64,000 bases of DNA. Source: Choanephora cucurbitarum. Taxonomy: Eukaryota; Mucoromycota; Mucoromycetes; Mucorales; Choanephoraceae. Positions 1 through 64,000 of this stretch are shown in pieces. The stretch lies in NCBI GenBank assembly GCA_025331435.1, contig JAIWNI010000048.1, positions 164,297 to 228,296 on the forward strand, written 5' to 3'. The position numbers were made by a program, and so were the translations under genes. Within the stretch, counting starts at the first letter, position 1. Each line of letters opens with the position of its first letter. The notes under the pieces are model-generated. The model did not search any database and was not told where the DNA came from. It saw nothing but the letters and a program-made list of their open reading frames with translations.

Positions 1-794
1 ACGATTATCACGGAAGCGAGGATTTCGTTTGATTCTAGATTCTTCAGCCAATATATCATCGTACTGCGTTTCAAGATAGCCTGCAATTTCTTGAAAGCTA
101 ACTTACATGTCAGAGTCATGTTACTGATTATTGCCTATCGCCTACCTTTTTTCGTTATCAATGTTATCTCCAAAACCAGGTGTATCTACAATTGTTAAGG
201 AGATTCTATAAACGAGGGAGAAAGAAAGGGAGGAAACAAAGAAGAAGATTAGTCGTCTGTTGTCTAGGAGACAAGTAAGGGAACAGCAGGAGAGAATTCT
301 GTCTCCCAATCGCTCTCTTTATATTTGAGAAGGCGGTAATGGAGTCTTTCTCCTTTTTTCCAAAAAAAAAACTATCAAGCTCACCTAACACCATCTTCAT
401 CCAATTCTGTAGATAGACTATTAGAATTGCACAAGATAAAAATAAAGCTGATATACTACTCTACCTACTGATACAGGCTTAATCGCAACACCTTCCTCAA
501 TATGAGCTTCTTCAGGATTGTCACAAACTTTCTTTGGTAAGACATCGGCATCGCAAAGTGTATTGACAAACGTAGTACGACCGGTACCAGATGCACCTAA
601 ATAGGTAGGTTTAGCTTTCCAGCTATCATATCTTTTTTTTTTGTAACTTGCCTACAACCATCAAAGTAAATTGAAATCCTTTCTTTACGTTCTTTCTACG
701 TCCTCCTAATCTCTTTTTTTTAAAGAAAAAATCAATCAAAGGTTAGGTTCTATGCTCCACAGAAAAACCCATAGAAATCATTTACATGAGCCAT
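1..794 (-). CDS. Septin (Cdc11/AspA-like), 5' part, runs off the left edge
   Basis: This is a GTP-binding septin that would polymerise into filaments at the cell cortex and septa. Read right to left, the exons encode the P-loop (GASGTGRTTFVNTLC), the switch motif DTPGFGDNIDN and the conserved ESRIKRNPRFRDNR segment at the window edge. Exons in phase: 786-794 (tentative ATG, M-A-H), 652-712, 465-596, 385-406, 146-205 and 1-97. The intron 597-651 starts with GC rather than GT (GCAAGT...TTTAG), and 385-406 is a 22-nt microexon encoding ELDEDGVR with its flanking codons. The GRTTFVNTLC form of the P-loop suggests the Cdc11/AspA group. That assignment is from family knowledge, and the first exon and its acceptor are the weakest part of the model. 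The 3' half lies outside the window. Confidence 0.88.
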
Positions 795-1109
795 TGTAAA
801 TTCTACAAACAATTAAATTAAAAAAAAAAAAAGAAAGAGAGAAATGAAAGTAACTATGTATCTTTAAATTCGAGTTAAAAAAACAGGAGAAAAAAGGAGG
901 CAAGCATTTACATGAAAGCAAGCAACATTTGTATCATTGCAAATCATTCGACAACTTATTTAGTTGCTCCCTTTAGTATTCTCTCTCTTGCTTCTTTTTA
1001 GTCCCAATTGCTCCTATAATCGAAACGATAGTTTAGATTCGTCAATCTTCATTTGCTCTTTTACTAAAGAAAAAGAAAGAGATACTCTCTTTCTCTCTCT
1101 TTTATTTTT
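795..1109. other. Intergenic, no gene seen
   Basis: AT-rich spacer between the septin start and the stop of the PPR gene. It carries purine/pyrimidine homopolymer tracts, including A12 near 820-832. I see no coding exon or RNA gene. Confidence 0.6.
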
Positions 1110-2240
1110 TTATTGTTTTGGTTTATAATGTTCTAAAGTATTTATACTTGATTCATCAGCAATGCCACTAATTAATCCTTCTTGTACAAGACTTTCTGCC
1201 GTTGATATATCCTTTGATTTTAAGACACATGTGAGATAGTTGTTAAAATCTTCCACAGGCAATTTCAATTCAGGTTGTTTGAGTTTAATTGTATTCCAAA
1301 TCATATTGGCTCTTGTAAAATATTCATGGTCTAAACATACTTTTAGCACGATAGACACACTATCAGCATTGAACATGGTTGGTTCGATGGTATCCCAGAT
1401 TTCTAATGTAGTCGAACCGTCATTGATCGCACTATAAGCTTCCATTAACTGATTCAATAGGCGTATATCAGGATCCAGATAGACATCCATTCGCAACAGT
1501 TTATGTAATCTTTCAAGAACAAAGCCGTCTTTCTGTTCTGTACATGCCTTTAGCATATTCAAATACATATCTGATGTAGGTTGGATCTCCAAACGACGCA
1601 TATCATTAAATAGAGTCAAGGCCGTTAATAAAGAAGGTTGTGAATCGCCTTCGATATTATTCAGAATAGCATCATCTCCATCTTCTACCGTGTATGCATA
1701 TAATGGCTCTGCTTCTGCATCAAACGAATGAAGATTTTCTACTATTGGCATATGAGTCAAAGATTGAATCATGGCACTATAGGTATCTGCATCTAGTCTA
1801 AACTGCTTCGTTTTTGCCAAATCTTTGCTTTCGTAGTCGCGCAGCTCGTAATATATATCCATTGCATCCTCATAAAATCCATCATTAATATAGGCTAGCA
1901 TAAGTTGACTATAGGTCTCTACGTCTGCACGGACAGTAGTTTGAGAACGAAAAATGCTATCGTATAGCTTTTGTGCTTGTGATGACCTCCCTTCCAAAGC
2001 AAGTTCTTTTAGCAAACTGTTGTAGCTCGTAGTCGTCTTTGTTTCTATTCTGTCAAGCACAGGTAGAATGGCATCTCCATGCTTGGTTTCGGGCAAAGCT
2101 GTCAAACAGGAAGCAGGCGAAGAATAGAAAGATCGCGCTCTGTGACTGAACAGAAGAGAAGTGGGCGATGCCAAACTTCTTTGAGGTACTTTATGTCGTC
2201 TTAAACTAGAAATGAGTCCCAAATAGTATCGACTTGCCAT
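1110..2240 (-). CDS. Mitochondrial pentatricopeptide-repeat (PPR) protein
   Basis: Single-exon gene of 376 residues. The N-terminus is rich in Arg, Ser and Leu and poor in acidic residues for about 45 residues (MASRYYLGLISSLRRHK...), as expected for a mitochondrial presequence. Helical-hairpin repeats of the PPR type follow: TTTSYNSLLKELALEGR..A..LYD, ADVETYSQLMLAYINDGFYEDAMDIY, DADTYSAMIQSL, PTSDMYLNMLKAC and DPDIRLLNQLMEAYS. PPR proteins bind organellar RNA one base per repeat, so a role in mitochondrial RNA processing, stability or translation is inferred. The target cannot be named. The ATG sits at the upstream end of the open frame and is followed at once by the presequence, so this start is well supported. 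Confidence 0.85.
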   Translation of the reverse strand: MASRYYLGLISSLRRHKVPQRSLASPTSLLFSHRARSFYSSPASCLTALPETKHGDAILPVLDRIETKTTTSYNSLLKELALEGRSSQAQKLYDSIFRSQTTVRADVETYSQLMLAYINDGFYEDAMDIYYELRDYESKDLAKTKQFRLDADTYSAMIQSLTHMPIVENLHSFDAEAEPLYAYTVEDGDDAILNNIEGDSQPSLLTALTLFNDMRRLEIQPTSDMYLNMLKACTEQKDGFVLERLHKLLRMDVYLDPDIRLLNQLMEAYSAINDGSTTLEIWDTIEPTMFNADSVSIVLKVCLDHEYFTRANMIWNTIKLKQPELKLPVEDFNNYLTCVLKSKDISTAESLVQEGLISGIADESSINTLEHYKPKQ

Positions 2241-2459
2241 CTTTTTCTTATTTAGGAATCGTAATGTAAGAAGAAAAATGTCAAAAGCATAAGAAAAAAT
2301 AAGCGACCCCGGAGGAAGCCTATGTGATATCGGAGTTCAGACAACTTGACATGAATCTACAAGCGGTAGTTTGATGAAAGAAACAAATAGACTTGATGAA
2401 GCGACAGACATTAATAGAGGCAGCCTATTTTAGTCAATGATATTGCGTTTGTTTTAGTA

Positions 2460-3995
2460 TCTGTTAATGCAGAAAAAAGGACATATCTCTTTAGAACATG
2501 AACTCGCAACTATTATTGAACAATTCTGTAATTCTATTGACTCTCAAAAGAGATAGACAGCAGCCAATTCTGCGATTGATTTCGATTGGGACGATATTAG
2601 TGATGATGAGTCATTTCTTTCTGAAGGCGACGAAGAGCTTACTAAAGCAGACGCCATTGATTATACTGGATCTTCACGCAAAGTGCAAGAGGAGTTGAGC
2701 AAAGTCTCTTTTGAAGGCACCAAATTCAATAGCCTCGAAGAACTTCACGAGAAGGCTCAAGAATTGGGCAATCAATTTAATTGCCTCATCATCACCTTTA
2801 AAAGTAGCAAAAAAGCACTACATCACTCTTTAATGCAGACATAAAGGTATCTGATGCAAGGCTAGAAAAAAAGATTTTGAAGATAAAAAAGGAAGAAACT
2901 GATAGTAAAGCTTAAGATATGTTTTGCCATAAAATGCAAGTTCACGAAGGACCTATTCCTTTACCTGCTGCTCATCAACATTGGTGTATCACTTGATACA
3001 ATGAAAGAGATAATATATTCTATATATTGTCAAACAAATACTCAACTGTAGTATCAAATAGTTGCGATAATTACTGACCGTGCTGTTGAGAGTAAAAGAA
3101 AGGCTTCAGAACAACAACAGGCAACTGTTGTTCGTCCCCAAGCTCGACTTCAGAGACTACGCAGTCTAACAAACGAGCCACAATCTCAGCACGAGATGAC
3201 CGGTTTAGATGATGAACTGAAGGCGCTGTTTGAGAAGCATGCTGACAATCGTCAGATTGAGAGTGTTCTTCTTTCTCCTGTAGTCTACAGTACCAAAAGT
3301 AGGCCCAAAAATACCACCAGAGAGAAGATTGGCTTGGTACGCGAGTTGAAGAATTTCGCTCTCAGGCAAACAAGAAAGAGGCAAAGGTAATCAAATGCAT
3401 TCGAAGGAAACGTTTTCAGCAAAAGAACTTAATTGTCTGCTATAACCGAACCCGTTGTTCCCTTGCCTAAAGGATTAAACAACAGTCAAGTGATTGTGCA
3501 TTTTAACCCAAAATCTGATGGAAATTGTGGTTACAGGGCCATCTCTTATGCATCGTATAACGATGAAAGTCTGTTTGAAGTTATCAAGAAATAAGATGCT
3601 CTTTCTAATTGAGACATAAAGATGTGTTTTACAAGTATGTCTTTGGAAGTTCCCCCGATTCCAGCAAAGTTCTCTCAAGCACTTATGGAAGTACTGAGCA
3701 AAGACTAAGCAGCAAAGTTGATGTCTTTACCGCAGACGATTGGCCTCAGTTCCTTGAAATGGTTCAGATAGTATCTGATACCCTCAATAGGTTAATCGTT
3801 TGTCACATACCAAACAATAAAAACACTCTTTTCGTTCCTTACTTCTCCTCTCCTCCAACTGCCTATTCCATTGCATTGCAATAGTGTAACAGTCGTTTTC
3901 ATATTGTACACCTGAAACCTAATCAAGACCAAGGTGGTCACGTACATACCCTGGCCACTCTTTTAGCTGCAAGCGATTCTCTATAATTGATTTCT
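2460..3995 (+). pseudogene. Decayed Mutator-like element with OTU protease domain
   Basis: Open stretches broken by stops and frame changes. 2,590-2,830 encodes an acidic leader (DFDWDDISDDESFLSEGDE) and a FAR1/MULE-like N-terminal motif (FNSLEELHEKAQELGNQFNC). From about 3,070 comes a basic linker (RAVESKRKASEQQQ), then around 3,480-3,600 the catalytic start of an OTU cysteine protease (NPKSDGNCGYRAISYASY). The OTU tail (GGHVHTLATLLAAS) reappears in another frame near 3,930. The DDE transposase core expected between N-terminal and OTU parts is missing, so the copy looks internally deleted and inactive. Assignment rests on motif recognition. I did not find terminal inverted repeats. Confidence 0.6.
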
Positions 3996-4289
3996 TTCTC
4001 CTAGAATAAAATGTTATAACCATTGTGCATCATGCTAAGAGTCTAAAGAAATATTTGCGCAACTTTTTTCTGCACCAAAAGCTATTTTCTCGATTCAAGT
4101 TATCAAAAATGTTATATCTTTATTGGTTGAAATAGACGGATATCAGTCTAGAAATAGAATGTTCGTGCGCAATGTTGGTGCATGATACTCTACTCAGAAA
4201 AAAGTTGGATGGGTAAATCCAGATTATCTGCTAAATACGCATGTATTGTATAAACAAAAAACTTTCGATTAACTATAGACGTGGATATA

Positions 4290-4497
4290 TTATTGCGTTT
4301 GAGTAGTTTTATCGTCCTTCTTTGCGGCTTCCATGGATGCTTTCAAAGCCTTTAGCTGTTCGGCTTCCTATAATAGATATATATTAGACTAAAAAAAAAG
4401 AAAAAGAAAAGCAAGACTATCTGACCTTTTGGCGAATGTACTGGTCTTCAGCAGCCTTCTCTCTTGAGGCAAATAACTTTGAGTCGGAGGGGTTCAT
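4290..4497 (-). CDS. IF1-like ATPase-inhibitor microprotein (49 aa)
   Basis: Two-exon gene: 4426-4497 (24 codons), intron 4368-4425 and 4290-4367, in phase. The product reads MNPSDSKLFASREKAAEDQY then IRQKEAEQLKALKASMEAAK, with a short Lys/Thr/Gln tail. The middle resembles the minimal inhibitory region of mitochondrial F1-ATPase inhibitor IF1, where a REKAAEDxY motif is followed by a KE-rich helix containing EQL.AL. IF1 normally blocks ATP hydrolysis by F1 when the membrane potential falls. There is no obvious mitochondrial presequence, and the C-terminal coiled coil is shorter than usual. The intron starts with GTCAGA, a weak donor, and ends TATTATAG. It could be an IF1 paralogue or another small coiled-coil protein. 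A downstream ATG-free intron and good codon content support a real gene. Confidence 0.6.
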
Positions 4498-4628
4498 ATC
4501 AATAAGTGAGAAAATAAAAGCAATGAAAAATTAGTCAAGAGGAAATCATCTTTATATTATAAAAGGTTTTCGATGACGTATAACACAATAGAGTAGATTT
4601 TGAGTCAGTCGGAATATATAGAAAAATT

Positions 4629-4898
4629 ATGCGGGTGGAACAGATTGATCAGCTATTTTCTTGTAAGCTCTGTAGATTGTTAGAGCATTAGCCAAAATCG
4701 ATTCGCAGCATCAATGAAAAGATTTTCTGATTCCTATTATTCTGTGGGTAAGCCTGATTTTGCCAGTACGAGATTGAGAGGATTGTTGTTTTCAAAATCT
4801 GGGATGACTAACTACTAACTCTTTATCCTCAAGCTTATTTAGCCTGGTTGATTCGCACACCAGAACTTGCCTGTCCTTTGAGAAGGAAATATCATTGA
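4629..4898 (+). CDS. Unrecognised 45-residue spliced microprotein
   Basis: I do not recognise this gene. A phase-consistent three-exon model fits: 4629-4662, 4709-4747 and 4834-4898. Intron 2 (GTAAGC...CTCAAG) has a perfect TACTAAC branch site about 20 nt before its acceptor, which is the main reason to believe in transcription. Intron 1 is 46 nt (GTAAGC...CGCAG). The peptide begins MRVEQIDQLFSSSMKRF and ends with a hydrophobic-then-basic stretch, AYLAWLIRTPELACPLRRKY plus His. No domain is evident. It lies between the IF1-like gene and the CHCHD2-like gene, so a mitochondrial role is possible but unproven. A non-coding spliced RNA is the main alternative. Confidence 0.4.
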
Positions 4899-5392
4899 AT
4901 GAAACGGATTTTTTTAATATCAAGAAAGCTACCATAGTATATCTCCTTCTGTTAGGACATATTCAAACACTTAGAAAAGGTAATACAAGTGCAATTTGAA
5001 CAATTGATAATAAAAGTTCTTAAACGTTTGTGATTTGGTTGACTGATATAACAAATGGTAGCAGTTCTAGATGAACATAGTTCATTTGCAGTCTGACCAA
5101 TAGATGCCAGAAGCATTTGTTTCCAGAATGATCTTCCTTCTAGCAAGCTAAAACGAACCAATCAGTGATGAGCATAGATACAATTGAAATGAGCCAAAAA
5201 TAGAAACTTGTACGCGTAGCTCAGCTTACGTTTGACGCATAACTTTCCGTCTTGCCCGATGCATTGCGGCCCAATCAGCACTATCACATTGTCCGAATTA
5301 AGTAGCCGACAACAATGATTTTATAAATTCCAACTTCCATTTTTCTGATATCCTTTTACTCTTTTCATACACAATTTATATAGATTTACAAA
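4899..5392. other. Intergenic, upstream region of the CHCHD2-like gene
   Basis: No exon is supported here. Short open frames exist on the minus strand (for example 4952-5161) but show no family resemblance and no splice context. The last 60 bases before 5393 are T-rich and probably include the transcription start of the following gene. Confidence 0.5.
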
Positions 5393-5975
5393 ATGGCTCG
5401 TTCTAGACAGGTAACAAGAAAAGAAACGAAAGAGATACGAGCATAAGTCTAATTGTTGCTTTAATAGACTCGCCGTGCAGGACCTACTCAACAAACTCGT
5501 AGTGCTCACACTATGCCAGCAAGACAAACACCTCCTGCACAGCAACATCAAGTACCTTCGCAACAACATCAAGCACCTCCACAGCAACCTGCCGTAGTTC
5601 AAGGACGTCAACCTGGATTGTTTTCACAAAGTAAAGTATTTTATCTCTGTTGAATGCAGAGTTTGGCTAATTAAATTCTCTTTCTTTCTAGTGGCTTCCA
5701 CAGCTGCTGGTGTCGCAGTCGGTTCTGCAGTCGGTCATTCAATGGCAAATGGTGTTTCTGCCATGTTTGGTGGTAGCAGTTCAGAACCTCAATCACAAGA
5801 GCCTCAGGCACAACAACAGCAGCCTATGACAGCACAAACACAGAACGGTGCTTCATGCGAAGCAGACGCTAGAGCTTTCACACAATGTCTCGAGGCAACT
5901 AACAACGACATGAGTGCATGTAAATGGTACCTCGATGCCTTAAAACAGTGTCAACAAATGGCATCACAATACTAA
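5393..5975 (+). CDS. CHCHD2/CHCHD10/Mix17-type twin-CX9C mitochondrial protein
   Basis: Three exons in phase (5393-5410, 5468-5630, 5692-5975) give 154 residues. An Arg-rich N-terminus (MARSRQTRRAG) leads into a Gln/Pro-rich segment, then a Gly/Ala-rich hydrophobic stretch (MASTAAGVAVGSAVGHSMAN, about residues 61-80), then a C-terminal CHCH domain. The two CX9C motifs are CEADARAFTQC and CKWYLDALKQC, which form the disulfide-bonded hairpin oxidised by Mia40 in the intermembrane space. Family members support respiratory-chain and cristae function. The first exon encodes only six residues. The ATG follows an A-rich leader (ACAAAATGG). Confidence 0.9.
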
Positions 5976-6051
5976 ATATGTATAATAAACTACATATCCC
6001 TTTTTATTGATTATTCTTACTCAGTGTAATGCGCTTGCTTTTTGTTTCTTT

Positions 6052-7576
6052 TTATCTACGCTCAAATTCAAAATCAAGTTCAAATTGAACATAAGGTCGA
6101 TAATTGCTATCATTAACAGATTGCAAATCATGATCCAAAATTTCTTCTTGACCTTCACTCTTATTGGCTTGACCATGAATACCACCTAAACGACCGTACT
6201 GAGCAACAAGTGTTTCATCTACCTTCTTTTCAAACTTTGGCTTTGGCAAGATAGTAACCGAAGCAAAGTCGGGAGGTAGACCGTAACGAAGTACTGATTC
6301 GACAAAGACACGTAGTGCTTTTAAGTGCAACCAAGCAGCAAATGTCTCTCCAAAGTTAGTCTTTGCCAAACGCAATAATTCAGCTTGTTGTTCACGCTCA
6401 GTAGCAACAGCTTCTTCCAATTCACGCTTTTGTGTCTGTAAAGCGTCTTCATCGTAGGTGAAGTCACGAGGAATGAACTTTTCTTCTCTTGCCTTGTGAG
6501 CAAATTCATCAGCTATTCTTTGGAATACAGTGACAGTGAACAATCCGAACTCATCGTCTTCGTCAATCTTGCTATGGCTAATATTAGTTGCCAATCTTTT
6601 TTTTTTTGCCTCTCTCGCCGTGATCTCATACTACTTACACAGAGGAACGAGGCACAACCATATCTGTCAATGTTTCGTATTTGTTGTTCCAATGCTTGTA
6701 GAGTGACTTGGGCACAGCAATAATCAAAGTAGTCAAGAACTCAGAGTTCAATACACAGTGTTGTTTCTTGACAATACCATTCAAGCTACGAACAGACAAG
6801 TTTCCACTTTGAAGATGATTTAATTTTTTGTTGTTGCTGATTGTTAAGACGATTGTATATAATTACACTTACGTTTGCTTACGTTGTAAAGTCATCAAAG
6901 CATTCTTATTTTGGGTATACATGTTTAGCTTGTTCTTCATCACATTATCAATAGCTGTAACTTCCTGCAAAATAAAAGTAGAGGAGAGGGGAGTTCGAGA
7001 TTAAGGGGGATTTCGCTTGATTTTGTTTCATGTTTTTTTTTTCAGAAAAATATATACCTGACTCAAAGTCTGAGTGGTTTCTTGTAAAGACTTATCGGTA
7101 CGATACTTCATTGTATTCCAAGAAAAAGTGGAAATGTATTGATCGATTGGCTCTATCAAAGGAAAAAAAACACGCGTATTTTCTCTTGTTAGTTTCCCTT
7201 TTCCAAATATTCAAATGAACTCTTCGCTATCACATACTATCGTTGACCAACAAATGGTCCTGAAGGTTTGCTTCTTGTCCTTTCAACAAGTTGTTCAAGG
7301 TATCAGCAAGCTTATTAGTAGACTGTTCGAATACTGTGTCATGCTTTACGAGATCGTCAGACAAAACAACTAAGGCGTCCAAGGTACCAATCTACCAGAA
7401 AAGAAACTGACGTTTAACTTCTATTCGTCATCATAAGCGTAACAGAGCTCTCTTACCTTGAATTCAGGAATGTTGTATTGGTAGGTTTGAGCATATTCAG
7501 AAAGCTTTCCTTTGATATTGAGAAAAGTATTTTGCTTGTTTCCTAAAGCAGGAACCGAGACAAAGGTGTATTTCAT
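6052..7576 (-). CDS. VMA5: V-type H+-ATPase subunit C
   Basis: Subunit C of the peripheral V1 sector, which clamps the stator stalks and controls reversible V1-Vo assembly at the vacuolar membrane. Six exons in phase: 7457-7576, 7238-7391, 7058-7152, 6873-6964, 6639-6806 and 6052-6595, giving 390 residues, the usual length. It starts MKYTFVSVPALGNKQNTF. Diagnostic stretches are NDKPIDQYISTFSWNTMKYR, GNLSVRSLNGIVKK, VPKSLYKHWNNKYETLTDMVVPRSS and, near the C-terminus, FAAWLHLKALRVFVESVLRYGLP. The close match to family signatures throughout leaves little doubt. Confidence 0.95.
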
Positions 7577-7860
7577 ATTCAACAAGCTTAGTTATAACCA
7601 AAAGAAAAAAAAGAAAGAAAGTAAAAAGAAAGGGAAGCAAGTCGAAACCCACACATAATTGTAACCTGAGCGGGGATTATTTGAAATGCATTCATGTAAG
7701 AGTGAAAAAAAAAAAGCCAGCTATCTCATGAAACAAATACCTTTCTTTTAATTCATTTGCTAATGCACTTCTTCTATTGTTATCAAAACCATAAAGCAAC
7801 TGATTGTTATGAAAAAGAGAACATATATGTAATTCTAGGCTTTAAACAGTTCCCATTTTA

Positions 7861-10631
7861 TTATTTTTTGCCTAACAGCATTGCACGAAAATCGTCATTA
7901 CTCTTGCTTGTTTCCGGCTCTTCCTTCTTGTCAGACTCTGTCATTAATTTGTCGGCATCACTGCGATTGACAGATCGCTGGCCCAATTTCAATGCCTTGC
8001 CTCTTCGAATGGCTGTGTGAGGTCTAGCTGAACGAGGTCTAGGCATGAATGCCGCTGTAGATTTAGGCTTATCTTGCTTAACTTCCTCCTGTTCTTCTTT
8101 AGGTCCTGATTTCACCTTCTTTGCTTCTTGCTCGTTCTCTGCAGAAAGTTTTCTCTTTAAGGGATTTGGCTCTTTTGGAGCTACTTCAGCAGAGATATCT
8201 TCTTTTGTGGATTCATCATCAGCTGCAAAAACAGGCTCTTCTTTCTCCACAGGCTTCTGATGGCGTTGGCTTTGTAAGGCTTTCTGGATTGGTGCCTTAA
8301 AATCACTTTGGTTTTTCTTTTCTTTTGCTCTTTGCTTTTGAGCAATTCGATGTTGACTCTTCTTTTTCTATAGTTTGTCTGAGAGTTAGTTGACAAGAGA
8401 AAAATGCTTTGATAGCTGTCTTACTCTATCCATTATCTTCTTTTCCTTGCTCTTTTCTTCTTTCTCTTGAGTATATTGTGACTGCCATTGTCGAGAGAGT
8501 TGCTTGGTCTTTCGATTGATACGTACAAGAGATTCTTCAAATGATGCTAATGTACCAACTTCATGTTCAATTGTATTCCAAACATCGATCAGACGAGCTG
8601 GATTGTCAATCTTTTTTTGTATGGCTTGCTTGAATAATGTTGCACAGCGCTCATAGTTTTCTTGATCTCTATATTTTTTTGTGTCTATCAGAAAAATAGA
8701 AGGAAAAAAATACTATTTCTGATTTTCTAGTTTACCGTTCAAACAGGATCAATTGAATCCATGCTTCTGTGTTTAATCCTTGTCTTTCAACAACATCTTC
8801 CCATAATTCTCTTGCCTTCTCTGCGTCATCAAATCGCTTAAGTGAGATATAAGCATAGTATTTTTCGATACGGTAATAGGGATCACCCGATTCGGGAAAT
8901 GCTAGCCATAAGTCAATATCAATTCTTTTTTTTTTTTGAATACTTCGTTTGTTCTACCTTCTGCTATGTATTCTAAACTCTCCTCAAACGCTACTTTCAA
9001 ATCCATAACTGCATCTTCGTCCACTAATGACAAATGTTTTCCAAAAGGAAAGAATAAGTCATGGATTGCTAATGGAATCTGCCTTACTTACAATCTTCCC
9101 AGTCAATTCGTCTTCTTGCATGATCGCATTTGGCTAACAACACAGTAACAAGGTCTTCTATACTTGACAAAATTGGTTTTGAGGCTAAAGCTCGATCAAA
9201 AATGTCTAACAGATAGTGTAAGCGAAACAAAGCTCTAGGTTTCATGACCAGCTGCTTAACATACTTTGTACTTGCTCAACTGATTTCTGGCCAGATTCAA
9301 AGGCTCTAGCTAAATGGGCCCATAATGCGCCAGACCAAGGACAGTTGCGTACAGCTCTCTTACAAGTTGTTTCTAGATAAGCTTGTATTCTAGCACGTTC
9401 AATCTTGATTGTAATGGTGTTATTACCCTGTTTACACAAATGAATTATAAAGCAAATTTACCAAGAACAGAATGTAGTCGTCCCATAAACTAGGATCAGT
9501 GCAATAGTAAATGATGGCTCGCTCATACAACGATCGAACGTGATTTAGCGCAAACATGTTTTTCGTTGTCAGTTCATATTCTATATATTGATAAAATGTA
9601 TCGAGTGCGTAGCCAGTGGATGTCAATTGAAGTTCGTAGTAGTCTCGCTCTTCGGCTGCTGCTTTCGTCTTGGCATAGATTTTGTTAGCCTCTAACATAC
9701 TCTCTTCATAGTTGGTATTGCTGTACTGAGTGACAAATTGAGAATAGCTATTGAATGTATCTTCACAGTCAATATGAAGAACAGCCAGTCTATCCAAATA
9801 CATCTTTTTAGTACGGCTCAACTGATATTCATCTTCATTGAATCGTCCCAGGATAGCCAATTCAAATTCTGAATAAAGCTTCCAAATTTCTTGGCTTTGC
9901 TTCACATGGTTAGACGAGGCTCTGACTGCCTTTAGTAAATCCTGACGAGTATGATCTATCCAATCCTCTACTGATTCATCCAGTGTGGTGATGTTGTCTG
10001 TAAAATCTTTGTAGAAGTTTTCGAGTATATATTCTGTATAATCTTTCCAAATAGCAATAGCTGTTTTCGATAAAGGGAAGAGAAAGAGAGAGGGAGTAAG
10101 AGAATGTCACGAAGTATTTATCATTCTATTCACTAAGTGCTTACACACATAATCCTCTTGAGCTAAATCATATAGTTGAAACAACTTCTTTTTTCCTTCA
10201 GCTGTATCTGATTCTTTTTTTGCATCTTGAATCCATTCGAGCCATAGAGCTATAATAGAGTAAACAACAATGATCAATGTCAACTGTCTGACTATAGGGT
10301 CTATGGTCTACCTTCACTCATAGGGTAGATGGCATGCATATTAATTCGGGCTTGTTCGAGTTGGTCATAAAGCTCTGCTCGTCTCAAGAGTTGGATCAAT
10401 CGAACGTGTAAGTCATATTGTGTGTTATCTTCGTCTAGCTAAAGTAAACATTTTGTGTCAACAATGTATATGATTGGTCTTTCTATCGATAAGAACCTTT
10501 TCTATGACATCAGGGATAGCTTCAAGTGCATTAAGTGTGTCATTTGCTTCATCAATAGGCTCATCTTTAACAATGTCGTCTACTTGTTGCTCTGTTGTAT
10601 CAGAAACAATCTTGTCGCTTACTTGATCCAT
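7861..10631 (-). CDS. SART3-type HAT-repeat splicing factor, apparently without RRMs
   Basis: Multi-exon gene starting MDQVSDKIVSDTTEQQVDD, with an acidic leader and then HAT (half-a-TPR) repeats. Clear matches to SART3 are LHVRLIQLLRRAELYDQLEQ, EIWKLYSEFELAILGRFNED, YTKSAAAEERDYYELQL-like helices and CPWSGALWAHLARAFESGQK. The C-terminal exon (7861-8250 and upstream) is Lys/Glu-rich and ends with two short conserved elements, AFMPRPRSARPHT and SNDDFRAMLLGKK, resembling the LSm-contacting tail of SART3. SART3/Prp24 proteins re-anneal U4 and U6 snRNAs during spliceosome recycling. Between the HAT region and the tail I find only basic coiled sequence (IAQKQRAKEKKNQSDFKAPI), with no RNP1/RNP2 motifs, so the two RRMs of animal SART3 seem absent. 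Internal exon borders were not all resolved. Confidence 0.8.
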
Positions 10632-11383
10632 AGGTGGCTATTATATTTACAAAGAGAGATAGAAGCGCGTATAATACTCTCAAAAGAATTTGCGCGTCTT
10701 CAAATAAGCATAAAGTCACTTTTAAACAAATTCTCAGATGTCTCACAAGTTACTGGCTAGGCTGCCATTATGTATGTAATAAGTTGTGTGGTGATGAAGT
10801 TAGACATAAAGACATCCGAAGGCTATATAATGCACAATACTTGTACTTCTGAGTCAAGTTCCTCTCTTTTTCACTACTCTTACTATTCAACTAATCTATT
10901 GCTTAAACCTTGCTAGTTGAAGTAGAGAACTAAACAAGAGTATTATACTACTCATTTTAAACATGCTGCTGCTATGTTTGATTTTCCTCAGCTCAACAAA
11001 GCATGAGATGTACATGCTTTTGAAGTCGCTGAGTCTGTAGATCTTAGCAGTTAACATCACACAAGAACGTGAATATAAAGTTCTCACTCATCTGACAAAA
11101 GAATGATGTTGCTCATATCTAAGCCTACTTGACGAGTAACCAAATAAAAACGAAGAGAGAGAAAACGTCAATAACAGATAGTTGCGGCTGAAGACATAGC
11201 ACAAAACAAGCATCGCTCTAATTCAGCTCCTCAAAGATTCAGAAATCTCTCTTTTTCAAATCCAGAAAGAGAACTGACACAAAGGTTCTCTTTATTATTT
11301 GATAATGACAGCTTCGCTAGTGGCTTGTGTGCCTTAATTCTTTTTGTCATTCTTTTATTTACAGATCGCTGACATCCAGATTG
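10632..11383. other. Divergent intergenic region between SART3-like and Dus1 genes
   Basis: No coding exon is supported. Short open frames (10455-10852 on +, 10896-11087 on -) have no recognisable motif. A possible 5'-leader acceptor (TTTACAG at about 11,358-11,364) precedes the Dus1 ATG by 20 bases, so a 5'-UTR intron is possible. Confidence 0.4.
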
Positions 11384-12970
11384 ATGTTCAAGAACACTCT
11401 TTCCCTAGCAACCAAAGCATATAGCCAGAGTAACAAGCCGAAAGGTTATGATTTCTATACCAAAGTGCTTGGATCGCCCAAATACATCGTCGGGCCCATG
11501 GTGGAGCAGAGTGAGTTAGCCTGGCGCATACTCTGCAGACGCTACAACGCTCATTTATGTTATACTCCAATGTTCCATGCCAGACTGTTTAGTGATCCTA
11601 TCGGTGGTCCCAAATATCGGGCCGATCAGTGGTCCAGCAGCAAAGAGGACCGACCGCTTGTTGTTCAGGTATGATATATGTGTATATAGTGAGAGAGAAA
11701 GACATAGACACTAACCTATACTTGCACTCTGTACTTGCACTCTGTATTTGCACTCTGTACTTGCACTCTCTATACTCTCGCACTGTAGTTCTGTGCCAAT
11801 GATCCAGATATACTGCTACAAGCAGCCAAGATGGTGGAGGATGACTGTGAAGCAGTCGACCTGAACTTGGGATGCCCTCAGCACATTGCCAAGAAGGGAC
11901 GGTACGGCTCATTCCTGCAAGACGACTGGGAGCTGATCCACAAGCTGATATCCACACTTGACCGAGAACTCAAGGTGCCAGTGACAGCCAAGATCAGAGT
12001 GTTTGAGAGTATCTCAAGAACAGTAGAGTATGCACACATGCTAGCAGACGCAGGTGCTCAACTGCTCACGGTACACGGCCGACTGCGCGAACAAAAGGGA
12101 CACCACACCGGAGTGGCCGACTGGACCAAGATCAAGGCTGTCAAGGAAGCAGTGACGCATATCCCTGTCATTGCCAACGGCAACATCCAGTACCACGATG
12201 ACCTGCGAGCCTGCTTTGAGCAGACAGGCGTGGACGGAGTGATGAGTGCAGAGGGTGTGTTATACAATCCGGCTCTGTTTGATCCGAATCACTCAGCAGC
12301 GCCACCCAAGGCTTACGACATTGCTCTCGAGTACCTTGAGATCTGCAAAGAAGTCAAGCCAGCAACCAGGCCAGCTATCATCAAGGGTCATCTGTTCAAG
12401 CTATTCCATACAGCTTTCCGTCTTCATACGGATCTTCGGGCGCAGCTGGGCACATCATACACATTGGAGGCCATGGAGAAGATTGTGCTGGAGATGAAGG
12501 ACCGACTCTTGCGAGAAGAGGCAGACAGCAGTAGCAGCCAGACGACAGATCGGCTGGGACATTGGTTTTGTCAGGTAAGTGAGGTATCCATGGGTATGTT
12601 GCTGATGCACATACACAAGCAAGAGAGCGGGTGAAAGACAAAAGCATATATATATATATATATATATACACATACATACATACATATATATATATACATA
12701 CACACATACATACAGCAGGTTAATCTTACTATGTTCTGATTTTCTTTGTTTCTTCTTCCTTTGTTACCTCTTCTCTGCCCTTTCATTGATCTTTTGGTTT
12801 TCTTTTTCTTTGTTTGTTTTTGTTGTGGTTCTTTGACTTGCTTTGAAATTGCTGATTGTTGTGGCATTTTTTTTTTTTTTTTGGCGGGATCTTTTTTCTT
12901 TGTTGGTTCTTCTCCTATTTGGTGCATGAAACAGCCCTATGTTAGGCCTGGATTGAGTTCTATTTCATGA
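11384..12970 (+). CDS. DUS1: tRNA-dihydrouridine(16/17) synthase Dus1
   Basis: An FMN-dependent enzyme that reduces uridine 16 and 17 in the tRNA D-loop. Exons 11384-11668, 11789-12574 and 12935-12970 are in phase and give 368 residues. Diagnostic motifs are [20 protein letters not shown] (FMN-binding N-terminus), [34 protein letters not shown] with the catalytic Cys, [20 protein letters not shown], the sugar-binding MSAEG and the Dus1 C-terminal signature [10 protein letters not shown] split by intron 2. Intron 2 is 360 nt, much longer than neighbours, and holds a TA repeat and poly-T. Intron 1 carries four copies of a 13-bp minisatellite. From 11605 on, the gene is part of the palindrome's left arm. 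Confidence 0.93.
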
Positions 12971-13625
12971 GGTATAGGATAGGATAGGTTGAAGCGATAC
13001 AACACAACACAACACAATGCAACACAACACAACACAACACAACACAACACAATACAATGCAACACAATACGAGACATAATGACATTATCTGAATTAACAA
13101 TAATAGCAGTAACAACAACAACAACAACAACAATAGCCCAAAAAAATAGAAACACAAAATTATAGACAGAAAAAAAAAAGAATAAAGCTAAACGGATGAA
13201 CACAGTGTGACCTTACAGTCATTGTATGAGCAGTAACTGTTTGTTGCCATTTTCGCTTATCATGTGCCGTTCATGCGACAGAAGGGATTGTCATACCTGT
13301 TTCCCTCTCTGTCTATCTCTCTTTTATTTTATTTTATTTTTCTTTACCCCCTTTTTTTTCTTACTCGAACTTGTATGAAAAAAAAAAAGAAAAAGAAAAG
13401 CAGGATCGAGGAGGAGAGAAGGGGGGGGGGGGGGAAGAAAGAGACGGAGACGAAAAAAAAAAGCTTAATAGTGTACAAATGTAAGTGTGTGTGTGTGTAC
13501 ATAAAGAGAATAGTGTAATTTGGGGGGGGGGGGAGAGGGAAGAGAAGAGAAGGGGGAGAGAAGAGGTGAGAGACTAGGAAAGATCGATGAGACAAGATAA
13601 TAGGAGATGAAGGCAAAAGAGAAAT

Positions 13626-13657
<32 letters not shown>

Positions 13658-14345
13658 TAAGAGAGTTGCATTACGAAATAGATCATGATTCGATTGTTTT
13701 GGCATGCATCGACAGCAACCTTGTTGGTTGCCATAAAAGGTCAAAAGTCTGGTCTGCACGGGCTCGAAGAAAGAAAAATAGAATTTGCTTGATCGAGCTA
13801 ACTTGCTAGCATGAAATAAAGTTTTTTCTTTTTCTTTTTTCTTTGCTAAGATTTGTCATTTTAGAGCTATTTGGTGTGACGAACAAGGAAATGACTCAAT
13901 CAAATTAATTAGTACCTGTTTTCATACAGCATTAATTTCGTGCGTTAACATATATAGCTTATAAACAAGAGACAGAAATCGCATTCCCAAATGCATTCTC
14001 GAAGATCTCTCTTTCTCGCTTTCTATGAGGTGTAGTAGTAAGAGGGGGGTTTTTTTTTTTTTGAAACACTTTGTAATTTGTGTAATTAAGCAAAGTCCTT
14101 GTAACCAAACAAAATGAGCCAAGGATCGCCTGCAGTTTCTGAGAAGATAAAGAGACTATGCTATTCACCTTTGCTAACAACAGTATAAGAATTCTTCTCT
14201 AATTAAAAAGAGTCATACACCATTTCCCGAGATAGATTGCACACTGGGAAAAAAAAAGAAAAAAAAAAAAGAGAAAGAAAAGATGACACAAGAAATCCAA
14301 ATTGTAGGTCGTACCCACCACAATAACCAGCTTGCCAAAGCAAAG
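11605..14345 (+). repeat. Left arm of a large inverted repeat (palindrome)
   Basis: About 2.74 kb repeated in inverted orientation at 16746-19643. The match begins in Dus1 exon 1 at TGGTCCCAAATATCGG and ends at GCCAAAGCAAAG. Wherever I compared blocks by eye the arms differed only by scattered substitutions and by the lengths of simple repeats. The arm contains most of Dus1 plus 1.4 kb of 3' flank. That flank is rich in microsatellites: an AACAC-type repeat at 13,000-13,070, CAA units at 13,111-13,133, G runs near 13,421 and 13,521, and A27 at 13,631-13,657. I see no gene in the flank. Confidence 0.93.
12645..12713. repeat. TA/CATA microsatellite inside Dus1 intron 2
   Basis: An alternating TA tract followed by CATA tetranucleotide units. 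A counterpart of different length lies at about 18,404-18,471 in the right arm, so it is length-variable between copies. Confidence 0.85.
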
Positions 14346-15040
14346 ACGAAAGGCGCGGTATAACCCCACTCTTGATTACAATGTTTTAGGTAACTTAGGA
14401 ACTGACTTGTTCTAGCAATTTATTGCAATAACTCTCTCTCCCTCTCTCTCTTAGCTTAGCATTCGAAAGATATAAAGAGGAAGCCGTTCGTCTTAGGAGC
14501 CACCAGTTTTACACAGCCAATGTCCAAATAAGGATCGACTTTAGCACCGATAGATAAACAGAGGGTGCCCAATGCAGTAATGCCGGTAGTACGCACACTA
14601 CAAAAAGAGTAGTGGCAGTAGCATCAAGTTCCTATCAAACAGAAGAGAGTCGATGACTTCATATGTATTGTCTAAAATATAATGCTGTAAGTTCTAGACA
14701 CAACGATATGAATCAGAATTTCTATTCTGTATCGGCGACTCTTCGCATTGCCCCCGAAAAAACTAATAAAAATATTATTCAAACACTGTTCACTGAGTAT
14801 GTTACGAAAAAACAATCTTACACTCACGGCACATAGATCGCAAGAGAATTGATTGACCTTGATGTGCAAAAAAGGTGAAGTGTATCGAAATATTGGAGGT
14901 ACCCCCCCCCCCCTCCAGACAAGTAAGAAATCAGACCAAGCGGCAGAAAGGATCATCCTTATAAATTAACAGTTTATAAAGAAAAAAAGAGATTTGGATG
15001 TTCGACTTATGTTGTCCAGACATGAAAACACACACAAATA
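14346..15040. other. First part of palindrome spacer, degraded fragments
   Basis: Unique sequence between the arms. On the minus strand, about 14,480-14,610 reads TTGITALGTLCLSIGAKVDP then YLDIGCVKLVAP, which faintly recalls the N-terminal DPYLNID region of CTP synthase but is not convincing. A minus-strand open frame at 14672-14956 has no recognisable motif. I can support no intact gene. Confidence 0.35.
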
Positions 15041-16315
15041 CAGACATTTAGCCGATAAGATCAGTATCTTAGGCAGTACAGAAGGCCGAGAGAACTAATT
15101 GAAATTCAATGATGCATACAAGCTGTTCAATGACATAGATCAGAATGCCAAATCAAGCAAAATTTAGGAGTATCTGAGCTGAGGCTTGAATCACACCAAG
15201 CTTTGTGGTGACGATATTAGCAATACGACATATAAAGAACAAATGAAGTGACAATATAATTCATATGTCTCAAAAAAGTTACAATACCATTGGTTCAATG
15301 AATGGAAGGTAAAGGCTTTAAAGTGAGCTACAACTGCAATGTTGCTAGCTTCTTTACCAGCATTTTCTTCGGCAACAATTACATGATTGCGACAACCAAA
15401 AGGTTTAATGAAATGAATTTAATTGAAGCAAACAATGACCACGACAACCTGAAGATGCCGTTGATTTGTACCTATGGTACTTGCAATGTCGGAGATTTTG
15501 TTTTGAAGTTATTTCCCATTATTTCTGCAGGAACATTAGATGAGACTGAAGAGACTTACAAATGGTCTCTGCTCAGTCTCAAAAACATGCTGCAAGGCAT
15601 TCCTCGATCTAACTTATTTGTTGCTGATAAGTGTAAGGCATTGTTGAATGTACTTGATAGTGTGTTTCGTAAAATAAGAGATCGCCCTACATTTGGCGTA
15701 TGTTGAACAGTTTGAAAAGGAAAAGGCTTACTGAATACGTTGAAACCAAGAGGCTGGCTATCGCAATGTTTTAGGACAATTTTATCTTTGTTTCCAAAGA
15801 AACGCAGCAATCGTTCCAGAGATATCTTGAAGTAGAGTGACTCTTTTATGAAGCTGATTGGGCAATCTATCATATGTTGAAATTGTTGCATTCAGGCTGC
15901 CTTACCACTCAAAGAGCTAAAAGCGCTCGTGGTGCATTACAGAAAACAATGAACGCAGCACAGAGGTTTTCTAAAGTACTCAGCTGAAATCATGTAAAAT
16001 AACTTCAGCAATACCATTGAAGAGGAAGGGTGGTATCCAAAAGTATCCTTGCCTTCTGTTGTTGAAGCCTCAGCTTCAAGAGGGAAGAACATGCATACAA
16101 GCATATTAAAAGACGAAGTTTCTAAAGCATGCATCCCTCTCGGTGATAACCATTGCGGCTTTTATAGTGCAAGCGTCGTTGTCTACGGTAATAAGTCACT
16201 CTACTCTATACTAAAGCAAGTTATGCTGAGGTTATTGACAAAGAACAACAAGATATACCAGAAAATTGGTATAGATGTATAAGACGTAGAAAAATGTATC
16301 TATCTCGGCATGATA
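15041..16315 (+). pseudogene. Decayed Mutator-like transposase with OTU domain, in palindrome spacer
   Basis: The open stretch 15302-15706 resembles the core of a MULE (FAR1-type) transposase: CTYGTCNVGDFVLKLFPIIS, TYKWSLLSLKNMLQGI, then NLFVADKCKALLNVLDSVF, the usual position of the second catalytic acidic residue. Past stops and frame shifts, 16049-16282 encodes a linker and an OTU-like start (PLGDNHCGFYSASVVVYGNK) with the Asp-x-x-Cys protease signature. The domain order matches the element at 2.5-4 kb, but a different part survives here. Stops in every frame make this a relic. No terminal repeats were identified. Confidence 0.6.
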
Positions 16316-16745
16316 TAGTTACCAAAGAAATGCATCAGTTCAAAAGCGAAAAAAACAGAGTAGTATACTGAACAAAGAAGAGTGAGCATCTTTCAAAGAA
16401 AAGCATTTAAAAATGCATAGGATGTCTAATATAGCTATGAGCACACACTTGCTCAACTGTGCGAAGTATGCTCAAATCCTGCAGACAGTTTTTATAAACC
16501 TGTATGTGCCTATCCATCGCCCAAGCATGAAAGTGATTAGAGCCCACAATTACGTTCTTACCATTCGGATTACCTGCAAAATAGGCTAAAAAGCCATCCC
16601 TATACATTTACAAAATATTTCTCATTTATATTAGGTTAATTTTAGAATAGAGAAAGGATATGCTTTTAACCCACCTGAGAAAATATTGCATTATGCAACT
16701 GACAGTAACAAGGGAAATTTTCAAAAATATCTTTTCTGTTAATAA
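16316..16745. other. End of palindrome spacer, no gene supported
   Basis: Contains an open frame on the minus strand (16407-16607, with NPNGKNVIVGSNHFHAW) that I do not recognise. Codon content is not decisive. No RNA gene or repeat is visible. Confidence 0.35.
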
Positions 16746-17424
16746 CTTTGCTTTGGCAAGCTGGTTATTGTGGTGGGTACGACCTACAATTTGGATTTCT
16801 TGTGTCATCTTTTCTTTCTCTTTTTTTTTTTCTTTTTTTTTCCCAGTGTGCAATCTATCTCGGGAAATGGTGTATGACTCTTTTTAATTAGAGAAGAATT
16901 CTTATACTGTTGTTAGCAAAGGTGAATAGCATAGTCTCTTTATCTTCTCAGAAACTGCAGGCGATCCTTGGCTCATTTTGTTTGGTTACAAGGACTTTGC
17001 TTAATTACACAAATTACAAAGTGTTTCAAAAAAAAAAAACCCCCTCTTACTACTACACCTCATAGAAAGCGAGAAAGAGAGATCTTCGAGAATGCATTTG
17101 GGAATGCGATTTCTGTCTCTTGTTTATAAGCTATATATGTTAACGCACGAAATTAATGCTGTATGAAAACAGGTACTAATTAATTTGATTGAGTCATTTC
17201 CTTGTTCGTCACACCAAATAGCTCTAAAATGACAAATCTTAGCAAAGAAAAAAGAAAAAGAAAAAACTTTATTTCATGCTAGCAAGTTAGCTCGATCAAG
17301 CAAATTCTATTTTTCTTTCTTCGAGCCCGTGCAGACCAGACTTTTGACCTTTTATGGCAACCAACAAGGTTGCTGTCGATGCATGCCAAAACAATCGAAT
17401 CATGATCTATTTCGTAATGCAACT

Positions 17425-17472
<48 letters not shown>

Positions 17473-17961
17473 ATTTCTCTTTTGCCTTCATCTCCTATTA
17501 TCTTGTCTCATCGATCTTTCCTAGTCTCTCACCTCTTCTCTCCCCCTTCTCTTCTCTTCCCTCTCCCCCCCCCCAAATTACACTATTCTCTTTATGTACA
17601 CACACACACACTTACATTTGTACACTATTAAGCTTTTTTTTTTTCGTCTCCGTCTCTTTCTTCCCCCCCCCCCCCTTCTCTCCTCCTCGATCCTGCTTTT
17701 CTTTTTCTTTTTTTTTTTCATACAAGTTCGAGTAAGAAAAAAAAGGGGGTAAAGAAAAATAAAATAAAATAAAAGAGAGATAGACAGAGAGGGAAACAGG
17801 TATGACAATCCCTTCTGTCGCATGAACGGCACATGATAAGCGAAAATGGCAACAAACAGTTACTGCTCATACAATGACTGTAAGGTCACACTGTGTTCAT
17901 CCGTCTAGCTTTATTCTTTTTTTTTTCTGTCTATAATTTTGTGTTTCTATTTTTTTGGGCT

Positions 17962-18012
<51 letters not shown>

Positions 18013-18147
18013 ACTGCTATTATTGTTAATTCAGATAATGTCATTATGTCTCGTATTGTGTTGCATTGTATTGTGTTGTGTTGTGTTGTGTTGTGTTGCA
18101 TTGTGTTGTGTTGTGTTGTATCGCTTCAACCTATCCTATCCTATACC

Positions 18148-18439
18148 TCATGAAATAGAACTCAATCCAGGCCTAACGTAGGGCTGTTTCATGCACCAAA
18201 TAGGAGAAGAACCAACAAAGAAAAAGGATCCCGCCAAAAAAAAAAAATGCCACAACAATCAGCAATTTCAAAGCAAGTCAAAGAACCACAACAAAAACAA
18301 ACAAAGAAAAAGAAAACCAAAAGATCAATGAAAGGGCAGAGAAGAGGTAACAAAGGAAGAAGAAACAAAGAAAATCAGAACATAGTAAGATTAACCTGCT
18401 GTATGTATGTGTGTATGTATATATATATATGTATGTATG

Positions 18440-18472
<33 letters not shown>

Positions 18473-19643
18473 GCTTTTGTCTTTCACTCGCTCTCTTGCT
18501 TGTGTATGTGCATCAGCAACATACCCATGGATACCTCACTTACCTGACAAAACCAATGTCCCAGCCGATCTGTCGTCTGGCTGCTACTGCTGTCTGCCTC
18601 TTCTCGCAAGAGTCGGTCCTTCATCTCCAGCACAATCTTCTCCATGGCCTCCAATGTGTATGATGTGCCCAGCTGCGCCCGAAGATCCGTATGAAGACGG
18701 AAAGCTGTATGGAATAGCTTGAACAGATGACCCTTGATGATAGCTGGCCTGGTTGCTGGCTTGACCTCTTTGCAGATCTCAAGGTACTCGAGAGCAATGT
18801 CGTAAGCCTTGGGTGGCGCTGCTGAGTGATTCGGATCAAACAGAGCCGGATTGTATAACACACCCTCTGCACTCATCACTCCGTCCACGCCTGTCTGCTC
18901 AAAGCAGGCTCGCAGGTCATCGTGGTACTGGATGTTGCCGTTGGCAATGACAGGGATATGCGTCACTGCTTCCTTGACAGCCTTGATCTTGGTCCAGTCG
19001 GCCACTCCGGTGTGGTGTCCCTTTTGTTCGCGCAGTCGGCCGTGTACCGTGAGCAGTTGAGCACCTGCGTCTGCTAGCATGTGTGCATACTCTACTGTTC
19101 TTGAGATACTCTCAAACACTCTGATCTTGGCTGTCACTGGCACCTTGAGTTCTCGGTCAAGTGTGGATATCAGCTTGTGGATCAGCTCCCAGTCGTCTTG
19201 CAGGAATGAGCCGTACCGTCCCTTCTTGGCAATGTGCTGAGGGCATCCCAAGTTCAGGTCGACTGCTTCACAGTCATCCTCCACCATCTTGGCTGCTTGT
19301 AGCAGTATATCTGGATCATTGGCACAGAACTACAGTGCGAGAGTATAGAGAGTGCAAGTACAGAGTGCAAATACAGAGTGCAAGTACAGAGTGCAAGTAC
19401 AGAGTGCAAGTACAGAGTGCAAATACAGAGTGCAAGTACAGAGTGCAAGTACAGAGTGCAAGTACAGAGTGCAAATACAGAGTGCAAGTACAGAGTGCAA
19501 GTACAGAGTGCAAGTACAGAGTGCAAGTATAGGTTAGTGTCTATGTCTTTCTCTCTCACTATATACACATATATCATACCTGAACAACAAGCGGTCGGTC
19601 CTCTTTGCTGCTGGAACACTGATCGGCCCGATATTTGGGACCA
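18148..19643 (-). pseudogene. 5'-truncated second copy of Dus1
   Basis: Exon 3 (18148-18183) and exon 2 (18544-19329) encode the same residues as the left copy, with synonymous changes such as TAT to TAC in PYVRP and GAA to GAG in CKEVKP. Exon 1 survives only from GPKYRADQ to the donor (19580-19643) and has W changed to C in the QWSSS motif. The FMN-binding N-terminus and the start codon are missing, so it should not make a working enzyme unless fused to a new leader. Just outside the arm, in frame, the sequence still reads NARLFH before GPKYR and SPL before that. This resembles the Dus1 consensus, so more of exon 1 may survive in diverged form. Confidence 0.75.
19346..19529 (+). repeat. 13-bp minisatellite, 14 units, in Dus1 copy intron
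   Basis: Tandem units of TACAGAGTGCAAG, with a variant in which the last G is A recurring at every fourth or so unit. The left arm's matching intron (about 11,720-11,773) has four units. The regular position of the variant suggests higher-order duplication of blocks. Confidence 0.92.
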
Positions 19644-20076
19644 TGGAACAGTCTAGCATTGAGGGGAGACAGCAGCCTAACTTTGTTTGATCATGGGGTT
19701 TGATCGAAATGATAGCTAAAATACGTACAATGAAACAACAGTTGAAATAAACCAGTTGAACGATCTGAAACACAGATTAGCTTAGAATCGAGATTTTTAT
19801 TTTTATTTTAGAAAACAAGTTGAATTATAGTTTGCTCCTTAGAAAGTAATGCTAATTTAAAATAATAAACATAAGGATTTTTGCTCTTTTTTGGAAATGG
19901 AAAAATCAGGAGTTTTTCATTTTGGGGGGTGAGAGAAGGAGAAAATGAAATTGTATTAATATGGAAATCAGGGAGAATTTGGGAAAAAGAAGGAGATAAA
20001 TCAAACTATAAAAACTTAAGCTTTTTCTAACCCTTTTTCTTTCATTTTCTTTTCATTGTTTCTTTGTATAATAACT
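19644..20076. other. Intergenic, between Dus1 copy and methyltransferase
   Basis: AT-rich. Nothing coding is seen beyond about 19,680, apart from the possible diverged Dus1 exon-1 remnant noted with the truncated copy. The last 100 bases before the methyltransferase ATG are pyrimidine-rich and probably promoter. Confidence 0.4.
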
Positions 20077-21716
20077 ATGATTGGATCAAATAATTCCTCA
20101 TTGCTCGAACAGCCTTCTTTTTTTCAAAAGATATTCAGAAAGAAATCACTTTCTAAACGTAGCATGCGTCCAATGTATACTGCTGATATGCTCACAGAAT
20201 CCAATTGGCACAACAGAAAACAACACACAAAGACATACAACATGAATAGCACACCTTCACTCAGTCCGTCTGCTTCATCTACTTCCTCCAACGCCTCATC
20301 CGCAGGTGTAGCCGATTCTGAATTTCCTGTACACCACGCCTATAGCACATGCGGAGATACCTCGGCAACAGCTCCTTTGCCACCAACACGCCCTAAGCGC
20401 CCATTGAGTGCAGAAGTTTTAATTAAAATCATGGATAAGCGCCTCTTCAAAAAGAAACAACGCGAACTGCAACGAGCACAAGAAGAACAATGGATGCATT
20501 ATCAGACACTTCGTACACCCAATGTATCTTCTGCTGCATCTTCGTCTTCATCTTCATCCTCTTCATCACCTCGTCTCAATGGACTAATTCATCTGAAACC
20601 ATCTAGTTCAACACATAGCAGAAAACAAAGCCTCAAGAAGAAATTACGTAGCACGCCTAAAGATAATACAACAGTCAAAAAGATGGCCTCACACACGCCC
20701 ATGGTGTCAACAAACACAAACAGTAACCATGATGTATTTCCATATGTCTTGACACAAGACAATGACGAACAAGACAGGATGGTTACACAGCACTACATTC
20801 TGCGTACCGCCTTCGGTGCTGACTACATGTCGCCCATTCGTACTCGACTGGAACAAGGCATCATCGTGCTTGATGTTGGCTGTGGACCTGGTACCTGGAC
20901 AATGGAGATGGGCACAACATTTCCTAATTCTACCTTCATCGGAATCGATCAGGCCGCGTTCTTTCCAAAGGACATCAAGCCACGCAATTGCCATTTCCGA
21001 ACATGTGGTCCATTGCTTGTAGGACAACAGGGCAAAGAAGATTTAACACTTCCATTTCCCGATAACAGCATTGACTACATCTATCAAAGAGACATGAACT
21101 GGGGCTTAACTGCTCAGACATGGCAGCCCTTGTTACTGGAATACCAGCGTATCTTGAAACCTGGTGGCTGGATCGAATGCATGGAACCTGATCTCTCTAC
21201 ACAGAACAGTCTAGGAAATGAATGTGCCATGAACGATAAACGTATGTATCATTGAATAGCCTATATGATCTAGTATTAACAAAAACAACAGTCATCTCAG
21301 GCTTGGCTATGCGTCAACAAGATCCTTATGCAGTTCATCGGTTACCTACTGTCCTTGCTATCAATGGCTTTAGACAGGTAGAAAATATCTCTCAGACACT
21401 TCCTCTTGGTTGGGGTTCGTTTTATGATACTGCCAACAAGTCTACCTCTACTCTCTCTTCAACCAAGACAGCAAAACGATCAAGTCAGAGTAGTCATGCA
21501 GATGCTGAATCAAATCAAGAATGCTCTACATTTGCAAAGGCTGTATCAAGTCAATATCTGTATATGCTCAAATCTCTTAAGCCATGGTTATCTGATATAA
21601 TGCATATGAGTTCCCAGAAATATGATGCTTATATTGCAAGCTTACCAGAAGAATGGGTACGTGCTCGTACTTTTGTTAAATGGCATAGTATTATTGCTCA
21701 AAAGCCATTTGTGTAA
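20077..21716 (+). CDS. SAM-dependent methyltransferase with disordered N-terminus
   Basis: Exons 20077-21241 and 21301-21716 give 526 residues. An upstream in-frame TTG at 20056 is not a plausible start, so the ATG at 20077 (MIGSNNSSLLEQ) is used. About 250 residues are low-complexity Ser/Thr/Lys-rich (a run of Ser near 165-175). A class I methyltransferase fold follows: motif I IIVLDVGCGPGTWTMEMG, motif II FIGIDQAAFFP, DLTLPFPDNSIDYIYQRDMN and motif post-II YQRILKPGGWIECMEPD. It resembles fungal LaeA-like and TAM-type enzymes, whose substrates are often unknown. The C-terminal exon carries NGFRQVENISQTLPLGWGS and a conserved RTFVKWHSIIAQKP end. Substrate and pathway cannot be inferred. Confidence 0.85.
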
Positions 21717-21854
21717 AAAAAAATCTTAATCGTTCATTCCCCCCCCCCATGATCATCATGTATATCTTCACTCCTCTTTTACTGACTGGATTTAACCACT
21801 CCTTTTATACATATATTTATTTATTTATTTATTTGAAATAAAAAAAACAATCTT

Positions 21855-24303
21855 TCAAGCTGTAAATACTAAAACGATCATAGCCATATTCATCGGCCAA
21901 TAGACTGTGCAGACAAAAGTCAGAAACCATGATCGAACCACTTGATAGTCTGATAAGATGACACTCAAGATATTCACCAGACTCACATCTGGCATCAGAA
22001 CAGAAAAGACACTAGCAAGACCTATAGGTGAAAGTAAGATCAACATAAACGTTTGTGCCGCTCTTAAACTGGTGCTTGATGTAGATCGAATAAAGCTATA
22101 GGGAATCGATATCAATAGAGCGGTCATTACGCCCAAAGCGAAATTCAGGAGAGAAACTGTGGCGATAACAAGCGCGCTCCCGGCAAGACAAAACGATTTC
22201 AAAATGGTTCCGTCGTGTTCAGGTGATTGTGCTCGTTTGACCCATGCGATAGACAACAAGGTGGTGATAAAGGCAACGATGCAGGATGCTCCAAACTGAA
22301 CAAGTACTCTCTATGTAGGCTTAGTATAAACAAATTGATCATGCCCTATTTCATGTTATACCTCCTGCAATCCAAGAAAGTCAAGATAGCGTCTTCCAAA
22401 ACTAGGTTGCATGATGTTTAAAATGACCAGGCCTGCAGCATGTGTGATAGTCAAGATGGTGAAGCCAAATACAGTATGGCGTTTCTCAAGAGAATAAGCA
22501 GGCGTCGATGAAGTCTCTTTCTGTAGGACAGGTTCCTTTGTGCCAAAGTAATAGAGGGAAAGTGACTGAAATATAAGGCCACATGCAAACAAAATGATGG
22601 GCGGCATATACTGGCTGATGGACACATAACGATTGGGTTGAGGCAATAGATAGAAAAAGAAGGACTGATGAAAGTGTTCTAATAGGTTATTTAGACTGCG
22701 GAAAGTAGACTCTACTAATCTATCGAAATCAATTAGCTTCATATCAAAGAATTCTATTGCTTTTACCTTCCAATACGACCAAATCCAAAGAGTTGGTTTA
22801 GATTTTCATGACCAACAATACCGTGAATAGTAACAGCATCAATTGTATAACTTTTTTATTATTATTATTATGATTATTATTTGGTATCAGCTTTTATATG
22901 GTAAAAGAAGTGGATAGACTTACCGGAGATACAAACCAGCTTCACTTGAAGGATGTCCCAGCACTAAATACTTCATACTTTGAAGCATTTGATACAAAGA
23001 ACCTAAATACTGACTATAGGGAGAATCTTGAAATGGGTTCTTGTTGTTATCATGCAATGTAACATGAATGGGTGGATGAGTGACTGATGCGACAGTAACA
23101 ATGGTATTAATCAAGTCTAAATTTGGAAGTTGTCCATTGACACCCTCTAGCATGATGTTAATGAGCCATTTCAAACAAGTGAAAGATACTATACCGAAAA
23201 AGACACCCAGACGCTCATAGTCTTGTGTACCCGGGAAATCAAGATGAACAACACCTTGAACAGCACCAGATCTAGGCATGACAACCAATTTACCTAAGAA
23301 GTAGAAAAAAAATGATCCATCATAACTTTTAAAGGGGTAAATTTGTTATAATTACCTTGTTCAGTTCCATGATAGGCATCCAACCAAGACTGTGTACCTA
23401 ATTTCCCATGATCTGCAACTAATAAGATAATATCCTTTGCCCAATAAACATGTCTTTTGAATAATTTGGCTAGAGATAAAAGTGCTGCAATACCATTGGT
23501 GTTGTCTACAGTGCATGTTAGCTAAAGAACAACAAGAGCAGGCTTATATCTTACATTCACCAGTCCTTGATGTCCATGAGGCACTCAAAATCAAGGCTTC
23601 TTTACCATCACTTCTAGGTGCTCTATTGATAGCATATGTATTGACACCCTAAACCCATTCTAAATCAATATTCTGTCATACCAAAAAAGAAAAGGTTCCT
23701 TCTTACCTTGACTGATTCTAGATCTTGAATGGTAAATGGTTGCATAACAGATGTAAATCCAATCTTTCTAAACTCTTCATAGATAAACTTGGCTCGTCTA
23801 AAATAGAGAAAAAAATGTGTGTGTGTGATAAGCATAGAGAGTCATCATGAGGTAGACAATTGGAATGTATCTAACGTGTCACTATCTTTTTCCTGAACAT
23901 CTAGAATTTGTTGTCTATATCCCTCTGCTGTGTGTATGTCATTAAAGCCATAATCCAAATTTGTCTAAAAAAGGGAAAAGTAAGGATAAGTTTCAAAGCT
24001 AGCTATGTATAGTGTTGCCCATCACCTGTCCAGGTAATAAAGCGTTTTCTGAAATATAGGTTCGTTTGTTATAACCTTCATAAGGCAGTAGCAAGATCCA
24101 AACAAGGCCTATAATGAACAACAACACGCTATATACACAAGTGAATTTGGTTGGCATCTACAACTCTTGAAGAGATCAAGTTACCTCAAGATGGGCGTAT
24201 ACTTTTGTATAAGCCTAACGGTCTTGACACGTTTTTGTGGGTCGATATAGCTAGTGTTGCCTTTCTTAATTGCCCAATATTCTTTGAGCTTATTCAGAAG
24301 CAT
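21855..24303 (-). CDS. GAA1: GPI transamidase subunit GAA1/GPAA1
   Basis: A membrane subunit of the ER complex that attaches GPI anchors to proteins. The ATG at 24301-24303 starts MLLNKLKEYWAIKKGNTSYI. A transmembrane helix follows (LLFIIGLVWILLLPYEG). The luminal M28-peptidase-like domain contains DIILLVADHGKLGTQSWLDA, the typical Gaa1 signature, then INRAPRSDGKE and SGAVQGVVHLDFPGTQDYER, then LPNLDLINT. The C-terminal half (21855-22742) is multi-pass membrane, with helices such as PPIILFACGLIFQSLSLYYFG and VTALLISIPYSFI-like stretches. The gene is split by many introns of about 50-90 nt, and not every border was fixed. It is divergent from the ankyrin gene. Confidence 0.9.
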
Positions 24304-24921
24304 ATACTTTTATAATATTTTTTTTAATAAAAAAGAAAAGAAAACGATAGACAGCAAACTGGCATTCAATCTTGTACGTCAATTAAAAATTGCATAACTC
24401 TGGTGTTTGTTTAGTGGAGGGAGATGGTGTTCAGTGGAGAATACGTATTGCTTGATACAAACATGAGTTCATACTAGAACCTCTTTAGCCAAACAAGGTT
24501 AAAAAGAATAGAAGAGACTAGTTTTATTTAGGGAGAGAGGGGAAAGTGTATCAGGCTGCTAACTGTAAGCATTTTCTGATATAAAATAACTCTATTCTGT
24601 TTCAATGAGACATAAACATGAAAGAGTCAAACTATAGGATACATATTCAACAAAGAAGAATGAGCAAACTATTGAGGATCATTCAAGTAACATATATGTG
24701 ACAGAATGAAACGCATGACTATAAAGACCACACCAAAACTATCAACAATCAAAAGACAGTCTGAAATTGAAAAATGACACTTTAAAGCTAAAACACGATC
24801 AATTGTCCTTTAGAACCTTTTAGACTGACTTTTCCTTTTTGAGACATAGTCCTATATATCTTTTTCTTTATTTTTTCACAACTCTTCCTTTTTCTTTATT
24901 TTTATTTTTCAATTCATTGCG
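24304..24921. other. Divergent promoter region between GAA1 and ankyrin genes
   Basis: No exon or RNA gene is visible. The 80 bases before 24922 are strongly T-rich on the plus strand, in keeping with a fungal core promoter. Confidence 0.5.
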
Positions 24922-26395
24922 ATGAAAGAAAGCTTAAAGGAAGTTGTACTAAGCTTGCATTGGGCTTGTATTACAGGCAATGTTGGTAAACAGGCTTGCG
25001 CTATTCAATTGAATTCGTTTTTGCTTAATTCACCTTATCAACTTAGGCCTTGTCAAGTTTGCTTTAGACCAAGGTGTGCCAGTAGATTGTACAGTCAATG
25101 GATTTGTGCCATTACAGCTATCTTGTATCAGCGATAATAACATAGCTGTCACTCAATACCTTATCGATCGAGGTGCTGATGTGAATATTCAAAAGTAAGA
25201 GAAAAAATACATAACAAAGAAGACCTTCAACTTATATTATTCAAGATGGTCAAAAAAGAAACATAAAACGCACGCAATACATAATGCCACAGGGTCAACT
25301 GCATTGCATGTCGCCTGCGCTAATGGCTGTATCAAGACAGTCGATCTCTTGATTCGAAACCATGCATTGATTGATATCAAAGATAAATATGGCTCAACAC
25401 CTCTAGACATAGCTCAAGCCAAAAACGAAGTAGAGATAGTCAAACGCCTGACAAAGAAGGACACCAGAAAATCAGTTGCATTGCCTATTCTGGCTCACCG
25501 ACGTACCACCTCAGATAAGTCAGTACGAGCGAGAAGACCGAGTATGCCATCTATCTTTGAGAAACAAGGTCACTCTGAAAACTTTAATTTCATATCGTCG
25601 TCATCATCGCCACTGCCGGCACCTGCTTTCATCAGTATGACACCTGAACCCATCTCAAGGCGGAGTTTGACTTCAGCGCACAGACCATGGAGCGAAGAAC
25701 TACAGCCTATTCCCATCAAACATGCTTCAGATCAACCTATCAGACACCACAAGCGTGGACGGTCAGCCTATTCAACTGAAGAGTTTTCATTGGGCCCTAC
25801 ATCTGACAGCAGCAGCAGTCTCTATCGAAGTATCTTGTCGGACGGCTCATCGTCTGTTGTCACACTTGATCACCATCCTGATTGGTACAGTTACGGGATT
25901 GTTCATCCTTATGCCGAGGATAGTTATTTGCAGTCACTTGAACGAAGAGCGTTTCATTCAGATCCGGATGAAAGTTCAGTCGAGACTGAAGAAGATGTGC
26001 TGACACCAACAGATCACCTATGTGCATCTGCCGAGGAGTCGAAAAGAGAAAGCTTAGAGAATGCATGCAGCCTATCGGATGATCCCATTTCATCCAAAAG
26101 CAAAAAATCAATACGAGAGCTGGCTCCCTATCAACTCAAGAAGGCTCTGCCGCTTGACCCCATGACTACGGCAGAAACAAAAAAGGGTTGGTTCAGTAGC
26201 TTTCATCCTTATTCGCATGATCATCAGTTGAGTCTGGATATTCAATCTGACCTTGACAGCCTGCCTCATTCTAAGCGGAAAAATCAGTCAAGACATGCCT
26301 CTGATGAAAAAGAGAAGCCTGTCTACCAAACTCAACAGCGCTCAGGGTTTCTTTCTCGATGGACGCCTTCATGGTCAAAGAAGCAAACTTCTTAA
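24922..26395 (+). CDS. Ankyrin-repeat protein with long Ser-rich tail
   Basis: Exons 24922-24985, 25047-25194 and 25246-26395 give 453 residues. Ankyrin repeats occupy about residues 8-140: LHWACITGNVGLVKFALDQG, VPLQLSCISDNNIAVTQYLI, GSTALHVACANGCIKTVDLL and GSTPLDIAQAKNEVEIVKRL. The short exon-3 leader KWSKKKHKTHAIHNATG between repeats is a feature I associate with a fungal ankyrin family. The remaining 300 residues are Ser/Pro-rich, charged and probably disordered, with potential phosphorylation sites. Ankyrins mediate protein binding, but the partner is unknown. The third-exon acceptor (TTCAAG at 25,240-25,245) was chosen because it alone keeps the frame open into the last repeats. Confidence 0.85.
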
Positions 26396-29300
26396 GCACT
26401 TTTTGTAAATAAACATGATGTCTTGTCATAGCACTGCTTTTATGCACTCTATAAACTAGGCTTGTATGGTGGGTATCAAAAAGAAGTGAAGGAATTTTTC
26501 TTTCTGTTTCTCATGCTCATTTGTAAGCAAATCATTGTTCCATAAAGTAACAAACTCAGCAAACTTACATACTTTTACCACTGTATGGCAAGATAACACA
26601 GACAATCGTATTTATCCGCCGTTTTTTTTTTTGGAGGAATGAACGAATTCGCTCTATAAAATTAATTTTAATATACTTCCGGTACAAGTACACCGAACCA
26701 ATGAATGCATGGTATTAACTATAGGATTCCTCAGAGATACCACTCTTATAACTGTATTACAAGCATATGCTTTCTTTTTTATAATCGTACGTTATTAAAG
26801 AGACTGGCTCAATCGTTTTACCGTTTGAAAAGTACAAAAAAAAAGGGGGAGGAACGCGGATAAAGTTATTGAGATAAAAGGAACGCGGCTATACTTTTGG
26901 CGAAAAGAGAAAGCGGCTATTTAAAGTATAGCGAAAATGTGTTTCATGCAATGAACTTGTTTAAACAAGAAAATTGGCAATTCAACCAACTAGTGAAAAT
27001 CCTTCTTTTTTTTTTTACTGTTTATTATGTTTCATATGGTTACATAGAACATAGTCGAAGCTTTTTTTTTCTCAAAAAAAAAAAGGAGAGTAATAGCAAT
27101 TCTCCTTTGACTTCAAAATTAAGCTTCAACCACAGACGTTGCAGATAAAATTTTAATTCATTAAAATCATTTGATATTTTTTCAAAAAAATAAAGCAGCG
27201 CTTATAAGGATAGATTTATTGACATAAATAATAAATAGATGAATTTACAGGTATTATTTACAGATAAAGGGTATATAGCAATTTGGAGTTGATTTCGTTT
27301 AATGCTTGCAACAGACTGATTTTGTTATTGTTTTTGGTGCAGTCATACGGACACAGGGACAATCGTCTTCATGTGAAAAGATGGTCACATCAACACCGCA
27401 GTTGGGACAGAAAGTGTATTCGTTTGTATTCAGAGACAACATGTTTAAGATATTATAATAATAACAATAAAGAGAGAAAGGAAGAAAAAAGAGAGAGAAA
27501 AATGCACTTTTTATATATTAGATAAATAAACGCCAAGTCTTGCTTATTTGTAATCAACACCCTATTTTTAGTTCCTCCCTCCACACGTCCTTTCAGGTCG
27601 CAGTAATTACTAAATTTAGTATTTTTGTAATCACTTTTTTTTTTTTTCATGGCACCTATCTGATTTATTATGCAACAAGAACCAGTAGAAACATGCTAGA
27701 TAAGTGTCAAATAAAAGATCTCATGAGGGTCAGTTGGAGATACGTGTTTCCTCTGTTTTAGTTTAGTTTTTTTCTAAGTGTATGAGAATGCTATCATAAA
27801 GCATTTTGAAGTTTCATCTAGTGAAATAGCTTGATGGTGAATTTTCTCTTGTTGATAAGCTTATATGTGTAACTCGCCTTTGTTTCTATAGGGTAATACC
27901 CGAACAGCCTATTGATTGGTTCGCTTTGGTATGAGGAAATATGCTTTTTTTTTTCTCTTTTCGTGAGATAAAGAGGAACAAACCATAAGTTGTGAATCGA
28001 TTAGACAAACAAAGCTAAATTTCCTTTTTCCTCTTCTAATAAAGAGATAATTGCTTGGGATGTGAAGTCTATGCCAAGCTCGCTAAATATATTTTCCGCC
28101 TTTAAAAAAGGGGGGGACCAAATAGAAAACAACAAGTATCCCAACATAATTAAGAAAGTTTTGTTCTCGATTCAACTGTCTAGAGTATAGAATGATAGGT
28201 AAAAGAGACACTGCAGAAACTTTAGTCTGTTTATTATTATGTCTGCATACTAACTAAAGTTTTCACTCTCGCTCTGTGTGCATTTATAACTCTAAGGATA
28301 AACTAAGCTACTTGGAAGTTTGGTTCACAACACACACACACACACTTTTTCGATGAAAACAAATAGACAACCTTAATTGTACAAAAGATGAATGAGAAAT
28401 ACTTCCCTTTGAGAGTGAGATATTGATCTGGCTGAAATGAGAACTGTCCCAATCAAGAAAGAAAGCCCCTTGTACCTCCTTCCTATTACACGCTTACCCA
28501 ATCATTTAAGAACAGCATCGAACGGGTATAGCTGTAGGCCGTTCAACGGCTCAAATAACCCCGTTCAATATGTGTTAATTAGTCATTCATGAGTTCCAGA
28601 CTCTCTATTGCCTGCTTTGCCTCCCTAAGCTTAGCTGAGGTGTTTGTGGAATTAAGGCTTAGAATGAGATGCGCAGTAAAAAAAACGTGTTTAGGGATGA
28701 TAACAGTGAATTCAAGGTACATTATAAACATTCAAATGATTGCTACAGGTGAGGTAATGGGAAACAAAATAGGTATTCATAAAATAGCATCTTGTCTATA
28801 CTTGATCAAATGCAAGAATTTCTTGTTTTGTCTTTTTTTTTTTTGTATGTCAGACAAATATTGACAACACTTCAATTAAACCAAGCACTTCAGATAGAAT
28901 AACAAAGTGATCATAATTGATATTCAGATATTTTTAGAACTAATTGTCATAGATCATGCTTATATACACATATGTCCTCTCTATATGTCCCAGAAAAAAA
29001 GACAGGTCATGGGCGCCACGTAGTAGCAATTTAGAAGCACTTTCTCCATGTTCCAAATGAAACATGTCTACTGTGTTAGCATAAATAGACAGAGAGTGAG
29101 TTTCATTCGTTAAAAAAAATGCCAAATCTGTAGAGACAACGTACCTTGGCCAAGTGAGGTTTTATGAAGATAAGTTCTTTTTACTATGTACAAAATCCAA
29201 TTAAGAAAATTCTAGAAGATGGGGGGGGGGTTTATTTAAGCTACTTTATACTTCAAAAAAGTGACGCGAGCCATACGTACATGAATCAGTCGAGGCACTT

Positions 29301-30497
29301 TTTTTAATATTGTTTAAACATATGTATCTGAGTATACAGCCAGCTGTAATGGAGTCATTGGAAGAAGGGGGACTTTAGCATCATCATTACACTAGATGGT
29401 TGTTTGTTGATACAGTGATTTCTCAGAATGCAGTCTGATCTAGATGTGTTTCCAATTGTGCTTCTCTATGTATGGTTGCTTATCATGGAGTATGATACGG
29501 TCAAGCTCTCTCTATGATCACAGTTGAAAAGTATGTCAGATAGAATAGTCTATAGGAAGGCATTAAAGATAAGCAAGCTATGAGATCACTGACAGTTCCA
29601 AAACACTCAGTCAGTAAAGAGCACTATCAATGGACTATGTACAGTCACTGAGAAAAGTCAATGCTCTTTCCGTCTCATCAACTATTCAAATATAGATATC
29701 AGAATAACTGTACAATGTCACAGAGTACTATAGAAATAAGCTTAAGGAAAAGAAAGAGACAACAGAAAGAATGATATGTAAGTTGAACTCACATCTTAAT
29801 GCAAGGCAGAACTAAAAAAAAAAAGGGGCGAGAGAGGTTGGTCACGTCATGTTGGGTTCCTGATCCCACTTGGCTTTATCAGATGGTAATTTTGAGTGAG
29901 AAGAGTTATTGTATAGTGCTTTAAAGTATGATCTCTGTTAATACAAAAGAGACCACTCATACCAGCTATTCATATGCTAACGACAGTATGGACAGGAATG
30001 CATGTAAATAAAGCTTAAAGGATATAACATGATTCTGACAGGTTTATAAAGCACTAAAAAGACTATTTCTAATACCACCACAGTGACATAATATATCAAA
30101 ATCCTTTCTGTTGAAACAATGCTAGTTTTCATTTTATATGTGAGTCCGCTATTAATTTACGTCAACAGTATCACTTCTCCATGGATTTTGGGTAGTATTT
30201 CTTTTTCTTCTTCTTCTTCTTTTAGAATGACTGCTTATGGCTTGTACAAGGACGGTCTATCTTTGACGACATTCTTTCATGCTTAAGTCTTTTTGTTGGT
30301 TTGACAGATAGCCTTCAAGGTAGCACATATGCGGACAATCATTTAAGAATGACAACTTGAGCCTTAATGCATACTTTAAACCAATCAAGGTAAAACGTGA
30401 ACTCTAAAACCTAAAACGAAACTCCGCATTTAAATAATCTCCCTTTTTCCTCTAGTAAAAGCCTATCTTTCTCTTTTCTTTAAACAAACATCACAAA
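26396..30497. other. 4.1-kb gene-poor stretch
   Basis: Very AT-rich, with T and A homopolymers, a CA repeat near 28,327-28,346 and a TTC repeat near 30,203-30,222. The only compact open frame of interest is the CxxC peptide at 27299-27442, listed separately. Plus-strand frames at 28589-28864 and 26897-27148 look random. No tRNA-like B box, transposase motif or exon chain was recognised. Confidence 0.5.
27299..27442 (-). CDS. Possible 47-residue cysteine-rich microprotein
   Basis: The peptide starts MLSLNTNEYTFCPNCGVDVT and contains FSHEDDCPC, so it has a C-x2-C-x8-H-x3-C spacing that could bind zinc. It ends SVCCKH before TAA. It sits in otherwise non-coding AT-rich sequence and is locally richer in GC. 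No intron or promoter supports it, and I do not recognise a family. It could be the last exon of a gene whose upstream exons I missed, or chance. Confidence 0.3.
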   Translation of the reverse strand: MLSLNTNEYTFCPNCGVDVTIFSHEDDCPCVRMTAPKTITKSVCCKH

Positions 30498-33400
30498 ATG
30501 AAGTTTGGAAAAACCTTGTTATCCAATCAGATACCAGAATGGTCAAGAAATTACCTTTCTTACAAGTCTTTGAAAGGTGAAATTAAGTCTGTTGCTAATC
30601 ATTTGCCAGCATCTGAAGATGATATTACCGGTAAGATAGATATACGTCAGGACATGATGAGTAACTGACAGGGTAAAAAACAAGCCATTGTGTTTCATTT
30701 GGATAGAGAGTTGGAAAAGGTCAATACATTCTATGTCTACAAACAATCCATGATACATCGTCGACTATGGATTTTACAGGAAAAGTTAAACGATGAGAAT
30801 GATGAAGTTGCTCTGGCCTTAAAGGAAACCAGAAGTCAGATGGATAAGCTCATGTGGTTTGCTGAATTAAACTCAAAGGGTTTCCGTAAGATCCTCAAGA
30901 AGTAAGTGCTCTTTAAGTTCACTGGCATAGTTTGAAGAAAGTTGACTCTCCTTTGATTGTAGATTAGATAAGAAAATAGGTTTGGATATGCAGCATATTT
31001 ATTGGGAAACAAAGGTAAAGAAAACAACGGATACAGCTTAAATATGAGCCTCATCTTATCTTCTTCATGAAGGTAGCTGTTCTTCCTTTTGCTACTTCTG
31101 CTCAATTGCGTAAGGAATTAGATCAGGTAGCCGAATGGATTTCTACTCTTACATCCTCAGCTGAGCTTGAACAAAGTCTCAAGTCAAACAACAACAATTC
31201 TTCCCTTAAGCTGGCTCGTTATACTTCCAAGAATGAGGATATCTTTAAAGCAGTTCAACAAGATAATCAGCAAGAGCTTCAGGCCCTTTTAAAGGAAGAC
31301 ACTAGAGTAAGTAAAAAAAAAAGAAAGAAAGGACAAAGATCATTGAATGATGATTGGGTAGATCAGTGATACCATTGTGGAATTGGCAGTGGAACATGAA
31401 TCACTTGCTTGTCTGGATTATCTCGTCAGTACCTTGGGTTTATCACTCTTGAACAACAAAGACATCAATGAGCGCAACTTACTTCACCGTGCCTGTCTTC
31501 GTGCATCATCTACCAAGATGGCAGACCGTCTGTTGACTCTGGCACCTTCTTTAAGTCTCCAAAAAGACTTTGCTGGACGTCGTCCTCTCCATTATGCTGC
31601 TGAGAAGAATCATCCTGAACTGGTCCGTCTGTTGATGAAATATGCCATGGACCATCAAGCCTATTCTGTGCAAGACGGTTTTGCTGCTAATGCTTGGCAA
31701 GATCGCGAAGGGTTCACACCTTTGTTTTTTGGTATCATTCACGGTAGCACAAAGGCTGTGGAGGCCATGATTGAAGTAGGCCACATTCAAAACATAGATG
31801 AATCCATTGCCTCAACACACCAATTGTCCACCACCAGCATGGACGGATCATTCAGTTCAGAGGAATCAAAAGATGAAGAGAATGCTGAGCATGTACCTGA
31901 CTATGCTCGTTCACTTCACCATCCTTCTTCTGTTGCCCTAGCCTGTAAATTGAGCAATCCAGAGCTTCTTACGTTACTGATCAACAAGGGTGCCTCAGTT
32001 GATTTGGCTGATGAAGACGGTGATACTCCTCTCTTGTTTGCTATCCGTAGTCATTTCATAGAAGGAATTCAGGTCTTGATTGACCAAGGGCATGTGAATG
32101 TAGATCTATCTGAGCGCGTCAATGGCTGGACTCCTCTGATGGTTGCTGCCATGGAGGGTTTCAAGGACGTGGTTGAGATTCTGTTGAAGGCAAATGCAAA
32201 CAAAGAGACAGTTGATTTCAATGGCTGGACTGCCACTGATCATGCCGTCTTCCGTGGCTATCTCGACATCGGTCGCCTAACGTTACCCAAAGATCCAAAG
32301 GCCTACCTTGACCCCTCTGTTCGCGCTAAACTGACAGGCACATCCGACGACGAAAGCGGATCTTCAACGCCGAACTCATCTGTCAGTAAACAATCTAAAT
32401 CGGTACGCAAATCTGTGTCCAAAGCCAGCCGTCTATACGGTCACAAGTACTTGACGGATCTTTGCATGATCGTCATCAGACTGGGTTCTAACGACGTGCG
32501 AAACCCACTCTGCCATCAATTCATTGAACTCTCAAAGGAGTTTCTAGGTGAAGACCAAGAGAAGCGACTGTCTCTTTCGGTTTCGGCCACCAATGCCTCT
32601 GGTGAATTTCCTATCATCGATTTGCCCTCTGAATTCAAGCACGACTTTTACCCTGAACCCATTGTTCTGTTCACACCTAACCCTAATGAAGTCACATTAA
32701 GGTTTGATCTGATTGAAACATTTGGATCCTCTCGTGAAAGTAACGTTTTGGCCCGAGGCACTTCTGTTTTGGCAGGTGACTTTATCTTTTCCAAACTTAA
32801 AGGTTTCAAAGGTCCTATCGAAAAGGCCTCTCTTCGTGGTCAACAAAAGGTACCATTGGTGCAAGCCAAAAACCTGGACTGCATAGGCTCGCTTGGATTT
32901 GAATTCCTGGTGATCACGCCCTTCAAACACAAGAACTTACGTGTGGGTGATCGATATACTTACTATAAATCAGTGGATACACAGGTCATTGGTCATCGTG
33001 GTTCTGGTATGAACAAGAAGGGTGCCAAGTTACAGGTGGGCGAAAACACGGTCCTGTCTTTTGTGACGGCTGCTTCATTGGGTGCTGAATATGTTGAATT
33101 TGGTAAGACACAAGCGTTATTGACAAGCATGAACAGATATACTCACATTTCCTTTCTATAGATGTTCAATTGACTAAAGATTTAGTGCCTGTGATTTATC
33201 ATGATTGGACCGTGACTGAAACAGGCTATGACATTCCTCTGAATTCAATCACATTAGAACAATTCTTGAATCTTCGACGTTCTGGCCATATCAAAGAATA
33301 TCACACAGGTGTCAGTGATGGCAAGCATGGCATTGTCGTACCTCGTTCTTCTTCCATCACTTCACTAGAGAAACCAATGCCTCTTACGCCTCCACTGACA

Positions 33401-34190
33401 GATCAACAGATCAACAGAGCCAATGGCAGCAACGGTACTCAGACACCCAACAGTGTACGTCCCAGCCGATCTCTTTCCTTCAGTTCAAGTAGTCCTAGTC
33501 GCTTTGGGGGATTCACAGACCCTTTTGAACAGACGCGTACCTCCAAAGCAGGAAAGATGAAGGGCAATGGGCCCGAGACTATTCAAGGCCCCTTCACTAC
33601 CTTGGCCGAGACACTTCGCAGTGTACCCAAATCGGCTGGTTTCAATATCGAAGTCAAATATCCAATGGTAGATGAGGCAGAACAAGATGAAATGACATCG
33701 TTTCAAGAACTCAATGTGTATGTGGACACGATTCTTGAGTGCGTCTATGATAATGTAGAACAAGACCGCCATGTGATCTTCTCCTCTTTTCACCCAGAGA
33801 TCTGTTTAGCCTTGAATCTGAAACAGCCTAATTACCCAGTCTTCTTCTTGACAGATGCTGGTACTTTGCCTATGGCTGATATTCGATGTAATTCGCTTCA
33901 GGAAGCTGTTCGATTTGCCAAGCAGGCTGATCTGTTGGGTATTGTGGCAGCTAGTGAGCCTATCTTGGAAGCACCTCGTATGGTTCAGGTGATTAAAGAA
34001 ATGGGTCTTTTGTTGTTTACCTATGGTGTATTGAATAATGAAGTGGAAAATGCGATTGCTCAAAAATGTTATGGTGTAGATGCAGTGATTGTGGTAAGTA
34101 TGAATTGATATTTTTTTATAAATAAGAGACTCATGTTGTTCTATCAAGGATTCTGTACTTCCTGTTAGAAAAGGATTACGTGGAGATTAG
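30498..34190 (+). CDS. SPX-ankyrin-glycerophosphodiester phosphodiesterase (Gde1/Pho81 family)
   Basis: Seven exons in phase (30498-30630, 30685-30901, 30963-31014, 31073-31306, 31362-33102, 33162-34093, 34149-34190) give 1,116 residues. The N-terminal SPX domain begins MKFGKTLLSNQIPEWSRNYL and continues FHLDRELEKVNTFY. Ankyrin repeats lie in the middle (NLLHRACLRAS, RRPLHYAAEKNHPELVRLLM, DTPLLFAIRSHFIEGIQVLI, WTPLMVAAMEGFKDVVEILL). A GDPD catalytic domain closes the protein: GHRGSG, GENTVLSF, DVQLTKDLVPVIYHDWTV and FNIEVKYP, with the expected His, Glu and Asp residues. SPX domains sense inositol pyrophosphates. GDPD would hydrolyse glycerophosphodiesters to release phosphate. It could be an active Gde1-type enzyme or a Pho81-type regulator. 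The intact catalytic residues favour activity. Confidence 0.93.
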
Positions 34191-34320
34191 AGATCTTTAT
34201 TTCATAATAATAAAAAAATGGGATTGTTTGTTAATTAGGTATTATGATTATTACTATGTGCAATAGGATAACAAACAAAAAAAAATAGTTCTATGATACA
34301 GGAAAGGGGAAAATCTTATT

Positions 34321-36787
34321 CTATAGACGATAAGGCATGTGTGTATTCAACAATTCTTTAAATCGTGCTTCATCTAAATGTACACCTTTTCTTCCAAGGA
34401 TTTCATCAAAAAATGGATCCTCACCACCATGTTCAATGATATGGCCACTGACAGCCAAGGCTGCCTTCACTTCCTCTCCTCGACTCTCACCAATGAATCC
34501 CATGTTCAAGATACGGACTGTCTCACCAAATCCACCACCCCATAAGAGTGGTTCAAGATGCTTAAGAACAACAAGACCAGTGCGGAATAAGATGATATCA
34601 CCATACAACAAATAAATATCCCATAATCGAGAGGATAGTTCTAATGGGATGATAGAAGAAAAGATGGTCATGAACCAGTCAGGCAAATAGTTCTCTGGTG
34701 TCAATGTCAGGTTCTTGAAATGCAAGTACAGCTTGGGAAGGTTCTCTGCAAAGATCACATTGAACACTTTAAAGAAGCCTTGAATCTTCTTTTCATCTGA
34801 ACTATAGAGTGCTGATAAGACTTGACTGCTGTTGATGAGATTGACAAGGGATGTAAATGTGTCTTGTGCATTCATGTTGAGTAATAAGACACCTGCTAAA
34901 AATGAAGTGCCTCTTGGCTTATCATAATAGACGTTAGTTAGGAGTCATGGATACTAAATGAATATAATTTACATAAGTAAGATCATGTCGATAACCAACA
35001 TAGGCATAAAGTACTTTTCTAAGTGACATAAACAATGGCCCATCTGGCTATAATAAAGCTTAAGTATATTTCTCCTCTTTTCTTTTCTTTTTTTTTCTTA
35101 CCTGAAAAACACATAAACTGGGTAATGTACGTACAATATCTTCATCTATCGCCTTATTTAAAAAGTTGACAATGGCTGGATCCTGAATCACTTTGCTGTC
35201 ACCTATGATCTCCTCTTCACTGTCTTCGTCATGAGAACTGGCATCCTCATCTCCATCATCACTAGGGTTTTCTTCAGAGAGATGAATATCATCTAAACGC
35301 TGAGTGGTATCTAACTCAATCGTGCCATTTTTTGTATCCAACATGCCACCAAAGCCATGATGATGTTCACCCAATGAATTTGGAAATGAGCTTGTTGAAC
35401 TACTGCTAATGTTCGTATTGAAGTCTATCTGTGTCATTCCCTCCAAATCTATCTCATCCTCTGTTGTAGTCGTGGTCGTTGTCGAAGCATTGTCTTCTCT
35501 GTAATTCAATTTTTCCTCTCTCAACTCTTCTCTAAGCACATCAAGACTGCTTGTCCTTCTCTGTCGGCGTTTTGGATAGACTGATTGTTCATAGGTTGTA
35601 GGATGACTTGCTGCTTCAATAGGCATAGGAGAGCCATGGGAGGTAGGTGAGGTCAGTCCATTGTTGGTGGTCTTTGAGGTGCGGATAGCCTGAGGAACAC
35701 GACGTGTGCACTCAGTAAACGTACTTTTGTTGATATCCAATGCATTGCCTATCCTGAGTTTCCACACTTTTTTGCGACACCGAGGAGGAATACCTTGAGT
35801 CCAGAGAATCAAGGTACGCCTGTCTCTGGCGCGTGTTTTCCAGTGTGGTATAATATCATTCTCCCACACCTGTTGAGCTTGGCTGATCTTCTTGTCCTTT
35901 TCCTCTTTCTTTTTGTGATTTTCCTTTTGTTTCTTGGCCTCTAACTTTCTCGCCTTCTTCATCATGGCTTCATATTCCTGTAGATGCTTCTTCTCCTCTT
36001 GAGGGTCCTTAGGAGGCAACATTCTTCACCAACAAAAAAAGGTCAGAAACTAGTCTATGTTGACTTGACTTGACTTACCTAGGGCGTGTCTTTGAGATGA
36101 CAGATTCTAAAGGTGATGGTTTCTGATGAATGACTTTGTTACGCTTAAATGGATTTAAACTATCCTGTAGGGATAAATGATCTTTGTTTTGAAATAAGGG
36201 GTGTTTAGATGCTATACATACGTTCTCTTTACAGGAAGTGATGCACCACCCGCTGTAACCACAACTTCTGCTTCATTCACATTACGCCTGGCTGCCCTTG
36301 GATTTAGGCTCATATCGATCGAATGGAATTCTCCTCCCATGGCTGCTTCAGGTAATGTATCCTGTTGACTGGCATCATCCAGTACATCTGAAATTGAATA
36401 AAATGGACCTGAAATATCTGACGTTGTAATTTTCATGGATGTATCTGCATGAAAACTATTCCGTGAAGGAGTGCTTGTCTTTGTACTGGCTTGTGAGTTA
36501 GCTCTACGTGGTATGAATTTCATTAACCGAGAAGGAGAATCATAGGATGTATCAGCCTGAGCGTCTCTCGGTAAATCAAGCGACACTTCTTCAAAGAATT
36601 GGTCATAAGTGCTTCTGCTGGAGTTGATTTCAGTTGTATAGAGTGGCTGGTGTTGAGGAGTAGGTAGCTCATCTAACAGTTTATCTGCTGTTAAAGTGCC
36701 TTGGTTATCTACGATGCCAACAGAAGATACATTGGCTGAAAGATCGATGTCTGCCATTTCTGATGAACAGTCAGTTACTTCTTTCAT
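34321..36787 (-). CDS. TBC-domain Rab GTPase-activating protein (TBC1D12/14-like)
   Basis: Exons 36233-36787, 36079-36164, 35102-36023, 34973-35047 and 34321-34917 are in phase and give 744 residues. The N-terminal half is disordered. A Lys/Glu-rich coiled coil (MMKKARKLEAKKQKENHKKK) precedes the TBC domain: LWTQGIPPRCRKKVWKLRIG, the arginine-finger motif IDEDIVRTLPSL, LRKVLYAYVGYRHDLTY, FLAGVLLLNMNAQ, LYLHFKNLTLTPENYLPDWF and LSSRLWDIYLLYGDIILFRT. TBC proteins switch off Rab GTPases on membranes using Arg and Gln fingers. The Gln-finger motif (normally YVQG) reads Y-P-R-G across the exon 4/5 junction, so the catalytic Gln seems replaced by Arg. It converges with the SPX-GDPD gene. Confidence 0.88.
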
Positions 36788-37073
36788 GACTGAAATATGA
36801 AAAGAAAAGAAAGAAAAAAAGAAAAATTAAGGCTGCATTTCAAAATTAACCTTTCTTAAGCCTTTATCACCGAGCTAGTTATTTTTTTAATTTTAAGCAA
36901 GTAGTTTTTTATTCTAAGTTATAAGTAATACAATAATAAATAAAACATGGAAACAGATTAACAGTACAAATCAATTAAAAAGAGAGAGAGAGGTATTGTT
37001 GTATGAAATGCAAAAGGTGGAGGGGGAGGTTAAAATGCTAATAGAATGGTTTGAATGTAGAGTGAGATTTGTC

Positions 37074-39223
37074 TTAGTTACGACCGTAACCACCACGTCT
37101 TTGGCCTCCACCGCCATAACCTCCATTACCACCACCGCCACCAGAGCGACCACCGTATCCACCACGGCCACCACCGTTGCCGCCACGACCACCGCCATTG
37201 TTACGGTTGTAGCCACCTCCGCCACCGTTACGACCATAGCTGTTGTATCCACCGCCGTTACCATAGCTGTTACCACCACGACCACCGTTTCGGTTATCGC
37301 GTTCTTGAAGAGGAGGCAAGGTAGAAGGAGCAGTTAAGGTAATGTTTTGAGAAGTCCAAGGACGACCACACAAGAGCACTGTACCATCTTCATTCACTTC
37401 ACACTTGCTGCTGTTGATATCCAAGACAACACCCATTGAATCTTGAGTCATTCTCCAACCCTTGAGGTCATCATAGCCCAATTCAGGGTATTCACGGTTA
37501 AAGATGTTGCGGACATAACCAGCATGTTGAATGGTATAATTCAATTGCAACAACAAAGTGGTTTGACCTTCTTGAGATGTCAACAAGGAACGGCTAGGGA
37601 TACCTTGATGGTAACCAGTCATAAAGGCCAAAGCAGCAGCTACAGCATTTTCAGCACCGTGCTTTTCAATCAATTCCTTGGCAGAGTTGGCAAAGAAGGG
37701 CAAGACATCAGGCTTAACGAGATCAATGGACTTGAAGGCATCCTCAGTAGTGGCACTGATGATATCTTCAGGACGAGGAGCAGACATGTGTTCAAACTTG
37801 ACACCTGTACGCTTGGAGATGTAGGACAAAAGACCTTCTTCAACAGGCTTGTAGAAAGTGACACAGACACCTGAACGACCAGCACGACCAGTACGACCAG
37901 AACGATGGACATAGGATTCAGTATCCTTAGGAGGTTGACAGTTGATAACCAAATCAACTTGAGGAATATCCAGACCACGAGCAAGGACATCAGTACAGAC
38001 GATACACTTGTATTTACCTTCACGGAAAGCCTTCATGGTAGCTTCACGAGAGGCTTGAGCAATATCACCGTGCAAGACAGCAGCATCTTGCTTGATCTTG
38101 TCATGTGCACCCAATTCGTTAGCATCAGCCTTGGTGGCACAGAAAATGACAGTAAGACCACTACGACCATAGACATTGACGACATCACCAATAATATCAG
38201 CACGAGCATGGTAAGAAGAGGGCATGGCAATATGGCGAATGTTTGTGTTGGTTCTGTTCTTGGCATTACCGATCAAATCGATACGCTCATAATCTTCTTT
38301 CAAGAAGCGCTTGATTGTTTCCATGACAGATTCAGGTACAGTAGCGGAGAAGAGCAAGGTTTGGTAGTCACGCGTGCTCTTTTGTTCCTTGATGTTGTCC
38401 AACAGGTTAAACATATCTTCCTCGAAACCACGGGCATCCAACATTTCATCGGCTTCGTCCAACACAATGAACTTGAGATCATGCAACTTCATGTTACCGA
38501 ATTTGATGTGGTCGAGAATACGACCAGGTGTACCGACAACAACATCAACACCATCTCTGAAGACTGAAGTTTGTTCTTGGTAAGGAACACCACCATAAAC
38601 AGGCAAGGTCTTGAGACGGTTGCCAGAGATCTGTTCAAAATCACCACATACTTGCTTGGCCAAATCACGAGTGGGGCAGAGAACAATCACACGGGGAGCA
38701 CGACCACGACGCTCTTTGTAATCCTTATCCAAAGCCAACTTTTCAATCACAGGCAAGGCAAATGCCAATGTCTTACCAGTACCGGTACGAGCACGAGCGA
38801 GGACATCATGGCCATCAAAGATCTTGTCGAAAGTGGCAGCTTGGATCTCGAAAAGGGACTTGATGCCCTTTGATTCAAGGTTGTCGACGGTACCTTGAGA
38901 GATACGGAAGTTGGAGAGACGAAGGTGATCGGGGATCTCATCACTGGTTTCTGTGTCTTCTTCGACGATCACCTTGCGCTTCTTGGAATCAGGCTCGGGA
39001 GTGTTTTCAGTAGACTCTTCAGCAAGAGGAGTCTCAACCTTTTCTTCACTGTCTGATCTCTTCTTATCGTCTCTGTCTCTCTTACGAGAAGAGCGATCTT
39101 TCTTTTCCTTCTTCTCCTTCTTGTCACTACGGTGCTTATCTGGTTTTATGACAAAGTCAGACACACGATCTTGACTCTTATGTTTATAACTTTACCTTCT
39201 TTGTAAGTAGCTGTGCTGGGCAT
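37074..39223 (-). CDS. DEAD-box RNA helicase, DDX21/Gu-like
   Basis: An ATP-dependent RNA helicase, probably nucleolar and acting in ribosome biogenesis. The Lys-rich N-terminus is followed by the Q-motif region (SNFRISQGTVDNLESKGI), ARTGTGKT, PTRDLAKQ, VGTPGRILDH, DEAD, SAT, VIFCATK, ARGLDIPQVD and HRSGRTGRAGRSG. A GUCT-like segment comes next, with a Gly/Arg/Tyr/Asn-rich RGG tail. A two-exon start fits well: 39196-39223 (MPSTATYKE), a 56-nt intron GTAAAG...ACCAG, then 37074-39139. Without splicing, the start would be the ATG at 39164. Codon use is strongly biased, suggesting high expression. Confidence 0.92.
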
Positions 39224-39481
39224 AATGGTAGTATAAGTGAAAGAAGAAAAAAAAATTCTATTAAAGGAACTCACAAAAAAAATGTTTCTTTTTGTATCAA
39301 TTAAGAAAAAAAAAAGTGACTTGTTTTTAGCAGCAGTCTTTTTTTGTTTCTGTACCAATGAAAAGCTAAACCTTGATTTAAATAGGTGATTATAGTGTTA
39401 ATGCATAAGAAATTTATGTTTATAAGAAGATATTTGTTAAATACAGGAAATTAAATTATAGATGATATAAGAGAGCAAGAG

Positions 39482-40129
39482 TTATCTCTTACGCTTTCTC
39501 ATGGCTGCAAGGCAGTTTTCTGCCTCTTCTTCTGAATGTGATGTGAGGGCATTACTGCTTGAACGTTGTTGAGAGGGGTGTTGTGGTACAGGACGATACA
39601 TGGGATGTGCTAATGGTTGATAGAGATGATGGGTTGGTTCCTCATGCCTAATCAGTCCAAGTGGGTTTGGTAAATGCTGTACAGGCAATGGTGGTCCAGG
39701 CGGTAATGTAGCTGAGAGATTATGGATAGAAGGAAGCCGATGGTCATCCAGAGGATCATCAGTAGTAACAGAGCCATCGTGACTACTCGAATAAGAAATA
39801 GTGTTGTTTGTGTAGCCTATGTCTGTCTCGCGCACAGATATGGGTGGGCGTGCTTGCTGCAGAATCATTCGTAGCATATCTTCAATTGCTTTTAATCGAT
39901 CCTCGATTGCCTCTAATGCTGCTTTTGATGGACCTGCATTATAATGATTTTTTCGGTCATCCATTTGAGCTGCAGTTGGATAGATACATTCTGTGTTTGA
40001 TTTCTGACAGCTTCTACATGGCTGTTCACCATTACATTTTGTCTTTTTGCGTCGACATTCACCACAAGCGCTCAGTATTTTGACTCGCTTTTTTCGTGGC
40101 TCCATTGTTGTTTTGTTATCGTCAGGCAT
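39482..40129 (-). CDS. Zn2Cys6 zinc-cluster transcription factor
   Basis: Single-exon, 215 residues. The basic N-terminus (MEPRKKRVKILSACGECRRK) leads into a complete binuclear zinc cluster, with six Cys in the order CGEC, KTKC, QPC, RSC and TEC at about residues 22-48, followed by a short coiled coil (ALEAIEDRLKAIEDMLRMIL) for dimerisation. The rest is Pro/His-rich and disordered. The usual large fungal-specific regulatory domain is absent, so it is a small member of the class. Its target genes are unknown. No linked pathway genes flank it. Confidence 0.87.
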   Translation of the reverse strand: MPDDNKTTMEPRKKRVKILSACGECRRKKTKCNGEQPCRSCQKSNTECIYPTAAQMDDRKNHYNAGPSKAALEAIEDRLKAIEDMLRMILQQARPPISVRETDIGYTNNTISYSSSHDGSVTTDDPLDDHRLPSIHNLSATLPPGPPLPVQHLPNPLGLIRHEEPTHHLYQPLAHPMYRPVPQHPSQQRSSSNALTSHSEEEAENCLAAMRKRKR

Positions 40130-41460
40130 AATATAGAATGTTGTTATGTTATAAAAACAAGGGAAAAAAGGAAAGGAGAGGGAAGGGAGAAATAGGATTT
40201 AAAGAGAAAAAAAAATGAAAGAATAAAAGAGAATGAGAGAAGAGAGAGAATGAGAGTAAGGATCTATATAAGAGAAAAAAAATGCGTTTTGGGGGACAAG
40301 AAGAGGAGGAGGGGGGGAGATTGAATTTAACTTTTTATTGGCCGAGCTGAGATGCAGCACGGGCTGCAAACACAAAAAAATACAATAGTGATAAAGCACA
40401 AACTCAAAATGACGTACAGCAAATTCTGAAAAGTTATTGAAATACACGTTGAATTATCAGACAAATTGGGCCATTTGATTGTTTCGAGAACAGACTTGAG
40501 ATAGTCTACTTTTCTTTTACAGGCTATGAAATAAAGAAAGAAAGAAAAAAGGAGAGAGTGTCTTTCAGTTCACCCTGATTCAGTCAAGTAGAGCCTGATT
40601 GGATAAGGAGAGGCAATCGAGTGCAATAAAGTCACGCACATCTTCTTTCCCCTCCTCTAGTAACACTGCATAGCATTCATGACGAGAAAACAACCCATAT
40701 CCGGCTATGAAGTTTAAAGCAACCATAACAAAACAAGTCAGAGAGAAGACATGTGACATGGATCGTGTTGTATGATTCTTTTTTGTTGAAGGTGATACCA
40801 TCCTTAACTTCAAGTATAGAAAAAATGCGGTGCTTGAAAGATTTATGCATATGTGAATACTCTAGGCTAGATTCTCGGTGCATTATTAAAAGTGGTTTGT
40901 TACTGAATCGAGCAATTTGAGATGAGTTTGGCCTCTTTCTTTTCTTCTTGGATAATTGATAGATTCATCAGCATAGTGAGTATATCTGATACGTTTTTCC
41001 TTATATAAAACAACAGTTTCGTTCAACTTACAATAGGCCCTTATCTGTTGTAAATATCATGTCTGTAGAACAATCAATGCCTTATCCACTCAACTAGTAT
41101 CGGAATATCGAACCAGTGCATTCTTTTATTGTTAGCAAAAGGAATACAATGAATATCAGACTAGTTTTTATAAAAAAAAAGGGGGGGGTCACAAACGAAA
41201 GGAGCAGCCATAGAAGGTCAACAGTGTATATCCAATAAAGAAGGAGGAAGGACAGATCTTTACTACAGTTCTTTTATCTTCTCTTTTTTGTTCATCTTTC
41301 CGATTTTGTGCAAAGAAAGCAACGATTCGTCAGTTCTCGTAACTCAGTTATGTACCTACCGTTGAGGGTTTGATAGAGAGTAGAAAAAGAGTATCTTTAT
41401 TATTTTCTGAAGAGTGAACAATAGATGTAGTTTGGCAATTTGAAGTATTTATGTAGAACA
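40130..41460. other. Intergenic, no gene seen
   Basis: A 1.3-kb spacer with purine-rich tracts near 40,150-40,320 (probably 5' leader/promoter of the zinc-cluster gene) and a G run at about 41,182-41,188. Minus-strand open frames at 40580-40883 have no recognisable motif. Confidence 0.5.
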
Positions 41461-41830
41461 AACAAATAAGCTTTGCTTTATTTTCAGGCACTTTGCGAAT
41501 TGAGATATAGTACGACTAGAACTCTACACATGAGCACTTTATTGTTTGACTGGCACGCATGGCTTTCAGTCAATGACACCTGTATATCTTTTGGTATTCG
41601 AAACCAAGTGGTAGTGTATGAAACAAACCATACACTCCTTCTTTACTATACCGATTTGTAGTCATCTTTGAATGTCCGATTCTGATCCCATTGAGCAAGT
41701 TTGGTCTGTTATTGAGAACAAATGCAAGAGACGTTTTCTTTTAATACAGAGAACCTCAAGACGAGAATTGAAGGAGGCTGCCGTTTCGTTCTCTTTTTTC
41801 ATTCATTTGTAAGGCTTTTATACAGCACTC
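41461..41830 (+). mobile_element. Fragment of a Tc1/mariner-type (DDE) transposase
   Basis: Around 41,678-41,790 one frame reads DPIEQVWSVIENKCKRR and then ELKEAA. This is the conserved C-terminal part of Tc1/IS630-type transposases, where SPDLNPIE is followed by a VW.VIK.K.R motif. The preceding CPD is in another frame, indicating a one-base shift, and the catalytic core upstream is not recognisable. It is a dead 3' remnant. No terminal repeats were found. Confidence 0.5.
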
Positions 41831-42042
41831 TTACCTTCAGTTTGATAAATGCAGAAACAAACAATCTGCATGCTTGCATGCCAACAAAAAAAAAGACATG
41901 ATCTGAGCGTTGTTCTAATTCAAACTTATAAAGGGGATCTCCACAGATTTGTTCCTCTAAAAGTGTATAGTTATTTATTAAAAAAAAAGAGAGCCTTCAA
42001 ATTGATGCTGCGTTCACTGTACATAGTTTATTTAAAAGGCAC

Positions 42043-44099
42043 TTATTGAGCCAACTTGACTGATTTGATAACATTTGTCTTTACACCACTCATTTCACCA
42101 CCATAGCCAGAAGTTTGTCCCTTGTAAACAGCTCTTGTAGAAGAAAGCTTCTTCATTTGCTTGGCGTACTTGTTTCTGTGCTTGACACGAGCGTTTCTGT
42201 TCTCCTTCTTGCGGTGAGGTGTCAAACCTCTGTTCTTGAGGATCTTGTAAGAGGCTAAACGCTTCTGACCATCTTCCACATCCACATCGCGGCTTTCAAT
42301 AGCTGGTCGGGAAGCCTCATATTCTTCTTGTTTAGCTCTTTTACTTGCCTGTTTGCTTGCAGCAATATCGGCATAATACTCATCATCTGAATTGTTGACT
42401 GCATCAGCTGCTGCTGTATCTTCTTGGTCCCAGTCGTCATCGTCCAAATCAGCGGATTTATCTTGTGGTTGTGCAACTCCTTTACGTTCTCTCTTGACAC
42501 GATCTCTGTACGGTAAGTCGACATCACCTTGGTATTTGTTCTTATTCTTAGCTTGTTTCTAGATTTCCAATACACGGTTTGTTAGTTCAATTTGCAATGA
42601 CATCAAGGAAAGTAAAAAAAAAAAAAAACTCACAGCATCAATCTTGACAACATAGTCTCTAAGTGATTTCTTCTTTGCAATCTTGTCTTCCATATCGAGT
42701 TCATCTAAAGCGTCTAATTCGCCAAAGTCATCAGAGATGCGCTTACGTTTCTTGGCTTGCTTCTTCAAACTCTTGAATTCTTGCTCTATATCTTCAATCT
42801 CGTTCAACAAGTCTTCTCTTGACTCCTCCACTTCTTCTTCTAAACCATTATACATATCGTCCTCTGCTTCATCAGACATATCTGAATCAGCTACCGCTAC
42901 TTCCTTTGTCTTCTTTGCCTTGACCTTTGGCTTCTTTTGGTGTACAACTTCTACATCTGGTTGGTCTAAGCTCTGAACGAATGCTTCAATATCTGGTTGA
43001 AGCTTATCTTCTAAACTATCCAACTTTTCTAATGTCTGTCTTAACTGAACCAAGGCTTGAATGACAGGGTGGTCTCGTACATCACTGGATTCGGAAGCCT
43101 TGAGAGCAAAATAGAATGAGATGTTGGTCAAGTAGTTCATGAATGTCTGGTATTTGAATAAGATGAATTGTGCCATATCTTGGCTCTGCTTATTCTTTTC
43201 GCGGATCCTCTCGACCAAGTCTTTCAAGTCTTGAATAGACTCTGATTTGTCTTTGAATTCATCCAATAAATCAATCAATTCAGGTGATTCGTTTTGAATG
43301 ATCTTAACCTTCTCTGCAATAGGAAGATTCTTGCGGCGCTTGTCTACCTTTATTGAGCTATGAGAGTTTGATTAATAGCAGTTCTGATTGGCTTATGACT
43401 GAAAGCTTACTCAAATGAAATATCTTGCAAATCTTTGTTGACATCTTCTACTAGTTTCTTATCAGCTTCTGCGTCTTCATTATTGCCTACACCCCATCCA
43501 GCTAAAGCATCGTCAACGAAATCAGCTTCGTCCATGTTGGAGAGCTGCTCTTTTTGGATTCTTAGTGCCTCTTCTTCTTCTTCACGCATCTCGTCGATAT
43601 CATCGCCTTCATCAGCATCATAATAAGCATTCTTGGAAGTACCCCAAGTTTTATCTATTCAAACAATTGAGTTTCCAAAGGCGAACAAACTACTATCCCA
43701 ATTACCCTCTATATCTTCATCGTCATCTTGTTGGCCTGCGATATCATCTTCAGAGAGATCTTCTTCTGAGTCAATGCCTTCAAGACCATATATTTCTCTG
43801 TCGCTTTCCTCTAAAAAAAAAAAGAAACTTGTTAGCAATGGACAAGATAGTTGGTATAGCATCATACCTTGATCGCTTTCTTGGTTGTTGTTCAACAAGA
43901 CTTTTTCTCTGTCTTCGTGAACTATAAAGTGGTGTAAGTTAAAGATCTGAAAGTTTTGTTTTTATGTGATCGACCTACATTCATCTTCAGAATCATGTTC
44001 AACATCATCCCAAGTGCGAATGGCATTGATCTTGCTGTCACGAGGAGTGTCGAGATCTTTCTTTGAATCTCGGAAAACAGGAGTCTTTCTCTTTCCCAT
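42043..44099 (-). CDS. UTP3: Sas10/Utp3, small-subunit processome component
   Basis: A nucleolar protein needed for 18S rRNA maturation. It starts at 44,097-44,099 with MGKRKTPVFRDSKKDLDTPR. An acidic region follows (SDREIYGLEGIDSEEDLSED, WGVGNNEDAEADKKLVEDVN), then the Sas10/Utp3/C1D helical domain (LLDEFKDKSESIQDLKDLVE, LFKYQTFMNYLTNISFYFAL), then the C-terminal Sas10 box (LASYKILKNRGLTPHRKKEN and KKLSSTRAVYKGQTSGYGGE). Several introns of about 50-60 nt interrupt it, and not all borders were fixed. The downstream end overlaps nothing. Confidence 0.92.
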
Positions 44100-45242
44100 A
44101 ATAAGTTGGTGTTAAAAAGAAGAAAAAAAAATAGATAGATATGTGTATAAAAGTGAACTAATCGAAAAAAAAGGGCCATTCTGCAGAATTGCTGGTGGCT
44201 TGGGATTGTCGCAGCGGTAATTTAAGCTGATGCAGTTATTTGCTCCCTCAAAAGGCAATCACTATCCGTCAAGATACTCAGCAAGGTTTGCCTGAGCAAG
44301 AGAGTGCACATCCAATGGTCAAGTAGTTGCTTGAATAAATGTAATTTGCGTCTCAAAAAACTATCAATTACTTCATGAAGTATTACAGTTTGAATGCTCT
44401 TGGTTTAGACAGTTTTTAAAGAGTTATTGCTACGTCTGCTCGGAGTGGACGTAGCAATAACCTTCTAAAGACATCAGTGCAGAGTGAGTTTGCTGTGTCA
44501 ATGTGCATAACGACTGATTTATATGTGATAAAATGAAAGTTTAATAGTTAGCTCTTTTGCCCTAAGCTATCCTTAACACTATATACAACATTCTCTAATG
44601 GATAGCTGTATCAGACTCTTTAACCTCATGACAAAAAGTCTGAGGTATTTGTGAGCACGAAGCTTGTTCATGATTGACAGATATATAAAGAACATCAATA
44701 ATGGTAATGCGTCTTATATAGCTATCTTCAACACAATCAACCCCATTGATAGCTTGATAACTCCTTCAGAGATCAATCTCTCAAGATAGCTGGCTTGATT
44801 TCGTAAACCCAAGCGGGCTTTGCGCAACATGAGAACACAGATCAGGATAAAGAGTGCGTGTGAAGAGACAGAACCATGCATAGCGCCTACAACTAACTCA
44901 TTTTTATCCCTCTATCAAAAGCCACCTTCCTCTTAGGATATCATTATAACTCTTAGTTGCACAATCGGTTTTCTTTGGCTATGTAGACTTTTGTTTTATC
45001 TCAGTGTACGGTTAGGCAATAATGAAAAAGAAACAATGACCTTTGTAGCTTGATCTAAGCCGCCTTTCTATTGGCGAAACAGAGAGGGCAGATATATCGA
45101 CAGTCACTACGCTAGCATCATTCTTTTTTTGGGGGGACAATTACGGCCTTACAATCCCTGGTTGTTTTTGGCGGGGTTGTTGGCTATCTCATTTTTCTTG
45201 TTTATTTTCTCTTTCTACAAACTTTCTTATATTAAATAGAAA
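44100..45242. other. Intergenic, with one perfect hairpin
   Basis: No gene is supported. A 14-bp inverted repeat lies at 44423-44461 (separate entry). The 60 bases before 45243 are pyrimidine-rich and probably hold the NDUFS5 core promoter. Confidence 0.5.
44423..44461. repeat. Perfect 14-bp inverted repeat with 11-nt loop
   Basis: GTTATTGCTACGTC at 44423-44436 and its exact reverse complement at 44448-44461, separated by TGCTCGGAGTG. It could form a stable hairpin, be a binding site for a dimeric factor, or mark a small foldback element. There is no T-run after it that would suggest a Pol III or intrinsic terminator. Confidence 0.8.
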
Positions 45243-45626
45243 ATGGCTTCTGGTTTCGGTTTAGACGGTGGTAAGCAAAGCCAACTACTCCCGTTTTCCT
45301 TTTATCCTACTAAGCAAAGAAGTTGTTTTTATTTTCTTAATCTGATAGGTCGTGGTAGATGTTTCCATTTCTGGCAAGAATTCAACAAGTGTTATGCTTC
45401 TGCTGATCTTCCTCAACAATGTCTTGACCAACGCGATGATTACCTTGAGTGTCTTCACCACACCAAAGAATTTGCCCGTATCACCCGTATCAAGACTGAA
45501 GAGTTGAAGCAAGCTCAAAAGAAGGCTGCTCAAGCTAAGCAAGATGCTTTAACTGCAGCCAACTCCAACTTGCCTAAATTAAACATCATTGATGATAAGG
45601 CATCATCTACTGAAGTGAAGGCCTAA
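45243..45626 (+). CDS. NADH:ubiquinone oxidoreductase subunit NDUFS5 (15 kDa, complex I)
   Basis: Exons 45243-45270 and 45349-45626 give 101 residues. MASGFGLDGGRGRCFHFWQE is the family start, and twin CX9C motifs CFHFWQEFNKC and CLDQRDDYLEC form the CHCH hairpin imported by the Mia40 route to the intermembrane-space face of complex I. HHTKE follows the second motif, as in known members. A Lys/Ala/Gln-rich C-terminal helix completes it. The intron begins GTAAGC and ends CTGATAG. Confidence 0.92.
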   Translation: MASGFGLDGGKQSQLLPFSFYPTKQRSCFYFLNLIGRGRCFHFWQEFNKCYASADLPQQCLDQRDDYLECLHHTKEFARITRIKTEELKQAQKKAAQAKQDALTAANSNLPKLNIIDDKASSTEVKA

Positions 45627-45989
45627 GTTTCGAATCAAATGCAGCTTATTATATCAACTCTATATTTTCAGCCTAAACAACATAAACGCATTTACGTATA
45701 AACACCTTTACACATATTGATCACATCTATCTACAGCTCATATATTTCACGCAAACTCGCTTTTGTTTTTTCTTCATTCTCTCCTGATAAAGCAAACAAG
45801 TTCATTTCAAAGAAAGAAAGAAAGCTGATTGTTCTCATTCTACGTATACTAGCGCTATTGTTTAAATGTTTTTATATGATGGATTAGATATTAAATTAAG
45901 TGGTAAAAAAAAAAGAAGAAAGAGGCTTATATGAATGATACAGTGGCAATATACACAAGATGAAGGAAGAAAAAAGAGAGAAAAGGAGC
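45627..45989. other. Intergenic between convergent genes
   Basis: 3' flanks of NDUFS5 (+) and the START gene (-). No further gene is seen. Purine repeats (GAAA units near 45,813-45,822) are present. Confidence 0.5.
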
Positions 45990-48814
45990 TCAAACAGAAC
46001 AATGGCAGGAAGTCAATTTGCCCATATAGTAACAGAGGACCATTGCAAGAAGCATAACTGAAAGCTGTTGACCATTAAATGACAGTTCATCTGTGATGAT
46101 GACCATATTATTTCTAGTAGATGGATTTTCAGGTACAAGCACATACCCTTTTGGAACCTGAACAGGGTTTTCTGTCATTTCTATTATTAAGTTTGAGTAT
46201 ATTGATCCTATATGTACATATATATGTATGTATGTATGCCTTTACCTTTGCGTGTGTTTTCTTGTAATGTTGGCTCTACAAGCTGCTCATCTTTTATCTC
46301 TTTATCAGCTTTTTCGGCGTGAGCAGTCGTATTAGAGACGTCTATTGAAGGAGCAGCTGGTTTGACAGAAGGTGTTGGTGGAAAAAGTTCACCATTATAA
46401 CAGTAAGAATGAGCATCGCGACCCTTTTTAGGTGACAATGGAGACATAGTTAAGGAAATCTGTTTGCCATCCATGGCTTGTTCTGTAGTGAACAGTTTAA
46501 GGCATTTATGTCCCTTTGTTGTGACTTGGAATTGGATCATCTCGTGGGGCTCAACTTGAATATCAAGGCCATGAGGAAACATAATCTCATGGAAGCGAAT
46601 GTCTGTACACCACAATTGCTTTTGCTTTGATGATAATGCCCTTTTACGTGCTTGGTAAGCATCTGAAGGCTCATGTTTGGCAATGATGGTCAATTTGTAT
46701 TGGTTGGATACGGTATCAAATGTCTCCAAGACAACTTTGCCTGCAACGCGTCGAATATAAGGCGGACAGCCGTTTTTTGTCAGATATTGTTTCATGTTCT
46801 CAATAGGTTGTAATGAAAGTTGGATCCAATCTTGTAAGATAGGTGCAGGGATCTGATGTCGAAAATCAATGTGGTATACAAAGCTGACATCCACCTTACT
46901 CACTTTGCCCTGTTGGTTGAATGAAGGGCGGAACACCCAACCACAAATATCGCTTGAAGCTCGAATATGATCAGTATTAGATGGAATTTGTGGATCGACA
47001 ACACTACAGGCAGCTGTATATACCGTGCCTGATGCAGGATCCGTCTCGATGCTCGATATAGCTGCAAAGTCTACTTGAGCCATGGGCAAATGGCTACTAC
47101 AGATAAGATGTACAAGATAATCCTTTTGACTAAATCGTTCTATAATTTTTCCATCACCAAAGCAAGCATCCCATTTCTTTCTAGCTCCAAAACAATGTAC
47201 CATACTACAAAGTTGCTCAGGTGTCCAGCCTCCAGATATTGTGCCGTCTACACGTATAAATGGCGACATAGCTTCACTTTCGTTCACATCGTCTTTTTTT
47301 GTATGAGAATTGCTTTGATTGACTAGAAGTTTTCTGTTTAATGAATAACATGTAGTATGGCTATCCTCGCTTGACTGTTTCATTACGTTCCAAAGATCTT
47401 TAGATGCTGTCAAGCGTTTAAGTAGTTCAAGGCTTCTTATCTTTTGGATTGAATGACGATGTGCTGGATACAGGTGCGCCTTTGCTTTAGGTAGCTTAGG
47501 TGAAACTGGGGCTGGTTTTGGCTCTGGTAAGGAAGTTGTTCTTTGAGTTATCATATTCGTATCTAGAGTTACAGTATGGCTACCGCTACTGCTACTTTGA
47601 TTAGTGACATCTTCTTCTTCCTCTTCTTCTTCATGTTTGTCTTCTTTGGATAGGGGAGTATATGTAGTGTCTTTCTGGGCAAACGAGATGTGTTTCTTTA
47701 CTCCATTCTGAGGAGCAGGCCCAAGCAAAATAGATGAAGATGACTTGTTGCGTGTATGTTGCAACAAAGCTGGATTGACAATTGAGGGACGTTGATTGTA
47801 GCCTAGAGGGGCTGATTGAGCTCGCATTCTTTCTGCTTTGCGCTCAAGATATTCTGCTATTTTTGCAATCACTAAAGGTCTTCTGGCTAATGTCTTTTTT
47901 GCAAAACCAGGGACCCAGCCCTTCATGTTTTCTTGGATAACAAAAGTGACCTTAGTGGCAGGTGGCGATTCTGAAAAGGACATAGGCTCAAGCATCCATC
48001 CTTGAAGCTTGATACTTGCTCTTGTCTTGCCATGAACTTTTGGTATACGTGGTGTCTCTACACTGGTACAAGCAAACAAGATAGATCCATTTTGAGCACA
48101 CTCAATTTTCTCTACCAATGCCAAGTCTCGAGATCTAATTCAATCGTGCTTTCTTTTTAGTATATGCTGCAAGTGATGTTAAAGTTGTTTACTTTACTTG
48201 CTAGTTGTAGTAGGCTTCATGGATTCGTAGGTAAGTGAAGTGGTATCATTTAGATTCTCTACAAGATTACCGTCTTCATATCTAGTTACAAAGATTTAAT
48301 TTGACACTTGTATCTTATCTTGAAAACTAAACCTCACTTACTGCTCATCCCATAATTTGCGCATACCAATGACATAAAAGATGGACTGAGGTGAGAATCC
48401 ATAGATAATAGCCTCTCCTTTGAAGACAGGTGTCTTATCACTTCTGTATACACCGTTCTTCATATAAACCATGACACCACTTTTGTGCTTCAATGCCTTT
48501 TTCCAGTCATCATCCATCAACGCATGTTTCAGAGTTGCTAGTGCACTATCTGCTTGATGAATGTGATAAGTGGATGAACTGAGGGCTGGATCGATATAGC
48601 CAGTCTTTGTTTTGCTGTCATATTGATGAAGCTGTCGTGAGCTCAAGTTGGCTTGTAGTACTGGACCTTCGTCTTCATCGTCACTAAAAATAGCATTGTA
48701 TCGACCTGTTTTTTCTTTTGGCCTTTTTAGGATATTCCTTGGATGTTGATTTTCTTCCCACTCAGTTGGAGAAGTATCTTGGTTGAAGGATGCATAGGCT
48801 AAAGAGTGAGACAT
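45990..48814 (-). CDS. Tandem START-domain lipid-transfer protein with C-terminal membrane anchor
   Basis: Exons 48342-48814, 48198-48281, 46246-48134 and 45990-46180 are in phase and give 878 residues. The first START domain spans about residues 90-290: GVMVYMKNG, FKGEAIIYGFSPQSIFYVIG, RKLWDEQ, and the C-terminal helix GWVPGFAKKTLARRPLVIAK. A Ser/Glu-rich disordered linker follows. A second, more diverged START domain runs from about 370 to 620 (GGWTPEQLCSMVHCFGARKK, WDACFGDGKIIERFSQKDYL, ICGWVFRPSFNQ). The last exon encodes a single hydrophobic helix (QLSVMLLAMVLCYYMG) and a short CHCSV tail, typical of tail-anchored proteins. START domains bind sterols or other lipids, so lipid transfer at a membrane contact site is inferred. 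The cargo is unknown. Confidence 0.85.
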
Positions 48815-49386
48815 ATCCTACTTTTGAAATAGACCGCCGGTATAAAGGAAAGGAATGGGAAAAGGCGACTATGAAACGAAAGTTGGATTGAAGGTAGTTC
48901 AAAAAAGAAAAAGAAGTTTTTTTTTATTGTAGTTATTAAGTTGGTTGGATCGTGGCACTTAATCAGGATATTTGCCACGTTACCTAAAGCAGCGTTATGT
49001 GAAATATGTATATATTTAGTTGACCTTCAAAACGTTTACGTTAAGCGGTTTCTTTCTTGTTTTTGCTTTCAGACCTTCTTTCAAGGTAATCTTAAACGAG
49101 CTTCTTTATCTTTGGAGCCGTTGCTTCTTCTAAAATGAATTGAGCAACGATTGTGTTGTCATTATACAAAACGCGTAAACCTAAAAAAGGAAAAAGCTTA
49201 ATCTTCCTCATGCTATCATTGTTTTTCAACACTGAATGTTATCCTGAAACAAGCAGCAATTTAAAAAAAAATTGTTGTGGTACTAATAGAACTCTTCAAA
49301 AATAAAAGAAACTTGTCTAGATTTATTCAAAAGAAAAACAACAAAAGCAATAGCCTTAAAGGGGTTTCAAGATTATTATACATAGT
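48815..49386. other. Intergenic, no gene seen
   Basis: Upstream region of the START gene and 3' flank of the membrane-protein gene. Plus-strand open frames (48941-49138, 49277-49525) lack recognisable motifs and overlap antisense exons. Confidence 0.5.
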
Positions 49387-50834
49387 TCAGTATGAATGTC
49401 CGTTCGAAATAGCGGCTGCAGTCAATGCTGTCTTGCTTTCAAAGTCTTCTTCATTCACTTCAATTACACCAATGTTATTTACAGAAGCCAAATTAGGTGA
49501 GGAGAATGCTTTTGGACTATTTTGAAACAAAGTAAGTTTGATGTGAACTTGAAAAGAGGAAGCAAGCATATACTTACTTGAATGCTACTGTTAAGCAGAG
49601 CCCAAGAGCTACTAGTGTGGGTACAAATGTCCAAATAATAGCAAACAACAAATTTGACACCTGATTTGTTAAGATCTGTTCTCGAAACAGGCCATAGATA
49701 AGCTTCATGATTGCGAACGAAAAGAGACATATTGTGCTGATGGAAGCAATCATGCGAACCTTTAGAAAAAAAAATCATTTAGAGCATATACTATACATTA
49801 CTGTTCTTTTTTAATAGTACCTTAAAAGATGCATCATATAGCTTTTGTAGGCGTCTTTGAGTATCTTCGTCGCTACTTTGACTCATGCTATCGACGATAC
49901 TATTGAGTATGTCAAGCAACTGAATACCAGCAAACAATACAGGCCAGGCGAGAGCAAAATAATAGGTTGCCCAGAGATAATAGTGCGTCTGCGTAAGTGC
50001 GTTTGCTACTACCATGTTACGGCGCTCAGCAAAAAACGCTGCAAGAATGGCACATGTGCTATTGGTGATGCATGGCACAATTATAAAAATGTTTCGCAAA
50101 AAGTTAGTTTTCTTACTGGTATATCTCATCCAAGAACTTCTAGTTATACTGTCATTCTATATCAAATAAAAAAAAAAGAAAATATTATCAACTTGTGTTT
50201 TCTGATAGTTCATTATGATGTTCATTACATTAGACACAGTATGAGCTATACCAAAAAAATAAAATATAAAAGCACTTAAAGTACATTGCCAAGGTACATC
50301 ATATAAGACTGTATTTAAACACAAAAAAGAAAAGGACTAAAATGAGTATAACAGGGAACAGAGATATGGCTCGCTTGACTTACATGAACGTAGCAATACG
50401 TTATGGATTGTGTTTGTAAAGAGCAAGGTGCTGTCTATTATTCGAACTATGATTGTATGAGAAGTCAAGTTCTCTCTAAGAAGTAATTCACGATAATACA
50501 TACATATAGAGAAAACAATACAGGCAAACATCATAAATTCCAAAGGCTTTGGTCGAACAAAATGCCCATATATAGAGTTGCGTTCGTAAACTGGTCTTCT
50601 TCTTGCTCGTGTGCGCTGGTAAAATATTGATGTTGCTATACTAGCATTAGGTGAGAAACTTCTTTTGATATATGTCAATAGCCTACCTAGAATGAGTACT
50701 AAGCAAGTTCCTGGTATATTCGAAATGTAGATATAATAGAGAGCGTCTCTTTCGACACAGCCTTCAATTGTTACTCTCCAATCGCAATGGCAATGGTTTA
50801 GGTTGCATAAAAGCCAAAATGAATCGCTTTGCAT
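49387..50834 (-). CDS. Unrecognised multi-pass membrane protein (7-8 TM, receptor-like)
   Basis: I do not recognise the family. Five exons in phase (50384-50834, 50229-50308, 49821-50156, 49578-49759, 49387-49516) give 392 residues. The N-terminal ectodomain is Cys-rich (CNLNHCHCDW, EGCVERDAL). Predicted helices include IYISNIPGTCLVLILGRLL, LEFMMFACIVFSICMYY, IIDSTLLFTNTIHNVLL, LSAFIFYFFGIAHTVSN, FIIVPCITNSTCAILAAFF, YYFALAWPVLFAGIQLLDIL, ASISTICLFSFAIMKLIYGL and LFAIIWTFVPTLVALGLCLT. The C-terminal tail is acidic and probably cytoplasmic (GVIEVNEEDFESKTAL). Topology suggests a 7TM receptor-like or solute-transporting protein. In exon 4 the frame reading FREQILTNQVSN is required for the phases to fit. 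Confidence 0.65.
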
Positions 50835-52707
50835 TTAATTAGAATAGAATGAAAAAGAGAATAAAAAAGAAAAGAAGATTGTTCGCGAGAAAAGAAGGAC
50901 ACCTTAGCCTAATTTAAAAGAAAAAAAGAGTACGATGTATGTTTAAATAGAATTAAGTTCTTTGTATAGCTACTAACATTTGTCAACGAAATTATGCGAG
51001 CAAGAATTCAAAATCGCAAGTATACTGCGAATTGCCAAGTAGCCTCCCTTGCTACTAAAAACAAAAAAGTAAAGGGAAAATCACTTATTTCTTTATATTT
51101 GACAACAATTTATCTAATCCCTACGATCTAATTGAAGAAGCCTATAGACAAAACAGATAAGCTAAATTTCAATCAATCAGAAGCTCACTAATTAATGAAA
51201 ACATAACTGTCAGTCCAAATTAGGAGATACAAAGAAGAAAAATACGCATAAATCAGGCACAAGATCTTTTTTTTTTTCGTTGACAATAGTGTTTAGTCAA
51301 AGCCATCTGAGATTCTTTTTGATTATTCTTATTGAAAGCAATACAGAGTAAACAGAAACCATCATGATCAGCATTGTGTGTATGTATAGTTACTAGAATG
51401 AACTAAATGTTATTTATGTTTTATCTGCCTCTGTCAACACTACAAAAAAAGGACTCCAAATGATCATCTTTCCGAAAATAGAATTTGCACAAGTTATCAT
51501 GATACAATACGTCTATTGAGTTATCCGCACAAACAATACAAGTAGGTTTGATACAATAGGTTGCAAGAATGACACGTTGTCTTATTCTGCGAAATACTAA
51601 TAAAGAAATAGAAGATTTAGTGTATTCCAGCTGCGTAAAAAAAAAAGCCAATCGAATCATAGGTGGATCTAAAAAAAAAAAAGCTCCCTTCAGATTACAA
51701 CCAAAAAATCGGATTTGGTTTTACCAGGTTGACGAAAGGAAAGGAAAAGGGAAAAATGTGAGCTAATATGAGTTAGTTTGATCTGTTTCTAGACTGTGCA
51801 TGCTTTTTAAAAGATTATCCTGCCACGCTTAGTTCAAAACTCTGGCTCCCCTTTTTCATTGAAGGAGTGCCTGTTACGAACATTTGATGTATTAATCAGA
51901 CTGTTTGTATGTCTTTTTACTTCATGCCTTAAAATCAGGAGATGATTTAGATCATATGGCTTCTAATCATAATCTCTTAAAGAGTGACAGTAACCAACTA
52001 GACAATAGCCCTTCCAAAATCAGAACACAACATTTGTTCCTTGCCACATTGTGATGAGACTGAGCAGGAGCAAGAGACAGACTGTGCGGAATGTAATGTG
52101 TCATAACATGTCCTGGATCGGATAAGCGCCCACATGGTGTAGCCAGTTACAAGTATCACCATGCAACGATGGTTTTCTTTTGTATTGTATATGAAGTTCG
52201 TCCTCTCCTCTTTTTTTCTTTTCATTGTAGATAAAGATTACTCTCTATTCTAGTTTGATACAGTTGAGTTAGATAAACCAATAGTGAAGAATCGCACAAG
52301 CTGTCAATTCAACTCTGAGCCCAATACAACAGAGAGAGAGGTGAGTTAATAAGTATTTTTTTTGGGGGTATAGAATCTAATTTTCTTTCATTTTCTTTTG
52401 ATGAATAAGCAGGCAATTAAAAAGGGTAAATACGTGTAACGTTTAGCCCCATTCAATTTTTTTTCATGCCAGAGCTTAAATCATTTTACGTTTGTATTCA
52501 GTCGCCATATTCGACATTGTCCGCAACACGATGACTCAAAAAAAAAAGAAGAAGAGGAGAAACACAATGTGTCAGTTAAAAGCTGGAACACGTACCAACT
52601 CTATCCAGTATACGATTCAAACTCCTTTTATGGCCTATAAAAAAGCAATTCATCTATCACTTCCTTCTTTTTTTTTTCTTCAAAACCAAACACTTTTTTC
52701 TAATAAC
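50835..52707. other. 1.9-kb intergenic stretch
   Basis: AT-rich. The longest compact frame (51421-51660, minus, containing CIVCADNSIDVLYHDNLC) shows no clear family or splice context. No tRNA or transposon signal was recognised. The T-rich tract at 52,660-52,700 is probably the GST promoter. Confidence 0.5.
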
Positions 52708-53511
52708 ATGGACAAGATCATTCTTCATTACTTTATCGTCAATGGATCACGTAAGTGCAATATCTAACCAAGTAGTCTAGTGATGCTAAGAAAAAAGATA
52801 TTGGGGTCAAACAGTCACCAGAGCTCGTGGTGAAAATGTCAAGTTGATGCTTGTCGATGCGGGCTTGGATCACGAATATGTCAGAGAGAAGCAGGAAGAG
52901 TGGCCCGAATTAAAAGCCAAGCTTCAAAAAGAAGGCGCACACTCTGCCACTTTGCCATTCATTGAAATCGATGGAAAGAAGCTCTTCAAATCAGTTGCTA
53001 TTCTTCGTTATTTGTCTACTAGATTGGGTAACAAGTACCATGGTTCCACTCCTGAAGAAAACCATTATCTTGATGTTGTAACTGAGCTTGTTGAAGCTTG
53101 GTTTGAGAAAATCAAGGCCTTTTTCTTTGGTTCGGAAGTAAATACAGACTGTACTTTTTAGTTCGCAAAAGCAAATGTACTCATATTTGGTTTCGTAGGA
53201 AGTAAAGCAAAACTACAGTCAAAAGCAAAGACCTGCAGAACTCGAGATGTTTGACAAGTACTATGGAGACAATGCTGGTCCTTATCTCTTGGGAGAAAAG
53301 GTAAAAGGTTGAATTCACTTGATATAATTAGTTTGACTCAATGCTTTCCTTTTGAATATAGATTTCTTACACTGATTTCTTGGTATACCATATGATTGAT
53401 GATGATGGTTCCTTAGGCAACATCAGCCACCTTCCCAACCTTACTAGATTCGTTCAAGCATTCGAGCAAAGACCTAACATTAAGCCCTATTTCGAAAGCC
53501 TTAAGCAATAA
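52708..53511 (+). CDS. Glutathione S-transferase (sigma-like)
   Basis: A cytosolic enzyme that conjugates glutathione to electrophiles. Exons 52708-52750, 52815-53137, 53199-53300 and 53362-53511 give 205 residues, the normal length. The N-terminal thioredoxin-like domain starts MDKIILHYFIVNGSLTRARG, with Tyr 8 as the likely catalytic residue. TLPFIEIDGKKLFKSVAILR is the conserved cis-Pro and glutathione-binding segment. The helical C-terminal domain includes GPYLLGEKISYTDFLVYHMI and ends in FVQAFEQRPNIKPYFESLKQ. This tail is typical of sigma/alpha/mu-like GSTs. Detoxification is inferred from family. No linked pathway genes are seen. Confidence 0.92.
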
Positions 53512-55060
53512 AGCCCCTCTTTTTATGATTAGACAAATCCTGATATCCTTAACAAATAGTCTATTTGGTCACTGAGAAGCACAATGTTGTTTCTCTTTTT
53601 TTTTTGGAATATACTTCAAGAAAAGTGCAATAGAAGTAAACAGGTATGTCTTCAGTTTTGAGAGCAGCTTATGCTGAATGGTCATTTATATTTTGTAACT
53701 TTTGGTTAAATCAACCCAAATATGAAGAAATTACTTGATTTAAGAGTGCATTCCTTCAGAATGAAAACCTGCTTCAAGCACTGAAATGTCATTTAGTTTA
53801 ACAGTATGCTCGATAGAAGTGTACATTTCTCAGGAACATGAGCATTCTTAAACAAAGCGAGCCCAATCAAAGCAGACATCAACGAAGTGTGTTATGTAGC
53901 CTTTGATGAAGAATAGCTATCCTTCGATAAAAGAATATCATCCATTTACCATGCCAAGTTATGCCTTGTTCTCTTCAGCCATAAGCAAACAGGCATTGCT
54001 TTCAGTCTTTTACTTTTACAGGAATGAAAAGAAAAAAAAAGAGAATTGCACTATCTAGAAAGATCTATGACCTTAGAGGTTTTTTCAGGTTAAAGCTGAT
54101 AACTTAACCCACTTCTTCAACTAGCTAGAGAAAAAGATGTTAAGTTGGAAAATCTCAACACTGTTCTGTTCTTACATAATCTGAACTGACAGATATACAA
54201 TAATAAAGAAGGGGGGTATACATTCAACTCATAAAGAATGCTGCTATTCTATCTGAGTAAGCGACTTTTGACTCAATTCTTATGTGTAACATTAGTTAGT
54301 TTCGATCATGAAGAGAATGCATAATTAAAAGTTCTAATTAAATCAACACTTGTTCTAGGCACCAAAGACCATTTTTTTTTCTTTTCAGAAACGCTGTCAG
54401 AAAATCCTCTTTGTCAGTTCAGCAAGTTCTCAACTAGGCCATTCCCTTGAGTAAGTATGCCTTGAAAACATCTTTGTCTCCCAAAATCATAGGAGCAGGA
54501 ATTATTGTTCTTTATTGATTTCATCAAGAACATTGGAAAGGAGTGAATAAGCTGATCGCATGAATAAGACTGAATGAAGCAGAATGTCCTTCAAACAAAG
54601 TCAAGCAAAAAAAAAACGCCACTCATAGAATATGTATAACCAAGTGATTCCTATCTTCTCTGTGTAAATTTAACCCATCAGTATGGCTATTTGACAACAC
54701 ACACTGCTTATGATCAGTTCTCGAGAAAAGATAACCTGAACATAACTTGCATTACTAGATGTTCCTCAGAAAGCAATACCAACAAGAAAGAATTGTTGAT
54801 AGCTAACATGCCTTTACTAGTTATAACTTATTTCGCACACTTTAATCTCTCTCTATCAAAGATAGGCAGGCTTTATTCAACCAAATCCACTAGAGCCTAT
54901 TACTGCAATCCTCTTTAACATAGTCCTTAGTGGAAAAAAAATTTACTAAAAACAGAAGTCTGATTTTTTCTACAAAGTTACTTTAAGCATATTCACTGCC
55001 TTTTATTTTATTTTTTTCATTTTTTTTTCTTTCTCTCTCCCTATCTTCTATTTCTATACT
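53512..55060. other. 1.5-kb intergenic stretch
   Basis: No gene, RNA or mobile-element signal was recognised. A plus-strand frame at 54691-54918 looks random. The last 80 bases before 55061 are T/C-rich, as expected upstream of the LIM gene. Confidence 0.5.
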
Positions 55061-56139
55061 ATGCCACCACGATTTGGAGGAGCACCTCAATGTCCACGAT
55101 GTCAAAAGTGTAAGAAAAAAAAAAGAAAGCGAAATCTCTCTCTCTCCTTTAGAATGACACTAACTTATACTTTCCATAAAAACCAGCTGTCTATATGGCT
55201 GAACAGGTAAAATAAAAAAGATGAAAACAAAAGGAAAGAAAAAGAAATGAAAAAAAAAGAATAAACAAAATTACCTACTCTCTTTAGGTGATTGGACCTG
55301 GTGGATTTTGGCATAAGTCTTGTCTGACTTGCAAAGTAAGTCCTCTTGTCTATCATGTGATTTGAACCTTCTTAATAGTAACTTTCTATAGGAGTGCAAC
55401 AAGCGACTTGATTCAACCACATTGACCGAGAAAGAGGATGAAGTAATAATACCCACTTTATAATTCAGGTTCATGAAATAACGTCATGTTGTTAGGCTTA
55501 CTGTAAGACCTGTTATAGTCGTCAATGGGGGCCTAAAGGTTATGGATTTGGTATGTGGTGCTAAGAACATAAATAACGTATGCTAATCATGACATCATAA
55601 CCTCAAAAGCTGGTGGTGCCGCTTTCTTGAGTACCGAGAACAAGTTGCCAAGCGAGATCTTGAAGGAAAGAATGAATGATGGAAGTATTACGACGATAGA
55701 TCAACCGACTTCACGTGAAATACCACCTACCCCTCCTCGCCCTGTAGCACCACCCACACCTCCTCCTCGCCCTGTAGAACCAGCTACCTCTCGTCCTATA
55801 GTACCACCTAAACCTGATCTACGCCCAACTCCACCTGAGAAACCTACCAGTCTATCTAACCGAACAAGCTATGTCCCTAAGAAATTCGACTTTACCAGTC
55901 AACAAGACATCTGTACGCGATGTGGTAAAGCAGTCTATGCTGCTGAACTCATGTATGGAGCAGGAAACAAGTACCACAAAATGTGTTTGAAATGCACTGA
56001 CTGTGGGAAACGACTGGACTCAACAAATATGGTGGACCGAGACTTTGAGCTCTATTGCCGAGGCTGTTACTCCAAGTCGTTTGGTCCCAAGGGCTTTGGC
56101 TATAACAACCTGTTAATGCCTGAGGGTGCCACAAGATAG
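55061..56139 (+). CDS. Two-LIM-domain protein, CRP-like, with proline-rich linker
   Basis: Six exons in phase (55061-55109, 55187-55206, 55288-55335, 55392-55442, 55496-55550, 55610-56139) give 250 residues. LIM1 runs CPRCQKSVYMAEQVIGPGGF, WHKSCLTCKECNKRL, then YCKTCYSRQWGPKGYGF. LIM2 runs CTRCGKAVYAAELMYGAGNK, YHKMCLKCTDCGKRLDS, then YCRGCYSKSFGPKGFGYNN. Each LIM has the eight Cys/His zinc ligands and the trailing GPKG(Y/F)GF motif of cysteine- and glycine-rich proteins. The linker (about 95-160) is rich in PPTPPRP units that could bind SH3 or profilin-type partners. An actin-cytoskeleton or polarity scaffold role is inferred. LIM1 is cut into five short exons, while LIM2 lies in one. Confidence 0.92.
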
Positions 56140-56220
56140 TATTGGAGTTTCAAACTAATTTAATGCTTTCATGTTGACGCAAATAAAAAAAAATGATGCA
56201 ACCATGTCATCAAACATTGT

Positions 56221-56240
56221 AAAAGAACATATATAAATAG
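56221..56240 (+). promoter_or_regulatory. Probable TATA box of the CsbD-like gene
   Basis: CATATATAAATAGAGA lies about 65 bases before the ATG at 56295, a good TATA match at a plausible distance for a highly expressed stress gene. Inferred from sequence only. Confidence 0.5.
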
Positions 56241-56294
56241 AGAGAGGATTTCATAGAAAAAAAAAGTATTGTATAATTCAAACAAATAATCAAA

Positions 56295-56591
56295 ATGGAC
56301 TCCCCCTCAAGAACTGATGCTAAGAAGGACCAATTCGTTGGTGGTGTTAAGCAAAATGTCGGTAGTGCTCTCGGTAACGAATCTATGGAAGCCAAGGGTC
56401 ATGCTCAAAACTCTGCTGGTCACGGTCAAGAAACCGCTGCCAATGTTCAAGGTTACGTTAAGGGTGCCATGGACCAAGCCTCTGGTGCCGTTAAGGGTGC
56501 TGTCAACTCTCTCACTGGCAACACTGGTGATGAAGCCAAGAACAAGGTTCAACAACACAAGGGTGAAGCTCAAAAGAACTTCAACGCTTAA
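56295..56591 (+). CDS. CsbD-like small stress-response protein
   Basis: Intronless, 98 residues, hydrophilic, rich in Gly, Ala, Lys, Asn and Gln, with no Cys or Trp. It opens MDSPSRTDAKKDQFVGGVKQ and repeats helical motifs of the kind VGSALGNESMEAKGHAQNSA and VKGAMDQASGAVKGAVNSLT, as in fungal CsbD/mismatched-base-pair and LEA-like proteins. Family members accumulate during stress or stationary phase, and the biochemical role is unknown. Codon use is very biased, and a good TATA box and A-rich leader precede it, so high expression is likely. Confidence 0.82.
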   Translation: MDSPSRTDAKKDQFVGGVKQNVGSALGNESMEAKGHAQNSAGHGQETAANVQGYVKGAMDQASGAVKGAVNSLTGNTGDEAKNKVQQHKGEAQKNFNA

Positions 56592-56727
56592 ATAACATGA
56601 TACCTTATACTATATACTCCATTTACATTAGTGTCTAATATCAATTGTGTAAATAAAGTACATTCCCAAAAAAAAAAAATCTTTTTTATTTGTCTTTAAA
56701 TTAGTGTATATTATAATTATTTACAGT

Positions 56728-58320
56728 TTAAGAAATACCAAGCGATCTTTTACTAAACTCGTAGACAGCATAACTTATGCTCACGGATGGTACTACTTTA
56801 AATAATGTAGGACCAAGACCCTTATAAAACCCTTTGACACCATCAGCTTTGTAGGTCTTTTTGGCTGCATCCCAGGCAGAGGTATATTTATATGGGTGAG
56901 CTGGTGTACCTTGTGCTTGAAGTCTATCATATATAAATGAGAATAAGTTCTGATCATATTAAGATTCTTTTTACCTTGTTCTGATCATATTTAATGGATA
57001 GACACTGGACGCACCAATCGATCCACTCACCATACCACAAGCCCAAAGAACCAACACATTAGGAGGCTTGCTTTTACCTTCATGATCCTTTTGAGAATTC
57101 ATGTATTGAAGATAAGTCACCTTCAGGGTTTCGTAAATACCCATATCCAATGCCTGATAGGGGAAGACACCCATCAGACTGACTGTCAGACCAGGCCAGA
57201 ATCCTCGAATACCCGATGTTCTGTAGAGGTTTCTTGTGGTCGTGAGAATCAAGTTCTTCTGTCTGGATCTCGCATCTTGTTGAATACCCGAACTGGACAT
57301 GATACGCGTCTTCAGGGTCTCGACAGGATAGATACAGAACTGAGCACATAGACCAGCTATCCCACCAGCAATAAACCGTGCCCCCACCGGAATGGCATTC
57401 TTATCCTCTGAATGCGTCAGTTCAGCCAAGACAGACTTGGCAGTCTCAAACACATAAAATTTGATGGCAGATTCAGGCACGATCTTGATCACATTCAGAC
57501 CATTGCCGACAAAAAAGCCACGAAACCCACCTTGTTGATAGATGTTTTTGAGGCCGGACAAGATCGTCGATTGACCAGGCTTGGCGGTAGGTGTATAGGA
57601 TGTTTGTGTGATAAGGTATACTTTCAGTCTATCAAATGGAGCTGTACAGGTTCTTGAGACTGCACCTGCCATACCACCGGCTGCTAAATATTTATAGGCA
57701 TTATGTGCTGTTTCATCTGTATGAGGAATGACAACTTCTGCATCATGTGTGAGTTGTGTAGATGTTTGATAGTATTGATAGATCTCTATAATGGTTGTTT
57801 CTCGAGGCAAGAGCTAGACATGGGTAAGAAAAAGAGGAGATAGGTCTACTGTGTTTCTTACCAATAAGAAATCTCGCCATTCTTGAAAATCAATATAGCC
57901 ATTTCCTTCTGTATCAATCACCTGCATGAAATCTTCAATGTCTTGATTGGTAACATGGATACCTGCGTTTTTCAGGGCACTTTCGAGTTCTGCTGGATGA
58001 ATGCGATGATCTCCCGATTTATTAATTTCTGAAAAGAGTCTCCAAAGTTCCTTTTCTTTCTCTAATACATATGTTCTAAATTCTTGATAGTCTATCATGC
58101 CGTCTTGTGCTGTATCGCATATGGCCAATAAGTCTGTTGCATAACGCGTATGTGCAGGTAAATGAGTCAGTTTCAGAAAGCCTCCGAGAATAGCCTCGGC
58201 GTCTAGGTAACCTCGTCCTTTGAGATCCAAGGACTCAAACAGGCTCTTGATCCGAGCTTCTCTTTCTGCTGCTTTTTCGTCAAAATAGGGATGAGGCGAT
58301 CCAGGTAAGGTTGAACTCAT
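56728..58320 (-). CDS. Ca2+-regulated mitochondrial ATP-Mg/Pi carrier (SCaMC/SAL1 type)
   Basis: An inner-membrane carrier that exchanges ATP-Mg for phosphate under Ca2+ control. Exons 57862-58320, 56975-57813 and 56728-56923 give 497 residues. The N-terminal EF-hand domain includes AICDTAQDGMIDYQEFRTYV, SEINKSGDHRIHPAELESAL and DTEGNGYIDFQEWRDFLL, with intact acidic ligands in the last hand. Three mitochondrial-carrier repeats follow, with signatures PFDRLKVYLI, YPVETLKTRIM and YPLNMIRTRLQAQGTP, each preceded by helices such as YKYLAAGGMAGAVSRTCTA. The end is YAVYEFSKRSLGIS. The length and order match SLC25A23/24/25 proteins. Confidence 0.94.
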
Positions 58321-58919
58321 ATCTAAGAATAAAGTCAGTGGATGGTGTCATCTTTTTCTGTTTCAACGGTTACCATGGATCTGTGTAAGATGTGATGTTT
58401 AAAATGATGGACTATAAAAAAAAAAGAGAGTACGTGTAATAGGTTTCCTTATTTGTTCCGAATCAGTCTCTCTCTTTCTTTTTTTGTGCTTCTTTTTTCT
58501 TGTGGTGTGTTGAATCGTTCTTCTCAATAAGGTGTGTCTGTATTGCTTGTTGACACAACACTCGAGCTTATAGTGTAAGGAAAGGCTAGAAAAACTTTGA
58601 AGGCTGGCCTATTTTTTTTTCTATTAAAGCGGAGTTTCTATTCGATAGAAAATGGTTGAAGGGCAAGGCCTTGTCAATGACGTCTTTTTTTCACTCTTTT
58701 TTCTGGCTAACAATAGATTTAATCAAAAAGAAAGAAAATGAAGGAACAGTAGGGCCTTAAAGAAAGAAAGTGGTGACTACATTCTTTTTTCCATGTAATC
58801 CTTTTATTTTCTCTAGGCACTTGAGGATGATGTGACTTTTGTTTTTCACTCGTATTTATTTTATCAGATCAAACAATTGTTTAGTTGAATTAAATTTATT
58901 CTAATAAATATACACAGCA
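58321..58919. other. Intergenic, upstream of the carrier gene
   Basis: Pyrimidine-rich and AT-rich. No exon was recognised. A short antisense extension of the carrier's 5' leader may lie at 58,321-58,420. Confidence 0.5.
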
Positions 58920-60319
58920 TTAACGCTTTCGTTTACGATCCTTAGCTAATTCCATCGATTGCCACATAGCATCTTCATCCTCATCTTCCTGTTCTTCTTG
59001 TGTCTTCACCTTGGGCACTGGATATTCGAATGACTCATCCACCAAGACACATGTCAACCGTTGCTTCAGATACGCCTTGTCCACCAAATGACGATAGACA
59101 GTAGATGTTTCATGAACACGCAAGAATCGATCCAATGAAGTACTGACAACATACGTTTGAGATGAAGAAGATGCTGTCACCAAATCAGTCACTGCACCAG
59201 AGAATCCCTTGAACTGAGCTGCCTTCTTGCCTGTGCGTACATCCAACATGCCCACTGTACTGATTGTATCTGAAAACAAGACATGGTGTTCATCTGGACC
59301 CAACGATAATACCTTCAGAGGGTGTTTTCCAATTTCCACATTCAATATAGGACGACGTGCTTTTTTAGTATCATAGACACGGAACTACAGAATACATAGG
59401 CATGAGGATCATATGCTTATGGACTATCCAACCATCTTTACCTGATGATAATGTGTGACAAGGGCTATTTGAGTTGCTTCTTTGTTGATAAACTGAAGAT
59501 CATGAATCCAAACAGGCTGTTGAAGATCCAGGAAATCATTCTTGACATTCTTTGCCTGAAAGACACAACCCATGGTCTTGGTTGTCTTTTTCTTGTGAGG
59601 AGATGTATTCTGTTGTGTTTCACTGGTTTCTTCTTGCATCTTATCAAGGTCATAGATCGATAGATCCACGTCTTTACCACCAATAGCAAAGATATTTGTC
59701 TGTGTAGGATGAGGGCGCATGATATCAAGATTGGGTGCCAGTTGTGCAATTGTCTTTGTTTCGTTTGCCTCTAATGGTGTATAAGAGAGGTCACCTGTAG
59801 AAGTACAGGCACAGACATGACTATGTGAAGGTGAGTCTTCTGTTGTCAAATCAAACAGAAATGATATTTACTTGTTATGAACAAAGAGACCTACAAAACG
59901 ACCTTGCTTTTCATCTGTGCCCACCTGTTGATTCTTGAGTTCTTTCAGAATCAGACCTGATTCAGGCGACATGAACTGAATACTGCCATTTTTACGTCCA
60001 ATCAATAACTAACAAAGAGGTCAATTAGGGTGCCATGATAGCTATCAAGATACATACCACTCTATCACCATTCAATGAAGCCCAGCTTAATTTTTGAACA
60101 GCCTGTTCTTTGTTTACTTGACCGAAAATGCCTGTCAATGGTTGAGGACCTTCTTTCTTTTGGTCTTCTTCAGTCTCTGCTTTCTTGACACGCTTTTGAC
60201 GTTTCTCTTCTATCTTTGGAGGAAAGGCAACCCCTAAAGACAAGGTGAGTTAAGATACCAAAAACAAGCAATAGCTTACATTTGATAAGACCGCTTTCAT
60301 CGCCTGTAAAGTATTTCAT
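58920..60319 (-). CDS. NSA1: Nsa1/WDR74, WD-repeat 60S ribosome-biogenesis factor
   Basis: A nucleolar WD40 protein of pre-60S particles, partner of the AAA-ATPase Rix7/NVL. The start at 60,317-60,319 reads MKYFTGDESGLIK. It continues GVAFPPKIEEKRQKR, then GIFGQVNKEQAVQKLSWASL and LLIGRKNGSIQFMSPESGLI. Further WD blades include LDIMRPHPTQTNIFAIGGKD, VWIHDLQFINKEATQIALVT and, in the last exon, HPLKVLSLGPDEHHVLFSDT, KAAQFKGFSGAVTDL and STSLDRFLRVHETSTVYRHL. The C-terminus is acidic then basic (AMWQSMELAKDRKRKR), as in Nsa1. Several short introns interrupt it. Confidence 0.9.
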
Positions 60320-60494
60320 ATTAAGATAATCTAAAGAAAGAATTAAAAAAAAAAAAAGAAGATAAAAGAAACAATACGTGCCTGGTTTAGCTCAAAGGAA
60401 AAATAGTCACTTTATGCGACAAACGCCACTTTATGCAAGTTGGGGGGGGGGTTGATACTTTCTTCTTTTTCTTTTCCCTTTTTATATTACCATA

Positions 60495-61283
60495 ATGGCA
60501 AAAGGAAAACAATCGGGCGGAAAAGGCAAATCAGCTGGAGGTAATAGAGGGACTGTTTATGATGCATTATCTGAATAGATTTATATAGGCAGTAAAGAGG
60601 AAGGCAACAGTAAATTAAAGCCTGCCAATGCTGTTAAAGTAAGAATAAGATGAACGCGTCATAAGATAACTGATTGTTTTGATTAGGTTAGACATATCTT
60701 ATGTGAAAAGCATAGCAGAGTAAATATAAAGGAAAACATTGCTACATGCCATAGATTAACAAAAAAAAGTAGATTATGGAAGCATTAGCCAAGATTAAAG
60801 AAGAAAACATGCGATTTGACAAGGTGAGTTCAACAGATAGAAAATAGAAAACTGTTGATAACCCCCATAAAGGTGGCTGAGCTCTATAGTGAAGATAAAG
60901 CAAAGGCAGGAGGTAATTTAGGATATGAAATGTGATGAAATGATTATTTATTGTTCATTTAAGGTTCATTGGGCTGGATGAATCGTGGTAGTATGGTTGG
61001 TGCATTTCAAGATGCAGGTAAATCTATCTCTCTCTTTTTTATAGAGAGAAATTTGTCTCAGCCCTTTTTTTTTTTTTATAGCTTTTGCATTACAGCCAAG
61101 TACGTGTGATAAGCCTATCTTAACCGATCCTCCAGTAAGTTGCCTGTTCTCTCTAGTTAACTTGTAATAATAACTCTAGTAGATCAAGACTCAATTTGGT
61201 TATCATCTTATTATGGTGGTAAGATCATTCAATCTATCTCTTTTGGTGTTTTAACCTATTCTTTTTAGGAAGAGAGAAAATAA
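60495..61283 (+). CDS. PIN4: Parvulin-type peptidyl-prolyl isomerase Par14/PIN4
   Basis: Nine exons in phase (60495-60540, 60589-60638, 60687-60719, 60773-60823, 60873-60912, 60964-61017, 61082-61134, 61183-61218, 61269-61283) give 125 residues. The basic Gly/Lys-rich N-terminus (MAKGKQSGGKGKSAGG) resembles the DNA/preribosome-binding tail of Par14. The parvulin domain follows: NAVKVRHILCEKHSRIMEAL, FDKVAELYSEDKAKAGG, LGWMNRGSMVGAFQDAAFAL, LTDPPIKTQFGYHLIMVEER. Par14 acts in rRNA processing and chromatin. Exons are extremely short, the last encoding four residues, which explains why no long open frame reveals the gene. Confidence 0.93.
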
Positions 61284-61437
61284 ATAATTCTGAATTACAG
61301 AAATCAAATACAGAAAAGAATGTGTGACACTTATCGAAATTCCAGAAAATAAAACGGCTAATAGCTTAATAGGCTATAAAATTTATTATGTAGTTTCTAT
61401 TTACAAAAAGAAAAAAAAGAGAGAAAAAAAAGAATAT

Positions 61438-61479
<42 letters not shown>

Positions 61480-61614
61480 AATATAAAAAAGAGAAATTGG
61501 GTGGTGGTATGTATAATAAATGGCATATAAATAAATGAGTTCACATAATAACATGCTAGCATGTTGACACAATCTAATAATAAAAAAAATTCTATAATAA
61601 AATGGGAGGCTGAC
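61284..61614. other. Intergenic with a GTA trinucleotide repeat
   Basis: Between convergent genes. It holds an uninterrupted GTA/TAG repeat of about 13 units at 61,438-61,477. No gene is seen. Confidence 0.8.
61438..61477. repeat. GTA trinucleotide microsatellite
   Basis: About 13 perfect GTA units, flanked by A-rich sequence. It is likely to be length-variable between strains. Confidence 0.95.
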
Positions 61615-62076
61615 TTAGAATAACCAATCATAGACCTTCTTGAGCGATCTAGATAACTTTGTTTTGTTTTTGTTCTGTGTGGTATAATAAAGTATATCAT
61701 CGTCGCTGTATTCTCTCTTATGAGAACGTAATTTCTCTTTGATAAATGATTCGGATAACTGTAGTTTTTCTTTTAAGCGGAGTGACGAGTTGCGTCGTAC
61801 CTTCTTCTGGCTCGATTGAATGAGGTCATCTTCGGCTAATTCCATTTCCAATTGAGAGTCATCCCAACGTTTAACCTTGGGTGTCATAGGAGAGATAGGG
61901 GATAATGGCTCAGATAGTCGTTTTTGGTGTATCTGTGTATTCAATTTCAATGGGGCAGATTGCTTCAGATTAGGGCAACTGTAGTTGATTGAAGAAGATG
62001 AAGTACGCGGTGAATGTGTATCATTACTTGAGATAGAAGAAGAAAGTGAAGGTATAGATCGATGATGGTAATTCAT
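61615..62076 (-). CDS. Hypothetical Ser-rich, basic protein (153 aa)
   Basis: Not recognised. Single exon, starting MNYHHRSIPSLSSSISSNDT. The first 90 residues are Ser/Pro-rich and probably disordered, with SP/TP sites (LSPISPMTPKVKRWDDSQLE). The C-terminal 60 residues are basic and could form amphipathic helices (SSLRLKEKLQLSESFIKEKL, LSRSLKKVYDWLF). No signal peptide or membrane helix. Codon use fits neighbouring genes. A regulatory or cell-cycle phosphoprotein is conceivable, but no function can be assigned. Confidence 0.6.
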   Translation of the reverse strand: MNYHHRSIPSLSSSISSNDTHSPRTSSSSINYSCPNLKQSAPLKLNTQIHQKRLSEPLSPISPMTPKVKRWDDSQLEMELAEDDLIQSSQKKVRRNSSLRLKEKLQLSESFIKEKLRSHKREYSDDDILYYTTQNKNKTKLSRSLKKVYDWLF

Positions 62077-64000
62077 GCTTTTTAAAAAAAAATAAATAGA
62101 GAAAAAGAGAAAAAAAGGGCTCGTTTAAAGTTGGCTCGTTCTCGGTCTCATTTTTATTTCTTATCCAACACTCAATTCATACTCAGAAAAAGGAAACATT
62201 GACACGTGTTATGTTGTTACTTTCTTTATCACCTTACTCTCCTTCCTCACACACACACACTCCTCCTCCTTGGTTCTCCTTTAGAGTAAAATAAGGAATA
62301 AATTTGCCATGCTTTTAATTGATAAATATAATAAAAAAACGTTTTTGACAATTGTCCTACATTATGGGTATGTGCATTCATTGTCTGGCCAATTCTTATG
62401 TCACACAGACATGATCCTATTGGCACTATAAGCTCAGATAATCACTTTATTAGGTCGAGACTCCCCTTTTTTTTTTTTTACTTTCTTTCTTAAGCAGGAG
62501 AAACGATAAGGGAGTATAGTAAATGACTGAGTACAACCCTAAACACGTTATGTTGTTTTCTGCTTTATTTTATTTTTTTGTCTATTTCGCAAGCCTCACG
62601 ACTTTAGGGCGGAGTTCTTTGCTTATTTAATCAATCTATAGGGTTTTTTGTATTCTCATATTCTGTATGACATAGATACGAAAGCAGTGTGACATGATTT
62701 CAACATCAGCACACCCCTTTCTCTCTCTCTTACTTAGTATATGAATGATGCAATTGCGATAAACAGAGAATAAGCGATTTATTGTTCAGTATGAATGACC
62801 CGCATGAATTATGCAATTATCTTAAGGATTTGAATGGTTGACATCATAGACCTTTTCCCTTAAAGAGGAATGCTTGGTAAAGAAGTTGTCTGATATCAAT
62901 ACAATGATCTTATGTAACAGGCCAAGTACTGTCTTGATCTCATCTGAAATGAAATATCTACCGGGAACAAAGAAATAAAGTTTAACAGCAAATCTGAGCT
63001 TTGACCAACCCTTCTGATTTCTCAAGTAAAATTTCAAATAGCTTTTATTTTCTAGGCTGTCAAATAATAAAGGGGGGAGGAAAAGAATGAATAATAACCT
63101 TAATTTATACCAACTCACTGGATCTAACATTGGCCTCTTCAGCGTGTTCCTTTTTCTTTCTTATATAACGATATCTTCATTTAGTACGACAGCATGGCAA
63201 TGTCCTAGAATCATGATGGGCCATTTCAAGTAGGACAAGAAGGTAAGCATGTGTTAAGTATGCGGACTTTTTCTAATATTTTAATTTATTTAGTATTCAA
63301 AGTCGATTTGAGGAGTCTTTTTAGAGATCCAGTAAAGAACCATAGTTTGAGTAACAACAGTCAGTGTTTCTTGGGGAATAGTCACACTCAACTGGATTTG
63401 ATCTTATCACAGCTTTTTTAAATCCTAGCTAGAATCAAACGATAGCTCGAGGCATCTACTTGACTTGGGCAGAATCAAAGAAATCACTCACATTAATCTA
63501 CCCTATAGAATCTCAGATAAGTTATTTGTGTGATCACACACACACACACATACAACTATTCGCACTACAGATAAAGATCTCTCACTAAATCACTGTACTT
63601 CCAAAAAAAGACAAAAAGGGTAAAAGAAAAAGAGAATGAGTGATATATTGACAACACATCATGTACCAATCAAAGTCAATGATATCAGTTTCATTGTTGA
63701 AAGAACATAATCTTAAGTATAGATCAATAAGCTTTAACAAGTGATATCAGCCATACTTCTTTTTTTTTACTGTCCTATTGACAAGAAGAGAAGATATCCA
63801 TCTTGGGTTAACAGAATCTAGATATAGCAGATGATAACAGCATATTCTGTCATGAATGTGTGTAAGCCATACTACTTTTAAAACCCTCTTTCTAAAGTAA
63901 GCTCTTTTGATTGTTCTCTCCTTATGCTCTTATCTTGGACAATTTTTTAATATGCAAAGAAATGAACCATTTTCAGGAGATATACCTTAGCATTCCGACC
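62077..64000. other. 1.9 kb to the right edge, no gene supported
   Basis: AT-rich with a CA repeat at 63,536-63,550 and T/A homopolymers. The minus-strand frame 62822-63130 (with KLYFFVPGRYFISDEIKTVL) has a plausible composition but no family I can name and no splice support. It may be a relic. No tRNA or other RNA gene was recognised. Confidence 0.45.

Follow-up and report, generated by a model that had tools for sequence, protein, structure and literature searches.

An apparently recent inverted partial duplication of a Dus1-type gene forms a palindrome in the Choanephora cucurbitarum assembly

Y-chromosome palindromes consist of near-identical inverted arms that are homogenized by gene conversion and separated by a unique spacer. 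Inverted gene duplications are also known to silence genes by hairpin RNA, as at the plant CHS, PAI, Lgc1, and Mu killer loci. In the human fold-back copy number variants (CNVs) described in PMC3907307, an inverted copy follows a single-copy spacer of 766 to 70,466 bp (median, 3,428 bp), and the events are Mb sized and accompanied by a terminal deletion, translocation, or ring. In the yeast events described in PMC11724301, fold-back synthesis is captured by the other break end, which places an inverted local copy, mostly of 5 to 34 bp and with a 41-nt loop, between the two ends of one break.

The palindrome reported here lies in a 64-kb stretch of the C. cucurbitarum assembly (the window), which contains no N bases. 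Self-BLAST, a repeat search, and global alignment placed the left arm at 11605 to 14345 (plus strand, 2,741 bp) and the inverted right arm at 16746 to 19643 (minus strand, 2,898 bp), with a 2,400-bp spacer at 14346 to 16745. An earlier, sequence-only reading had described two near-identical inverted arms of these sizes, carrying an inversely duplicated Dus gene around a Mutator-type relic, and had proposed a self-comparison; self-BLAST and the repeat search recovered the arms at these positions, and both the duplicated gene and the relic were found. A search of the 33.4-Mb genome showed that the spacer matches itself alone. For the arm, a search restricted to the best-scoring candidates with simple repeats skipped returned the two arm positions themselves, part of another Dus gene at 69% identity (C301:37510-37916), and short simple repeats. 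With its high arm identity and a spacer that occurs once in the genome, the palindrome appears to have arisen recently, at the DNA level, by an inverted duplication of ordinary kind that copied part of the gene named Dus1B in this analysis.

The arms are bordered by distinct genes. The left neighbor (7861 to 10631, minus strand) is a HAT-repeat SART3-like splicing factor gene, so named from its homologs, with Pfam HAT and Lsm-interaction matches all below their cutoffs, and the right neighbor (20077 to 21716, plus strand, with an approximate 3' extent) is an S-adenosylmethionine (SAM)-dependent methyltransferase gene. Linkage, meaning placement on contigs of identical length irrespective of adjacency, was found between Dus1B and a SART3-like homolog in at least 8 of the 14 other Dus1B sequences, a methyltransferase homolog in at least 7, and at least one of the two in at least 11. 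Some Dus sequences outside the Dus1B clade, e.g., P0015, P0022, P0024, and P0038, are also linked to these neighbors, and the linkage is therefore no mark of Dus1B alone. The recurrence of this linkage to Dus genes in related genera argues against an assembly artifact made from a chimera or an unresolved repeat. The assembly comprises 357 contigs, and the right end of the window coincides with the end of contig C301, which would be compatible with an artifact; however, the arms differ by substitutions and array lengths and enclose 2.4 kb of unique sequence, while a missed-adapter hairpin read should presumably have no spacer. An artifact is thus highly improbable.

The left copy is a complete gene of three exons encoding 368 amino acids. 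Exon 1 (11384 to 11668, plus strand) contains the start codon, a possible presequence, and the N-terminal part of the Dus domain, and the left arm starts within it. Exon 2 occupies 11789 to 12574, and exon 3 with the stop codon was predicted at 12935 to 12970 from splice signals and the ends of orthologs (both plus strand). A full-length exon 1 that matches those of orthologs is present in the left copy alone, so its identification as the parent is well supported. The earlier description of a duplicated Dus1 thus holds for a whole gene on the left, but the right copy is without most of exon 1. There, a remnant (19580 to 19643, minus strand) has no in-frame Met back to a stop codon at 19693; the 5' part of exon 1 and any in-frame Met before exon 2 are missing. 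Exon 2 (18544 to 19329, minus strand) remains an open frame and exon 3 lies at 18148 to 18183 (minus strand), each with one synonymous difference. The right copy also has a W-to-C replacement at a conserved residue, which is W in all nine Dus1B sequences covering it, the left copy included, and F in the canonical Blakeslea copy. A retrocopy was ruled out because the daughter holds the introns and 1.4 kb of 3' DNA. The daughter is a 5'-truncated pseudogene that has been diverging through repeat slippage and a handful of substitutions. For annotation, this is a warning that two Dus copies may be nearly identical although one of them is beheaded.

Global alignment of the arms gave 2,719 matches, 7 mismatches (7/2,726 aligned bases, 0.26%), and 11 indels, and the main 2,672-column piece showed 97.6% identity in the self-comparison. 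All 11 indels fall within or border simple-sequence DNA, namely homopolymers, microsatellites, and a 13-bp minisatellite. The latter, in intron 1, has 4 units in the parent (11719 to 11769; GAGG by variant base) and 14 in the daughter (19349 to 19529; GAGG GAGG GAGG GG), both given on the plus strand, and the daughter array reads as three repeats of the 4-unit block of the parent followed by two further units. These differences bear on the possibility that the palindrome is old and that gene conversion has kept its arms alike. It resembles Y-chromosome palindromes, where this occurs, in its near-identical inverted arms and unique spacer. Unlike those, the Choanephora palindrome is far smaller, one gene copy is truncated, and the repeat arrays are unconverted: none of the 11 repeat-length differences, including that of 4 versus 14 minisatellite units, has been converted, and the substitutions are scattered along the arm as far as 13658. 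A literature search on gene-converted palindromes of fungi found only work on rotifer retroelements.

The outer end of the right arm is untidy and bears on the same alternative. Just outside the arm, a block at 19644 to 19662 (minus strand) resembles exon 1 at 12 of 13 (14 of 16) positions, with a 12-bp length difference and a divergence above that of the arm. Next to the arm, this match was reached in 0 to 9 of 3,000 random pairings (three lengths, two nulls), and between the whole of exon 1 and the whole right flank it was reached in 11/300 and 60/300. Searches for a decayed exon 1 at 80, 120, and 200 nt gave scores reached by 1, 16, and 177 of 2,583 pairings with long-gap scoring, by 36, 49, and 79 with standard scoring, and by 267, 571, and 877 with middle scoring; random pieces from 11000 to 20200 were left out of the gapped-scoring nulls only. 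An anchored-extension test beyond the right arm was weak (171/1,500 and 123/1,500). Homology probably runs slightly beyond 19643. The contrast between 2/16 differences plus a 12-bp length change in this block and 7/2,726 in the arm is like the edge of a conversion tract; however, under none of three scorings was there significant similarity to exon 1 upstream of this block of 16 bases (418, 1,336, and 1,193 of 2,574). In addition, the Ile of FESISRT is common to both arms, while Blakeslea and a second C. cucurbitarum protein, P0002, have Val, although the shared Ile would also be consistent with a duplication that followed the strain split. P0002, from a 5,587-bp contig, starts at the daughter's first in-frame Met, which might mean that its assembly also breaks at a palindrome, but it could break at the minisatellite alone. 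On balance, an old, conversion-homogenized palindrome is rather unlikely.

The spacer contains decayed pieces of a Mutator-like element (15290 to 16730, plus strand), comprising a putative MULE transposase piece (15302 to 15706, plus strand) and a further conserved piece that is OTU-like by motif only (15998 to 16282, plus strand). The MULE piece scored 22.8 bits against a Pfam cutoff of 27.6, whereas four of five related proteins scanned scored 74 to 76.5 bits for this domain and the fifth is a piece without that region. The OTU part of the element, as previously read, is a resemblance by eye, since no Pfam OTU match was obtained in the relic piece or the five related elements. The relic pieces lie in different frames with stretches missing and have at best 44 to 49% amino acid identity to other copies in the genome, so that, given young arms, the element must have been inactive long before the duplication, and the view that it is older than the copy is well supported. 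The element was suggested previously as a possible cause of breakage. Mutator excision or aberrant transposition could have broken the locus, or an element could have captured a piece of the gene; the coding similarity of the relic extends to within 15 bp of the right arm, and related copies with long open frames are present in the genome. Against this, the arms are only 0.26% apart while the relic is split and at most 44 to 49% identical to its relatives, no target site duplication of ≥4 bp was found at the right arm (20 bp on each side), and no inverted terminal match above chance was found there in 100-bp stretches around the ends, with 633 of 1,000 random pieces doing equally well. Without such signatures at the right arm, the locus does not resemble a Pack-MULE-like duplication, and transposon capture was rejected. 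To see whether the right arm may have landed inside the element, 16745 was joined to 19644 and compared with related Mutator copies; among the first 14 matches per program, none crossed the junction. The relic is unlikely to have driven the young duplication, and a transposon-made palindrome is very unlikely.

A fold-back or strand-switch inverted duplication completed by end joining is, with a reasonable degree of likelihood, the best explanation of the palindrome. A double-strand break may have occurred close to where the old Mutator relic has its 3' end, in the DNA that separated Dus1B from the methyltransferase gene. By folding back or switching strands, the Dus1B-side end would have annealed approximately 2.4 kb behind itself, priming backward synthesis of approximately 2.75 kb through the 3' region and exons 3 and 2 into exon 1, and the released product would have been end joined to the methyltransferase-side end. 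The stretch left unpaired would have become the spacer, and afterwards the left copy would have kept the full gene while the daughter drifted. The apparent retention of both flanks and a spacer that matches itself alone are what a templated insertion predicts, and the recurring linkage of Dus1B to the flanking genes also counts in its favor. At the inner junction, no similarity beyond chance was found past the boundary, and any microhomology would lie hidden inside the arm. The locus is like the human CNVs described in PMC3907307 in its inverted copy and single-copy spacer of a few kilobases, and, as proposed here, like the yeast insertions described in PMC11724301 in that a nearby sequence was inserted in inverted orientation at a single break, with one junction likewise made by synthesis and the other by end joining. 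However, the Choanephora copy is 2.7 kb and interstitial with the distal flank apparently kept, unlike the human events, which accompany terminal deletions, translocations, or rings (PMC3907307), and its 2.9-kb insert and 2.4-kb loop compare with yeast events approximately 100 times shorter (PMC11724301). Both differences count against the fold-back account, as does the untidy outer end with its 12/13 block and 12-bp length difference. The locus is a clean, apparently young, kilobase-scale interstitial inverted duplication from a fungus that is not among the usual model species, in which parent, daughter, and spacer are identifiable, and it could be used to test whether fold-back synthesis and end joining, which act over tens of bases in yeast, operate at the kilobase scale.

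The two Dus1B copies converge and are nearly perfectly complementary, and, like the plant CHS, PAI, Lgc1, and Mu killer loci, they could give hairpin RNA on read-through. Argonaute (Piwi), Dicer (Dicer-dimer), and RNA-dependent RNA polymerase (RdRP) genes are present in the genome, and exon-derived small interfering RNAs (siRNAs) are described in Mucor (PMC3720535). In a functional locus of this kind, transcripts running through the spacer would form long double-stranded RNA that silences Dus1B. However, transcription of each copy from its own 5' end would give RNA of the same sense, so a double strand could form only if transcripts continued through the spacer, approximately 3.8 kb past the stop codon just to reach the other arm. 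Within each arm, four AATAAA/ATTAAA signals follow the stop codon, and the daughter is without the native 5' end. Such a function is a faint prospect, and a palindrome that predates the strain split, is homogenized by conversion, and feeds RNA interference by read-through that sets the Dus1B dose is highly doubtful; it would represent a naturally occurring case, in the Mucorales, of silencing by an inverted repeat. A search for literature on tail-to-tail glutelin repeats found none.

The gene was previously labeled Dus1, and the type agrees: Dus (PF01207) scored above its cutoff, and the protein groups with those named tRNA-dihydrouridine(16/17) synthase, so that Dus1B is a predicted tRNA-dihydrouridine synthase of the Dus1 type. 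However, it groups apart from canonical Dus1 in the clade named Dus1B. NCBIfam gave nothing over cutoff for Dus exon 2 or the methyltransferase. A mitochondrial role for the enzyme is possible, and a literature search for a mitochondrial dihydrouridine synthase in Mucor found none. Among solved structures, those closest to exon 2 are named as tRNA-dihydrouridine(20) synthase-like proteins and Dus proteins of bacterial type, and a second, canonical-looking Dus1 lies approximately 137 kb from the window gene.

The inverted duplication is real in the assembly, is apparently young and is ordinary in kind. The left arm (window 11605-14345) and the right arm (window 16746-19643) are inverted relative to each other and flank a spacer of 2,400 bp (window 14346-16745). 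End-to-end alignment of the arms gave 2719 identical positions, 7 substitutions, and 11 indels, a divergence of 0.26% with indels left out. All 11 indels fall within or border homopolymers, microsatellites, or a 13-bp minisatellite, and the largest (130 bp) is the minisatellite itself, with 4 units on the left versus 14 on the right. In a search of the 33,437,511-base genome, the spacer matched itself alone, and the arm matched, apart from its two copies here, a diverged Dus sequence on the same contig (C301:37510-37916, 69%) and short simple repeats. The window spans C301:164297-228296 and ends where the contig ends, at base 228,296. The 3' half of the arm (window 12646-14283) contains many simple repeats (AT, ACAAC, AAC, and G and A runs) and is a possible fragile region.

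The left copy is predicted to be a complete gene of three exons (11384-11668, 11789-12574, and 12935-12970) encoding 368 amino acids, and the Dus domain scores above the Pfam cut-off in each of the two large exons. The right copy retains exons 2 and 3 and the splice signals, together with 64 bases of exon 1. In the parental frame, no Met precedes exon 2 as far back as the stop at 19693; the first Met (residue 52 of this frame) lies within exon 2, so that the product would have at most 259 amino acids and lack the N-terminal part. Of the seven substitutions, the one in exon 1 gives the right copy a C in place of W; all nine Dus1B-clade sequences covering this residue, the left copy among them, have W, and the canonical Blakeslea sequence in the same alignment has F. 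The substitutions in exons 2 and 3 are synonymous, and the remaining four are in intron 2 or 3' DNA.

Full exon 1 is present in the left copy only. Among the matches listed, at least 7 of the 14 other Dus1B sequences are apparently linked to a homologue of the right neighbour, a methyltransferase gene, at least 8 to one of the left, SART3-like neighbour, and at least 11 to one or both, linkage meaning an inferred common contig rather than adjacency. Neither neighbour was linked, among these matches, to the Dus1B sequences of Phycomyces blakesleeanus and Mucor circinelloides or to the second C. cucurbitarum protein, and some Dus sequences outside Dus1B (P0015, P0022, P0024, and P0038) also appear linked to these neighbours. 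Judged from these matches, this linkage of Dus1 genes is of long standing, and the simplest account takes the right arm as the insertion. The minisatellite variant pattern, GAGG on the left versus GAGG GAGG GAGG GG on the right, agrees with the left copy being the parent; all 16 genome matches to its two-unit pattern (≤2 mismatches) fall within the two arms.

We infer that a break was repaired with an inverted templated insert, which would leave a unique spacer, an inverted copy, and a retained distal flank. According to PMC3907307, a single-copy spacer is present at all 21 human fold-back junctions sequenced, with a length of 766-70,466 bp (median, 3,428), a size class that includes the 2,400 bp found here. 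Directly beyond the right arm, a block resembles exon 1 at 12 of 13 positions (a match reached in 0 to 9 of 3000 random pairings), which makes it probable that copying continued slightly beyond the present arm end and that this end was altered afterwards. Tests for longer exon 1 homology there were mixed to negative.

The sequence-only reading had placed a decayed Mutator/OTU element in the spacer and named breakage by it as a possible cause. The Mutator-like part is supported: relic piece 1 resembles a Mutator-like transposase (PF10551, 22.8 bits, below the cut-off of 27.6) and has 34 genome matches at E ≤ 0.001 including itself, the strongest others being 44-48% identical and some lying within open frames of 980-1006 amino acids. 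The MULE domain exceeds its cut-off in four of five related elements scanned. Piece 2, which has 15 genome matches including itself (best other, 49%), is OTU-like by eye, and none of the five elements has an OTU match. The relic similarity is colinear with frame changes and reaches 16730; compared with L044, one of the matching places, the relic lacks about 0.9 kb. Because the relic is so decayed against an arm divergence of 0.26%, it is unlikely to have broken the DNA at the time of the duplication. Elsewhere, L043, L044, L045, and L048 (contigs C246, C279, C337, and C357) have MULE domains above the cut-off and open frames of 1006, 980, 993, and 875 amino acids, and the first three also match piece 2 in the same frame. 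L048 has terminal inverted repeats of 315 bp with 99.7% identity, suggesting recent activity. L044 and L049 share an 8.9-kb stretch, 99.7% identical (C279 from 250000; C155 from about 14900 backwards), which reflects either recent duplication or contig redundancy.

P0002, the second Dus protein of C. cucurbitarum, is encoded on a contig of 5587 bases, probably of strain KUS-F28377, whose MiSeq reads gave 2,814 scaffolds according to PMC5238444. It differs from the window gene at 4 of the 248 residues that precede the intron. At one of these, the Ile of FESISRT, both arms share Ile, and P0002 and Blakeslea have Val. The simplest order is strain split, Val to Ile, and then duplication. Conversion between the arms could also yield this pattern, but all 11 array differences have stayed unconverted. 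The start of the P0002 model is the exon 2 Met that is also the first Met of the truncated right copy; its strain may also carry the palindrome, or its assembly may have broken in intron 1.

Hairpin RNA from the arms is possible but unsupported. The genome has RNA interference genes (Piwi at one place, Dicer-dimer at two, and seven RdRP matches on three contigs). Transcribed from its own 5' side, however, each copy would give the same sense strand, and a hairpin would form only by read-through beyond several AATAAA-like signals.

A second full-length Dus gene (404 amino acids), the canonical copy, is found roughly 137 kb from the window gene, near C301:37-38 kb. In a midpoint-rooted tree of 57 proteins (55 hand-picked from the best 120 of 4254 matches and two from this genome), the window gene grouped with sequences of Mucor, Parasitella, Pilobolus, Thamnidium, Pilaira, Cokeromyces, Benjaminiella, Mycotypha, Backusella, Phycomyces, Spinellus, Blakeslea, and Choanephora (15 sequences in all, support 100/98), here called Dus1B, and the canonical copy fell in a separate group (17 sequences, 100/100), here called Dus1A. 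By this topology, the window gene is not the canonical Dus1. Dus1B N-termini have 34-55 residues before the PMV motif in 11 of 13 motif-bearing sequences (27 and 29 in the other two) and are often Arg/Ser/Thr-rich (window 11384-12970; P0001, P0003-P0009, P0012-P0014, and P0023); the 17 canonical Mucorales sequences have 24-26, and long N-termini also occur in some Dus sequences outside both groups. The Dus1B N-terminus looks like a mitochondrial presequence, and Dus1B is possibly a mitochondrial Dus1 in these fungi. The titles listed by our literature searches included none on such an enzyme, and searching PMC3674756 for the names Mucor and Rhizopus gave no hit. In Mucor hiemalis and Mycotypha, the canonical Dus1 and a second methyltransferase are apparently linked (P0045 with P0197 and P0049 with P0218), as would result from duplication of the Dus1-methyltransferase neighbourhood in a single block.
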